DNA of 40,255 bases from a virus. Of the stretch, positions 1-40,255 are shown piece after piece. The notes below the pieces were generated by a model. That model had not been told where the DNA came from and searched no databases. It saw nothing but the letters and a program-made list of their open reading frames with translations. The stretch is from IMG/VR virus record IMGVR_UViG_3300027861_000069, positions 1 through 40,255 of that record; one strand, written 5' to 3'. Position 1 is the stretch's first letter. Each line of letters opens with the position of its first letter. The translations under genes and the position numbers were made by a program.

Positions 1-137
1 ATCAAAGCTTAGCGAGCAAAGAGGCTTAGTTGAAAACTATGCAGAGTCAGAGCGCAATTATCGTATTGCCTTGGCAAAAAAAATGACTGAGCTAAAATTG
101 AAAGGTGAGAAAGTAACAATAATATCAGACTTATCAA
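1..137. repeat. Terminal redundancy, left copy (circular assembly overlap)
   Basis: The first 137 bases match the last 137 bases (40119-40255) with a single difference (A at 11, G at 40129). The overlap lies inside a coding sequence that reads through both ends in the same frame, which indicates one circular or circularly permuted genome of 40,118 bp rather than a functional terminal repeat. The mismatch changes Ser to Gly, so it looks like population variation or a sequencing or assembly difference. Confidence 0.93.
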
Positions 138-292
138 GGGGAGACCCTGTAGTCGCAGGCCTGAAAAGAGACAGGGACATTGCAGATGGTGTGCTTGATG
201 CTTGTAAGTCATCTATACGATCAATGCAAGCTACTATGTCAGGGATCCAGAGCCTAATTTCAACCAAGAAAGAAGAGATGAAGTTAGTTTAA
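2..292 (+). CDS. Conserved recombination-module protein, C-terminal part (start at 40066)
   Basis: This is the 3' part of a gene that begins with ATG at 40066 and crosses the circle junction; joined, it encodes about 114 residues. The protein is helical and charged, with a central stretch around KVTIISDLSRGD and a C-terminal region rich in Ser, Met and Gln. I know similar proteins as uncharacterised neighbours of ERF and Gp157 genes in phages, and that is its context here: ERF upstream (39433-40062), Gp157-like downstream at 305. A role in recombination is inferred from position only. No catalytic motif is visible. Confidence 0.85.
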   Translation, partial: SKLSEQRGLVENYAESERNYRIALAKKMTELKLKGEKVTIISDLSRGDPVVAGLKRDRDIADGVLDACKSSIRSMQATMSGIQSLISTKKEEMKLV

Positions 293-304
293 AAGGAGAT
301 AGCA

Positions 305-781
305 ATGAAAAGCCTATACGAGATTGAAAAAGAAATACAAATCATACTGGATATTGAGCCAGATGAAAACGGAGAGATTAACATTGACTATGATGCTCTT
401 GATCAGCTTGAAATGGATAGGGTCAAGAAGGTGGAGAACCTTATCAAGTATTATAAGGACACCTTAAGGAGAGTTGAGGCATTCAAGGCAGAAGAAAAAG
501 AGCTTGCTGCAAGACGTAAGGTGCTGGAGAATAAGAGAGAATCCTTGAAGACATACCTGGACATCATACACAAGGGAGAAAAAGCAGAGTACGGAGTGCA
601 TAAGATAAGTTATAGGAAAAGTGAAGCTGTATCCGATGGGCCTGCTAATATTCTACCTGATTACTTTCTTTCATTTTCAGATCCTAAGCCGAAAAAAGCA
701 GAGCTTAAAAAGCTCTTGAAGTCTGGATTATGGGTGCCTGAATTTGAGCTTGTAGAATCTAAAACCATTCAGATAAAATAA
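305..781 (+). CDS. Siphovirus Gp157-like protein
   Basis: The 158-residue product begins MKSLYEIEKEI and has a long charged helix at about residues 35-95, expected to form a coiled coil. It ends in a small beta-rich part containing KISYRKSEAV and a Lys-rich segment near residue 130. This order and length match the Gp157 family, usually found beside ERF or RecT-type annealing genes and first linked to phage resistance in Streptococcus. It follows the previous gene by 12 bases with an AAAGGAGAT ribosome site, so it belongs to the same operon. Biochemical function is not established for the family; a recombination role is inferred. Confidence 0.85.
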   Translation: MKSLYEIEKEIQIILDIEPDENGEINIDYDALDQLEMDRVKKVENLIKYYKDTLRRVEAFKAEEKELAARRKVLENKRESLKTYLDIIHKGEKAEYGVHKISYRKSEAVSDGPANILPDYFLSFSDPKPKKAELKKLLKSGLWVPEFELVESKTIQIK

Positions 782-793
782 AGGAGAAATTTC

Positions 794-1021
794 ATGAGAA
801 TGGGAATTAAAAAAGATTTTGATTGGGAATATTTAGGAGCCGTATTGGCCCAAGATGGAGATGACACGCAGGCTGCATTCTTTAAGGCTTTTATAAAAGA
901 GTGTAAATCTTGGGGCACAAATCATCAAGTCGAACTACAGCTTTCACACATCAATTCTCTATTAACTGAGGATGAAAAGGAAACTCTTAAAATGTTATCT
1001 TATACAGCAGGTGACGATTAA
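794..1021 (+). CDS. Small acidic phage protein of the recombination operon
   Basis: A 75-residue protein with FDWEYLGAVLAQ near the N-terminus and a helical, acidic second half. It follows the Gp157-like gene by 12 bases with an AAAGGAGA ribosome site and is the last gene of the rightward operon. Similar short proteins with an FDWxYLG start occur in phage recombination modules, but I know no function. No zinc, HTH or membrane motif is visible. Confidence 0.75.
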   Translation: MRMGIKKDFDWEYLGAVLAQDGDDTQAAFFKAFIKECKSWGTNHQVELQLSHINSLLTEDEKETLKMLSYTAGDD

Positions 1022-1247
1022 ATAAGGCACACTGTTATTAAATATTAACCTTTAGAATAGGATAAAGCCGTGTACCCTTTGGGTGCGGTTAAGAGGCATA
1101 GCCTCAAAAATACTGTACTGGATCACTCAACACCCTAAGCCCTGGTCCAGCAGAATAAAAGGGCGGATTGATTTGTTTTAAGTTTTTGGGGTATATAGTG
1201 AAGGAATAGCGGAGCCTCCCTGTAATAGTGCAAGGAGGCAAAGCTTA
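1022..1247. other. Convergent intergenic region with several hairpins
   Basis: This 226-base gap separates the end of the rightward operon from the end of the leftward operon and holds no credible ORF. It contains hairpin-forming elements: 1067-1089 (nine pairs with a two-base bulge and a TTT loop), 1093-1105 (GAGGC-ATA-GCCTC), CTGGA at 1118-1122 pairing with TCCAG at 1146-1150, and GCCC at 1139-1142 with GGGC at 1161-1164. A weak plus-strand promoter-like pair (TTGATT at 1168, TATATA at 1192, 18 apart) follows. It may be a terminator region or a structured RNA; neither is proven. Confidence 0.5.
1214..1239 (-). terminator. Possible terminator hairpin at end of leftward operon
   Basis: GCCTCC (1214-1219) pairs with GGAGGC (1234-1239) around a 14-base loop, nine bases after the stop codon of the last leftward gene. 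No U-tract follows on either strand, so it is at best a weak or factor-dependent terminator. Confidence 0.35.
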
Positions 1248-1532
1248 TTAAAAAAAAGAGACTGAAAACAGGTCTTTAAGCATAGCTCCGATCATAATAA
1301 TATAAAGACTCCTAAATCCCCACGTAAGCCAGATAACAGATGTTTTAGCAGGGCAATTTTTAGCCATTGTCTCCACGCCAGCGACACGAGTTTCAAGCCC
1401 CGGTTTGCCGTTGCCCTTGATATAAGTTGTAAGTGTCTTTATTCCCTCTTTTATTTCTTTGATATCACTCTTCACTTGCTCACTATCCTGTTCCAACATT
1501 ACAATTTTTACGTGGTCAGTTTCTGGGGCCAT
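1248..1532 (-). CDS. Coiled-coil protein with C-terminal membrane segment (holin/XhlA-like)
   Basis: I place the start at ATG 1530-1532 (MAPETDH, 94 residues) because GGAG lies nine bases before it; a TTG five codons upstream is also open. Residues 5-45 are a charged heptad-like helix with repeated KxxIKEIKEG. The last 30 residues (SVIWLTWGF...YIIMIGAML) form one hydrophobic segment. The same plan, coiled coil then one membrane helix, is seen in XhlA-type and other lysis-associated phage proteins. It ends a run of lysis-like small genes at the tail end of the late operon. Function is inferred from topology and place. Confidence 0.6.
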   Translation of the reverse strand: MAPETDHVKIVMLEQDSEQVKSDIKEIKEGIKTLTTYIKGNGKPGLETRVAGVETMAKNCPAKTSVIWLTWGFRSLYIIMIGAMLKDLFSVSFF

Positions 1533-1569
1533 TCCGAATATCTCCAAGTCAAGTGTTATTACTGATCAA

Positions 1570-1725
1570 TTATAAAGTTTCCTTGTTTGCCTTAAATCCT
1601 GTGATTGCACTCTTAATACCATCGACCAAGATATCATCCCATTTTACAGGGGTTACTTTAACCACCTTTTCTACACCGTAAAATACAGCAAGCACATATT
1701 CCCAGTTTTCGATTAGCCAAGCCAT
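1570..1725 (-). CDS. 51-residue membrane-associated lysis-region protein
   Basis: The reading frame starts MAWLIENWEYVLAVFYGVEK and ends at TAA 1570-1572. It has a strong AACGGAGGAATAATC ribosome site and begins two bases after the stop of the lipoprotein gene, so the two are translationally linked. The N-terminal 22 residues are aromatic and hydrophobic, compatible with one membrane or interfacial helix; the rest is basic and soluble. Comparable tiny proteins sit beside holins in other phages. I cannot name a function. Confidence 0.7.
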   Translation of the reverse strand: MAWLIENWEYVLAVFYGVEKVVKVTPVKWDDILVDGIKSAITGFKANKETL

Positions 1726-1727
1726 GA

Positions 1728-1937
1728 TTATTCCTCCGTTAGCTCCTCAATGACCTCATCAAGGATAAGGATCTCCGAATTTGCCTTGATGCAGTCCTTC
1801 ATGCAGGCCTCATACTCTGCGACTCCTGAACAGGAGTCAATACACGGGCTGACCACCTGCTCCATGATCTGTTTTTCGTGCGTTGCACTGCATGCGCTGG
1901 CCATGGCTAGTATTGCTATAATTAACAGCGTTTTCAT
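1728..1937 (-). CDS. Small lipoprotein with twin CX3C motif (possible spanin-type or lysis lipoprotein)
   Basis: The 69-residue product opens with MKTLLIIAILAMASAC, a short lipoprotein signal whose Cys16 would be lipidated (the lipobox ASAC lacks the usual Leu at -3). The mature part carries two CX3C motifs (CIDSC and CMKDC) eight residues apart and an acidic C-terminus. An outer-membrane lipoprotein among holin-like genes suggests an o-spanin-like or other lysis role in a Gram-negative host, but o-spanins are usually proline-rich and this one is not. A disulfide-stapled helical hairpin is equally possible. Confidence 0.65.
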   Translation of the reverse strand: MKTLLIIAILAMASACSATHEKQIMEQVVSPCIDSCSGVAEYEACMKDCIKANSEILILDEVIEELTEE

Positions 1938-1970
1938 GTTGTTCTCCTTGTTTAAGTTAGTATTATAATA

Positions 1971-3722
1971 TTACCACAACCTTTTTATTGTGACATCACC
2001 TATCCAGTTTACATCCCCAGATTTTCCAGCACACCTCACTCGCGCTTTATCATCTATTACATCTATACCAAAGTCAAAAGTTACGTCATCTTCAATTGCT
2101 ACAGTAACACCAGACCCTAGGATCGCCGCTGAAGCTGTATTTTTTATAAGCACCTGGTCTTGATACCAGTTGATATCAGTACCTGACCCAGATGCATCCC
2201 TCCCACTTACTTTAGCCTCAAGAAATATGGCTCTAGGATAGACACCGCTACCAGAATCAGGAACAGTAACTTCAAACAATGAAGTCTCCGTTGCGTTTGC
2301 TGTCTCTAGCCTAAACCCAGAAAATTCAATTTCAAAAGCACCCTCAGCATATAATGAAGCACCATGTTTACATCTTATTTCCTCAACTCGCCATGCGTCA
2401 TTGTCAAGCTGTATGTTTCTAACACTAGTTGTAAGTCTACCGTTAGTATGGAAATTTAGAGTGGGCATTTTAAAAGGGTAATTGTCAGCTACACTGTCAT
2501 AGTCTACATCAACCTTTGAATAGCTTGAGATAGAGTTACCTACGATATTAAGAACGCTAGAATGAGATATTCTATCTATCCACATATCAAAGTCGCTTTG
2601 GCCAAATAAGTTCCCGCTGACATCACCACTACACCATACACCATCGTCTATTTTCATGTGATACGTGGTATATGCCTGCCCTGACTCAGTTTCCCAATAA
2701 TTGTCGTTTATAGATAACCCAGACATATCGGACGAAATAAGGAGCTGACCTGAAATGCCAGACTCTAACTCACAATTTATCATATTAAAATTAAGGATCT
2801 GGGCCCGGTCTATTTTTTTGACTAAAACACCTGGAGATTTTAAACCCCCATTGAAGTTGACATCATCTAGTAAAGTGTCATTCCATTCAACCACCATTAC
2901 AGCCGTTGGGGCTGTAGATCCTGTGTTATGATAATTGCCACCATGGAACGATATATCTATGCCTGACGAATGCACCTGGTATGTTGTGTGTGCGTAGCCC
3001 CTACATTTATAAAAATCTATATAATATCCTGTTACATGTGCTTTTGTTGCAGTACTCCCCCCGCTAAAAGCAATATTATTGAACGTGTTCCTGGTTGCTG
3101 AAAATAGGAAAGACACCCCACCAAAAACAGTACTTACTAAAGTGGTGCCATCCCTATAGTTACCACCACCTTCATGAACTAGATTATTAGCATCAAAATC
3201 TATGTAGTCACAGTTAAAGGACCCTACGGGATATAAAATTGTGCCCATAGAATAAGCATCCATAGCTGAATTCACCGCTAATGCATTTGCTGTTCCTGAG
3301 GCTGACTCATCAAAACCCCACCATCCGACATGTCTTACGCCTCCAGATGAAAAAGTAAAAGACCCTTCTCCGTCAAATATCTTTTGGTTAGGTCCTGCTA
3401 CTATATTACCTGGTGGTGGTAAGACTACGTCTATACCTGTACTCGCTACCAGTACAGCCGCGTTCTCATTTTCAAGAGTGATTAACTCAGAAAATGTCAC
3501 ATCCTCATCAAACACATAAGGTGTTGAAACACCGCTACCTGTGTGAACAAACTTTATTGTAGCCGGTATGCCTCTTGCCTCAATTGCGGTATTCATAGCT
3601 ATGGCTTCAGCCCCAGTTTTAGGATAATAAATCAATCCGCTCTTCTCAGTCGCGCCCCATGAAACCGAACCAAACCACAAACACCAAACAAAAACCATCA
3701 TCACGATTAATCTAAATTTCAT
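1971..3722 (-). CDS. Signal-peptide-bearing tailspike-like beta-helix protein
   Basis: The 583-residue protein begins with a clear Sec signal (MKFRLIVMMVFVWCLWFGS, probable cleavage after SWG). Residues 25-110 repeat the N-terminal domain of the neighbouring 4049-4711 product (GAEAIAMNTAIEARG, HTGSGVSTPY). A GVRHVGWWG motif near residue 130 resembles the YPEWWGA-type element at the start of phage pectate-lyase-like spikes. The remainder is rich in Asn, Gly, Ser and short beta strands, typical of a right-handed beta-helix that binds or cleaves surface polysaccharide. A Sec signal on a spike is unusual: exported adhesin, periplasmic assembly, or a secreted decoy are options. Enzyme residues cannot be assigned by eye. 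Confidence 0.75.
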   Translation of the reverse strand: MKFRLIVMMVFVWCLWFGSVSWGATEKSGLIYYPKTGAEAIAMNTAIEARGIPATIKFVHTGSGVSTPYVFDEDVTFSELITLENENAAVLVASTGIDVVLPPPGNIVAGPNQKIFDGEGSFTFSSGGVRHVGWWGFDESASGTANALAVNSAMDAYSMGTILYPVGSFNCDYIDFDANNLVHEGGGNYRDGTTLVSTVFGGVSFLFSATRNTFNNIAFSGGSTATKAHVTGYYIDFYKCRGYAHTTYQVHSSGIDISFHGGNYHNTGSTAPTAVMVVEWNDTLLDDVNFNGGLKSPGVLVKKIDRAQILNFNMINCELESGISGQLLISSDMSGLSINDNYWETESGQAYTTYHMKIDDGVWCSGDVSGNLFGQSDFDMWIDRISHSSVLNIVGNSISSYSKVDVDYDSVADNYPFKMPTLNFHTNGRLTTSVRNIQLDNDAWRVEEIRCKHGASLYAEGAFEIEFSGFRLETANATETSLFEVTVPDSGSGVYPRAIFLEAKVSGRDASGSGTDINWYQDQVLIKNTASAAILGSGVTVAIEDDVTFDFGIDVIDDKARVRCAGKSGDVNWIGDVTIKRLW

Positions 3723-3733
3723 CCTGTATCTCC

Positions 3734-4006
3734 TTATAATTTTTTAAAAAATGTTATTTGCATTAGAAAAGCTATAACACCGCCAATTAAACCTGTTGTT
3801 CCGGCGAGTGTTGTGTCAAACTTTTTACGGTTTTCTATCTTCTCAAACCTAGTATTGCAGGCATCACGTTTTGAAGAACAACCCTCTTTGATATCTACCT
3901 GCAAAGACCTGATTTCAGCAAGCATGTCATAAGTCAAAGACCTGCCCGTTTGCGGGTCTGAGTTCATGTAAGTGTCCCTACTTATACCATCAAATTCCTT
4001 AGCCAT
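3734..4006 (-). CDS. Coiled-coil plus C-terminal membrane helix protein (holin/XhlA-like)
   Basis: A 90-residue protein with a charged helical region at residues 25-60 (LAEIRSLQVDIKEG, then CNTRFEKIENRKKF) and one C-terminal hydrophobic helix (TGLIGGVIAFLMQITFF). The ribosome site AAGGAGTG precedes ATG 4006. The plan matches the 1248-1532 product, though sequence similarity is weak. It sits between two related spike-like genes. A lysis or membrane-anchoring role is inferred from topology. Confidence 0.6.
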   Translation of the reverse strand: MAKEFDGISRDTYMNSDPQTGRSLTYDMLAEIRSLQVDIKEGCSSKRDACNTRFEKIENRKKFDTTLAGTTGLIGGVIAFLMQITFFKKL

Positions 4007-4048
4007 ATAACACTCCTTTTTGCTTTTATACTACCACAAAAGGATATA

Positions 4049-4711
4049 CTAAAGCAATTCCCTAAAAGTCAGAGACCCCTGTATATCTGCACCACTTACT
4101 GGAGTGCCGAGCATTGTATCCATATCAGATATGGCTGTGATTTTAGCATTGTGAGATACCATATTAATTCCCATTTTTAAGAAAACTTGCTCTGAGATGT
4201 TATATGAACCGTTTAAATGTATTGTTGGACAACCATAATATACACTTATGGATTTAAAAGGAACAGCCGTACCACCACCGAATGAAGCGTCTACAGACCA
4301 ATTTAATGCATCCGCATCTCTACCCATCCATTCCGGTCTTATAATACCTTCATAATCTTCGGTAAAGTAAAGATTACCTGTATGGATTTGACTTTGAGTA
4401 TCTTTTATCTCTCCTGAGATGTAAATATCAGCACCATCAAACATTGCTTTTGGCTCAAACTCAAAAGTCTCAAGCTCAGTAAACGTAACTGCTGATGTAA
4501 TATAATATGGTTTTGTAGCACCACTGCCAGTATATATTATTTTATAGTTCGTCGGTGTACCTCTTACCAAGGCCTTCTCATGCATGGCGATTAACTCTGC
4601 ACCATCAGAAGGTACCCATACCACCCCGCTAGGTTCAAAATTCTGGCTATAAGCATGGTTACAAATTAAAGCAAAAAATACAGTGGTCATAAGTGCTAAT
4701 TTTAATTTCAT
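4049..4711 (-). CDS. Short signal-peptide spike paralogue
   Basis: The 220-residue product starts with a Sec signal (MKLKLALMTTVFFALICNHA, likely cut after AYS). The mature N-terminus matches that of the 583-residue spike-like protein: GAELIAMHEKALVRG, YTGSGATKPYY and VTFTELETFEFE in the same order. It keeps a PEWMGRD element resembling the WWG motif, then stops after about 60 more residues, so most of a beta-helix is missing. It could be a truncated duplicate, or an adaptor for another spike. No frameshifted remainder is visible before the next gene. Confidence 0.7.
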   Translation of the reverse strand: MKLKLALMTTVFFALICNHAYSQNFEPSGVVWVPSDGAELIAMHEKALVRGTPTNYKIIYTGSGATKPYYITSAVTFTELETFEFEPKAMFDGADIYISGEIKDTQSQIHTGNLYFTEDYEGIIRPEWMGRDADALNWSVDASFGGGTAVPFKSISVYYGCPTIHLNGSYNISEQVFLKMGINMVSHNAKITAISDMDTMLGTPVSGADIQGSLTFRELL

Positions 4712-4723
4712 TTTATCCCCTTT

Positions 4724-5362
4724 TTAGATCCAGTTAGACCCGTCATAAATTAAAAGATGCTTACCTGGCGTTAATGGTACACCGTCAAGATAAATAAGAC
4801 TTCCGTCTGAACTTGAATTAACAAACCAACCCCTGAATCCAGTTAAAAACCCTGTGCCTGTTGTCAATAATCTATCTGAGCTATCAGGATCATAAATAAA
4901 TGTACCCTCAAGCCCTCCTATATAGCTTACAGTCTCATCACCTGTCATGGTTGATTCATATGTGGCATGAGCAACAACAGGGGCAGAAAATGATATAGTC
5001 CAGTCCGTTATGGTTCCAGATCCCTCATAATATTTTGCATAAACAACCAGATCACCAGTCCCAGAATTGTAAGAGGTGACAATGCAATTCATAAAGTTTG
5101 CGGAATCAGAAGTCTGAGCAATCTGAATATACATCCCTGGAAGAAAAGACTTTGAAGCATCAACCGTCAAGGATTTTGAGCCGGTTCCTATGGTCAATGA
5201 GGTTGTGCTGGTTGATGATGTATCATTAAGGTTCATTGCCTCGGCAACAGCATTGCATTGATCCCCAAAATCAGGCAAGGCCCCTAAAAATGCATCTGCT
5301 TTTGTTGAAAAATCTGCTGGCTCTGCTCTACTTGGTGGATCTGGTAAGGTGTCTATTGCCAT
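4724..5362 (-). CDS. Tail fibre protein
   Basis: The N-terminus LPDPPSRAEPADFSTKADAF followed by LGALPDFGDQCNA is a familiar phage tail-fibre start in which a short helix anchors the fibre to the tail tip. The middle (residues 50-130) is Thr/Ser-rich beta structure, and the C-terminus (GVPLTPGKHLLIYDGSNWI) resembles the tip of many phage fibres. At 212 residues it is short for a complete fibre, and the downstream spike-like proteins may extend it. A TAGGAGATC ribosome site precedes ATG 5362. Receptor contact is inferred. Confidence 0.8.
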   Translation of the reverse strand: MAIDTLPDPPSRAEPADFSTKADAFLGALPDFGDQCNAVAEAMNLNDTSSTSTTSLTIGTGSKSLTVDASKSFLPGMYIQIAQTSDSANFMNCIVTSYNSGTGDLVVYAKYYEGSGTITDWTISFSAPVVAHATYESTMTGDETVSYIGGLEGTFIYDPDSSDRLLTTGTGFLTGFRGWFVNSSSDGSLIYLDGVPLTPGKHLLIYDGSNWI

Positions 5363-5381
5363 GTTTTTGATCTCCTATTAA

Positions 5382-6554
5382 TTAAACTAAACCCTCAATT
5401 TCTATTGAGCATATTGCATAAGCTGGGTAACTTATCACTATTGAAAAATCCTTGAAATACCCATACACAAGCAAAGATTCATATGATTCTGATCCTATCC
5501 ACACAAGAGGAGATGCCCTATAATATGCAAGCAATCTATTAACCTCTGAGATATCAGCATTCTCAAGAACAACATCGCAGGTCATCTTTTTAGAATAAGG
5601 CCTTTCAACTATTATCGAGTTCCCGAAATCATCATTTTCTTTTGTGGAATAATCATGGATGCCTACTGATGGAGAATAAAGAGTCTCTCCAAAATTAGCT
5701 TTCAAACCTAAAACAATCTCGCCTACCTTGGCAATATCATCATCACCTGAATATGTAATTGTGACATCAATAACAGCGTTGTAATAAGGCGGGATGTCAG
5801 TAAGCACAAAATCTGTAATGTATGTAACGGTGCTGAAAAAATAGGTATACCAATCCACTACAGCACTGACACCAGATACAGCCGTTGATACAAGCTCTTT
5901 TGTGTAATCGTATACCACCCCCTCAATAGGATCTGTTGACACCACGCGTACAGAGGTTACATTCCCCAGATTCATAAATGCTATAGCATCCACAATTTTA
6001 CCAGGAGTAAATTGGTAGGTAAAAACACCGTTATATTCAGCTTGAGAACTTATGATCTCATCAAATGATTTCCACTTGTTATTATAACCTATCTCCAGCC
6101 AACTTGGTACAGTCTCCAATACGTCAAGAGGTGGGTAATTTTGTGTGTTGCTGTCAACCAATGATTGATAAATTTTATGCACATTATCTGTTGACTCTGT
6201 GATAGTCGGGTGAGCTGCGCCCTGATCCGCAAGCTTGTTTGCTTCCCCTGTCACTCCTATAATCTCACCTAAAGTATAGTCTCCTGATCTTTCCCGGACA
6301 TAGTATGTAAGTGTCGTTATTTGCTCAACCACAACAGAGGTTTCAGTTGAGGTTTGACCTGTTATTATATCGCCTGGGTCCCAATCAGTAGCCGGAGCAA
6401 CATCAAGAGTGATAATCTCAAGGCCCTCAGCAACCATGATATACTCATCTGATGAATAGGTATCATTCATCGCAAATTCGTCATAATCGTCTTCGGCTAA
6501 AGATGATCCTGTTAACACTGCATCAGTAATTTCTATGGGCCTAATTATTTTCAT
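5382..6554 (-). CDS. Distal tail/tail-tip protein
   Basis: A 390-residue protein directly after the tape measure, sharing one base with it (stop and start at 6554). Around residues 145-175 it has the motif WLEIGYNNKWKSFDE, related to the W-x-IG-x-x-N-x-W-x-x-FD element seen in tail-tip proteins of many siphoviruses. It begins with several repeats of beta-rich sequence and ends in a domain (about residues 285-390) that looks like a tail-tube-type fold. The position between tape measure and fibre supports a hub or distal tail role. The exact orthologue is unclear. Confidence 0.75.
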   Translation of the reverse strand: MKIIRPIEITDAVLTGSSLAEDDYDEFAMNDTYSSDEYIMVAEGLEIITLDVAPATDWDPGDIITGQTSTETSVVVEQITTLTYYVRERSGDYTLGEIIGVTGEANKLADQGAAHPTITESTDNVHKIYQSLVDSNTQNYPPLDVLETVPSWLEIGYNNKWKSFDEIISSQAEYNGVFTYQFTPGKIVDAIAFMNLGNVTSVRVVSTDPIEGVVYDYTKELVSTAVSGVSAVVDWYTYFFSTVTYITDFVLTDIPPYYNAVIDVTITYSGDDDIAKVGEIVLGLKANFGETLYSPSVGIHDYSTKENDDFGNSIIVERPYSKKMTCDVVLENADISEVNRLLAYYRASPLVWIGSESYESLLVYGYFKDFSIVISYPAYAICSIEIEGLV

Positions 6555-9500
6555 TATACAAGCCTCTCTGCCGGCATACCGTCGTCGTCAAACCTGGATA
6601 AAATTTTAGAGATCTTAAGAGTGTTTTTTGCAAGCTGGTAATTCCCCGACTCTGTAACTTCTCTCAAACCTCTTAATTCATCTTTCAAGCCTCTGAACTC
6701 CTCAAGTGACGCCACATTCCCTGTTTTTGATTTGCGCCAAACCTCAGCCTCAGGAGCAGTCAGAACAGCCTCATTTTTGTGGGCTTTCATCAAGTACCCG
6801 TCATAAGGTACACGGTTTAGGCCTGTGGCATGTCCTGGTATTGATGCTGCCATAATATCAACCTGGGAGGTGCTAAAGTCTGCAGCCTGGGACAACTGAT
6901 TAAGTACTTGAGATTCTAACCGTCTATAATCGAGCTCCGTCTCACTCATCGAGTAAGCAGAGGCAAGAAAGGTTTTTGCTGCTGCTGGTAAAGCTGTAAG
7001 AGCCTCAGTATCTCCGCCCATGGCCTGGGCATAAAGTGTGTTAAATCCTGCCTGAGTTGATACTGTTGCATTACCGCTTATATCATCAATAGCTGCTGCA
7101 AGTGCCTCTGTGATGGTCGAATATGTGCTCATGGCGTCATTTAAGTCTTCTGTAGCCCATATTTGTTCCTGTATAGACCTCAAACTCTCATCCATAGAAT
7201 TAAGCTCGTCTTGTCTTGCAAGGGCGAGTGCCTCTTCTGCTGATCCCTGGGCTTCAAGCAATTCAAGTTCTAAATCAAATCTTTCAGATGCTAATTCCTC
7301 CAGGGAGGAATAATAAGAATCAGCTTGCTCAGAGAGTGCCAACAGTGTGACATAAGCTCTCTGTCCTGACTCTGTAGATAGATCAAGGCCCTGGACAAGG
7401 TCTGTGTAACCGTCTCTTGTGTCTGGGAGTATGGCATTAAGATCTGATAGAGCTCCGGTTAAATCATTCTGTAAATTAACAAACTGCTCAGATTCAGGAA
7501 TGAACTCAGAGTAAAAGGTCTCAAACCCATCTTGCAGGGTGTCAAGATCTCCAGCCATGGCAATAATGGTTTCACTAAATTCTATAATTTCCGGTATAGT
7601 TCCAGTAAAGGCTTGACCAGTCTTATCAAGCATATCTACAATGATTGCCTTGTCAGTGACAAGCCTTATTGCTGTTTCATAAAGGCCTTCGCCGACTTGT
7701 TGGTATCCACTTATTATAGATCCAAATAACTCATTAACGGCCTCATCGCTTATTTTAGAAAAGTACTCATTTAGGATAGTACTAACCTCATCTCCAGTCA
7801 TCCCGGCGAGGTCAAGGTCGATCGAATCAAACGAGTACATTAGTGTTTGGCTCATGCTAGTCCCGAAAAGAGTTGTTAGCTCAAGCAGGTTAGCTGCCAG
7901 ATTATCATAAACTGAAAGAAGCATATCATTAATAGCCTGAGACAGATCTTCTGTCAGAATTCCAATGCTAGCTATACCAGTAAGAACAATCGAGTATGAT
8001 TTATTCAAAATATCTTCGCCTGACCCAAGTTGACCTACAGAAAACCCACCAAGAGAAAGTCCCTTGGCTAGGGATAAGCCCAATGGCCCACTATAACCGC
8101 CAAAATCTGTATCTATTAAAATGCTTGCTGCTAGGCCTGAGATATTGTTGTTAAGGTCATTCATCGACTCGTTAAGCCCTGACAATTCTCGAAGCTGCAT
8201 AGAATAGGTGTCCTGCAGCAATTCATGTGAGCTTGATATAGACTCGCTTCCACCCGTCCCACCAAGCACCGTGCTTGATGATTTTAATAATCCACCAGAT
8301 CCGCTTGACCCTCCGCCTATTGACATCCCTACCGCTGATAAAAGCCCGGCCATTGCACTTGTCATCATAGCTATACGTTCAAATGCGGTATAAGGATCTC
8401 CTGATGTTGCTTGATTTGCTATTGCTGCAACTGCGTTTACAACCGCAAGGGTTTGCTGTACCACGATCATTGCTTGAGCTGCTTGCTGCATCTTGCTATA
8501 TGCGCCAGAGCTTTCATCATACATGTTGCCGATCGTTTGAAAAGCTGAACCCATCTGACCCAATGACTCATCAACCTGTGACATTTTTTGATCATGCATG
8601 GCTTTGTCAAAATCAGCTATTCTTTGTTTTGCTTTAATGCTTGCTGCTGCTTCTGAGTCTGCTGCTTCTCCTAGAGCCTTGGTTTCTAGCTCAATCAAGT
8701 CAAGAGTTGCTTGCCTATATTCTGCTTCATATGCTGCAAGATCCTCATAAAGCTCAATCTTGGCTTTGAGTATAGCCTCTGTTTCATCTTCAGGCTCTGG
8801 AAAATTATCTGCCTGCATTGCGTCGGTGTACTCTTTCCATACTCTAGTATAATCTGAGGCCCCTATAATCCCTTGCTCAAGGGCTGTTCTTAATACTTTT
8901 TGTGCTGCTTCCATTTCAAGGGTTTCGGCAACTGCGGGTTTTATTGATGCCATAAGATCCCAGTATTCGGACTTAGCTGATTCAACAGCTTCCGCTTCCG
9001 CATCGGCTGCGTCGGCTGCATCTTGAGCGGCTTTTGCTGCTTTTTGCTGTGCCATTATTTCTGCTTCTCTTGCATCTTGAGCGGCTTTTGCTGCTGCCTT
9101 TGCTTCTGGTGTCATAGACTCTAAAAGAGCTTTCTTTTTCTCAAGGACAGCAACTAAAGCCTTTTCGGCTGTTGTCAATTCTTTTGTTGGTGTTTCTATT
9201 TCAGAAGAGTCAACAAAAAAGTTTTTTATAGCTGCTAGCTCAGATTTTATCTGTTTTATGTTGTCAAAAAGTGGCAATTTTTTAACAACTCCACCTACAT
9301 CACTCATCGATATTTGGATTCTAAGTATTAATGATTCAATTTCTAATAAATCAAGTCTTAAATTACTGCCCCAATCAGATATGGCAGTATCATCGCTCAA
9401 TTCTTCATTAACTCCTTTTATGCCTGATGTAATTTGCTCCACTATCTCTGCAAGCGCAGGGGTAAAAGCCTTTCCAAGCAAAACTTTTAAGTTTTCAACA

Positions 9501-10225
9501 TGTCTCTCTAAAGACAACATCTGCTTACCTGCTGTCCCCATAGCTGCCTCATAAGATCCAGTTATAGACGAACTTGCCTTGATAACTGTGTTGACACGAG
9601 ACTGTACTTTTTCAAGTTCTGACAGTTCAGTTATGTTTTTATCAAGTGTTTTTGCAAGATCTTTATATCCGTTATTAAAATTAACATTGATACCTATGGT
9701 TCTAAGCATCTCTGTCTGTGCTGACTGGATGCCGTATATCAGCCGTTCAAAAGCCTCTGAAGAGTTTATGTTACCTATGACCGCTGCGTCCTGAGCGATA
9801 CGGCCCAGCTTTGTTGCATTGGTCAAATCTATTTGTGCTTGGTTCATCCTTGCGAGAGTGTTTCGACTTTGAACCATGCTGATACCAGTAGTTTCAAGGG
9901 ATTTTTGGAATTCATCCATTTGCGCTGCTGAATATCCCGCTATGTTTCCGACCTGGTGCATAACAACACCAAGAGTTTCATATCTGGCAGCAAGTAAAGT
10001 TGATTCTTTTATCTGTGAGGCAAGCAAGCTGGCAAGTTTATAAGCTCCATAGGCTACTGCAAGCTGTTTAAGGATAGATACTTGATTCGTGAATTGTTTG
10101 TTCAGAGATTCAGTTGCTTTTTCAGATGAATTACTTTTGCCTTTTAGAGCATCAAGATTTTTTCCTGCGGTTACAACGCCTTTTGAATCGACTTTGATAT
10201 ATAGTGAGGCTATGTCTTGTGTCAT
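6554..10225 (-). CDS. Tape measure protein
   Basis: At 1223 residues this is the largest gene. The N-terminus (ASLYIKVDSKGVVTAGKNLD) and the following helical region are typical of tape measures. An Ala/Lys/Glu-rich coiled coil covers about residues 355-430, hydrophobic Gly/Ala/Ser segments lie near 590-680, and the C-terminal HATGLNRVPYDGYLMKAHKN motif is common at tape-measure ends. It sets tail length and helps DNA entry; at about 0.15 nm per residue the tail would be roughly 180 nm (estimate). Its ATG overlaps the stop of the frameshifted chaperone (ATGA at 10222-10225). Confidence 0.95.
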   Translation of the reverse strand: MTQDIASLYIKVDSKGVVTAGKNLDALKGKSNSSEKATESLNKQFTNQVSILKQLAVAYGAYKLASLLASQIKESTLLAARYETLGVVMHQVGNIAGYSAAQMDEFQKSLETTGISMVQSRNTLARMNQAQIDLTNATKLGRIAQDAAVIGNINSSEAFERLIYGIQSAQTEMLRTIGINVNFNNGYKDLAKTLDKNITELSELEKVQSRVNTVIKASSSITGSYEAAMGTAGKQMLSLERHVENLKVLLGKAFTPALAEIVEQITSGIKGVNEELSDDTAISDWGSNLRLDLLEIESLILRIQISMSDVGGVVKKLPLFDNIKQIKSELAAIKNFFVDSSEIETPTKELTTAEKALVAVLEKKKALLESMTPEAKAAAKAAQDAREAEIMAQQKAAKAAQDAADAADAEAEAVESAKSEYWDLMASIKPAVAETLEMEAAQKVLRTALEQGIIGASDYTRVWKEYTDAMQADNFPEPEDETEAILKAKIELYEDLAAYEAEYRQATLDLIELETKALGEAADSEAAASIKAKQRIADFDKAMHDQKMSQVDESLGQMGSAFQTIGNMYDESSGAYSKMQQAAQAMIVVQQTLAVVNAVAAIANQATSGDPYTAFERIAMMTSAMAGLLSAVGMSIGGGSSGSGGLLKSSSTVLGGTGGSESISSSHELLQDTYSMQLRELSGLNESMNDLNNNISGLAASILIDTDFGGYSGPLGLSLAKGLSLGGFSVGQLGSGEDILNKSYSIVLTGIASIGILTEDLSQAINDMLLSVYDNLAANLLELTTLFGTSMSQTLMYSFDSIDLDLAGMTGDEVSTILNEYFSKISDEAVNELFGSIISGYQQVGEGLYETAIRLVTDKAIIVDMLDKTGQAFTGTIPEIIEFSETIIAMAGDLDTLQDGFETFYSEFIPESEQFVNLQNDLTGALSDLNAILPDTRDGYTDLVQGLDLSTESGQRAYVTLLALSEQADSYYSSLEELASERFDLELELLEAQGSAEEALALARQDELNSMDESLRSIQEQIWATEDLNDAMSTYSTITEALAAAIDDISGNATVSTQAGFNTLYAQAMGGDTEALTALPAAAKTFLASAYSMSETELDYRRLESQVLNQLSQAADFSTSQVDIMAASIPGHATGLNRVPYDGYLMKAHKNEAVLTAPEAEVWRKSKTGNVASLEEFRGLKDELRGLREVTESGNYQLAKNTLKISKILSRFDDDGMPAERLV

Positions 10226-10620
10226 TTTTTTAAACTCTCTGATATAAAGATTCTGTCAATCCGCTTCAAAACTTGTATTTCCCACGCTTCAGGATCTTGT
10301 TTTGTTAAGTCTGCCCATGCCTTGATCTCTGTATATGTCAAAGGGCTTGGCCCAATATCGCTATAACCACGGCCACCTGACAGATCACAAAACCATTCCC
10401 AAACGTACTGGAGGCATTCGTCATATTCAACAGGTGTAAGCTGTTCTGGAGTTCGTCCAGTTTGTCTTTCAACAATTTGCAAATGCTCCCTAAGAGTACC
10501 ACCGTCTTTCTGCCTCTTATTAAGCTCAAATTCATTTTGTGCATACCCGATCAGGCCATATCCAGGGAGGCGATTTTTATTATCATCCTCCCCGGCAGGT
10601 TCACCAATCAGGCCTTGATA
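10222..10620 (-). CDS. Tail assembly chaperone, -1 frameshift extension (gpT-like)
   Basis: This frame has no good start of its own (only a TTG at 10482) but is open from the end of the upstream chaperone gene, so I read it as the -1 frameshift extension. A slip on AAATTTT (10620-10626) after 140 codons of the upstream gene adds 132 residues, giving about 272 in total. The extension contains RTPEQLTPVEYDECLQYVWEWF and ends LKRIDRIFISESLKK. G and GT-type chaperones coat the tape measure during tail assembly. The stop overlaps the tape-measure start, as usual for these gene pairs. Confidence 0.85.
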   Translation of the reverse strand, partial: YQGLIGEPAGEDDNKNRLPGYGLIGYAQNEFELNKRQKDGGTLREHLQIVERQTGRTPEQLTPVEYDECLQYVWEWFCDLSGGRGYSDIGPSPLTYTEIKAWADLTKQDPEAWEIQVLKRIDRIFISESLKK

Positions 10621-10626
10621 AAATTT
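10562..10626 (-). promoter_or_regulatory. Programmed -1 frameshift site with downstream stem
   Basis: On the minus strand the zero-frame codons read gcA-AAT-TTT, a canonical X-XXY-YYZ slippery heptamer (AAATTTT, 10620-10626), 9 bases before the zero-frame stop at 10608-10610. Starting 24 bases downstream of the heptamer, CCGGGGAGG (10587-10595) pairs with CCTCCCTGG (10562-10570), nine pairs with one G-U and a 16-base loop. The stem is farther than the usual 5-9 bases, so its stimulatory role is uncertain; the heptamer itself is convincing. Confidence 0.85.
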
Positions 10627-11039
10627 GCTCTGTCACCTATCGCTGTGTCAACCTGTTCTCTGATCCATGGAAACCTAGTATAAAGGGCCTTTGCTGCCTC
10701 AACAGAAAACGGTACATCTTTTTTATCAAGAGGGATTGTGTTTCCGTCCTGTGATCTCCATCCAGTGGTACACTCTGCAAGTAAATCAAGCCCGTTGTCT
10801 TCTATCTCTTCCTGAGATGGAGGGGCGATCTTGCCAGACCTAAATCCAGTTTTTGACATGCGGTCCATACGTTTCTTGTTCTGCTTTTTTGATATCTCCT
10901 GAAAACGGTCTGAGTCCTTACCCAGCACTGTGATCACAATACCTGTATCCTCATTTGTGGCAGGATTATAAAGCTCTACATCAAACCCACTGTTAGACCC
11001 CTTGACAGTATCAAGATTGCTCAAATCAAACTTACTCAT
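10608..11039 (-). CDS. Tail assembly chaperone (gpG-like)
   Basis: A 143-residue protein lying between the tail tube gene and the tape measure, the fixed place of the G chaperone. It begins MSKFDLSNLDTVKGSNSGFD, has a basic middle (KKQNKKRMDRMSK) and ends in the common pattern ALYTRFPWIREQVDTAIGDRANF, just before the slippery codons. Unshifted translation stops at 10608; a fraction of ribosomes is expected to enter the -1 frame. An AAAGGAGCATC ribosome site precedes ATG 11039. Confidence 0.9.
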   Translation of the reverse strand: MSKFDLSNLDTVKGSNSGFDVELYNPATNEDTGIVITVLGKDSDRFQEISKKQNKKRMDRMSKTGFRSGKIAPPSQEEIEDNGLDLLAECTTGWRSQDGNTIPLDKKDVPFSVEAAKALYTRFPWIREQVDTAIGDRANFIKA

Positions 11040-11069
11040 GATGCTCCTTTCTTTTAAGTGTTATTTAAA

Positions 11070-11085
11070 GGGGCATTTCTGCCCC
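11070..11085 (-). other. Intercistronic hairpin after tail tube gene
   Basis: GGGGCA pairs with TGCCCC around a 4-base loop, followed on the minus strand by TTTAAAT. It lies 7 bases after the stop of the tail tube gene and could slow transcription or protect the 3' end of the abundant tail-tube message. The U-tract is too short for a confident terminator. Confidence 0.5.
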
Positions 11086-11092
11086 GGTATGG

Positions 11093-12334
11093 CTATGATA
11101 AAGTGCTGTCCTGAATGCTTAGTGTGGTTGACAGGGTGTCTGTTGCTGTTACTCCAGTGTCCCCACCTGCATTAGTATCGAGCAGAGCTGTAAAAGGCAT
11201 GGTCTGAATAATACCCTTTTCCCCATCATCCTTAGAAGACCCACCCACCTTAACCCTTGGCATTGAGAACGATATGAACTCCGCATCATCATCATTGCTT
11301 GTGGTAAAAGCGCATGCGATAGAAACCTCTGTCTCATTTTTGAAATAATCCCTGAATGTGGCATCCTCAAAATATACTGACATGTTTCCAGTCACAACCA
11401 CTTTGCCATCAAAAAGATCCGGCTTGACATCTGATCCCACAACAGGCTCATTCGTAAGGTTGGCTGCAATGCTGAAATCAAGGCTTGTAATCAGGGCTAT
11501 ACTTGTGCCCTCTACAGTGATCACGCCGTTTACTGCTGCAACAATACCCTGTGTCGAAGCATCAAGAACCGCTGAAAAATAAGGAGATTCCCCAGTCTCA
11601 AGGAAATTATGATTAAGGCCCATAATGCCGGTGTCAATCGTTGCAAGCCCTGTGGCTGGCAGGCTGATATTCATTGAGTTGGGTTTTATGTCATAGTATA
11701 CTTCTGACAGGTCTACATCTTCAAAGTAATGTTCCATTGTAAACCAATCCTCTGTATGGCCAGTCAGAGGAGTCCATGTTTTCTTGCCTGTTACTGTAGT
11801 AGTAACGGCTTGGCCTTTTGCCTCTGTTGTGAGAGTTGATCCGTTAAGGGCCAAAACAGTCAATACAGTGTCTGTGACAGCTGTAATCATCAGATTGATA
11901 CCGTTATTGGCTGTGGCCGTGAAGCCTGTACACCTGATCACATCCCCTATTTTAAAACCATCTTCTAACCATGATCCGAGCGCGTCATCTCTGGTCAATG
12001 TCCCTGCTGCATCGGAGGCAACATTTGAGTTTGCTGCATCCGAAACACCGGCTATAAAATCCTTTCTAAGGATTGCAGCCATGAACAGGTCATATGTTCC
12101 AGGGGAGAGTTCACCGTTGAGTGTCCCCTCTACTGACTGCACACCATGCCTAAAGTCTGCGACCTGTCTGTCTGGCCGAATCTCGTTTGACTGATAAGTC
12201 TCTTTAGTGAGGTTAAGATCACTAGTGACCCTCCTCATATACTGAGCTGTGGCAAGTCCTGCAACTGCTACAGTTCCCTGTGTTGCCTGTGGGGCCAGAA
12301 TTACTTTTTTCTCTATACCTGATGCTATTGACAT
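11093..12334 (-). CDS. Major tail tube protein
   Basis: The 413-residue protein begins SGIEKKVILAPQATQG and continues with YMRRVTSDLNLTKETYQSNE and a VEGTLNGELSPGTYD motif, the pattern of Phage_tube_2-type tail tube proteins. Residues around 140-200 look like an inserted Ig-like or beta domain. It polymerises around the tape measure to make the non-contractile tube. No sheath gene adjoins it, which supports a siphovirus. Located between the tail terminator and chaperones, with an AAAGGAGATAT ribosome site. Confidence 0.9.
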   Translation of the reverse strand: MSIASGIEKKVILAPQATQGTVAVAGLATAQYMRRVTSDLNLTKETYQSNEIRPDRQVADFRHGVQSVEGTLNGELSPGTYDLFMAAILRKDFIAGVSDAANSNVASDAAGTLTRDDALGSWLEDGFKIGDVIRCTGFTATANNGINLMITAVTDTVLTVLALNGSTLTTEAKGQAVTTTVTGKKTWTPLTGHTEDWFTMEHYFEDVDLSEVYYDIKPNSMNISLPATGLATIDTGIMGLNHNFLETGESPYFSAVLDASTQGIVAAVNGVITVEGTSIALITSLDFSIAANLTNEPVVGSDVKPDLFDGKVVVTGNMSVYFEDATFRDYFKNETEVSIACAFTTSNDDDAEFISFSMPRVKVGGSSKDDGEKGIIQTMPFTALLDTNAGGDTGVTATDTLSTTLSIQDSTLS

Positions 12335-12353
12335 GATATATCTCCTTTAATGG

Positions 12354-12755
12354 TTAATGTACTCCGGCAAACCACCGGATATTGATAGGTATCATCCATC
12401 TGTCACCATCAGCCCTGCCTTGCATGATCTCCGGTGTTTTTTCTATTCTTACCGTGATCCCTCCTGAAGTTAAGGAAGTTCCACGAGCGAAAGTCGTTTT
12501 TATAAGCTCGGCCCTTGCCTCTGCTGTGGCTGTCCCTACCATTGTAGGATAAAACAAATTAATTTTGAATATACCTATAAGCCTGTGATAGTCATCCCCC
12601 ATAGTTGGATTCTCAACAGAAGGCATTACATATACAGCTTGATAAGGCGTACCATCAACGGGGTCATATTTAACACCCTCCCATGCTGTGGCAAGTGCTG
12701 GAGTCATGTTGTTTAATTGGGTCTGTAGTGCTGCCCTGACAGATACTATTGACAT
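12354..12755 (-). CDS. Tail terminator protein (DUF4128-like)
   Basis: The 133-residue protein has the VRAALQTQLNNMTPALAT start, an AVYVMPSVENPTMGDDYHR segment and an FKINLFYP strand seen in DUF4128/gpU-like terminators, which cap the tail tube and join it to the head. It stands just before the tail tube gene, as expected. The HNH gene has been placed immediately upstream of it on the other strand; the ribosome site of this gene (AAGGGTGA) is weaker than its neighbours'. Confidence 0.85.
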   Translation of the reverse strand: MSIVSVRAALQTQLNNMTPALATAWEGVKYDPVDGTPYQAVYVMPSVENPTMGDDYHRLIGIFKINLFYPTMVGTATAEARAELIKTTFARGTSLTSGGITVRIEKTPEIMQGRADGDRWMIPINIRWFAGVH

Positions 12756-12822
12756 TAGACAATCACCCTTGACTTAATTTGTTATATATGTCATTATTAA
12801 GCCCCATAAAGGAGGTAATAAA

Positions 12823-13365
12823 ATGATTTTTGAACAATGGAAGCCCATTAACAATTTTGAATATCAATACGAAATATCCAACCTTGGTGAAGTAAAATCT
12901 CTCAATAGATTTTGTAAAAGTCGCTGGAACACTAAAAAACCTGTACGCGGTAAAATTATGAAAAATCAAACAACTAAACAAGGTTATAAGTATATTATTC
13001 TCTGTAAAAATGGGCGTAAAACTAAATTTTTTATTCATAGGCTTGTTGCTGCTGCCTTTATTCCAAATCCTGACAACCTCCCTCAAGTTAATCATATTGA
13101 TGGTATTAAATTTCATAACTTTATTGAAAATCTTGAATGGGTCACATCTCAACAAAATTGCCATCATGCCCTTGAAAACAAATTGTATGAGACGGCAAAA
13201 GGAGAAAAAGCAGGCCACGCAAAGCTGACAGAAGATATTGTTAGAGATATTAGAAAACAAGCAGCTAAAGGGATATACCATAAAGTTCTTGCAAAACAAT
13301 ACGGTGTTGGCCGAAAAGCTATTACTAAAATAGTTAATTTTCAGAGATGGAAACATATAGTTTGA
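12823..13365 (+). CDS. Free-standing HNH homing endonuclease
   Basis: The 180-residue protein has three parts: a NUMOD4-like DNA-binding segment at residues 3-45 (FEYQYEISNLGEVKSLNR), an HNH_3 core at 70-108 (IHRLVAAAFIP, then QVNHIDGIKFHN and NLEWVT) and a C-terminal helix-turn-helix at 131-178 (HAKLTEDIVRDIR, VLAKQYGVGRKAI). It is encoded against the direction of all neighbouring tail genes and has its own AAAGGAGGTAATAAA ribosome site. This is a typical mobile nuclease that invades intergenic spaces of phage genomes. No flanking repeats or intron are visible. Confidence 0.93.
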   Translation: MIFEQWKPINNFEYQYEISNLGEVKSLNRFCKSRWNTKKPVRGKIMKNQTTKQGYKYIILCKNGRKTKFFIHRLVAAAFIPNPDNLPQVNHIDGIKFHNFIENLEWVTSQQNCHHALENKLYETAKGEKAGHAKLTEDIVRDIRKQAAKGIYHKVLAKQYGVGRKAITKIVNFQRWKHIV

Positions 13366-13373
13366 TAAAATTA

Positions 13374-13817
13374 TCATTTAAGGTTAATAACCTCTTCATT
13401 CACAATATTTTGAAATTCTAATGCTGTCAATGCCAAAAACCCATTTGGAGCTTGTCTGCTGTATCCGTCTTCAAGCCTCTCAATATAAGGCACTGAATTT
13501 TGGATAAAAAAAACATTATCTCCTGGCTCTTTGGGTACTGCATCTGTTATTTTTTGGATAGTTGAAGCCCCTCCAGGTGAGGTGTCAACCCCGTCAATTT
13601 CTTGGACTACCCTGGCCCCCATTGACAACATCCAGTTAAAACGAGCATGACCTCCAACATAGCCTGGTGGTGGTGTGCTCTGCCAGAAATTAGCATCTCC
13701 TACAGGTGTTCTTGCAACCAACTTTTGCCCTACACTAACCAAAGTATTCCTAACCACAGAATTTGAGTTTTTCACTGCTTTTTTTGCAAACTTATTTATA
13801 TCATCAGCAAAGCTCAT
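13374..13817 (-). CDS. Tail completion/neck protein (HK97 gp10-like)
   Basis: A 147-residue protein with an amphipathic N-terminal helix, the TPVGDANFW segment (the TPVdTG-like element of gp10 neck proteins), GGHARFNW, and a C-terminal YIERLEDGYSRQAPNGFLAL motif characteristic of the family. These proteins seat the tail on the head-closure ring. It directly follows the head-closure gene (start 13817, upstream stop 13818). The HNH gene lies after its stop. Confidence 0.85.
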   Translation of the reverse strand: MSFADDINKFAKKAVKNSNSVVRNTLVSVGQKLVARTPVGDANFWQSTPPPGYVGGHARFNWMLSMGARVVQEIDGVDTSPGGASTIQKITDAVPKEPGDNVFFIQNSVPYIERLEDGYSRQAPNGFLALTALEFQNIVNEEVINLK

Positions 13818-14195
13818 TTAAGCCCTCAAATTGATCTTATATAAAACCACTGTTCCTGCTGGTGAAACTCTGTTCAACGGTGCTACCATGGTGTAAGTTG
13901 TCCCTGCTGCATCCGTTACCTTATCCCCCAAAACAGGCGCATCAAGGACCGCTCCGGCAGTATTCAGAGGAGATAATAAAAGCTGTTTATCTGTATTTTT
14001 TATAGTGGTGCCGTCAACCATGTTATTGCTCCACCCTACTATTGCACCGGTTCCTGTCTGCTCTGTCTCTGTGTTTGTCACTCCACCTGTTGCCGGGTCA
14101 TATGTTCCAGGCACAATGTGAGTAATCGTAACTGTCTGGCCTTTACCCACTAAAAGCCTGTCTGATGTATTTTGCATCCTGTCATAAAATGTCAT
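13818..14195 (-). CDS. Head closure/head-tail joining protein
   Basis: The 125-residue beta-rich protein contains RLLVGKGQTVTITHIVPGTY and DPATGGVTNTETEQTGTGAI, then a loop and TTYTMVAPLNRVSPAGTVVLY. This is the layout of small head-closure proteins (gpFII/gp16-like), which have an SH3-like barrel. It is tightly packed between the connector and neck genes. The assignment rests on position and the family-like pattern, not a strict motif. Confidence 0.75.
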   Translation of the reverse strand: MTFYDRMQNTSDRLLVGKGQTVTITHIVPGTYDPATGGVTNTETEQTGTGAIVGWSNNMVDGTTIKNTDKQLLLSPLNTAGAVLDAPVLGDKVTDAAGTTYTMVAPLNRVSPAGTVVLYKINLRA

Positions 14196-14196
14196 G

Positions 14197-14703
14197 CTAC
14201 ACCCTCACCAGACCCATACAGGGACCACTACTTGAGGCGTTGAGGTAAGGTTTCAGCATTGCGTCAATTGCCCTGTATCTCGTGTATTGTGGTGATGCTT
14301 TATCATACTCAACCTCAATCACGTCAACCTTTTGTCTTATCACCCCTTGTGTAAGATCCGGAGCAAGCTGACCCGTGCTTTGTTTCAGGGCCAGCTCTGC
14401 ACACGCTCTCTGTACTTCCACTGGGACCTCATCCGTATCAACTGACCAACTATCCCGGACCACCCCGGTCCTAGGCCAATCAAGAGCTTGGTCCTCTGTG
14501 TACCTGGCACCCTGCCAACGCTCACGGTACATCTGAGTAATATATTCAGTTGCAAGCCTGAGATATGCCTCTCTAAGCGTGTCAGTGGCTATAGCATCCC
14601 ATGCAACAACGCCCCTATTGCCAAAGTATGTGGAGGCATCACTCACAGAGATATAACTCTCTGCATCAGATTTACCGGTTCCGTCTTCGACTATTAGTGC
14701 CAT
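14197..14703 (-). CDS. Head-tail connector (DnaT-like adaptor family)
   Basis: A 168-residue protein starting MALIVEDGTGKSDAESYISV, followed by DASTYFGNRG and a helical region with LDWPRTGV and PVEVQRACAELALKQ. These are the marks of the adaptor family often annotated as putative DnaT-like, which in phages acts as the first head-tail connector on the portal. Its start overlaps the stop of the preceding gene at 14703. Despite the family name there is no sign of a replication role here. Confidence 0.85.
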   Translation of the reverse strand: MALIVEDGTGKSDAESYISVSDASTYFGNRGVVAWDAIATDTLREAYLRLATEYITQMYRERWQGARYTEDQALDWPRTGVVRDSWSVDTDEVPVEVQRACAELALKQSTGQLAPDLTQGVIRQKVDVIEVEYDKASPQYTRYRAIDAMLKPYLNASSSGPCMGLVRV

Positions 14704-15305
14704 TATTCCGTCTCTTCCTCGTGTAAAATATCAATACTTAAATAATTTGCATTAGTGTAAGATGTTACCCTTAACAATAAAACTAAACCCTGTTCCAAAA
14801 CTGATTGTGCTGCCTCATTTAATCCACCTATTTTATTCGATCCCCATCTTTTTTGATATATAACCCCAACTGGCCCCGTGCTTGTTACTGTAGGAGTATG
14901 ATACACTTCAAATTCGTTAGTGTAAGACACATTAACATTTCTTGATGCAGAGGTTATTAAAGTGCCATTATCTGAAATAACAGGAATAGGATAAACCTCA
15001 TACCCTGCCTCAAGTGTAGCCTCGACTACAATTCTGCTATGTACCCGTGTGCTAGTATCGAGTGCAATAAGTAAAAAATCCTGTGCAGTTCCAGTACCGG
15101 CTGTCCAAAAATAATGACTCCTAAATGCCTGACCTAAATCTATCATTCCCTCTTCAAATGTTCTTGACATAAACATTTTTTTATATATAGCAGACAGCCA
15201 GCCACGGACACCCCACCCACCATCAGGCATGGTCTGCGGGCTTGAGATATCGGCTCCGTCTTGGGCCATTTGTCTGACTGTTTCTGTGCTGCCTGATATA
15301 GCCAT
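14703..15305 (-). CDS. Virion-associated protein, unknown
   Basis: The 200-residue product begins with a flexible Ser/Gln/Asp-rich segment and has a beta-rich body containing FWTAGTGTAQDFLLIALDTS, then THV-type HSRIVVEATLEAG and a SRNVNVSYT segment. I have seen this type among phage structural genes near head-tail connectors, where decoration or fibre functions are suggested, but I cannot name it. It follows the secreted repeat protein by 13 bases in the head region. No enzyme motif is visible. Confidence 0.6.
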   Translation of the reverse strand: MAISGSTETVRQMAQDGADISSPQTMPDGGWGVRGWLSAIYKKMFMSRTFEEGMIDLGQAFRSHYFWTAGTGTAQDFLLIALDTSTRVHSRIVVEATLEAGYEVYPIPVISDNGTLITSASRNVNVSYTNEFEVYHTPTVTSTGPVGVIYQKRWGSNKIGGLNEAAQSVLEQGLVLLLRVTSYTNANYLSIDILHEEETE

Positions 15306-15318
15306 TGATACCCTTTAA

Positions 15319-16437
15319 TTAATAAGCTGTTCCAAGTGTTACTCTACGCCAATTTGTGTCGGATATAGTGTTTGCAGCAATGCAATGATATAGGTATGAG
15401 GCATCGGCGCAGGTTTCGTTTGCAATACCCACCGTGCCGTCAACACCAGCGGTTTCAGTTCCTAGTGTGGTATCATCCCATGCCGTATTAGCAAGGGCCT
15501 CTGTCACTGTAATAAGATCACCAGCCACGCCTTTTGTTTTTGCTGTAACTATTTGAGTTGTATCGGTGTTAGTTCCGGCTGTTACATCTGGATTAATCAC
15601 TGTTCCCGTAGAATAGTTAGTTCCTTCTGTAGCTCCTGAATTTATAGCCAATTTCATATTATCCAGGGCTGTGGCTTCATCTCCACCATATAAAATCTGG
15701 TCAACGATCGCTGCTGCCTCATCCTCGGATAGGGCATCCACAAAAGTATAAACTCGACTATTTATTGCAAAAGTTGCTCCTGAGGTAGTTACTCCAGGGT
15801 TAGAATTACCTGTACCGCCTCCTATGGTAGTGTCAGCCCATGCAAGGTGTGCGCTGCCCTCAGTGGTAGGATATGCGTTTACAGTATCGCCCGGAGCCCT
15901 AGCCAATATTGTTTGCACAGTATCCGTGTTGGTTGTTGCGACAACTGAAGGATGTACCAAAGTACCGGCGTAATAGTCTGAACCATCGCCTGTGCCAGTT
16001 GCATTAATTGCAAGTTTTAGAAAATCAAGCGACTCCGCAGCACTTACCCCAACATTGATATCATAGGCCTGTGCAGGGGTGTCCATAAACCTATATTCTG
16101 TAGTATTTATTAAGACTGTTTCGCCACTTGCGACATTGGTCGCATCACTCACAATTTCAGTTGTGGCATGTGTGGCAGGAACAAGGGCACCAGATGATGT
16201 CAGCTTGGCTTCTGATGCAACTGCATTCACCGGCGTTTTTTCTGGGAGAGCAAGGAGTACCGGACTCATTTTAGATGCCACAATATCATCAACTGTCTGT
16301 ATTGCTCCGCCAATGTAAAGGTCCCCAGTAATTACCTGGGTACCTCTTTTTACTGATGTTTCAGCCCCGTAAGATAGGCATGTCAAGAGCATTGATAACA
16401 CAAAAAAGAATAATGATAATTTTATTTTTAATTTCAT
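15319..16437 (-). CDS. Signal-peptide protein with two long internal repeats (fibre or decoration)
   Basis: The 372-residue product has a strong Sec signal (MKLKIKLSLFFFVLSMLLTC, cleavage likely after SYG). Two repeats of about 105-115 residues (approximately 103-208 and 216-330) share an INxxxYxFxD strand, a LKLAIN segment, and a TNTDTxQ...AWxDTTxG ending. The C-terminus (ETCADASYLYHCIAANTISD then TNWRRVTLG) resembles phage fibre tips. Its place between capsid cement and connector genes suggests a virion protein, which makes the Sec signal unexpected. Function is unknown; adhesion is my best inference. Confidence 0.65.
   Translation of the reverse strand: MKLKIKLSLFFFVLSMLLTCLSYGAETSVKRGTQVITGDLYIGGAIQTVDDIVASKMSPVLLALPEKTPVNAVASEAKLTSSGALVPATHATTEIVSDATNVASGETVLINTTEYRFMDTPAQAYDINVGVSAAESLDFLKLAINATGTGDGSDYYAGTLVHPSVVATTNTDTVQTILARAPGDTVNAYPTTEGSAHLAWADTTIGGGTGNSNPGVTTSGATFAINSRVYTFVDALSEDEAAAIVDQILYGGDEATALDNMKLAINSGATEGTNYSTGTVINPDVTAGTNTDTTQIVTAKTKGVAGDLITVTEALANTAWDDTTLGTETAGVDGTVGIANETCADASYLYHCIAANTISDTNWRRVTLGTAY
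15448..16131 (-). repeat. Two protein-level tandem repeats in the secreted head-region gene
   Basis: Two units (about 16131-15814 and 15792-15448) encode the diverged 105-115-residue repeats described for the enclosing gene. Nucleotide identity is limited; the repeat is recognised from shared strand and AWxDTTxG patterns in translation. Confidence 0.65.
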
Positions 16438-16440
16438 GGC

Positions 16441-16755
16441 CTAAGCCTCCTCTTTAAGAACTGCGATAAGATCAAGTTTGTTCATCCTGGATGCACCCTT
16501 GATCTTCTTGTCTTTGGCAATTGTTTTTAACTGTGAAAGGGTCAGCTCTTTGAGAGCCATAGTTTCAGGATCGTCTTGATCTATTTCAAGCGATTCAGCA
16601 TCGTTTATGCTGCTATTCTTGACCTCTGGAGTTGACGACCATCTGCCAGACTCGTGAGCCAAAAATTCATTTGCGTCAATCCTGTGGACAGTTAAAGGCT
16701 CAGAGTCATTTTTAAGGTCATATATTGTGACTATGCCTGTGTCTGTTATGATCAT
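16441..16755 (-). CDS. Rho_N/SAP-like domain protein of head module
   Basis: A 104-residue protein whose last 40 residues (ALKELTLSQLKTIAKDKKIK then MNKLDLIAVL) match the short helix-extended-loop-helix fold of Rho N-terminal or SAP domains, which bind nucleic acid. The first half is beta-like and acidic. Similar two-part proteins occur in head gene clusters; a role at the capsid or on packaged DNA is inferred. It lies four bases from the secreted repeat protein and follows a perfect hairpin (16768-16799). Confidence 0.75.
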   Translation of the reverse strand: MIITDTGIVTIYDLKNDSEPLTVHRIDANEFLAHESGRWSSTPEVKNSSINDAESLEIDQDDPETMALKELTLSQLKTIAKDKKIKGASRMNKLDLIAVLKEEA

Positions 16756-16767
16756 GGTAATCCTTTA

Positions 16768-16799
16768 ATGGTGGCACAATTCAAGAACCATGCCACCAT
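16768..16799 (-). other. Intercistronic hairpin between cement and Rho_N genes
   Basis: ATGGTGGCA (16768-16776) pairs perfectly with TGCCACCAT (16791-16799) around a 14-base loop, just before the ribosome site AAAGGATTACC of the next gene. No U-tract follows, so mRNA processing, protection or mild attenuation is more likely than termination. Confidence 0.55.
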
Positions 16800-16805
16800 G
16801 AGAAT

Positions 16806-17273
16806 CTAGTTACGTTTGATTGACAGCCAGATCTTTGTAGTGATTGTCTCTGCTGTGCCGTTAAGGATCAGCAAATAGGCTCTGACATATCTCATCACAG
16901 TTCCGTCCTGCTCATTTCTAAAAGGTACGACAAAACGTGATCCATCTGCACCCACTGCTGTGGTACCCACTACTGTATCAGCGTGGCCAAGCTCTACCAT
17001 GGACAGAGTTACAAAATCAGAACCGAAACCGGTTGTGTTGGTACCCTGGAGCTTGATTTCGTAGTTCTCGTCTGTGCCAAGCTCGATGTCAGACACATCA
17101 ACAATCATGTTACCAGTCACAAGGCCATCTCCAAGGTCAACTTCCTTTGCGACATCCAGGACCTTACCAGCCTGAGAGGCAACTATTGGGGAGGAATCAC
17201 CCGCACTGTCAAGGGAATCCTCAAGCAGCAAATCTGCATCGTAAAGAAAATCCTCTTTTAAATATGTAGTCAT
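16806..17273 (-). CDS. Capsid cement/decoration protein (Bbp16-like)
   Basis: The 155-residue beta-rich protein carries VLDVAKEVDLGDGL and NMIVDVSDIELG near residues 38-65 and ends with MRYVRAYLLILNGTAETITT, the layout of Bbp16-type cement proteins that trim the capsid surface. It lies directly after the capsid gene, the usual position of a decoration protein. The assignment rests on pattern and order. A short hairpin (17303-17318) separates it from the capsid gene. Confidence 0.75.
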   Translation of the reverse strand: MTTYLKEDFLYDADLLLEDSLDSAGDSSPIVASQAGKVLDVAKEVDLGDGLVTGNMIVDVSDIELGTDENYEIKLQGTNTTGFGSDFVTLSMVELGHADTVVGTTAVGADGSRFVVPFRNEQDGTVMRYVRAYLLILNGTAETITTKIWLSIKRN

Positions 17274-17302
17274 TTTATTTGTCTCCTGTTTAAAAAGTTT
17301 AT

Positions 17303-17318
17303 GCCCCTATAAAGGGGC
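17303..17318 (-). other. Intercistronic hairpin after capsid gene
   Basis: GCCCC (17303-17307) pairs with GGGGC (17314-17318) around a 6-base loop, followed on the minus strand by ATAAACTTTTT. It lies a few bases after the capsid stop codon and may be a leaky terminator or 3' stabiliser. Confidence 0.5.
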
Positions 17319-17324
17319 TTATTA

Positions 17325-18263
17325 CTATGCTGTTACTGCTGTTGCAGAGCTGATATTCCAAAGCCTTGTAGCTGCTCTTGGATGATAAAGGGCCATGCCC
17401 ACCAGCCACTCAACCAGAGTACGCCAGATCACGCCTGAGTCAGTTTTTCCAAGGTCCTCAACTTCCATCACGCCATTCTGGATACCCTCAAGCATTCCGG
17501 ACCTAAAAGAAACAACATAAACGCTTGTTGCGTCAGACCCTGCATCACCAGCAGTCTCAGTCAGTGGAATGATATCAGTATTGGTGTTGTCCTTTCCAGC
17601 ATCAAGAATTGGAAGCTCACCATATTTTGTAACCTGCCTTCCCCAGTCATCCTGTGTGAAATTGATAAGACCACCAATAGTGGAAGTTCTTGACGCCTGA
17701 GTAAGCAACCTACGCATTTTCTTATTCATTATGATGTGACTTGGCTCCTCTGTCTGATCAATAGCCTCATCTAGCTTTGCAAGGGTCAAAGCCCCAACAG
17801 AGTCTGTGTCATTTGTGGTCACTGCAATTTTCTGGTCATTATCAAGCCGTCTCTGGAGTCCATCAAACTCTTTAGGGTCTGATGTTGAGTCACCCTTGAT
17901 AATGTTCTTTGCGATCTTAAGGGATAGAGCCTTGACTTTCATTGCCTCGTGCTTTCCTCTTACACCCTCACCAAACATCTTGATAAGTGCCCTATCAACA
18001 TCAAGGGTACCACCAGCGATTTTAAGTGGGTCGTGCTGAGGATTGATAACACCGGCGCTTGATGTATATTCCTCATTGATGCCACGGAATGCCACACCTG
18101 GTAGAGTTGCTTCCTGATCATAATCAACCCCTGATCCCATGATGTTTTCAAAGACCATAGCGTTTACCACCTCATTTGATTTGGCAAACAGCTCAATGAT
18201 AGTTCCTCTTTTTGTGTTGAGACCTACGTCTTTTGCATATTCTAACAGTCCTATTGCTGCCAT
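17325..18263 (-). CDS. Major capsid protein (GP7/Bbp17-like, HK97 fold expected)
   Basis: The 312-residue protein starts MAAIGLLEYAKDVGLNTKRG and includes a short N-arm, SGVDYDQEATLPGVAFRGIN, DPLKIAGGTLDVDRALIKMF and a SHIIMNKKMRRLLTQASR segment (HxxMxxxxRR-type P-domain pattern). The C-terminus WRTLVEWLVGMALYHPRAAT is typical of capsid proteins of this family. It is flanked by scaffold and cement genes. The ATG has a clear GAGGAG ribosome site but sits close behind a strong terminator (18291-18341), so its transcription is unusual. Confidence 0.92.
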   Translation of the reverse strand: MAAIGLLEYAKDVGLNTKRGTIIELFAKSNEVVNAMVFENIMGSGVDYDQEATLPGVAFRGINEEYTSSAGVINPQHDPLKIAGGTLDVDRALIKMFGEGVRGKHEAMKVKALSLKIAKNIIKGDSTSDPKEFDGLQRRLDNDQKIAVTTNDTDSVGALTLAKLDEAIDQTEEPSHIIMNKKMRRLLTQASRTSTIGGLINFTQDDWGRQVTKYGELPILDAGKDNTNTDIIPLTETAGDAGSDATSVYVVSFRSGMLEGIQNGVMEVEDLGKTDSGVIWRTLVEWLVGMALYHPRAATRLWNISSATAVTA

Positions 18264-18290
18264 AATGATTCTCCTCTAAAAGTTATGTTT

Positions 18291-18341
18291 TAAAATAAAA
18301 AAGCCGAGCCTAAAGGTTTGTTGACCCTTCAGGTCCGGCTT
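18291..18341 (-). terminator. Strong intrinsic terminator between scaffold and capsid genes
   Basis: On the minus strand AAGCCGGACCTGAAGG pairs with its complement around a 9-base loop (18301-18341), about 16 pairs with one mismatch and two G-U pairs, followed by TTTTATTTTA (18300-18291). It lies 58 bases after the scaffold stop and only 28 bases before the capsid start codon. No promoter fits in the remaining space, so capsid mRNA must read through, be processed here, or start upstream within the leader. Confidence 0.85.
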
Positions 18342-18398
18342 AGCCGTTTTAATCTTTCCCCTTAAGAGAGAGATTTATATAATTACTGCTATGTGAAT

Positions 18399-19025
18399 CT
18401 AGCTTTTATCGCCACCACTATTGTTTATCGCATCGAGTCTTGCTTCTGGAGACAACTTGTTCAAATCTTCGCTGCCACCCTTTGACCCGTTACCACCTGC
18501 CCCACCACCTGAGTTAACTGCTGCGCTCACAAACTCTTTACCGTCATCTGATCCAGCCCAGTCCTTTACAAAGTCACTTAGGACCTTATCACCTACCTTA
18601 GCAACCCTCTTGTCTCCGTCTACTTCCAAGGTAACTTTCCCCTTAAGTAGTGCAGTTGATGCTTTAAGGAACTGTGGATTCTTTACACCGTTTTCGATCA
18701 GTGCCTTTGAAAGCCCCTGATCAACAAGCAAATCGTGGACCACCTTAGACTCTGCCTCTCTGCCCTTATTAGCTTTCTCGGCCTCTGCTGTGGCTGTCTT
18801 AGCCTCTTTCAGTGCCTTGGTGAGCTTGTTCTGTGTGTCGTCAAGTTCTGTCTGGAGTGCAAGGTAATCATCTGGGTCAATCTCACTGTTCTTCTGGAGC
18901 TTCTTAACCTTGCCCAGTAACTCAGAATTCTTGTTTTTGAGGCCTTCTGTTGCCTCACTCACTGCCAACTCTACCGCTTCCTTAATCGCCTTCTTGGTCT
19001 CTTCATCTTTTGGATCATACGCCAT
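18399..19025 (-). CDS. Capsid scaffold protein
   Basis: The 208-residue protein is rich in Lys, Glu and Ala, with a long coiled coil at about residues 10-100 (KKAIKEAVELAVSEATEGLK, LQTELDDTQNKL). A conserved segment near 105-125 (LLVDQGLSKALIENGVKNPQ) and a Gly/Ser-rich, then polar C-terminus follow. This is the usual phage scaffold plan, and it is encoded just before the capsid. It is expected to guide procapsid assembly and leave before packaging. An AAAGGAGAAAAGCTGA ribosome site precedes ATG 19025. Confidence 0.9.
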   Translation of the reverse strand: MAYDPKDEETKKAIKEAVELAVSEATEGLKNKNSELLGKVKKLQKNSEIDPDDYLALQTELDDTQNKLTKALKEAKTATAEAEKANKGREAESKVVHDLLVDQGLSKALIENGVKNPQFLKASTALLKGKVTLEVDGDKRVAKVGDKVLSDFVKDWAGSDDGKEFVSAAVNSGGGAGGNGSKGGSEDLNKLSPEARLDAINNSGGDKS

Positions 19026-19059
19026 TCAGCTTTTCTCCTTTTAAATTATAGGTATTGGG

Positions 19060-19278
19060 TTAATTGTTAATACAAGAATTGTTTTTAACAGCTTCTGCCA
19101 TGATACGCTCTGCTGTTTTTATATCTTTTGCTCCAGCTATGTTATCCCAAGCATCTATCCTGTAAGGTTCTATACCTATATCATTTAAAATTTGCGTTAA
19201 TTCATCTTTATTTTTTGCTTTAATCTTCCATGATCCTTCCCCAACAGTTTTACTTTTGCCTTTAATTAAATATTCCAT
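19060..19278 (-). CDS. Small unknown protein before scaffold
   Basis: A 72-residue protein with an alternating strand and helix pattern (LIKGKSKTVGEGSWKIKA, ELTQILNDIGIEPYRI). It is the first gene after the promoter at 19354-19382, between the MuF-like and scaffold genes, and has an AAGGGAGTAAGGAAGA ribosome region. The fold might be a small beta-alpha domain; no motif identifies its function. Confidence 0.65.
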   Translation of the reverse strand: MEYLIKGKSKTVGEGSWKIKAKNKDELTQILNDIGIEPYRIDAWDNIAGAKDIKTAERIMAEAVKNNSCINN

Positions 19279-19307
19279 TCTTCCTTACTCCCTTGGAGTT
19301 GGTTTAT

Positions 19308-19320
19308 GGGGCGTTGCCCC
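19308..19320. other. Leader hairpin upstream of 19060-19278
   Basis: GGGGC (19308-19312) pairs with GCCCC (19316-19320) across a three-base loop in the untranslated leader that starts near 19347. A second short palindrome nearer the gene (ACTCC...GGAGT) could cover its Shine-Dalgarno region. Confidence 0.4.
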
Positions 19321-19353
19321 TGAAAAGTCCAGGCCATAAGCCTATTAATTAAT

Positions 19354-19382
19354 AAAATATATTAAAATCAGCATAATGTCAA
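19354..19382 (-). promoter_or_regulatory. Sigma-70-like promoter for scaffold/capsid genes
   Basis: TTGACA (19382-19377), 17 bases, TATTTT (19359-19354) on the minus strand. It lies in the only sizeable gap of the head cluster and points at the small gene, scaffold and capsid. Its -35 is nine bases from the -35 of an opposing promoter. Confidence 0.7.
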
Positions 19383-19391
19383 TTATAATTC

Positions 19392-19420
19392 TTGACATAT
19401 ATAAATTTATTCAGTATTGT
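19392..19420 (+). promoter_or_regulatory. Sigma-70-like promoter pointing right, back to back with the scaffold promoter
   Basis: TTGACA (19392-19397), 17 bases, TATTGT (19415-19420) on the plus strand. There is no plus-strand gene ahead; the next element is the terminator at 19460-19497. Confidence 0.6.
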
Positions 19421-19426
19421 CTTTAT

Positions 19427-19495
19427 ATCTTTTCATTCTGCGCCTCCTTTCCAGACAAGCCCCTCGCAATTAATTTTGTGAGGGGTTTTGTTTAT
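19427..19495 (+). ncRNA. Candidate small RNA of about 70 nt
   Basis: The plus-strand promoter at 19392-19420 and the plus-strand intrinsic terminator at 19460-19497 frame a transcript of about 65-70 bases with no ORF. Its 3' end touches the stop codon of the MuF-like gene encoded on the other strand, so it would be antisense to the end of that message. The ends are estimates from consensus positions; no expression evidence is available. Confidence 0.45.
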
Positions 19496-19497
19496 TT
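19460..19497 (+). terminator. Intrinsic terminator, plus strand
   Basis: CCCCTCGCAA (19460-19469) pairs with TTGTGAGGGG (19476-19485), ten pairs with one G-U and a TTAATT loop, followed by TTTTGTTTATTT. On the minus strand no U-tract follows the stem, so it acts on rightward transcription although no rightward gene precedes it. Confidence 0.8.
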
Positions 19498-20541
19498 AGC
19501 AAGCCCCTTTAATTCATTAAGCGTCAATTCACGCCCATTACCATCAACCAGATCCTTAAGCGTGATCTTTCCATCCCTCCATAATTGAGCCCTGCCCTTG
19601 CCTAACACATTATCCTGATACTCTTTGGAGTGCCGATTCAGAAAGCTCTTAAAGGATATATCAGCGTCTATCTGACCCAAATCACTGGCCCTTGTCCCTG
19701 GTGGTGGCTCTTTGATTTGTGGATAGCCAAGCTCTTTATATGATTTTAAGAGCATTAAAATCATGCTACGACATCCCGGATGCCTCGGTGTCCCTCCATC
19801 AAAAGGTAGGCCATTACCGTTAATAGGGTTGTACTCAAGATCCCACTCCGCACCTGAATATGCTATACATGTTTTTGAGGTGTGGCTATCCAGAGTTGAA
19901 AGCTGATAATACCCGTTTGCTATGTCCTCATTTTCCTTATACACGGCCATGCGTGCATCATTTGTGACCTGGGCTACTGTGTCATGCACCATGGTTGAAG
20001 CGTTGCGCCTGAGAGTGCTATCTGGAAACCCTATACCTGGCGTGGTTTTTGATCCAAACACCCTTGATATTATCTGCTGCTGAGTCTCACCTGAAAGGAT
20101 CCCTAAACGCACCTGGCTTGAAAAGCTCCTCTTTAATCCGTCTGACTGCCTAGACCACCAATCCGATAGAGGCATACCCTCAAGTAACGGCTCAGAGACT
20201 AAGGCTTTTATCGTGCTAGCATTTGGTAGAGATGCTGTAAGGCCTATATCACCGATCATCGTTGCAGTATGCCCCACCTCATACTCTGCAAGATCCAGAA
20301 GGTCAAATGAATCATTGATCCCCACATATGCGCTCTGTATAATTTTATTAGACTCTGCAAGGATCTTATTGACCCTAGCTTTCTGGAAAGAAGTCAGATC
20401 ATTGTTGAGCTTATTTTTTAACTCAACCCTGAGCTGATCCAGGAGCGTAAAAACACGCTTACGCTCTGATGCAGAGAGGCGCATCAAAGCGAGCTGGTGT
20501 TCTATGCTCTGGTCTATTAATGTTAGCTCAGCTCTGTTCAA
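19492..20541 (-). CDS. MuF-like head morphogenesis protein
   Basis: A 349-residue protein with a long helical N-terminal half and, at about residues 190-260, the MuF core: STMVHDTVAQVTNDAR, then TLDSHTSKTCIAYSG and a Cys/His-containing TPRHPGCRS motif. The MuF domain follows the portal in many phages and is a minor capsid protein, sometimes ejected with the DNA. Here it lies just after the portal gene, overlapping no neighbour. The protein ends after a short C-terminal region; there is no toxin extension. Confidence 0.92.
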   Translation of the reverse strand: MNRAELTLIDQSIEHQLALMRLSASERKRVFTLLDQLRVELKNKLNNDLTSFQKARVNKILAESNKIIQSAYVGINDSFDLLDLAEYEVGHTATMIGDIGLTASLPNASTIKALVSEPLLEGMPLSDWWSRQSDGLKRSFSSQVRLGILSGETQQQIISRVFGSKTTPGIGFPDSTLRRNASTMVHDTVAQVTNDARMAVYKENEDIANGYYQLSTLDSHTSKTCIAYSGAEWDLEYNPINGNGLPFDGGTPRHPGCRSMILMLLKSYKELGYPQIKEPPPGTRASDLGQIDADISFKSFLNRHSKEYQDNVLGKGRAQLWRDGKITLKDLVDGNGRELTLNELKGLAK

Positions 20542-20543
20542 TA

Positions 20544-21941
20544 TTAAATCCTCTTATTATTAAGCTGCGCCTGGTGATCCTCAAAAGTAAGGTCAGGTGG
20601 TACGGCCTCTTTTTTCTGTAGATTCCAGAAGAAAACCTCGTCTGAGATAGAACCCATCTGCTGAGCTCCAACCCATGCTGTAAGGTCCTGTGGGTCCATA
20701 TCTGATGGTAAAAAGTCATTGTTGATAGTGACTGACACCTCATCACTTGGACTTCCTGCCCACTCACAAAACAAAGTCAACGCCTGAGTCAAACCTATAC
20801 CCATGTTGACCGCTATACTTGCGAGTACGCTGTCTTCACCTGCCCTGTGTATCTGTGCGGTCTGCGCTGTCTCTGTGGCTTTCTTCTCGGATGATAGGAG
20901 CCTTGCGCCAAGGATCGCCATTTGATTTTCGATCTTTTCTTTTTCTGTGGATATGGCTGAAAGCCCCTGGCCCGTAAATTCGAGATATCCTGCCTGTGCG
21001 CCCACCTCAGAAAAAACCCATGCAGATGTTGAGCCTATACACAAAGAGTCGTTATCATCTTTGTTGTACCCTGATACCCATGGTTGAGGCAGTCCTGTAA
21101 AATGCAGACCATGTTTAAGATCAGCATCAAGCTTATAATGGGCAATATTGCAGTCCATAAGATCAATCAGGGGCGGTTCTTTTACGGCTGGTGTGGTGTC
21201 ATCAGGATTGATAAAAAAAAAAGGGATCCTGTCCAGATTAACTCCATTAACTATTGGGAATAAATCATCACCTATTTGCTCGTCCTCACCGTCCTTGACC
21301 TTGAATATCCTGACCCTGTATACATACCCGATATCAGTTTTTACAAGATCCAGTACTCTATACTGACACTCTGTCTTATGCTCAAACTCGTTCTCTGAGA
21401 TGTCTGAATCTTCTTTTATCACCACCATGGTAAGCTGAATTTCATTATTTATGCGCTGAGTCTTCCAGTTTATAATGCTCTCTGTGATGTAGTAGTTCAT
21501 GGAGGGTCTAAGGTTGGACCTTTCCGCTTCGGCCAAAGACATCCCATCAGTACTACCCTGGGGATAGTCAACAAGTATGCCCACACGGACCATGGTTTCC
21601 ACCTCGTTTGCGACCTGCTTTGCAAAGGTGGTGAAATTCTTTCCAGCCATGGTTACGTCTTCCAGTAGTCTTTCAACTGATGCAGGAACAACAACCTCAG
21701 GGGGATTCCTGAATAGCATCCCTGTCAAGGCCTCGATGGTTCGCCATGTTGCGTTAAAAAACTGTGCCCTGCCCTTGTATGCATTATATTCATCGGCGTC
21801 TTGCTCAGTAAGCTTAGGCAGGTATGTTGTGCCAGCGTCATGCATGGCCTTTTGTCCTGATGCAGTGTCTCGGCATTTCTTCCACTGGTCTACCATTTTT
21901 TTATAGTCTGGGTGCTGGGTTTCTACTTTGCTTTTTGGCAT
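20544..21941 (-). CDS. Portal protein (DUF4055-type)
   Basis: I choose ATG 21939-21941 (MPKSKVETQHPDYKK, 465 residues) because GAGGGG lies just upstream; a longer frame reaches 22013 without a ribosome site. Features include CRDTASGQKAMHDAGTTYLP, ALTGMLFRNPPEVVVP, a VRVGILVDYP strand, and a helical DLKHGLHFTGLPQPWVSG stretch, all matching DUF4055 portals. The portal ring is the DNA entry and exit channel and binds the terminase. The terminase gene is 0.97 kb upstream, separated by three opposite-strand genes. Confidence 0.9.
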   Translation of the reverse strand: MPKSKVETQHPDYKKMVDQWKKCRDTASGQKAMHDAGTTYLPKLTEQDADEYNAYKGRAQFFNATWRTIEALTGMLFRNPPEVVVPASVERLLEDVTMAGKNFTTFAKQVANEVETMVRVGILVDYPQGSTDGMSLAEAERSNLRPSMNYYITESIINWKTQRINNEIQLTMVVIKEDSDISENEFEHKTECQYRVLDLVKTDIGYVYRVRIFKVKDGEDEQIGDDLFPIVNGVNLDRIPFFFINPDDTTPAVKEPPLIDLMDCNIAHYKLDADLKHGLHFTGLPQPWVSGYNKDDNDSLCIGSTSAWVFSEVGAQAGYLEFTGQGLSAISTEKEKIENQMAILGARLLSSEKKATETAQTAQIHRAGEDSVLASIAVNMGIGLTQALTLFCEWAGSPSDEVSVTINNDFLPSDMDPQDLTAWVGAQQMGSISDEVFFWNLQKKEAVPPDLTFEDHQAQLNNKRI

Positions 21942-21973
21942 GTTGGTACCCCTCTGTTTTATTCGGTTCTGTA

Positions 21974-22002
21974 ATAATAAATCAAATGCCGATAAAAAAC
22001 AA
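21974..22002 (-). promoter_or_regulatory. Possible promoter for portal gene
   Basis: TTGTTT (22002-21997), 17 bases, TATTAT (21979-21974) on the minus strand, upstream of the portal start at 21941. The -35 is poor, but a local promoter would make sense because opposite-strand genes interrupt the late operon here. Confidence 0.35.
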
Positions 22003-22040
22003 CTTTTTTGCATTTTTATTAAATATATCTTGTTTTCTTC

Positions 22041-22069
22041 TTGACATAATTATAAATAAAGCGTAAATT
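22041..22069 (+). promoter_or_regulatory. Promoter for the inserted three-gene block
   Basis: TTGACA (22041-22046), 17 bases, TAAATT (22064-22069) on the plus strand, 60 bases upstream of the first of three rightward genes inside the leftward late region. Confidence 0.65.
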
Positions 22070-22128
22070 GTAATCAACAACATCGGGGAACGCAATTAAC
22101 CAAAAACATTTTAAACAAGGAGAGCACA

Positions 22129-22371
22129 ATGGCAAGAATCTCACACAAAACAGTCAATATGCAATGGGATACATTCACGGCGGAAGAAATTAAAAATATC
22201 AATCCTGAGGCTGTAGCTATGATGCTTAATAAATATGCAAAAGATAAAGCGTTGGCAGAATTTGCAAATGGAGTGTTAGAACGTTTGATTAATGCAAAAA
22301 CAGGGATGGATTCAATCGAATTAGCTATGGAGATTGATAATCGGGACCTAATAGCCGAATCCATGGAATAA
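22129..22371 (+). CDS. Small unknown protein 1 of inserted plus-strand block
   Basis: An 80-residue helical, charged protein (EEIKNINPEAVAMMLNKYAK, FANGVLERLINAKTGMDSIE). It has an AAGGAGAGCACA ribosome site and its own promoter and is the first of three genes running against the late operon. I do not recognise it. The independent promoter and orientation are moron-like, so a host-directed function would fit, but nothing in the sequence proves this. Confidence 0.7.
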   Translation: MARISHKTVNMQWDTFTAEEIKNINPEAVAMMLNKYAKDKALAEFANGVLERLINAKTGMDSIELAMEIDNRDLIAESME

Positions 22372-22380
22372 CCCCAAACC

Positions 22381-22400
22381 TGGGAGCCTAACCGCTCCCA
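22381..22400 (+). other. Hairpin between block genes 1 and 2
   Basis: TGGGAGC (22381-22387) pairs perfectly with GCTCCCA (22394-22400) around a six-base loop; the ribosome site AAAGGAGAAA follows at once. No U-tract, so translational control or message protection is more likely than termination. Confidence 0.5.
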
Positions 22401-22414
22401 AAAGGAGAAACAAT

Positions 22415-22675
22415 ATGAGCCTACACATACCAACTAAAAAGGCCTTATTTAAAATGGTGGATAACCTCACACTCCGCACTAAAATACAAAGAGAGGTTTA
22501 TCATGTTTTTTTAGAGGATAAAACCAATCTGGTACACGTCAGGATTGAAGATCTGCCAAAAGGTAAATATATGGTGTACGAGATGAAGGTTGAAGATGTC
22601 GGACGGTATAAAGCAATGGATGGGGAATGGGAATTCTCAAACATGGACGATTGGTATTCTTCCCACAATAAATAA
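22415..22675 (+). CDS. Small unknown protein 2 of inserted plus-strand block
   Basis: An 86-residue protein with an N-terminal helix (KKALFKMVDNLTLRTKIQRE) and a beta-rich second half (LVHVRIEDLPKGKYMVYEMK), ending in an aromatic, acidic tail. It has the ribosome site AAAGGAGAAACAAT. It reads like a small alpha/beta binding domain; no known family comes to mind. Confidence 0.7.
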   Translation: MSLHIPTKKALFKMVDNLTLRTKIQREVYHVFLEDKTNLVHVRIEDLPKGKYMVYEMKVEDVGRYKAMDGEWEFSNMDDWYSSHNK

Positions 22676-22690
22676 GGATAAAGGAGAAAT

Positions 22691-22912
22691 ATGAAAAACC
22701 ACGGAGGTAAACGCACAGGCGCAGGAAGACCCAAAACGGGCAGGGTTAAGGTTGGCTACACCCTTAAGCCCGAAACAATAGGTATTTTAAAAGTTTTGTC
22801 TAAAAAAGAGGGATTAACAATAGGAGAATATATAGACATGATGACAGAGGGCTTCTTTTTATCCTACTCTGATGACATTGAAATAAAAATACCACGTCTT
22901 AAAGCGGATTAA
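22691..22912 (+). CDS. Putative ribbon-helix-helix-type regulator with AGRPKT motif (copy 1)
   Basis: A 73-residue protein beginning MKNHGGKRTGAGRPKTGRVK. The GGKRxGAGRPKTGRVKVGYT segment is shared with the product of 28883-29083, followed by a helical part (PETIGILKVLSKKEGLTIGE) that may form the ribbon-helix-helix or a similar dimer. Such GRPK-type N-terminal extensions bind the DNA minor groove. Its stop codon overlaps the terminase stop codon from the other side (22909-22912), so two converging genes share their ends. A small DNA-binding role is inferred. Confidence 0.7.
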   Translation: MKNHGGKRTGAGRPKTGRVKVGYTLKPETIGILKVLSKKEGLTIGEYIDMMTEGFFLSYSDDIEIKIPRLKAD

Positions 22913-24168
22913 ATACCCCCAATCCTAACCCTAGACATAGGCTTGATCACTGGGAATTCATAAGCTGGAAAGTAGCTGAATGAATCGTTCTGGTGGTCAA
23001 AGCCTCCTTTTTTATCAGGCTCACCGTTCTCATTGTAGGCTTGCTGTTCAAGACACCTTGCAATAGTGGGGCAAGCCTTTTCATTAACTTTTATCTTTCC
23101 CTTTTCAAATGCAAGATTTGTTGACAGAACACGGTCTTTGACTGCTGGGTTTGAATTATTTACACGGACCTGGAATCCTGCTTGCTGCAGCAAGGTTATG
23201 TCTGTCTTGGATGCTCCTACTGACTTCCTGCTTTTACCACTTGCGTCAGGGTAGATATAAATCTTATTATCTGGGTATCTGCCCTCAAGGAGCCTGATCA
23301 CTGCTGGAGTATCAAAAGCGTCTTTGATCTCATCCACTGCATGATATGAGTCTGCTCTCTGCACAAAGATAGATGATGCCATATGATCAACATTGAAGTC
23401 CTGCCCGATGAAAAGTGGCTCACCTTTCTGTACCGTCTCCCTGGATTTACAAGACTCCCTATCGTAACTATAATATACTGTACCAGATGTGAGGTTGACA
23501 AACCTGCCCCTTATGTATGCATCAATTAAAGGCTCTGGGTAGGATTCGTACAGGGATGCTATATAGTCATGAGGCAGGTTCTTTTCGTTGTCGTATGTTG
23601 AAGCCTGGATAATGCCGTAATTATGGGCAAGGTCTGGATTCTCTGATACGTCCTGGACAAACTTCTTATGACAGAACCTAAACCCCTCTGGTGTGGTGGC
23701 GATGTCTATGCCGTTTTTAAGGCCATCAACTTTATATCTCATCCTTGCTATAATCTTTTGCCATGCTTCATTGGCCTTGTTTATAGGCAGGGTGTCAAGC
23801 TCATCAACCATAGCATTTCCGATTTTAAAGCCCACAATACTGCTTGGCTTGTCCATGCTACGGCATTTTATGACGCCCCTAAGCTTTCGCCCCTCAAAGA
23901 CCTGAACCTCATGATTCCCCTGTTTAATGTCTGCAATCAACCCGAAATTATACGCCACCTCTTCAATGGTGGGGTAAAAAACGTCTCTTATCGTTGTATA
24001 AGTGGGTGCGAAATACCCTTGATTAATCCCAGGGAATCCCCAAAAATGACTACAACCAGCCATTGAAATTACAAAAGTCTTGCCAGTCCCAAATCCAGCA
24101 CAAAACAGTCTGAACTTGTTGGGCATATTTAGGAACCTGCCCTGGGGCAGGTTGGCTTTTAGATTCAA
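22909..24168 (-). CDS. Terminase large subunit
   Basis: The 419-residue protein has Walker A at residues 24-31 (AGFGTGKT), Walker B at 119-125 (AMVDELD) and, in the nuclease domain, acidic residues in FIGQDFNVDH (about D257), YPDAS (D308) and DHQNDSF (about D391/D395). This order fits a Terminase_6-like motor and RNase H-type nuclease that packages DNA. The protein is slightly short but has both domains. It overlaps the upstream zinc-binding gene by four bases (ATGA). The packaging mode cannot be read from the gene; the circular map favours headful packaging. Confidence 0.95.
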   Translation of the reverse strand: MNLKANLPQGRFLNMPNKFRLFCAGFGTGKTFVISMAGCSHFWGFPGINQGYFAPTYTTIRDVFYPTIEEVAYNFGLIADIKQGNHEVQVFEGRKLRGVIKCRSMDKPSSIVGFKIGNAMVDELDTLPINKANEAWQKIIARMRYKVDGLKNGIDIATTPEGFRFCHKKFVQDVSENPDLAHNYGIIQASTYDNEKNLPHDYIASLYESYPEPLIDAYIRGRFVNLTSGTVYYSYDRESCKSRETVQKGEPLFIGQDFNVDHMASSIFVQRADSYHAVDEIKDAFDTPAVIRLLEGRYPDNKIYIYPDASGKSRKSVGASKTDITLLQQAGFQVRVNNSNPAVKDRVLSTNLAFEKGKIKVNEKACPTIARCLEQQAYNENGEPDKKGGFDHQNDSFSYFPAYEFPVIKPMSRVRIGGI

Positions 24169-24359
24169 GGCTTATCAATAATATCAGAAAAGTGTTTTTT
24201 TATTTTGACCGAATCATTGTAAATACATACAGAGAAATGGCCTTGCCCTTCATCAAGTTGAGCTCCACAAAATATACATTCACCCTCACACGATCCTTTC
24301 ACCTGCAAATCAGATTCTATAATCATATCTAAGAGACTTATTATATCACTTGTCTCCAT
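24165..24359 (-). CDS. Small zinc-finger-like protein between terminase subunits
   Basis: A 64-residue protein with CEGECIFCGAQL and a later HFSVC, giving a possible C-x3-C-x2-C...H-x3-C metal site. It overlaps the terminase large gene by four bases and the small-subunit gene by 14, so all three are translated together. A packaging or regulatory role is suggested only by this location. Confidence 0.65.
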   Translation of the reverse strand: METSDIISLLDMIIESDLQVKGSCEGECIFCGAQLDEGQGHFSVCIYNDSVKIKKHFSDIIDKP

Positions 24360-24762
24360 CTTCTACACTCTCCTTTTCATCTTCCTTTTCAACAGAGCAA
24401 TCTTCTACATTTATCACAACTGATACAGGGGTGGGCTTATTTAGGTCATCATTGGTATGTGCTGCAACAGGCCCCTCTATCCTCTCATACATCAATTTAG
24501 CTGCGTTATGATTACCTAACTTCGCCTCTCTAAACATTGCCTTGTCTACCTCGGACAAAACAGGAGCATACCTTTTGCGCCTCTCTGCAAGGCCTTCCTG
24601 CTCAATCTCTGTAAGCTGTTCCTTAGTAAAAACTTTGTACATGCTACTGATTTCTTTGTACCCTAATACCAATAAAGCCATTTCCGACCGATTAGGAAAA
24701 TCATTATCAGGATCAGAAAGGAACTCTATCAGTTTTGCCCTGTGCATGTCGTAAGCTTTCAT
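24346..24762 (-). CDS. Probable terminase small subunit
   Basis: A 138-residue protein directly before the large subunit. It contains a helical block with FPNRSEMALLVLGY (possible HTH) and a segment RYAPVLSEVDKAMFREAKLG then NHNAAKLMYERIEG, which matches the VDxAxxxxAxxGxxxAxKLxxER pattern of small terminases. The C-terminus is acidic. Its role would be recognition of the packaging site. It starts 102 bases after the preceding stop; I see no convincing promoter in that gap. Confidence 0.8.
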   Translation of the reverse strand: MKAYDMHRAKLIEFLSDPDNDFPNRSEMALLVLGYKEISSMYKVFTKEQLTEIEQEGLAERRKRYAPVLSEVDKAMFREAKLGNHNAAKLMYERIEGPVAAHTNDDLNKPTPVSVVINVEDCSVEKEDEKESVEDGDK

Positions 24763-24863
24763 ATATTTGTCGTATTATTACCTGTAAAGTACTAGTAAAA
24801 ACCTGGGATTAATAAATTACCAAGCATAACCGCTCTTGATCACCTCTATCAATTCGCTTGCTT

Positions 24864-25265
24864 TCATTCTTTACCGTCCCTTTCCATGGCTGCTGCAAAA
24901 TCCTTTCTCCAAGCTGCCATTGCCTCTACATACCCAATCACACTGACTATACCATAATTGGGCATCCTATCAAGCACCTGCTCAAGCGTTTCAAGCTCTG
25001 GTTTTGGTGGGTCAATGATAAGCCTCTTTGTAGCTGGCTTGCCGTCCAACTTGGCTTTACGTAGCTTATGACCCTCTTTAGATCTGCCTAAAAAAGTATC
25101 GCCCTCTTTGACCACTCCATACCTGAGTCTATCAATATCAACAACATCAACATTGCCTAACCCACCTATCGAGGTAAAAGATTCCCACGAAATATTAATA
25201 TCGTCCACATCTTCAGGAACCTCAAAAAACTCTATAACAGCCACTTTCTTTGTTTTCTCTTCCAT
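24864..25265 (-). CDS. Unknown protein, paralogue of the 29640-30125 product
   Basis: The 133-residue protein begins EEKTKKVAVIEFFEVPEDVD; the 29640 product has KTKRVAVIWVGEVDEDI. Both continue with a VDxIDxxR strand and end in a helical segment of the form xxQVxxxMP...YxxAxxxW. It lacks the Cys-rich N-terminus of the other copy. No function is evident. An AAGGAGATAGGA ribosome site precedes ATG 25265. Its stop overlaps a 16-codon ORF, probably not a gene. Confidence 0.7.
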   Translation of the reverse strand: MEEKTKKVAVIEFFEVPEDVDDINISWESFTSIGGLGNVDVVDIDRLRYGVVKEGDTFLGRSKEGHKLRKAKLDGKPATKRLIIDPPKPELETLEQVLDRMPNYGIVSVIGYVEAMAAWRKDFAAAMERDGKE

Positions 25266-25296
25266 CCTATCTCCTTTTCATTCTTTAGATTAAAAT

Positions 25297-25650
25297 CTAC
25301 GCTGCTGGTATCTCCCTTATATCCTCAATGGTAATCGGGCTTTCCTCTCTAATATTCATATCCTCGACCACCACACCATTGATAGTAGTGTCATAGGTCC
25401 CCTCAAAAATAAAAGTGATTGCTGTATCAGGAATAAGATTAGATTGTAGATCATCACCAGTCAACCCCACCTCCATGGATGCTGACAGAGGGGATATGGC
25501 AACCTTTCTCCGACTGTTTATAATGTTGCCCCTACTATCCAATAGAGTATAAACCCCAGTCTTTGGGATCTGCTCTGATCCCTCCTGGTCTTCCACATCT
25601 ATAGTAACGACTATTGTGCTGCCCTCTGCTACTGATCCTATGGAAGTCAT
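25297..25650 (-). CDS. Virion-type protein, Ig-like, unknown role
   Basis: A 117-residue beta protein: EGSTIVVTIDVEDQEG, then KTGVYTLLDSRGNIINSRRK, LTGDDLQSN and FEGTYDTTING. This run of motifs is common in small phage proteins next to fibre or adhesin genes. It lies seven bases after the preceding gene in a four-gene cassette with the LamG protein. A minor structural or adhesion-assisting role is inferred. Confidence 0.7.
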   Translation of the reverse strand: MTSIGSVAEGSTIVVTIDVEDQEGSEQIPKTGVYTLLDSRGNIINSRRKVAISPLSASMEVGLTGDDLQSNLIPDTAITFIFEGTYDTTINGVVVEDMNIREESPITIEDIREIPAA

Positions 25651-25657
25651 GATACAC

Positions 25658-26074
25658 CTATGTTAAAGTAAAGATTGATGTCCCAAAGTCTATATCAAAA
25701 GACTCACCGTCCTGAAGCGTGATTGATGATCCATAATCCCACCAGCATACAAGAGGGTCATCAGTTGCCGTATCGTTGTATATTACAACATAACGGAATG
25801 GACCGACTGTGCCACCTGATGCCGTTATAGTGATGTCAACCCCGGTCAGTGACCCAACACCTGCGGTCTCAGTATAATCGTTCTGGATGTCAACAGGAGC
25901 CGTGTAACCGTGTTCATTTGTGATCTCTGCAAGATCTGCTTTCTGAGTGTCCAGTGCTGCGTCTGGCGTGGCATTGGTTAGGTATGCGTTGAGTGTGTGC
26001 CCAGCTGCCTGGAGTTCGTGTGTTCCAATTCCGACCTGAAGGTTAAAATCTTGAAACTTGTTATATGTTGCCAT
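25658..26074 (-). CDS. Small virion protein near adhesin genes
   Basis: The 138-residue protein starts MATYNKFQDFNLQVGIGTHE and has LNAYLTNATPD, ITNEHGYTAP and a GPFRYVVIYND motif, a set I know from uncharacterised structural proteins in many phages. The gene lies directly downstream of the LamG adhesin gene. A virion location is inferred from family-like context. An AGGGGGACAAC ribosome site precedes the ATG. Confidence 0.75.
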   Translation of the reverse strand: MATYNKFQDFNLQVGIGTHELQAAGHTLNAYLTNATPDAALDTQKADLAEITNEHGYTAPVDIQNDYTETAGVGSLTGVDITITASGGTVGPFRYVVIYNDTATDDPLVCWWDYGSSITLQDGESFDIDFGTSIFTLT

Positions 26075-26086
26075 GTTGTCCCCCTG

Positions 26087-27670
26087 TTAAATTGATATTG
26101 TTATGTCTGGCTTTTTAGATCCAAATGTTGTACCTGGTGTTTTTGACCCAAAACTAGAAGTAGGCTTTTTAGTTGAAAAAGTGATTATCAACTCACCACT
26201 AGGAAGTGTCTCACCTGACCATGTTAATGTTACATCAGAACCGACCAGATTAAAAGATCCTGTTTCCAATGATAATACAAAATGCTTTAAAAGATCTGCA
26301 TCCTGTCCTGATATATTAAAACTACCACTGGCAGATGTCAACAGCCTATTAAATAGCAGACTTGCGTCTTGGCTTGATAAGTTTATTTCTCCAGGATCTA
26401 GGCTTAAAACTCTGTTGTATCTCAAGTTTGCTTCAAATCCTGAAATTGCATAAGATCCAGATTCAGCGATTATTCCTAAATCAGAAGAATTGTATATTAA
26501 ATCTGCATCAAATCCTAATAGGGTGTAATCGCCTGAATCACATCCTAAAATATAGTTTTTGATTAAGGAAGCGTCTTGGCCAGAAACATAATAAGCTCCA
26601 CTATCAGCACCAATAGACCTATTAAACAAAAGGCTTGTATCTTGCCCTGATATCTCTAGGCTTCCAGATTCTAATGTCAAAATCCTTTGGGCCAACAATG
26701 AGACATCTTGACCAGTTAAAGTATAGGCTCCACTATCAGCAGAAAGAGACCTATTATATAATAAAGACACATCCTGCCCAAGCAAAGAAAAAGTCCCTGC
26801 CTCGGCAGACAAAAGCCTGTCATATAAAAGGGTAGTATCCTGTCCTGATATAGCTAGACTTCCATTATCAGCATTAATTAACCTATTAAACAAAAGGCTT
26901 GAATCAGAACCAGCAAGAGAATATGCTCCTGGGTCAGCCTCTAAAGTGTAGCCTGTCGGCGTCCCACTATCCCCCATCATCCACACAGGTGTTGGTTGCT
27001 GGAACATGGCGTATGGGTTTTGGTGGAGTTGTGATATTTCTGATGGTGTTAAGGCTACATTGAATATATAAACATTATGTATTATGCCGTTATATGTAGT
27101 GTTTGTGCCACCTACCCTATCCGATCCAAACACTAGTGTGGTTGGCGATAATATTGAGTCCGAATGGGTATAACTATTTAAGTCTCTAACACCGTTTACA
27201 TATTGTGACAACCCCCCAGATGCTATACTATTCCTAACCCACGCAACAGACGTTTTAACATTATCAAAGACAGAGAGTGTAGTGTTGCCCTTATTCCCAC
27301 CGTCATATATTCTGAGAGTCCCATTAGCATCTATTACCCATGTGGGGTTATAGTTATCAAAAGCAATTAAACCCTGATTTGTAGCTACTGATTTTTGTGT
27401 CACAGTCGCAAACACAGTATAATTACTGACACCGATTGCCCCGATACCAGGAGATGTTATATCAATTCTTTGGTCTAATGTGCTATCAAATAGTATTCCG
27501 TCTGGAGTCCATACCGGGACATTTCGCCATACTGATCCATCACTATACCCAATAGAGTCATTAACTAAACTTCCAACCCCCTCATTCATAATCCACGCAC
27601 CCACAAGCCCCCTAGCAAGTGGGTGTGTTTTATTGAGCTGTGTACCTCTATATGGTTTTGTCCAAGACAC
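26087..27670 (-). CDS. LamG-like adhesin with eleven short repeats
   Basis: I choose GTG 27668-27670 (527 residues): GGGAG lies eight bases upstream and the start overlaps the preceding stop (TAGTG). A TTG five codons earlier is also open. The N-terminal 235 residues form a LamG/concanavalin-like domain (HPLARGLVGAWIMNEG, then VNGVRDLNSYTHSDS and YIFNVALTPSEISQL). After a linker come eleven repeats of 22 residues with consensus LxAxSGxxxxxGQDxSLLxNR, then an SFGSKTPGTTFGSKKP tail. LamG domains bind glycans, so a receptor-binding or capsid-surface adhesin is likely. No signal peptide is present. Confidence 0.8.
   Translation of the reverse strand: MSWTKPYRGTQLNKTHPLARGLVGAWIMNEGVGSLVNDSIGYSDGSVWRNVPVWTPDGILFDSTLDQRIDITSPGIGAIGVSNYTVFATVTQKSVATNQGLIAFDNYNPTWVIDANGTLRIYDGGNKGNTTLSVFDNVKTSVAWVRNSIASGGLSQYVNGVRDLNSYTHSDSILSPTTLVFGSDRVGGTNTTYNGIIHNVYIFNVALTPSEISQLHQNPYAMFQQPTPVWMMGDSGTPTGYTLEADPGAYSLAGSDSSLLFNRLINADNGSLAISGQDTTLLYDRLLSAEAGTFSLLGQDVSLLYNRSLSADSGAYTLTGQDVSLLAQRILTLESGSLEISGQDTSLLFNRSIGADSGAYYVSGQDASLIKNYILGCDSGDYTLLGFDADLIYNSSDLGIIAESGSYAISGFEANLRYNRVLSLDPGEINLSSQDASLLFNRLLTSASGSFNISGQDADLLKHFVLSLETGSFNLVGSDVTLTWSGETLPSGELIITFSTKKPTSSFGSKTPGTTFGSKKPDITISI
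26219..26944 (-). repeat. Eleven 66-base protein-coding tandem repeats
   Basis: Eleven adjacent units encode 22-residue repeats such as LSADSGAYTLTGQDVSLLAQ, conserved at Gly6, Gly12, Asp14 and Leu17-18. One unit (seventh) is three residues longer. The DNA units are diverged, so this is an old protein repeat rather than a recent expansion. Confidence 0.85.
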
Positions 27671-28053
27671 TATGTGGACTCCCAATATCGGCCAGAGTAA
27701 ATGATAGTCTCGTTTGTGATAGAGTACGTGCTATCATTGTTTGTCCGTTTGACAGCAATATAAGAAAGGTCCTTTACAGGGATAGTAATTACAGATGTAG
27801 CTCCAGCGTCCACACTCACCTCTATTGAGAATATTGGTATAGTATCCTCAGTGGTACCGCTATCAGAAGAGCTCAGAATCTCTATAGTACAGCCCTCTGA
27901 AGCTGATGCATTGAAGGTGCCTTTCCATTGGATATCTACTAAATCATACCCTCCTGTAGTTATATCAAGATCATCTGTATCTGTTCCAGAAGCAGTCAAA
28001 GTTTGCGCTGCGACTAATGATTGGTTTTCAGTCCATGCTGGTTTAATAGGCAT
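27670..28053 (-). CDS. Small beta-rich virion-type protein
   Basis: A 127-residue protein with NQSLVAAQTLTASGTDTDDL, a DLVDIQWKGTFNASASEG strand and a TIEILSSSDSGTTED segment; similar proteins occur in phage structural clusters. Its start overlaps the preceding stop (TAATG at 28051-28055) and its stop overlaps the LamG start, so three genes are translationally coupled. The function is not known. Confidence 0.7.
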   Translation of the reverse strand: MPIKPAWTENQSLVAAQTLTASGTDTDDLDITTGGYDLVDIQWKGTFNASASEGCTIEILSSSDSGTTEDTIPIFSIEVSVDAGATSVITIPVKDLSYIAVKRTNNDSTYSITNETIIYSGRYWEST

Positions 28054-28229
28054 TACACAACCCCCTCATTCAAAATTAATACACCAACAAGCCCCTTAGC
28101 AAGTGGATGTGATGTATTTAACTCTACTCCTAAAGGTGGTTTATTTGGACAATGGAGATCCCTCATCTCTTCAATTTTCTCTAAGGCAACAAACTCTTTA
28201 ACATCATCGTATATTCCGGAACATTCCAT
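28053..28229 (-). CDS. 58-residue protein with a LamG-like C-terminal fragment
   Basis: The frame (MECSGIYDDVKEFVALEKIE to LNEGVV) lies in a perfectly packed position: its ATG overlaps the stop of the upstream gene (TAATG at 28227-28231) and its TAA overlaps the next start. The last 22 residues, LNTSHPLAKGLVGVLILNEG, match LNKTHPLARGLVGAWIMNEG at the start of the LamG adhesin. It therefore carries the first strand of a LamG domain on a different N-terminus. It may be a truncated duplicate kept as a small protein. Confidence 0.75.
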   Translation of the reverse strand: MECSGIYDDVKEFVALEKIEEMRDLHCPNKPPLGVELNTSHPLAKGLVGVLILNEGVV

Positions 28230-28531
28230 TATTTAATCCCCCCGCTAATAAACTCCGAAACATCAGCAAGCATCTCACCAACGGAGCTTTTGCCAGTCTC
28301 AGCAACCATTTTCCCCATGACTTTGATGTATGTATTCTTGATATCCTGCGCCTGGGCTAGGAGTCTTTCCTTTGCAGCCTGGACACCTCCAGGAGCATTG
28401 ACATTCAGCCTCTCAGAGATACCTTTGCTCCACAACTCGTTACTATCATCATCCAGGATCTGGAATGTCCCAGAAATGGTGATTAGGTTTCCTGAGTATG
28501 ATTCTTTTAAATCCAAAACATTATATTTCAT
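28229..28531 (-). CDS. Unknown protein opening the adhesin cassette
   Basis: A 100-residue protein with a beta N-terminus (ESYSGNLITISGTFQILDDD) and a helical C-terminus (AAKERLLAQAQDIKNTYIKV). It is the first gene behind a near-consensus promoter (28561-28589) and is coupled to the gene below by TAATG. It may be a chaperone or minor structural protein for the cassette; no motif decides. Confidence 0.65.
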   Translation of the reverse strand: MKYNVLDLKESYSGNLITISGTFQILDDDSNELWSKGISERLNVNAPGGVQAAKERLLAQAQDIKNTYIKVMGKMVAETGKSSVGEMLADVSEFISGGIK

Positions 28532-28560
28532 GATATATTCCTCAATTTAAAATAAAACAT

Positions 28561-28589
28561 ATTATATTAAATTACCTATGATTGGTCAA
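28561..28589 (-). promoter_or_regulatory. Near-consensus sigma-70 promoter for the adhesin cassette and beyond
   Basis: TTGACC (28589-28584), 17 bases, TATAAT (28566-28561) on the minus strand, 30 bases upstream of ATG 28531. It is the best candidate for the start of late transcription from the accessory virion genes into packaging and head genes. Confidence 0.75.
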
Positions 28590-28598
28590 TGCCTTTAT

Positions 28599-28886
28599 CT
28601 ACAGACCTTTTACCTGTAAATATTCAGTTAATAGTTTGATTATCTCCATCTTGACGTCAATATTCTGCTCATCCCAAAAAGAGAACCCTGTATCATGTCT
28701 GAATCTGTGACACTTAGCGCACATAGGCAGAGTATAACTATCAGGTGCCTTTATACCTTTACCTGCACAGCCCATGGCCTCATGATGAGGGAATGTATCA
28801 TGTGATCCGCATGTTATACAAGGTTTTGACCTTATAAAATCAAGGTACTTTTTTGACCTGTATGTTTTGGGTTTGGGGAACATCAT
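28599..28886 (-). CDS. HNH-type nuclease (DUF968-like)
   Basis: I start at ATG 28884-28886 (MMFPKPKTYRSKKYLDFIRS, 95 residues), which overlaps the upstream stop as ATGA and follows GGAAGGG. The core is PCITCGSHDTFPHHEAMGCA, then GIKAPD and LPMCAKCHRFRHDTG, the His/Cys arrangement of DUF968-like HNH proteins (two CxxC-type metal knuckles and an HH pair). Such genes sit in phage replication and recombination regions and are thought to be junction or structure-specific nucleases. It is coupled to the AGRPKT regulator gene. Confidence 0.85.
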   Translation of the reverse strand: MMFPKPKTYRSKKYLDFIRSKPCITCGSHDTFPHHEAMGCAGKGIKAPDSYTLPMCAKCHRFRHDTGFSFWDEQNIDVKMEIIKLLTEYLQVKGL

Positions 28887-29083
28887 ACTTGAGGCCCTTC
28901 CTTGCCCCATGTAAACAGCACACTTATTGCAAGGTCTAAAACCTCGCCCTTTGACTTGAGGTAGTCAACAGACATCTTATCAAGCATCTCAAAAGATTCA
29001 GGCGTGATGGTATACCCTACTTTAACCCTGCCCGTTTTGGGCCTTCCTGCGTTTTTGCGTTTTCCTCCATGGCTATTTGTCAT
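28883..29083 (-). CDS. Putative ribbon-helix-helix-type regulator with AGRPKT motif (copy 2)
   Basis: I start at ATG 29081-29083 (MTNSHGGKRKNAGRPKTGRV, 66 residues) because GGGAGG lies just upstream; a longer frame lacks a site. The N-terminal 30 residues match copy 1 (22691-22912), while the helical C-terminus (ESFEMLDKMSVDYLKSKGEV) has diverged. A small dimeric DNA-binding protein is likely. It overlaps the HNH gene by four bases. Its ribosome site is embedded in a remnant of another gene (29090-29133). Confidence 0.7.
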   Translation of the reverse strand: MTNSHGGKRKNAGRPKTGRVKVGYTITPESFEMLDKMSVDYLKSKGEVLDLAISVLFTWGKEGPQV

Positions 29084-29089
29084 TTTATT

Positions 29090-29133
29090 CCTCCCTTTCT
29101 TTAGCTGCCTCAAGTCTTGGCATCCATTTTTTA
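29090..29133 (-). repeat. Direct repeat copy A: 3' remnant of a paralogous gene
   Basis: These 44 bases equal 29645-29688 except for one base (T at 29102, C at 29657). In copy B they encode the C-terminus of a real gene (KKWMPRLEAAEERE). Here the same codons survive as KKWMPRLEAAKEREE-stop but out of frame with the gene above, so this is a scar of a duplicated and shortened paralogue. Confidence 0.8.
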
Positions 29134-29328
29134 CCTCTCTATAATCATAAACTCAGTCTCACCGCTGCAATAAACGTCTATTCGGTCAGCCTCAAAATAA
29201 AAAATATTACTTCCTTTGACATGATCTACGTAACCGTTTGATTTTTTATAAGACATCAAAAGAAGTGCCAATACAACAATGAGAAGTATTATCAAAAAAG
29301 GCATAAAAAAACTCACAAATTTCTGCAT
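29131..29328 (-). CDS. Membrane protein fused to a degraded paralogue fragment
   Basis: The 65-residue product has one strong N-terminal membrane helix (FVSFFMPFLIILLIVVLALL) and then a short soluble part with FYFEADRIDVYCSGETEFMI. That part lines up with VDLIDADRVEFVVKNGVTVY of the 29640-30125 product. The frame stops just where the KKWMPRLEAA remnant continues in another frame. I read it as a fusion of a membrane anchor to the middle of a duplicated paralogue. It may still be functional; no ribosome site is strong (GGGGGGAATG). Confidence 0.55.
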   Translation of the reverse strand: MQKFVSFFMPFLIILLIVVLALLLMSYKKSNGYVDHVKGSNIFYFEADRIDVYCSGETEFMIIER

Positions 29329-29329
29329 A

Positions 29330-29638
29330 TCATTCCCCCCTGTTTAACATTTCTCTGGATCTGCACCTTTCCATCGCCAATTCTATAAACTTCCAGATCT
29401 CATCATAGTCAGGTTTTGATTTTGTAAAGGCGTCGTAATGTACTCCATGATAAATCCACTTGACATCCTCCTTTGTTAGACCGGAATCTTTTAAATTACT
29501 TGCTATCATCCAGCTTTTCATTTTTCTGCTTGACATAATGTATGTAATAATCGGAGCAACTATACAAGCCACAACAGTACAAATACAAATTGTCCACCAC
29601 ACTACAAAACCAGTCCATTTAAAAATTTCTATTTCCAT
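29330..29638 (-). CDS. Small membrane protein, unknown
   Basis: I start at ATG 29636-29638 (MEIEIFKWTGFVVWW, 102 residues), after GGGAGGTGTAGT; a longer frame reaches into the upstream gene without a site. One long hydrophobic helix at about residues 9-32 is followed by a basic helix (SRKMKSWMIASNLKDSG) and an acidic, aromatic C-terminus. It is likely an inner-membrane protein with a cytoplasmic tail. No family recognised. Confidence 0.65.
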   Translation of the reverse strand: MEIEIFKWTGFVVWWTICICTVVACIVAPIITYIMSSRKMKSWMIASNLKDSGLTKEDVKWIYHGVHYDAFTKSKPDYDEIWKFIELAMERCRSREMLNRGE

Positions 29639-29639
29639 A

Positions 29640-30125
29640 CTACACCTCCCTTTCTTCAGCTGCCTCAAGTCTTGGCATCCATTTTTTAACTGCGCCAATA
29701 TACCTATTTTTACTGGTAAATGCGTTGCGTTTTGGCATGGCTGCCATGACCTGTGATATGGTTTCCCACCTTTTGACAGTATACACAGTAACCCCATTTT
29801 TAACAACAAACTCTACTCGGTCAGCATCAATCAAATCAACATCTGATATGTAATCTCCATCTAATTCATCCGGCAGGTTCCACACCAGACTATAAGACAA
29901 AGATTTATCGTTAATAATGTCCTCATCAACTTCACCAACCCAAATCACAGCAACCCTCTTTGTTTTTGGCTCTTCATCCCTTGGCTCTGGCCAGTATTTT
30001 TTCTTCGTTTGCCAGTGCTGCTTATCAGACCCACAAATACTCTTAAATTGACATGGTGTATTACTATGTATAGCACAGGTGTTGCAAGTTTTTGTCTGCT
30101 CCTCTCCTCTTTCCGATTCTTCCAT
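29640..30125 (-). CDS. Unknown protein with Cys-rich N-terminus, paralogue of 24864-25265
   Basis: The 161-residue protein has an N-terminal knuckle (CNTCAIHSNTPCQFKSIC) likely to bind zinc or iron, a linker, then the shared domain: KTKRVAVIWVGEVDEDI, VDLIDADRVEFVV and a helical QVMAAMPKRNAF to KKWMPRLEAAEERE end. Its last codons contain the ribosome site of the next gene. Two full copies and one remnant of this domain exist in the genome. Function unknown; the metal motif is seen, its role is not. Confidence 0.7.
   Translation of the reverse strand: MEESERGEEQTKTCNTCAIHSNTPCQFKSICGSDKQHWQTKKKYWPEPRDEEPKTKRVAVIWVGEVDEDIINDKSLSYSLVWNLPDELDGDYISDVDLIDADRVEFVVKNGVTVYTVKRWETISQVMAAMPKRNAFTSKNRYIGAVKKWMPRLEAAEEREV
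29645..29688 (-). repeat. Direct repeat copy B: 3' end of intact paralogue
   Basis: Matches 29090-29133 with one mismatch. Here it is the in-frame C-terminus of the 29640-30125 gene and holds the GGGAGG ribosome site of the downstream gene, so the same 3'-end/ribosome-site module was duplicated. Confidence 0.8.
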
Positions 30126-30142
30126 TTTTCCGATCTCCTTTT

Positions 30143-30853
30143 TTAATGGATTATAATGTTTAAAATCTCAGCCTCTGGAGGCACTGAGTCAATAAAAACC
30201 TGCCTACTCACACCGGTACCTTTATTACCAGCGACATCAACAGCCTTGAGCATTAAAAAATACTCTCCATCTTCCATTTCATCAATATCAAGATAAAAAA
30301 CACCGCTCTCCCCTACCTGAGCCTGTCCTGTATCCTGCCACTCTCCCTCTACCCCCTTAAACCATAGCTCAGTCACAGAAACACCGCTGCCTACATCATG
30401 AGCCGACCATGCCACCTCTATGGTCCTGCTATCTATGACAATCTCGTGCTCACAAAAAAACTCATCGGAGAGCTCACCCTCTCCAGATATCACAGAGTCA
30501 ACACCTGCAATGGGTCCATCAAAGGCGCTCAAAGCAAAGTAATGTGTTTGGTCAGGTAGTCCATTAAGTCTGATATCTGTATAATCTTTGGGGATTGACG
30601 TGCCTGACAAGAATGCTGCGTTGAAAACCTTACCTCCTAGAGCATAACTCCTTGCAGAGGATCCAGGATCAGGAGCATAATAACCAGATGATAGACCGTA
30701 ATAAACATAATACCCTGCAAGGTCCGGTTCCTGATTCGGATCCCAGCTTAGAGTGACATCCATACCATATGCAGGACCATCAAACGCAAAGGCCCACAAG
30801 ATAAGGTACCAGATAGCAGACATTATCAATATTTTTATTATTAAGTATTTCAT
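30143..30853 (-). CDS. Secreted fibronectin type III-like protein
   Basis: The 236-residue protein begins with a basic, hydrophobic signal (MKYLIIKILIMSAIWYLILW, cleavage probably after AFA or AYG). The first domain (about 30-120) starts VTLSWDPNQEPDLAGYYVYY, a classic fibronectin type III opening, and includes HYFALSAFDG. A second domain (about 125-236) has VAWSAHDVGSGVSVTELWFK and YFLMLKAVDVAGNKGTG, Ig-like. It overlaps the nuclease gene by four bases. The opening is typical of exported proteins of Desulfobacterota and may have come from a host. An exported adhesin or superinfection-blocking factor is inference. Confidence 0.8.
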   Translation of the reverse strand: MKYLIIKILIMSAIWYLILWAFAFDGPAYGMDVTLSWDPNQEPDLAGYYVYYGLSSGYYAPDPGSSARSYALGGKVFNAAFLSGTSIPKDYTDIRLNGLPDQTHYFALSAFDGPIAGVDSVISGEGELSDEFFCEHEIVIDSRTIEVAWSAHDVGSGVSVTELWFKGVEGEWQDTGQAQVGESGVFYLDIDEMEDGEYFLMLKAVDVAGNKGTGVSRQVFIDSVPPEAEILNIIIH

Positions 30854-31233
30854 TTTTTCCCCTCCTGAATAATCTTATAAAAATCAAGTTTGGAATATTC
30901 CTTTACCCTTGGCTTCCATATCATCTGCTTACCACCACGTTTTTTTTTGACTTTACGCCAACCTATCAATACCAGCTCCCCCCCTGCCTCTATCCATTTT
31001 AGAGAAAACTCACTGGCCATGATCTTTTTATCATGCTCGCTGAATGCCTGACCGCATGATTGCACTCCTACCAACCGACCCTGCGCAATGGCAATAATAT
31101 CAATAATCCCGAATAAATCCTGCCTAATGCCAAATTTACCGCCATATTGGTTGAACCGCTCAACTATTCCGCACTCAAGCCCTTCAGCTCTTAAATATTC
31201 CAGGGTCCTGCTTGTATTTGATTTACCTGCCAT
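30850..31233 (-). CDS. PD-(D/E)XK-like phage nuclease
   Basis: A 127-residue protein with E25 (GIVERFNQYGG), R37-x-D39-LFG-x-x-D45 and VGVQSCG (Q58), followed by HDKKIM and LVLIGWRK. This resembles the small nuclease-fold proteins common in phage replication regions, with D45 and Q58 in the place of the usual D and E/Q-x-K, although Lys is absent after Q58. A Holliday-junction or structure-specific nuclease is likely; a restriction role is possible given the methyltransferase nearby. Its ATG overlaps the stop of the zinc-finger gene by one base. Confidence 0.7.
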   Translation of the reverse strand: MAGKSNTSRTLEYLRAEGLECGIVERFNQYGGKFGIRQDLFGIIDIIAIAQGRLVGVQSCGQAFSEHDKKIMASEFSLKWIEAGGELVLIGWRKVKKKRGGKQMIWKPRVKEYSKLDFYKIIQEGKK

Positions 31234-31733
31234 TATATATAAGCTCCTGATTGCTCTCCATAGGCATCATACATATCTGCGGTCCTACCTCTTAATTTTA
31301 CAAGACAATCGTTGCACCTGAACATATTAGGGTATGTCACTGGTGCCCCACATTTTATACATTTACGTCCTGTTTCGTTGCTTCCATTTTTCCTGTAAGA
31401 TTTATTAGCAGCACAATTCCTTTTTTTCCACTCTAGTTTCATCAACCTACGCTCGTCTTTTTTTTTGGCTATGCACTCTTTATCATAGCAAATCTCTCTG
31501 TTATGCGCTTTGTCCTGGAGTAAAAATGTTTGCCCGCAAAATTTACATTTGCGTTTAACCTGCAGCTTGTGTTTCTTGATAAACCTGCTCAACGGATACA
31601 CTGACATGCCTAAAAACTCTGCTGTAGTCTGTAAAGTCCCGAACTCAGCCCTTAGCTCATCAACCATTGTTACAGGATCCTTAAACCCATTTTTCTTTGC
31701 TAATCCTGGCCAGTCTATATTTCTACCCTTCAT
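31233..31733 (-). CDS. Helix-turn-helix protein with two zinc knuckles
   Basis: A 166-residue basic protein. Residues 20-58 look like an HTH (VDELRAEFGTLQTTAEFLGM, then SVYPLSRFIKKHKL). Zinc-type knuckles follow: C63-x2-C66 with C82-x4-C87, and C125-x2-C128 with C140-x2-C143. It should bind DNA. It lies between the methyltransferase and the nuclease, coupled to the latter by a one-base overlap. It could be a regulator or an endonuclease accessory; no catalytic residues are obvious. Confidence 0.75.
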   Translation of the reverse strand: MKGRNIDWPGLAKKNGFKDPVTMVDELRAEFGTLQTTAEFLGMSVYPLSRFIKKHKLQVKRKCKFCGQTFLLQDKAHNREICYDKECIAKKKDERRLMKLEWKKRNCAANKSYRKNGSNETGRKCIKCGAPVTYPNMFRCNDCLVKLRGRTADMYDAYGEQSGAYI

Positions 31734-31749
31734 TTTTTACCCTCATTTA

Positions 31750-32412
31750 TTATAAAAAACTTATTTGCCTTGTTTCTCTGTCTATGCGTTCACATGCCTC
31801 TTTGTAATGATCAGGATCAAGCTCACAGGCCGTTAAATTAAAACCCATATAGTGACATGCTATTGCTATTGATCCGCTGCCCATGTGGGTGTCAAGTATC
31901 TTGTCGCCTTCTTTGGCATAGTTACTAAGGAGCCATTTGTATAAGGCAACAGGTTTTTGTGTTGGGTGAATACGAATCTCTTTGTTTTTCATGTTACCCT
32001 GCAGCATTCCATGCCATCTAAACTTAAACATTCTAACTGCAGTTTTAAAAGAGGTATAAGCTAATTCACAATCTGCAAAATCTGTGCCCCCATTGTCTTT
32101 GTCCCAAACGATCCAACAAGGTGAATCAAATGGTATTTTAGATATGTAGTGGTTCGCACCCCATAATATTTGATTTTTTGAAACCCTTAATATTTGGCTT
32201 AAAACTTCGCCTGATACAGGATCCTTATCCCAACCTGAATAATGATAATCTTTAGCTTTAGCAAGCTTTGTTCTTGATTTTTGCCTCCTTTGATCTCCAC
32301 AATCAATCCCATAAGGAGGATCACAAATGCAAAGCTGATAATAGTTGTCTGGTGTTTGCCTTAACAGGTCCATACAGTCACAGTTTCTAATATCTAGCAG
32401 GTCAGTTTTCAC
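31750..32412 (-). CDS. DNA methyltransferase (DPPY, beta-type order)
   Basis: A 220-residue enzyme beginning with GTG 32410-32412 after GGAGGG. Motif IV DPPYG at 31-35 precedes motif I-like DTHMGSGS at 174-181, the beta-class order of N6-adenine or N4-cytosine methyltransferases. HPTQKP (149-154) and CELD (196-199) complete the AdoMet pocket. The target-recognition region (about 40-145) is short. It probably modifies phage DNA against host restriction or acts as an orphan regulator methylase. Recognition sequence cannot be read. No classical restriction gene adjoins it. Confidence 0.9.
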   Translation of the reverse strand: MKTDLLDIRNCDCMDLLRQTPDNYYQLCICDPPYGIDCGDQRRQKSRTKLAKAKDYHYSGWDKDPVSGEVLSQILRVSKNQILWGANHYISKIPFDSPCWIVWDKDNGGTDFADCELAYTSFKTAVRMFKFRWHGMLQGNMKNKEIRIHPTQKPVALYKWLLSNYAKEGDKILDTHMGSGSIAIACHYMGFNLTACELDPDHYKEACERIDRETRQISFL

Positions 32413-32553
32413 CTATTTACCCTCCTTTAAACACTTATCCTGATATTTTAAATAAGCTCTCCGCTCCAGCATATTAACATAATCCATTTCCAGGGCCCTA
32501 GCTTTACGCTTGAGATAGGCTATATATTCCTCTTGTGTCATTACTTGTTTCAT
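32413..32553 (-). CDS. 46-residue charged helical protein
   Basis: The frame MKQVMTQEEYIAYLKRKARA to LKEGK ends directly before the methyltransferase start and begins two bases after the helicase stop; GGAGG of the helicase end serves as its ribosome site. It is one long amphipathic, Lys/Arg/Glu-rich helix. Tight packing between two real genes supports translation. Function unknown. Confidence 0.7.
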   Translation of the reverse strand: MKQVMTQEEYIAYLKRKARALEMDYVNMLERRAYLKYQDKCLKEGK

Positions 32554-32555
32554 GG

Positions 32556-33869
32556 TTAACCTCCGAAACCTTTATTAAATATTGTCTTTTTCCCAGCCTT
32601 TGCAATATTAAAACTATCCTCATCTCCATGGGTAAATTCCTGGAAATTACCATTGAAATTAAGAAACTCTGAAAACCTGTCTGTGTCCTTACCCTTGGCG
32701 AGAAAGACCTCAACAGGATATTCGACAGGAAAAGAATCTGGAGTATGAATAAATAGGATATTATCAGCATTGTTCCGTATATCTCCGGACTCTTTAAGGT
32801 GCTTAAGCTCTGGCCTACCATCAAAACCTTTTGTAAGCTGAGATACTTCAATAACAGGTACATTAAGATCTTTTGCAAGCCCTGATATATCCCTTGATAT
32901 TTTGCTTATCTCAAGATGCCTAGACTGTGACCCTGGTTCTTCCATGTCCTGCAGAAAGTCAATAACAACCATTGATATTTTATTATCTAGGGCCATCTTG
33001 TGACAAAAAGATTCTATGTGTTTACACTGGCAAAATTTGGTATCATCAATTATTCTTAAATTACCACTTGCAAGATTATTGCATGCATCATAGATACGGC
33101 TTTCTTGACCATCTACATTTTTACGCTTAAGAGTTGTGAGTGGTATTTTTGATTTATGTGCAATCAGCCTTAAACCAATGGCCTTATCTGATGATTCGAG
33201 ACTAAAATACAAAACTAAACCATCGTATTTTTCTGCAACATGCATTGATATCTGAAAGCATAATGCAGATTTTCCCACACCCGACTCTGCTGCAATTACA
33301 TTAACGGTGCCATTCTCTAATCTAAAATGCATATCTATTTGCTCAATGCCAGTTGTGTAACCGTCCATGCCCTTACCATCTAAAATAGATTCAAGCATCC
33401 TATGGGCTAAATCTTTGGGATCATACTGGTTATTATACTCTGTCCTATGGCTGATCTCTGATAGGTCTTTTATATTTGGCTCTATTTCTTCTAGTTCATA
33501 ATTAGAAAAGCAGTGGTCCTGTATAGCCATGCATTGGATTATCATCTGTCTTTTCTTACTGCGATCCTTAAGGAGTTCAATAGCCCCCTTATAAGACCCT
33601 CTGGGATAAGTCATGCCAACCAATGATCCAATATATTCATCCCCACCAGCTAGATCATATTTACCTTTTTGTGACAGATAATCTTTTATATAAAAAAGGT
33701 CTACATTCTCAATATTACACATAGCCTCAAATATTAACTGGTGCCCTTCCCTGTAAAAATCTGATTGTGAGATAGATCCTGATATTATTTTTATCAAATC
33801 AGGGTTTGACATCATTATATGTAAAAGTCCCTGTTCTGCTTCTATGTCGTGGGGAGCTATTCTATTCAT
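32556..33869 (-). CDS. dnaB: Replicative DNA helicase (DnaB-like)
   Basis: A 437-residue hexameric-helicase type protein. The N-terminal primase/DnaC-binding domain starts PHDIEAEQGLLHIMMSNPD; the RecA-like core has Walker A ESGVGKS (195-201), the LYFSLESSDK segment (220-229), Walker B MVVIDFLQ (300-307) and the DnaB motif LKESGDIRNNAD (358-369). It unwinds the phage replication fork. The start overlaps the initiator gene by eight bases (33862-33869). Length is slightly below E. coli DnaB. Confidence in function is high. Confidence 0.93.
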   Translation of the reverse strand: MNRIAPHDIEAEQGLLHIMMSNPDLIKIISGSISQSDFYREGHQLIFEAMCNIENVDLFYIKDYLSQKGKYDLAGGDEYIGSLVGMTYPRGSYKGAIELLKDRSKKRQMIIQCMAIQDHCFSNYELEEIEPNIKDLSEISHRTEYNNQYDPKDLAHRMLESILDGKGMDGYTTGIEQIDMHFRLENGTVNVIAAESGVGKSALCFQISMHVAEKYDGLVLYFSLESSDKAIGLRLIAHKSKIPLTTLKRKNVDGQESRIYDACNNLASGNLRIIDDTKFCQCKHIESFCHKMALDNKISMVVIDFLQDMEEPGSQSRHLEISKISRDISGLAKDLNVPVIEVSQLTKGFDGRPELKHLKESGDIRNNADNILFIHTPDSFPVEYPVEVFLAKGKDTDRFSEFLNFNGNFQEFTHGDEDSFNIAKAGKKTIFNKGFGG

Positions 33870-34659
33870 GATAATTTCCTTCTATTATTTTTAAAAAATT
33901 AGAGTTTTTTACAAGCCAATCCAGTTTTAAAACAAAAGGTTTCCTTCCTTCTTGATTAACCCTTCCCATAAGAAAGTCGCTCTCCCTAATCCAATTAAAA
34001 AGCTTTACCCACCAGTCTATATTTTGCCTTTCTTCAGACCCGTTCCACCTGGCCCTTAAGTTTGATTGCCTTTCTTGACCCCATTCTCTTGGCTGAGGTA
34101 AATCAGGCATTTTTTCCGCCCAAAGGTTTACTATTTTCTGTTGAGGACATTTAGGTATTTTATTAGGTTGGATCACTATCTCTTCAAACAAGTCTTGCTG
34201 CTCTGGTGATTCGCTAGAATTACATATAATACTATTCTCTTCTTTCTTTTCTTTCTTGTTTGTGTCACTTGGTTGTTCCTTGCCTGTCACTTGCCTGTCA
34301 CCTTTGTTGTCACTTTTTTTATTCCCGTCTTGGTAAGTATCCCAATTTATTATTGAAATAAGGGTGTAATGGGTGTTCCTTTCGGTGTTCAAATTTTGCA
34401 TGTTTTCTAATTTTAATATTCGCTTCCAAACTGTTGATGGCGGCATTTTAAGAGCTTTACCTGCTGAAATCCTACCAAATATGAATTGTCCTGGATTAAT
34501 AAAAACCTCTGTTTCTGAACGTCCAGTTTTAACAGTAACCCATGCTTCTTTGTAATTTGCCTTCAGTAGACACCATAGCCAAACTTTTAAAAGCCCATCA
34601 TTGGCCCATGCTCTGCTCTCAAGTATTTTCCTATGAATTTTTATATAGCCTTCACTCAT
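33862..34659 (-). CDS. Replication initiator (phage O/DnaD-like)
   Basis: I start at ATG 34657-34659 (MSEGYIKIHRKILESRAWAN, 265 residues), the usual start of phage helix-turn-helix initiators; the longer frame has no site. Residues 1-110 look like a winged helix (LKVWLWCLLKANYKEAW, INPGQFIFGRIS, MPPSTVWKRILKLE). A Lys/Glu-rich linker follows, then a C-terminal helicase-loader-like region (WNGSEERQNIDWWVKLFNWI). Such proteins melt the origin and load DnaB, which is encoded next. The linker Lys repeats resemble origin-containing O genes, but iterons are not evident. A terminator-like structure sits just upstream. Confidence 0.8.
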   Translation of the reverse strand: MSEGYIKIHRKILESRAWANDGLLKVWLWCLLKANYKEAWVTVKTGRSETEVFINPGQFIFGRISAGKALKMPPSTVWKRILKLENMQNLNTERNTHYTLISIINWDTYQDGNKKSDNKGDRQVTGKEQPSDTNKKEKKEENSIICNSSESPEQQDLFEEIVIQPNKIPKCPQQKIVNLWAEKMPDLPQPREWGQERQSNLRARWNGSEERQNIDWWVKLFNWIRESDFLMGRVNQEGRKPFVLKLDWLVKNSNFLKIIEGNYHE

Positions 34660-34777
34660 TATAAGCCCATAAAAAAAAGAGCTTGGAAGTCTCAATCACC
34701 AGTTGGTTAGGTAGGTGATTCTGGCCCTTACGGGAGACAGCTTCCAAGCTCTTTGTGTATGTAATTTGTGTTTTCAT
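34652..34777 (-). CDS. Possible 41-residue leader peptide over the initiator attenuator
   Basis: ATG 34775-34777 opens a frame (MKTQITYTKSLEAVSRKG to LWAYNE) that runs through the whole terminator structure and overlaps the initiator start by eight bases. Upstream is AAAGGTTAGGGC, a modest ribosome site. If translated, ribosomes would melt the hairpin and couple to initiator translation. It could be a chance ORF; the evidence is its placement. Confidence 0.35.
   Translation of the reverse strand: MKTQITYTKSLEAVSRKGQNHLPNQLVIETSKLFFLWAYNE
34671..34754 (-). terminator. Branched intrinsic terminator/attenuator before replication initiator
   Basis: AAAGAGCTTGGAAG pairs with CTTCCAAGCTCTTT (34741-34754 with 34676-34689), 14 perfect pairs, followed by eight U residues (34678-34671). 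Inside are GTCTC/GAGAC, a CCC-GTAA-GGG tetraloop hairpin (34725-34734) and AATCACC/GGTGATT (34694-34720), giving a three-way junction. The U-tract ends 12 bases before the initiator ATG, so this is an attenuator in the initiator leader or a terminator of the upstream genes. Confidence 0.85.
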
Positions 34778-34807
34778 GCCCTAACCTTTATTTATTTGAG
34801 AGTGTCA

Positions 34808-34836
34808 ATACTAGCCTATTTAGGGCTGTGTGTCAA
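34808..34836 (-). promoter_or_regulatory. Promoter for initiator leader
   Basis: TTGACA (34836-34831), 17 bases, TAGTAT (34813-34808) on the minus strand. Transcription would start near 34801, giving a leader of about 140 bases that includes the leader ORF and attenuator. Confidence 0.6.
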
Positions 34837-35254
34837 TGGGTTTTGTTTGCATTTCTTTTTTCTGTTCTGCTGCCCATTTAAACCCTATTTCAATTAAAAA
34901 GTCTAAGTCTTGACCATAAAACCATTTAGTCCTATATCTAAACCAAGAAACACGCTCACCTGGATAACATGTAGGGGTTGAAACCTGTATAAGAAATCCA
35001 AGTTTTTCACTATCGATAAGACTATCAATAATGCATTCAATGTCAGGGTTTCCATTTTGGTATTCTTCTCTTATATGTTCTGGTAAATCATTACTAAAGC
35101 ATCGTGATATAACTTCAAAGTCTGTTTCTTCAAGAAACTCTCTCAGCTTATCAGGTATATTAATATTAGTTCTTGATAAACATCCTGCTAATAATATGAT
35201 ACTATCTATCCTTACTAACTCTTCATTAAACTTGTTAAACATATATCGATTCAT
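34820..35254 (-). CDS. Unknown protein ending in the shared KPIDTQP tail
   Basis: A 144-residue protein with helical N-terminal segments (EELVRIDSIILLAGCLSRTN, DKLREFLEETDFEVISRC) and an aromatic C-terminal half (RVSWFRYRTKWFYGQDLDFL). The final KPIDTQP is also the end of the neighbouring 35269 product. An AAAGGAGAATAGT ribosome site, repeated before several genes here, precedes the ATG. No function recognised. Confidence 0.65.
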   Translation of the reverse strand: MNRYMFNKFNEELVRIDSIILLAGCLSRTNINIPDKLREFLEETDFEVISRCFSNDLPEHIREEYQNGNPDIECIIDSLIDSEKLGFLIQVSTPTCYPGERVSWFRYRTKWFYGQDLDFLIEIGFKWAAEQKKEMQTKPIDTQP

Positions 35255-35268
35255 ACTATTCTCCTTTC

Positions 35269-35511
35269 TTAGGGCTGTGTGTCAATCTTTGGTTTAAAAC
35301 AATTACATGTTGCACCTGAGTTGTCATTGACCCAAATACCGTTTGACTTTGGAGGCCAACATGACCTCTTCAAAAAATATTGCATCGCCTCCGGCAGATC
35401 TGGCAGAGGGGGGATTTTATATGTGCATTCCCCAGGCAATGAATGTCTAGGATTACCATTAGGTGTTAAATACCATCTCGCAAAAATACAATTTTTACAT
35501 TTTTTCTCCAT
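35269..35511 (-). CDS. Cys-rich small protein
   Basis: An 80-residue protein with KKCKNCIFARWY, GECTYKIPP, KRSCWPP and ATCNCFKPK: six to seven Cys in a C-x2-C...C...C...C-x-C array that may bind zinc or an iron-sulfur cluster. It ends PKIDTQP, the shared tail of this gene group. Ribosome site AAAGGAGAAGGATAGC. The arrangement resembles small phage proteins with knuckle folds, function unknown. Confidence 0.7.
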   Translation of the reverse strand: MEKKCKNCIFARWYLTPNGNPRHSLPGECTYKIPPLPDLPEAMQYFLKRSCWPPKSNGIWVNDNSGATCNCFKPKIDTQP

Positions 35512-35563
35512 GCTATCCTTCTCCTTTCTTAAGGCTGTGTGTCAAATGGTTTAGTTATTTTTG

Positions 35564-35674
35564 TCAGCCGGAAATCCCGTGTAAAATCAATCCTATTGTA
35601 ATCAAAAATCCTGCTACAATAATAGCCTCTGGTGTTGAGTCAACTGTCTTTATCCATATTATAAATTCTTCCAT
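35564..35674 (-). CDS. 36-residue single-pass membrane protein
   Basis: The frame starts MEEFIIWIKTVDSTPEAIIV and has one hydrophobic helix (AIIVAGFLITIGLILHGI). The repeated AAAGGAGAAGGATAGC ribosome site precedes the ATG. After its stop, codons for TKPFDTQP-stop remain without an intact gene, a remnant of the repeated junction. Small size and strong site make translation plausible; function unknown. Confidence 0.6.
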   Translation of the reverse strand: MEEFIIWIKTVDSTPEAIIVAGFLITIGLILHGISG

Positions 35675-35691
35675 GCTATCCTTCTCCTTTC

Positions 35692-35955
35692 TTAAAAGCC
35701 CTTAAATTCTGGCAAATTATGATATTCTCCAGCCGTCATCTTCTTTTTTGTAATTAAATACGGATCTTCTGCGTATTTTAGCATTTCTGTTATATTGTTT
35801 AAATTTGCTTCGCAATATCCACTTTCAGGATCGTTAGGAAGCGACACAAACCAAACGTCAATCTCGGTTTCAAAGCAAGCAAGATGAAGTCCACCTTGTT
35901 GTACCCATTCTGGAGGAATCAGCTCTTGGCAGTGTGGGCATATTTGATTTATCAT
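35692..35955 (-). CDS. Small zinc-ribbon protein
   Basis: An 87-residue protein starting INQICPHCQELIPPEWVQQG, with a C-x2-C pair and a later HLACFE, suggesting a zinc knuckle. The second half ends in KMTAGEYHNLPEFKGF, a pattern (MTxxEYxxLPEF) I have seen in small phage proteins. It has the repeated AAAGGAGAAGGATAGT ribosome site. Function unknown; DNA or protein binding is likely. Confidence 0.7.
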   Translation of the reverse strand: MINQICPHCQELIPPEWVQQGGLHLACFETEIDVWFVSLPNDPESGYCEANLNNITEMLKYAEDPYLITKKKMTAGEYHNLPEFKGF

Positions 35956-36024
35956 ACTATCCTTCTCCTTTCTTAGGTCTGGGGGTTAAGTGGTTTTGTT
36001 CATTAAACATCTTACATATAAGTA

Positions 36025-36252
36025 TTACTCCACTCCTTTCATTCCTTTAACTTCCCGCTCCAGTTTTGCCAGGGCGTATCGTGTGTATGCTAACTCGTAG
36101 GCAATGTCTTCTGCGTTGTTGTTAAATTCGCATAGTTCCTCAGTTGCATCAGGCATATCGCCAGATTCAAAATAGTCTGATTCATCAAGGTAATCTTCGC
36201 GCCTAAAATTCACCATACTTCCACAACAATTACATTTCGCTCTATTTGACAT
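36025..36252 (-). CDS. Small zinc-binding protein
   Basis: A 75-residue protein with RAKCNCCGSMVNFRRED at the N-terminus (C-x-C-C or C-x2-C knuckle), an acidic middle and a C-terminal helix (AYELAYTRYALAKLEREVKG). Its start overlaps the upstream stop by one base (TAATG at 36250-36254), so it is coupled. Function unknown. Confidence 0.65.
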   Translation of the reverse strand: MSNRAKCNCCGSMVNFRREDYLDESDYFESGDMPDATEELCEFNNNAEDIAYELAYTRYALAKLEREVKGMKGVE

Positions 36253-36449
36253 TATTCAGCTCCTTTTATATACCATTTTTCTGTTTGGTTGATGTTGTAG
36301 ATACAGCTTAGCCAGGTAAATAGGGCTATTGCATCAGGTCGTGTTGGGTTTAAACTTATGTCAGATCTGAGTACGATCATGGTAAAAGTTAAAAGGTCCC
36401 ATATTGTCTGATCTTCGTCTTTAAATGAGTATTTAGTTTCTCTTAACAT
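36252..36449 (-). CDS. Small unknown protein between lysozyme and zinc protein
   Basis: A 65-residue protein with two hydrophobic-aromatic segments (TIWDLLTFTMIVLRSD, AIALFTWLSCIYNINQ) that may be helices of a soluble domain or weak membrane segments. It overlaps the lysozyme gene by seven bases. Its position behind a lysozyme would suit a holin or anti-holin, but the hydrophobicity is not convincing. Confidence 0.6.
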   Translation of the reverse strand: MLRETKYSFKDEDQTIWDLLTFTMIVLRSDISLNPTRPDAIALFTWLSCIYNINQTEKWYIKGAE

Positions 36450-36874
36450 TTCATCTCTCCCGTTTCCATAATTTCCGCAAGCTCATCAGCTCTATCTTTG
36501 ACGTCATTTGCATATTGACTGTCCAACATCTCAAAGGCAGCAAGGCTGTAAAGTTTATATTTAATGGCAGATATCATGCGCTTAAATTTACACGTCTTGC
36601 CATAGCCCATGTTAAACAACATGTTAATAATGACGGCCTCTCTTGGTCCGTCCAGATCCATGTTAAATTTGAATTTAAATTTTAAGCAGTCAAAATAAGC
36701 AATGTGCAGGTCCATCTCAAAGAGTTTATCTGAAATCTCCTGAGTGATCTTTGATCCTGCATGAAAAGCATGTCCAACTCCAGCAGTAGGAACACCCTTT
36801 GAATCTAAGTACACCTCAAGAATCTCATTTTCCTGCTTTTTGATTAGGTGTTCCGTGTATTCGATATTGTTCAT
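36443..36874 (-). CDS. T4-type lysozyme/endolysin (GH24)
   Basis: The 143-residue protein has the glycoside hydrolase 24 catalytic triad in correct spacing: E15-x8-D24-x5-T30, followed by AGVGH (31-35). The rest of the fold is present: AVIINMLFNMGYG (around 80-92), AFEMLDSQYANDVKDRADEL near the end. It cleaves peptidoglycan glycan strands. There is no signal peptide or SAR segment, so it needs a holin for release. It is encoded beside the early regulator, 33 kb on the map from the holin-like genes at 1.2-4.0 kb (about 7 kb across the circle junction). Confidence 0.93.
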   Translation of the reverse strand: MNNIEYTEHLIKKQENEILEVYLDSKGVPTAGVGHAFHAGSKITQEISDKLFEMDLHIAYFDCLKFKFKFNMDLDGPREAVIINMLFNMGYGKTCKFKRMISAIKYKLYSLAAFEMLDSQYANDVKDRADELAEIMETGEMKC

Positions 36875-36883
36875 TACAGTCTC

Positions 36884-37096
36884 CTATAATTGATATTCGC
36901 TCCAGGCCGCTTTCTCATCCTCCACCCACTGATACAGCCCAGGCCATATTACATGACCGCATCCAGGGCAGTGTGCTATATCTGATAAATCGGTAAGCTC
37001 TTCCAGGTCGCTCAATTCTCCAGACCAGCCACATTTACATGATAAGTATGGATTTGGTGGATCCATGTCATCAGGTGGGTTTGTACTGTATGTCAT
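36884..37096 (-). CDS. Zinc-ribbon protein
   Basis: A 70-residue acidic protein with YLSCKCGWSGELSDLEEL and AHCPGCGHVIWPGLYQ, that is C-x-C and C-x2-C pairs of a zinc ribbon about 20 residues apart. The end is Trp/Glu-rich. It overlaps the next membrane gene upstream by 26 bases. Small zinc ribbons of this kind are frequent in phage early regions; target unknown. Confidence 0.7.
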   Translation of the reverse strand: MTYSTNPPDDMDPPNPYLSCKCGWSGELSDLEELTDLSDIAHCPGCGHVIWPGLYQWVEDEKAAWSEYQL

Positions 37097-37256
37097 TAGT
37101 TAATCTCCTATAGTCGTATATATAAGCGCTTATGTTCCCATTAAGATATGCAAATAGCCAAAACATGGATAAAGAATCTGAAAAGAAATAGAAACATAAG
37201 TTAATAAAAATAAAATTAACTACTAGAATTATTAGATGCATTATTATTTTTCTCAT
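37071..37256 (-). CDS. Two-helix small membrane protein
   Basis: A 61-residue protein with a long hydrophobic N-terminal helix (LIILVVNFIFINLCFYFF) and a second weaker one (FWLFAYLNGNISAYIY). It overlaps both neighbours, so it is transcribed and translated in series with them. It could be a membrane-acting early protein or even a pinholin-sized protein near the lysozyme; the sequence does not decide. Confidence 0.6.
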   Translation of the reverse strand: MRKIIMHLIILVVNFIFINLCFYFFSDSLSMFWLFAYLNGNISAYIYDYRRLTNDIQYKPT

Positions 37257-37486
37257 TTTAGCATAGCCTTGAGCATCTTATTTTCCCGCTCCAGGATTTC
37301 ATAATCTGAGTTTAGCCTGAATTCACCATCATTGCTTGTGTGTCTAACACCGCATAGTACAAAATACCTCTGTGGTTGATATTTGTCGCACATAATATAA
37401 TTTGATCCCTCAACTACTTCACTAAAATCTGGGCACTCTTCAGTGTCCCATTTTTTGCAGTTGCCGCAGTACACATAGCTAATCAT
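37253..37486 (-). CDS. Small Cys-rich protein with C-terminal helix
   Basis: A 77-residue protein with VYCGNCKKWDTEECPDF and IMCDKYQP, a probable zinc knuckle, then LCGVRHTSNDGEFRL and a coiled-coil-like end (EILERENKMLKAMLK). An AAAGGAGAGCGCAA ribosome site precedes the ATG. It is the second gene of the leftward operon. Function unknown. Confidence 0.65.
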   Translation of the reverse strand: MISYVYCGNCKKWDTEECPDFSEVVEGSNYIMCDKYQPQRYFVLCGVRHTSNDGEFRLNSDYEILERENKMLKAMLK

Positions 37487-37521
37487 TTGCGCTCTCCTTT
37501 TTATTTTCCGCTTAATATTGT

Positions 37522-37716
37522 TTAGTCCCAGTCGTTATAGCCGACCTTACCCCTTGTCACCTTTTTTATATGTTTTATATTGTCGAATGTAGGCGTGACC
37601 TTACGCCCCTTAACGCCCTTGGTCCAAGTAAAAACAACAGGCTGTTTTCTCCTCAAAATCAATGCCAGCTCACTTACCGTATACCCTTTTGCAATTCGCC
37701 ACTCATCTAATGTCAT
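37522..37716 (-). CDS. Cro-like helix-turn-helix regulator
   Basis: A 64-residue protein whose residues 10-35 (GYTVSELALILRRKQPVVFT) form a helix-turn-helix, ending in IKHIKKVTRGKVGYNDWD, the C-terminal pattern of Cro/YdaS-type proteins. It is the first gene of the leftward operon, with its promoter and an inverted-repeat operator immediately upstream, so autoregulation and control of the divergent rightward promoter are expected. No CI-like partner is encoded in the window. Confidence 0.85.
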   Translation of the reverse strand: MTLDEWRIAKGYTVSELALILRRKQPVVFTWTKGVKGRKVTPTFDNIKHIKKVTRGKVGYNDWD

Positions 37717-37742
37717 GTGTAATCCTCCTTAAAGTTTTCCCA

Positions 37743-37771
37743 ACTATATTACTATGGGGATATTATGTCAA
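37743..37771 (-). promoter_or_regulatory. Leftward early promoter
   Basis: TTGACA (37771-37766), 17 bases, TATAGT (37748-37743) on the minus strand, 27 bases before the Cro-like start codon. It is the apparent head of the leftward operon. Confidence 0.8.
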
Positions 37772-37792
37772 TAGTAAAAATATAATTACTAA
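37749..37792. promoter_or_regulatory. Candidate operator (inverted repeat plus extra half-site)
   Basis: TTACTAT (37749-37755) and ATAGTAA (37771-37777) are perfect inverted copies separated by 15 bases, and a third near copy, TTACTAA, lies at 37786-37792. They overlap the leftward promoter spacer and -35 and end 16 bases before the rightward -35 box. This is where a Cro-like dimer would be expected to bind. Confidence 0.5.
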
Positions 37793-37807
37793 AATAATAA
37801 AAACATG

Positions 37808-37835
37808 TTGACACACTTTCTTGATGATGTATAAT
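37808..37835 (+). promoter_or_regulatory. Rightward early promoter
   Basis: TTGACA (37808-37813), 16 bases, TATAAT (37830-37835) on the plus strand, a full consensus at both boxes. Transcription would start near 37842 with a leader of about 105 bases before the first gene. Confidence 0.85.
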
Positions 37836-37946
37836 GGGAGCCAAGTTAAACACAAACCCTGCTCAACCTTACGACAGCCACACAGACCTACACAGATAAG
37901 AGTCTAAGCGCACCGGAGGGAGGGCAGGGATTAAAAAGGAGAGGAT

Positions 37947-38123
37947 ATGGCAGACAAAAAAAAGAGCATGCGTATAGAATGCGCATGGTGTAAAAAGCTA
38001 ATAGGGTTTAAAGATGGGCAGGGCAAGACTGAGACGAGCCATGGTATATGCCCAAAATGCTATGCCAAAGAGATGGCAGAAATAGGTCTATATAAAAAGG
38101 GGGATAAGATATGCCAAAATTAA
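37947..38123 (+). CDS. 58-residue zinc-ribbon protein, first gene of rightward operon
   Basis: The frame starts MADKKKSMRIECAWCKKLIG behind AAAGGAGAGGAT. It has C12-x2-C15 and, after a polar stretch, SHGICPKCY with C35-x2-C38: a zinc ribbon of a kind common in phages and bacteria (CxWC...SHGIC). It overlaps the next gene by 13 bases. Likely a small nucleic-acid or protein-binding factor. Confidence 0.75.
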   Translation: MADKKKSMRIECAWCKKLIGFKDGQGKTETSHGICPKCYAKEMAEIGLYKKGDKICQN

Positions 38124-38302
38124 GAGAGATCTCAGAAAAAGAGCTTCACATTATCGTGAAGGGACTTAATCAGCTCAAGAATCACTCTGTATGCATGCTA
38201 AATGGCCTTGTGGATCCAGGGGCTATACAACACTATGTGAATGATCTGGATATACTGGAAGTGCTCACCAAAGATCCTTACAATGACCTGGTCGAGGAAT
38301 AA
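38111..38302 (+). CDS. Small unknown early protein
   Basis: A 63-residue, mainly helical acidic protein (SEKELHIIVKGLNQLKNHSV, DLDILEVLTKDPYNDLVEE). It overlaps the zinc-ribbon gene by 13 bases and the next gene starts right after its stop, so translation is coupled. No motif recognised. Confidence 0.65.
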   Translation: MPKLREISEKELHIIVKGLNQLKNHSVCMLNGLVDPGAIQHYVNDLDILEVLTKDPYNDLVEE

Positions 38303-38303
38303 T

Positions 38304-38411
38304 ATGGTTGAATTTATATCAGAATACCAGTATTACCTTTTTTCTGCCTGGATAGTAGCCTTAATAGGGCTAGCAATAGCTATGAAGGTAGAAGAGGAGA
38401 ATAAGGAATAA
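38304..38411 (+). CDS. 35-residue single-pass membrane protein
   Basis: The frame starts MVEFISEYQYYLFSAWIVAL behind GAGGAATAAT, nearly overlapping the upstream stop, and ends KVEEENKE one base before the next ATG. One helix (AWIVALIGLAIAM) spans the membrane, the tail is acidic. Its place in an unbroken chain of overlapping genes argues that it is real. Function unknown. Confidence 0.65.
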   Translation: MVEFISEYQYYLFSAWIVALIGLAIAMKVEEENKE

Positions 38412-38412
38412 T

Positions 38413-38658
38413 ATGGGAAAGTTTGCAAAGCTCTATGAAGACGATGAATTGGGTCAGATCCTGGTCAAGAGTGATATGGATCATAATGGTAACCCAGAAA
38501 TAAGATTTTATTGCATCCCTGATGGTTTAGGTGTTTGTTCTGTTGCTTTGACCCATGACGACACAGACGAGGGGTGGAAAGCTATGGAGAAAGCATTTGA
38601 ATCGATAGATAAAAAAGATGCAATTAAAGTTGTAAAAAATATTACTAACAGCTTTTAA
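38413..38658 (+). CDS. Small unknown early protein
   Basis: An 81-residue alpha/beta protein (GQILVKSDMDHNGNPEIRFY, GVCSVALTHDDTDEGWKAME, FESIDKKDAIKVVKNI). It starts one base after the preceding stop. The sequence suggests a small beta-sheet with a C-terminal helix, as in some phage host-takeover proteins, but no family is recognised. Confidence 0.65.
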   Translation: MGKFAKLYEDDELGQILVKSDMDHNGNPEIRFYCIPDGLGVCSVALTHDDTDEGWKAMEKAFESIDKKDAIKVVKNITNSF

Positions 38659-38681
38659 CCACTAAATAAGGAGATATAGTT

Positions 38682-38897
38682 TTGGCTAAAAGAAGAGTTG
38701 ATTTTTATAAATACGTTAGAGTAGAGGGGCAGTCTTTTTCTGATAAGGTCCTTGCTGGGGAGGGGACATTCCATGAATTCGGGTTTGATTATGAAGATTT
38801 CGAAACTGGACCTGGAAATTTTTCAATAGCAATCATTGAGCTTGATGATGGTACAATTAAAAGCCTCCCAGTAGAAATGATAGCTTTTAAAGATTGA
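38682..38897 (+). CDS. Small unknown early protein with TTG start
   Basis: The frame begins with TTG 38682 after AAGGAGATATAGT (strong site), encoding 71 residues: AKRRVDFYKYVRVEGQSFSD, FDYEDFETGPGNFSIAIIEL and a final VEMIAFKD. It looks like a small beta barrel of the type that binds protein partners. The next promoter overlaps its stop codon (TTGACA at 38894). Function unknown. Confidence 0.65.
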   Translation: MAKRRVDFYKYVRVEGQSFSDKVLAGEGTFHEFGFDYEDFETGPGNFSIAIIELDDGTIKSLPVEMIAFKD

Positions 38898-38922
38898 CAC
38901 CAACGCACCAAAACGTTATAAA
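38894..38922 (+). promoter_or_regulatory. Internal rightward promoter feeding the recombination genes
   Basis: TTGACA (38894-38899), 17 bases, TATAAA (38917-38922) on the plus strand. The predicted start (about 38929-38931) coincides with the first base of the paired leader described next. Confidence 0.75.
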
Positions 38923-38930
38923 TAATCTTT

Positions 38931-39009
38931 ACATAGTCGCCAATACAATTTAACTTACTCAAAGGCTCTCCGGTATAGTTTGGCGACTATGTACACCGGA
39001 GGGCCTTTT
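38931..39009 (+). promoter_or_regulatory. Two-state leader RNA (candidate cis-regulatory switch)
   Basis: Stem A: ACATAGTCGCCAA (38931-38943) pairs perfectly with TTGGCGACTATGT (38980-38992). Stem B: AAAGGCTCTCCGGT (38961-38974) pairs with ACCGGAGGGCCTTT (38995-39008), 14 pairs with one G-U. The strands interleave (1-2-1-2) and the two-base linker after stem A is too short to span 13 pairs, so the stems should exclude each other. Stem B hides GGAGGG (38998-39003), a Shine-Dalgarno for ATG 39010, and ends just before the main ribosome site. Confidence 0.7.
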
Positions 39010-39027
39010 ATGTTTAGGGAGGGAGTT

Positions 39028-39252
39028 ATGCTAAAAAAAGTTGATGCTGAATTAGGGGTATATGTGATGGTAGAATGCCCACAATGTCAAGAGCCTTTTA
39101 ACCTGCTTGATATCAAAAATCTTACTGAAGAAGATTATATCTATAAAGAGCTATTGCCTGACGACGAACCATGGGGCAAAGAACAATGGGGTGAGATAGT
39201 AGAATGCCCTAATTGCGGATACAAAATGCTTATTGATAGTGTTGTGTGGTAA
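39028..39252 (+). CDS. Zinc-ribbon protein behind the switch leader
   Basis: I choose ATG 39028 (MLKKVDAELGVYVMVECPQC, 74 residues) because of AGGGAGGGAG just upstream; an in-frame ATG at 39010 with GGAGGG six bases before it is an alternative start whose ribosome site lies in stem B. The protein has VECPQCQEPF and VECPNCGYKM, two C-x2-C pairs of a zinc ribbon, with an acidic helix between. It follows its own promoter and leader and is the first gene of the recombination sub-operon. Function unknown. Confidence 0.75.
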   Translation: MLKKVDAELGVYVMVECPQCQEPFNLLDIKNLTEEDYIYKELLPDDEPWGKEQWGEIVECPNCGYKMLIDSVVW

Positions 39253-39281
39253 AACTTAATTTTATATATAAGGAGATAGCT

Positions 39282-39449
39282 ATGGATCAACGAAAGGAAT
39301 CTCACCAGTATTATCACGACCACCCAACATGTGAGTGCGGACAAATATTAATAAGCCCTGATGAGATTGCAACGGGGTTATGTTGCAGGTGTATGATTTA
39401 CAAATGGGAAGATTATGAGGAGGTTGTGAACAATGAAGATACTCAATAA
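39282..39449 (+). CDS. Small zinc-knuckle protein
   Basis: I choose ATG 39282 (MDQRKESHQYYHDHPTCECG, 55 residues) after AAGGAGATAGCT; an upstream in-frame start lacks a site. CECG and later GLCCRCM form a small four-Cys metal site. It overlaps the ERF gene by 17 bases, so the two are probably co-translated. Function unknown. Confidence 0.65.
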   Translation: MDQRKESHQYYHDHPTCECGQILISPDEIATGLCCRCMIYKWEDYEEVVNNEDTQ

Positions 39450-40062
39450 AATACAAAAAGATCTTAATGTTCCCAAAAATCAATATAATTCTTTCGGCAA
39501 GTTTAAATATAGGTCATGTGAGGACATACTAGCATCAGTTAAACCCCTCTTAGGTGATGCCACGTTGACCCTATCAGATGATATAATTCAAGTAGGTGAA
39601 AGGATTTATGTTAAGGCAACGGCAACTATTAAAGCCGGCGAAGAGTCTGAGTCTGTGTCCGCATATGCGAGGGAAGATGAAAATAAAAAAGGTATGGACC
39701 TTGCACAGCTTACTGGTAGTTGTTCCTCTTATGCAAGGAAATATGCCCTTAACGGCCTGTTTCTTTTAGATGATGTAAAAGATGCAGATACAAGGGACAA
39801 TAGAAACACCACACAAGCCCCAAAACAAGGCACCACTGCCACAAAACAAAAAGAGGCACCTCTCACACAGCCTGAGCCAGCAAAGACAGAGGAGGATATA
39901 GAAAAGAACCTCATGATAAGAAAGATGAGAGACGCAAAGAAAACAAATCCTGATTTATTCGGCATCGTATGGGTAAATCTTAAACTAGGAGACAAAATTC
40001 CTAAAGACTTAAGTCTCGATCAATGCAAACAGTTTATGAAAGAATTTGTTAAGAGGTCATAA
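39433..40062 (+). CDS. erf: ERF-family single-strand annealing protein
   Basis: The 209-residue protein starts LNKIQKDLNVPKNQYNSFGK, then FKYRSCEDILASVKPLLGD, and later MDLAQLTGSCSSYARKYALN and GLFLLDD: the signature of the ERF superfamily (phage P22 Erf relatives), which anneals complementary single strands in recombination and genome circularisation. The C-terminal half is a Thr/Gln/Pro/Lys-rich linker and a small helical domain (KMRDAKKTNPDLFGIVWVNL). It is followed after three bases by the gene that crosses the junction, and then by Gp157. Confidence 0.95.
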   Translation: MKILNKIQKDLNVPKNQYNSFGKFKYRSCEDILASVKPLLGDATLTLSDDIIQVGERIYVKATATIKAGEESESVSAYAREDENKKGMDLAQLTGSCSSYARKYALNGLFLLDDVKDADTRDNRNTTQAPKQGTTATKQKEAPLTQPEPAKTEEDIEKNLMIRKMRDAKKTNPDLFGIVWVNLKLGDKIPKDLSLDQCKQFMKEFVKRS

Positions 40063-40065
40063 GAA

Positions 40066-40255
40066 ATGGATATACCACAACTTGAAAAAGAGTTAATGGA
40101 AAAGGCTGGATGGCTGGTATCAAAGCTTGGCGAGCAAAGAGGCTTAGTTGAAAACTATGCAGAGTCAGAGCGCAATTATCGTATTGCCTTGGCAAAAAAA
40201 ATGACTGAGCTAAAATTGAAAGGTGAGAAAGTAACAATAATATCAGACTTATCAA
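40066..40255 (+). CDS. Conserved recombination-module protein, N-terminal part (continues at 2)
   Basis: ATG 40066 opens MDIPQLEKELMEKAGWLVSK, and the frame runs to the window end; its continuation is the partial gene at 2-292. Joined across the circle, the protein has about 114 residues. It starts three bases after the ERF stop, with GGTCATAAGAA upstream. This copy has Gly where the left copy has Ser at the polymorphic base. Confidence 0.85.
   Translation, partial: MDIPQLEKELMEKAGWLVSKLGEQRGLVENYAESERNYRIALAKKMTELKLKGEKVTIISDLS
40119..40255. repeat. Terminal redundancy, right copy
   Basis: Matches 1-137 with one mismatch (G at 40129, A at 11). See the left copy: it marks a closed circle of 40,118 bp. 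Confidence 0.93.

What the first reader, a model, noticed from the sequence alone, without database searches (positions are those of the whole stretch)
38894..39028. Promoter plus two competing long stems before a zinc-ribbon gene: candidate RNA switch
Seen: a TTGACA-N17-TATAAA promoter whose predicted start coincides with the first base of a 13-pair perfect stem (38931-38943 with 38980-38992). A second 14-pair stem (38961-38974 with 38995-39008) interleaves with it and contains GGAGGG, a ribosome site for ATG 39010; the main start is 39028. A two-base connection makes both stems together unlikely. Inference: the leader toggles between a form with the site exposed and one with it hidden, responding to a ligand, a protein or transcription speed, and so controls the recombination sub-operon (zinc ribbon, zinc knuckle, ERF, Gp157).
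Basis: partly seen in the sequence, partly recalled or inferred. Interest (0 to 1): 0.82.

Follow-up and report, generated by a model that had tools for sequence, protein, structure and literature searches.

The report
Phage leader with self-masking terminator loop
Just before its DNA-recombination genes, this phage has a short transcript leader that ends in a transcription terminator-like hairpin whose loop is perfectly complementary to the leader's own first 14 bases; this looks like a built-in on/off decision for the genes behind it, but no related copies were found and nothing has been tested at the bench.

Summary
The sequence features are real. Stem S1 is 14 perfect pairs (38930-38943/38980-38993), one more than reported. 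Stem S2 is 13 Watson-Crick pairs plus one G-T (38961-38974/38995-39008). They interleave. No comparable pair arose in 3000 local shuffles or 12 whole-window simulations, and one weaker pair exists in 1.56 Mb of other fetched loci. A TTGACA-17-TATAAA promoter places the start at S1.

The interpretation needs changing. S2 plus TTTTATGTTT scores as an intrinsic terminator, one of four in the window, and S1's 3' arm fills its 20-nt apical loop. Among 247 terminator-like hairpins checked, none has a comparable upstream complement (14 nt; next best 10). The ribosome site of the main start (39016-39025) lies outside both stems and is not more open in the S1 state; only the in-frame start at 39010 could toggle. 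The best reading is a transcription attenuator: S1 forms first and keeps the terminator open; masking the leader's 5' end would allow termination.

The trigger is unknown. A stand-alone ~80-nt RNA or a plain terminator with a 5' stabilising stem remain rivals.

The parts
38894..38922 (+). sigma-70-like promoter TTGACA-N17-TATAAA; its -35 overlaps the stop codon of the upstream gene
   Evidence: sequence; 11/12 match, one of 6 such sites in the window
38931..38931 (+). predicted transcription start (38929-38931; A38931 preferred as a purine)
   Evidence: inferred from promoter spacing
38930..38943 (+). S1 5' arm (TACATAGTCGCCAA), proposed antiterminator/sensor strand at the 5' end of the transcript
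   Evidence: 14/14 complementary to 38980-38993
38961..38974 (+). S2 5' arm (AAAGGCTCTCCGGT), 5' half of the proposed terminator
   Evidence: 13 Watson-Crick pairs and one G-U with 38995-39008
38980..38993 (+). S1 3' arm, lying inside the 20-nt apical region of S2 (38975-38994)
38995..39008 (+). S2 3' arm (ACCGGAGGGCCTTT); holds GGAGGG, a possible ribosome site for ATG 39010
39006..39015 (+). T-rich tail TTTTATGTTT after the G+C-rich part of S2; predicted release region
   Evidence: terminator score d=10.2, hairpin -23.9 kcal/mol
39010..39012 (+). alternative in-frame start codon (adds 6 residues)
   Evidence: sequence
39016..39025 (+). ribosome site AGGGAGGGAG of the main start, outside both stems
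   Evidence: sequence; accessibility
39028..39252 (+). 74-aa zinc-ribbon protein (two CPxC pairs), first gene behind the leader
   Evidence: weak zinc-ribbon matches, none over a curated cut-off; not matched by the Mu Com model
39433..40062 (+). ERF single-strand annealing protein
   Evidence: Pfam PF04404 E=9.3e-38
305..781 (+). Gp157 gene, continuing the operon across the circular end of the record
   Evidence: Pfam PF05565 E=4e-24; the record's ends overlap

Best explanation
The leader is most likely a cis-acting transcription attenuator in front of the phage's recombination genes. Shown by sequence: S2 followed by TTTTATGTTT has the anatomy of an intrinsic terminator placed about 20 bases before the start codon, and the leader's first 14 bases are a perfect complement of that terminator's loop. 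Shown by calculation: S1 is complete before the second half of S2 is made and stays the lower-energy fold until about base 39004 has left the polymerase; by then the active site is roughly 10-14 bases further on, past most of the T-run. Inferred: by default S1 captures the loop, delays the terminator hairpin and lets polymerase read through. Anything that occupies or removes the 5' arm (a phage or host protein, an RNA, degradation of the 5' end), or that slows polymerase at the T-run, shifts the leader to S2 and causes termination. The same decision would apply to transcripts from the local promoter and to those arriving from the strong early promoter at 37808. The physiological trigger is not identified.
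For: Only four hairpins in the window, both strands, pass the terminator score (d>5, dG<-10) against a mean of 0.6 in 24 simulated windows; two of the four are below -20 kcal/mol against 0.08 expected. The 14-nt complement 5' of the loop is a clear outlier among 247 terminator-like hairpins in about 1.6 Mb (next best 10; shuffles give about 0.1 cases at 10) and beats 500 of 500 shuffles of its own upstream sequence. S1-versus-S2 energies by exposed 3' end: S1 -22.4 vs S2 -7.2 at 38995, -22.5 vs -18.1 at 39002, crossing over at 39005, then -23.9 vs -28.6 at 39012. The same order holds for a transcript starting at 38700. Masking the S1 5' arm lets S2 form from about 38999. A nearly identical stem sequence (AAAAGGCTCTCCGG...CCGGAGAGCCTTT) recurs in an otherwise unrelated viral contig, consistent with a common terminator-type stem.
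Against: The T-run is short (TTTT then ATGTTT) and the score d=10.2 is modest; comparable scores occur now and then in simulated sequence. No homologous leader exists in the collections reached, so no covariation supports either stem. Upstream regions of 29 ERF loci, none with a homologous leader, show a terminator in only two, which are related to each other. The nested refolding calculation ignores pseudoknotted intermediates, so the claim that S1 outlasts the decision point is uncertain. No trigger is known. The promoter's -10 lacks the conserved last T.
Confidence: 0.45

Rival explanations
1. A stand-alone small RNA gene: promoter 38894, start 38931, terminator 39005-39012, giving an RNA of about 80 nt whose 30-base unpaired 5' region acts on other RNAs; read-through into the zinc-ribbon gene is incidental.
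For: Own promoter and own terminator about 80 bases apart; in the S2 fold the first 30 bases are unpaired. A phage fetched here (G010) carries two related terminator hairpins with complementary upstream bases, which could be such small RNAs.
Against: The 5' region's best partner in the window is the RNA's own loop; every other match to CATAGTCGCCAA has two or three mismatches and the number of hits equals chance. The terminator sits about 20 bases before a start codon with a good ribosome site, which a free-standing RNA does not need.
Confidence: 0.17
2. An ordinary intergenic terminator for the upstream early genes, with S1 serving only to protect the 5' end of transcripts from the local promoter or having no function.
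For: S2 lies between two gene groups, and S1 begins at the predicted start, as in known 5'-end stabilising stems (own knowledge).
Against: The promoter for the downstream genes lies before the terminator, so its own transcripts must pass it. S1 is exactly complementary to the terminator loop, unlikely if the two parts were independent. S2 is the more stable fold and disrupts S1 in the finished transcript.
Confidence: 0.15
3. Translational switch: S2 hides, and S1 exposes, a ribosome site.
For: GGAGGG 38998-39003 is unpaired 0.62-0.74 in the S1 state and 0.00 in the S2 state, and ATG 39010 is in frame with the main start.
Against: The main ribosome site 39016-39025 lies outside both stems and is no more open in the S1 state (0.35-0.46 vs 0.57-0.60).
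Confidence: 0.1
4. A DNA-level element: the S1 arms are two inverted protein sites (operator pair or recombination site) over the start region of the promoter.
For: 14-bp perfect inverted repeat with 36 bp between the arms, starting at +1.
Against: No further copy of the arm near the divergent early promoters (37743-37835) or elsewhere beyond chance; does not explain S2 or its T-run; no integrase or transposase was recognised near it.
Confidence: 0.1

Closest known systems
Terminator/antiterminator attenuators (trp, pyrimidine and riboswitch leaders; B. subtilis rplJL, PMC4538822)
   Same: Two mutually exclusive folds, an intrinsic terminator just before the gene, an earlier-formed antiterminator.
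   Different: In textbook cases the antiterminator uses an arm of the terminator (own knowledge). Here it uses the terminator's loop, so the two helices interleave like a pseudoknot. No effector domain is visible.
Lambdoid phage early terminators with N or put-RNA antitermination
   Same: A terminator between the first early genes and the recombination genes, as with tL1 before the P22/lambda recombination genes (own knowledge).
   Different: Those systems alter polymerase through nut or put RNA far upstream; no N-like protein or nut/put element was identified here, and no dedicated model was run for either.
P4 CI RNA / P1 C4 RNA immunity leaders
   Same: Phage leader RNA with alternative pairings that decides premature termination (own knowledge).
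   Different: There a processed leader RNA acts in trans. Here only cis complementarity is shown; trans action is speculation.
Phage Mu Com - mom (PMC6483171)
   Same: A small zinc-binding phage protein and a structured leader; [quoted passage not shown]
   Different: The window's zinc ribbon does not match the Com family model, and no binding has been tested.

Membership tests
Intrinsic (Rho-independent) terminator | stable G+C-rich hairpin | tested here: met
   GGCTCTCCGGT...ACCGGAGGGCC, -23.9 kcal/mol; 52-nt z-score -5.65
Intrinsic (Rho-independent) terminator | T-rich tract directly after the hairpin | tested here: inconclusive
   TTTTATGTTTAGGGA, combined score d=10.2, positive but the weakest of the four in the window; the stricter built-in scan (loop 3-8, at least 5 T in 8 bases) does not list it
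Transcription attenuator | alternative fold that forms earlier and excludes the terminator | tested here: met
   S1 preferred until 39004 is exposed, by calculation only
Transcription attenuator | regulated termination in the leader | not testable with these tools
   needs in-vitro transcription or 3'-end mapping
Transcription attenuator | compensatory changes in homologous leaders | not testable with these tools
   no homologous leader found
Metabolite riboswitch | match to a known aptamer family | tested here: not met
   no Rfam match at gathering score; only microRNA and eukaryotic-virus models far below cut-off at E<=10
Mu Com-type translational activation | Com family zinc ribbon (PF10122) in the genome | tested here: not met
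   no match in the window at E<=10
Mu Com-type translational activation | ribosome site of the controlled gene hidden in the alternative stem | tested here: not met
   main site is outside both stems and not more open in the S1 state; met only for the alternative start 39010
Lambdoid N/put antitermination | nut or put RNA element and, for N, an arginine-rich activator | not tested
   no dedicated models run; no lambda-N family match among the plus-strand early proteins scanned in Pfam and PHROGs

The most novel reading that the evidence does not exclude
The terminated ~80-nt leader RNA, whose 5' arm is free and whose loop carries the complementary arm, pairs in trans with the 5' arm of new nascent leaders and makes them terminate: a phage operon that limits itself through its own aborted transcript, in the manner of P4 CI or C4 RNA but with a terminator-loop geometry. 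The minus-strand leader before the replication gene would be a second case.
Probability: 0.08. Interest if true: 0.7.

Novelty: new variant of a known kind. Interest (0 to 1): 0.42.

Why it matters
If true, a phage times its recombination genes with a very small switch in which the transcript's first bases block the loop of a terminator a few dozen bases later. That geometry needs no aptamer and could be looked for directly in other phages. It also offers a clean two-helix model for co-transcriptional competition between interleaved stems, a case that nested folding programs do not handle.

Tried and rejected
Exact DNA searches for the S1 3' arm (65 viral contigs), the S1 repeat with a variable gap (4 contigs) and the S2 repeat (1 contig): the S1 hits show none of the rest of the leader and look mostly like coding sequence; the S2 hit is an unrelated terminator-like stem. 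The zinc-ribbon gene and the gene at 38413 have no close relative in the viral collection; the only distant zinc-ribbon relatives are in Vibrio phages, and the best of these, Rostov 7, shows no interleaved stems. Relatives by large terminase (L106-L123), ERF (L067-L105) and replication protein (L151-L163) show no homologous leader. DNA-operator idea: no further copies of the arm. Com-type regulation: no family match. Riboswitch: no Rfam match. A first script for constrained folding used a hard constraint that removed unrelated pairs; its numbers are discarded and replaced.

Full report
WHAT IS THERE. The window is a 40,255-base virus record whose ends overlap by about 139 bases with a mismatch near the start, so it is effectively a circular genome. 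Most genes between 1,971 and 37,716 are on the minus strand. A short plus-strand early operon starts at the promoter TTGACA-16-TATAAT at 37808, runs through small genes, the leader in question, a zinc-ribbon gene (39028-39252), a small cysteine-rich gene, ERF (39433-40062) and, across the circular end, Gp157 (305-781).

S1 is 14 perfect pairs, 38930-38943 with 38980-38993. S2 is 13 Watson-Crick pairs plus one T-G, 38961-38974 with 38995-39008. S1's 3' arm lies between the two S2 arms, one base before the second. The promoter TTGACA-17-TATAAA (38894-38922) puts the start at about 38931.

IS IT CHANCE? No. Interleaved stems with both scores at least 9 did not occur in 3000 dinucleotide shuffles of 38894-39030. 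The 82-nt leader folds with z = -4.8; each stem alone folds with z of about -5.5.

WHAT THE STEMS ARE. S2 is followed by TTTTATGTTT. By a d'Aubenton-Carafa-type score, written here as a script from memory of the formula, it is one of only four terminator-like hairpins in the window (d = 10.2), where simulated windows give 0.6 on average. The stricter built-in scan does not list it, because its loop is longer than 8 bases and it has only four T in a row, so this is a fair but not a strong terminator. The S2 loop region (38975-38994) is largely S1's 3' arm (14 of 20 bases). A scan of 247 terminator-like hairpins in about 1.6 Mb of fetched sequence put this leader first by a wide margin: 14 complementary bases upstream against a next best of 10, with about 0.1 cases of 10 expected from shuffling.

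HOW IT WOULD WORK. Folding by exposed 3' end gives S1 a large lead while the transcript grows (-22.4 against -7.2 kcal/mol at 38995). The lead shrinks (-22.5 against -18.1 at 39002) and S2 takes over only when base 39005 is out (-28.6 against -23.9 by 39012). Because polymerase covers roughly the last 10-14 bases (general knowledge), the T-run has mostly been copied when S2 becomes favourable. So S1 should favour read-through, and masking its 5' arm should allow S2 to form earlier, from about 38999. This is calculation with nested structures only; a partial pseudoknot, S1 with the outer part of S2, cannot be excluded on simple geometric grounds and could speed up the exchange. Which state is the default in the cell, and what shifts it, is not known.

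WHAT IT DOES NOT DO. No Rfam family matches. The zinc ribbon does not match the Mu Com family, which would have been an attractive regulator because Com is a small zinc protein that binds a hairpin loop in an mRNA leader (PMC6483171).

COMPARATIVE EVIDENCE. None could be had for this leader. DNA and protein searches of phage, viral and genome collections found no homologous leader.

A POSSIBLE SECOND CASE. On the minus strand, before the replication initiator (start near 34659), a much stronger terminator (stem ending at 34679, eight T, -30.7 kcal/mol, d = 21.5) follows a TTGACA-17-TAGTAT-like promoter and overlaps a 41-codon reading frame. Seven bases upstream (GGTTAGG) match its 13-base apical loop; this is 4 in 500 by shuffling for that loop but 57 in 500 for the whole inner region, so it is suggestive only. 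Two related terminator hairpins in another fetched phage (L141:7837-7889; L140 minus strand 3670-3619) also have upstream complements of 8 and 6 bases that differ in parallel.

VERDICT. A real, non-random, unusual leader. The most likely reading is a transcription attenuator whose antiterminator captures the terminator's loop. It is a new variant of a known kind, with moderate interest because nothing comparative or experimental yet supports the function.

Noticed in passing
window 34671-34838, minus strand: Promoter-like sequence, 41-codon leader reading frame and a strong branched terminator (14-bp perfect outer stem, eight T) ending about 12 bases before the start codon of the replication-initiator gene; the upstream GGTTAGG complements its apical loop.
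   Followed up: partly
window 18303-18339, minus strand: Another good terminator (d=28.5), about 40 bases before the start of the gene at 17325-18263, which matches phage major capsid proteins.
   Followed up: no
window 37840-37960, plus strand: Leader of the first early gene is strongly structured (z=-4.07) and shares CACCGGAGGG (37911-37920) exactly with 38994-39003, the S2 3' arm region; no other exact copy in the window.
   Followed up: partly
L141:7837-7889 (+) and L140:3619-3670 (-), both phage record G010: Two related terminator hairpins (GGGTGTCGCTGTTTCGT core) in one phage, each with an upstream complement of its loop that differs in parallel between the copies and a possible start codon right after the T-run; no Rfam match. 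Possible small RNA or attenuator family.
   Followed up: partly
L112:3494-3563: int-alpA RNA (RF02996), 38.8 bits.
   Followed up: no
window 12823-13365, plus strand: An isolated plus-strand reading frame of 180 aa amid minus-strand tail genes that resembles an HNH-type endonuclease by eye; not checked against a library.
   Followed up: no
window 1-139 and about 40117-40255: The record's ends overlap nearly exactly, with a mismatch near the start, so the genome is circular or circularly permuted and the last gene continues at base 1.
   Followed up: partly
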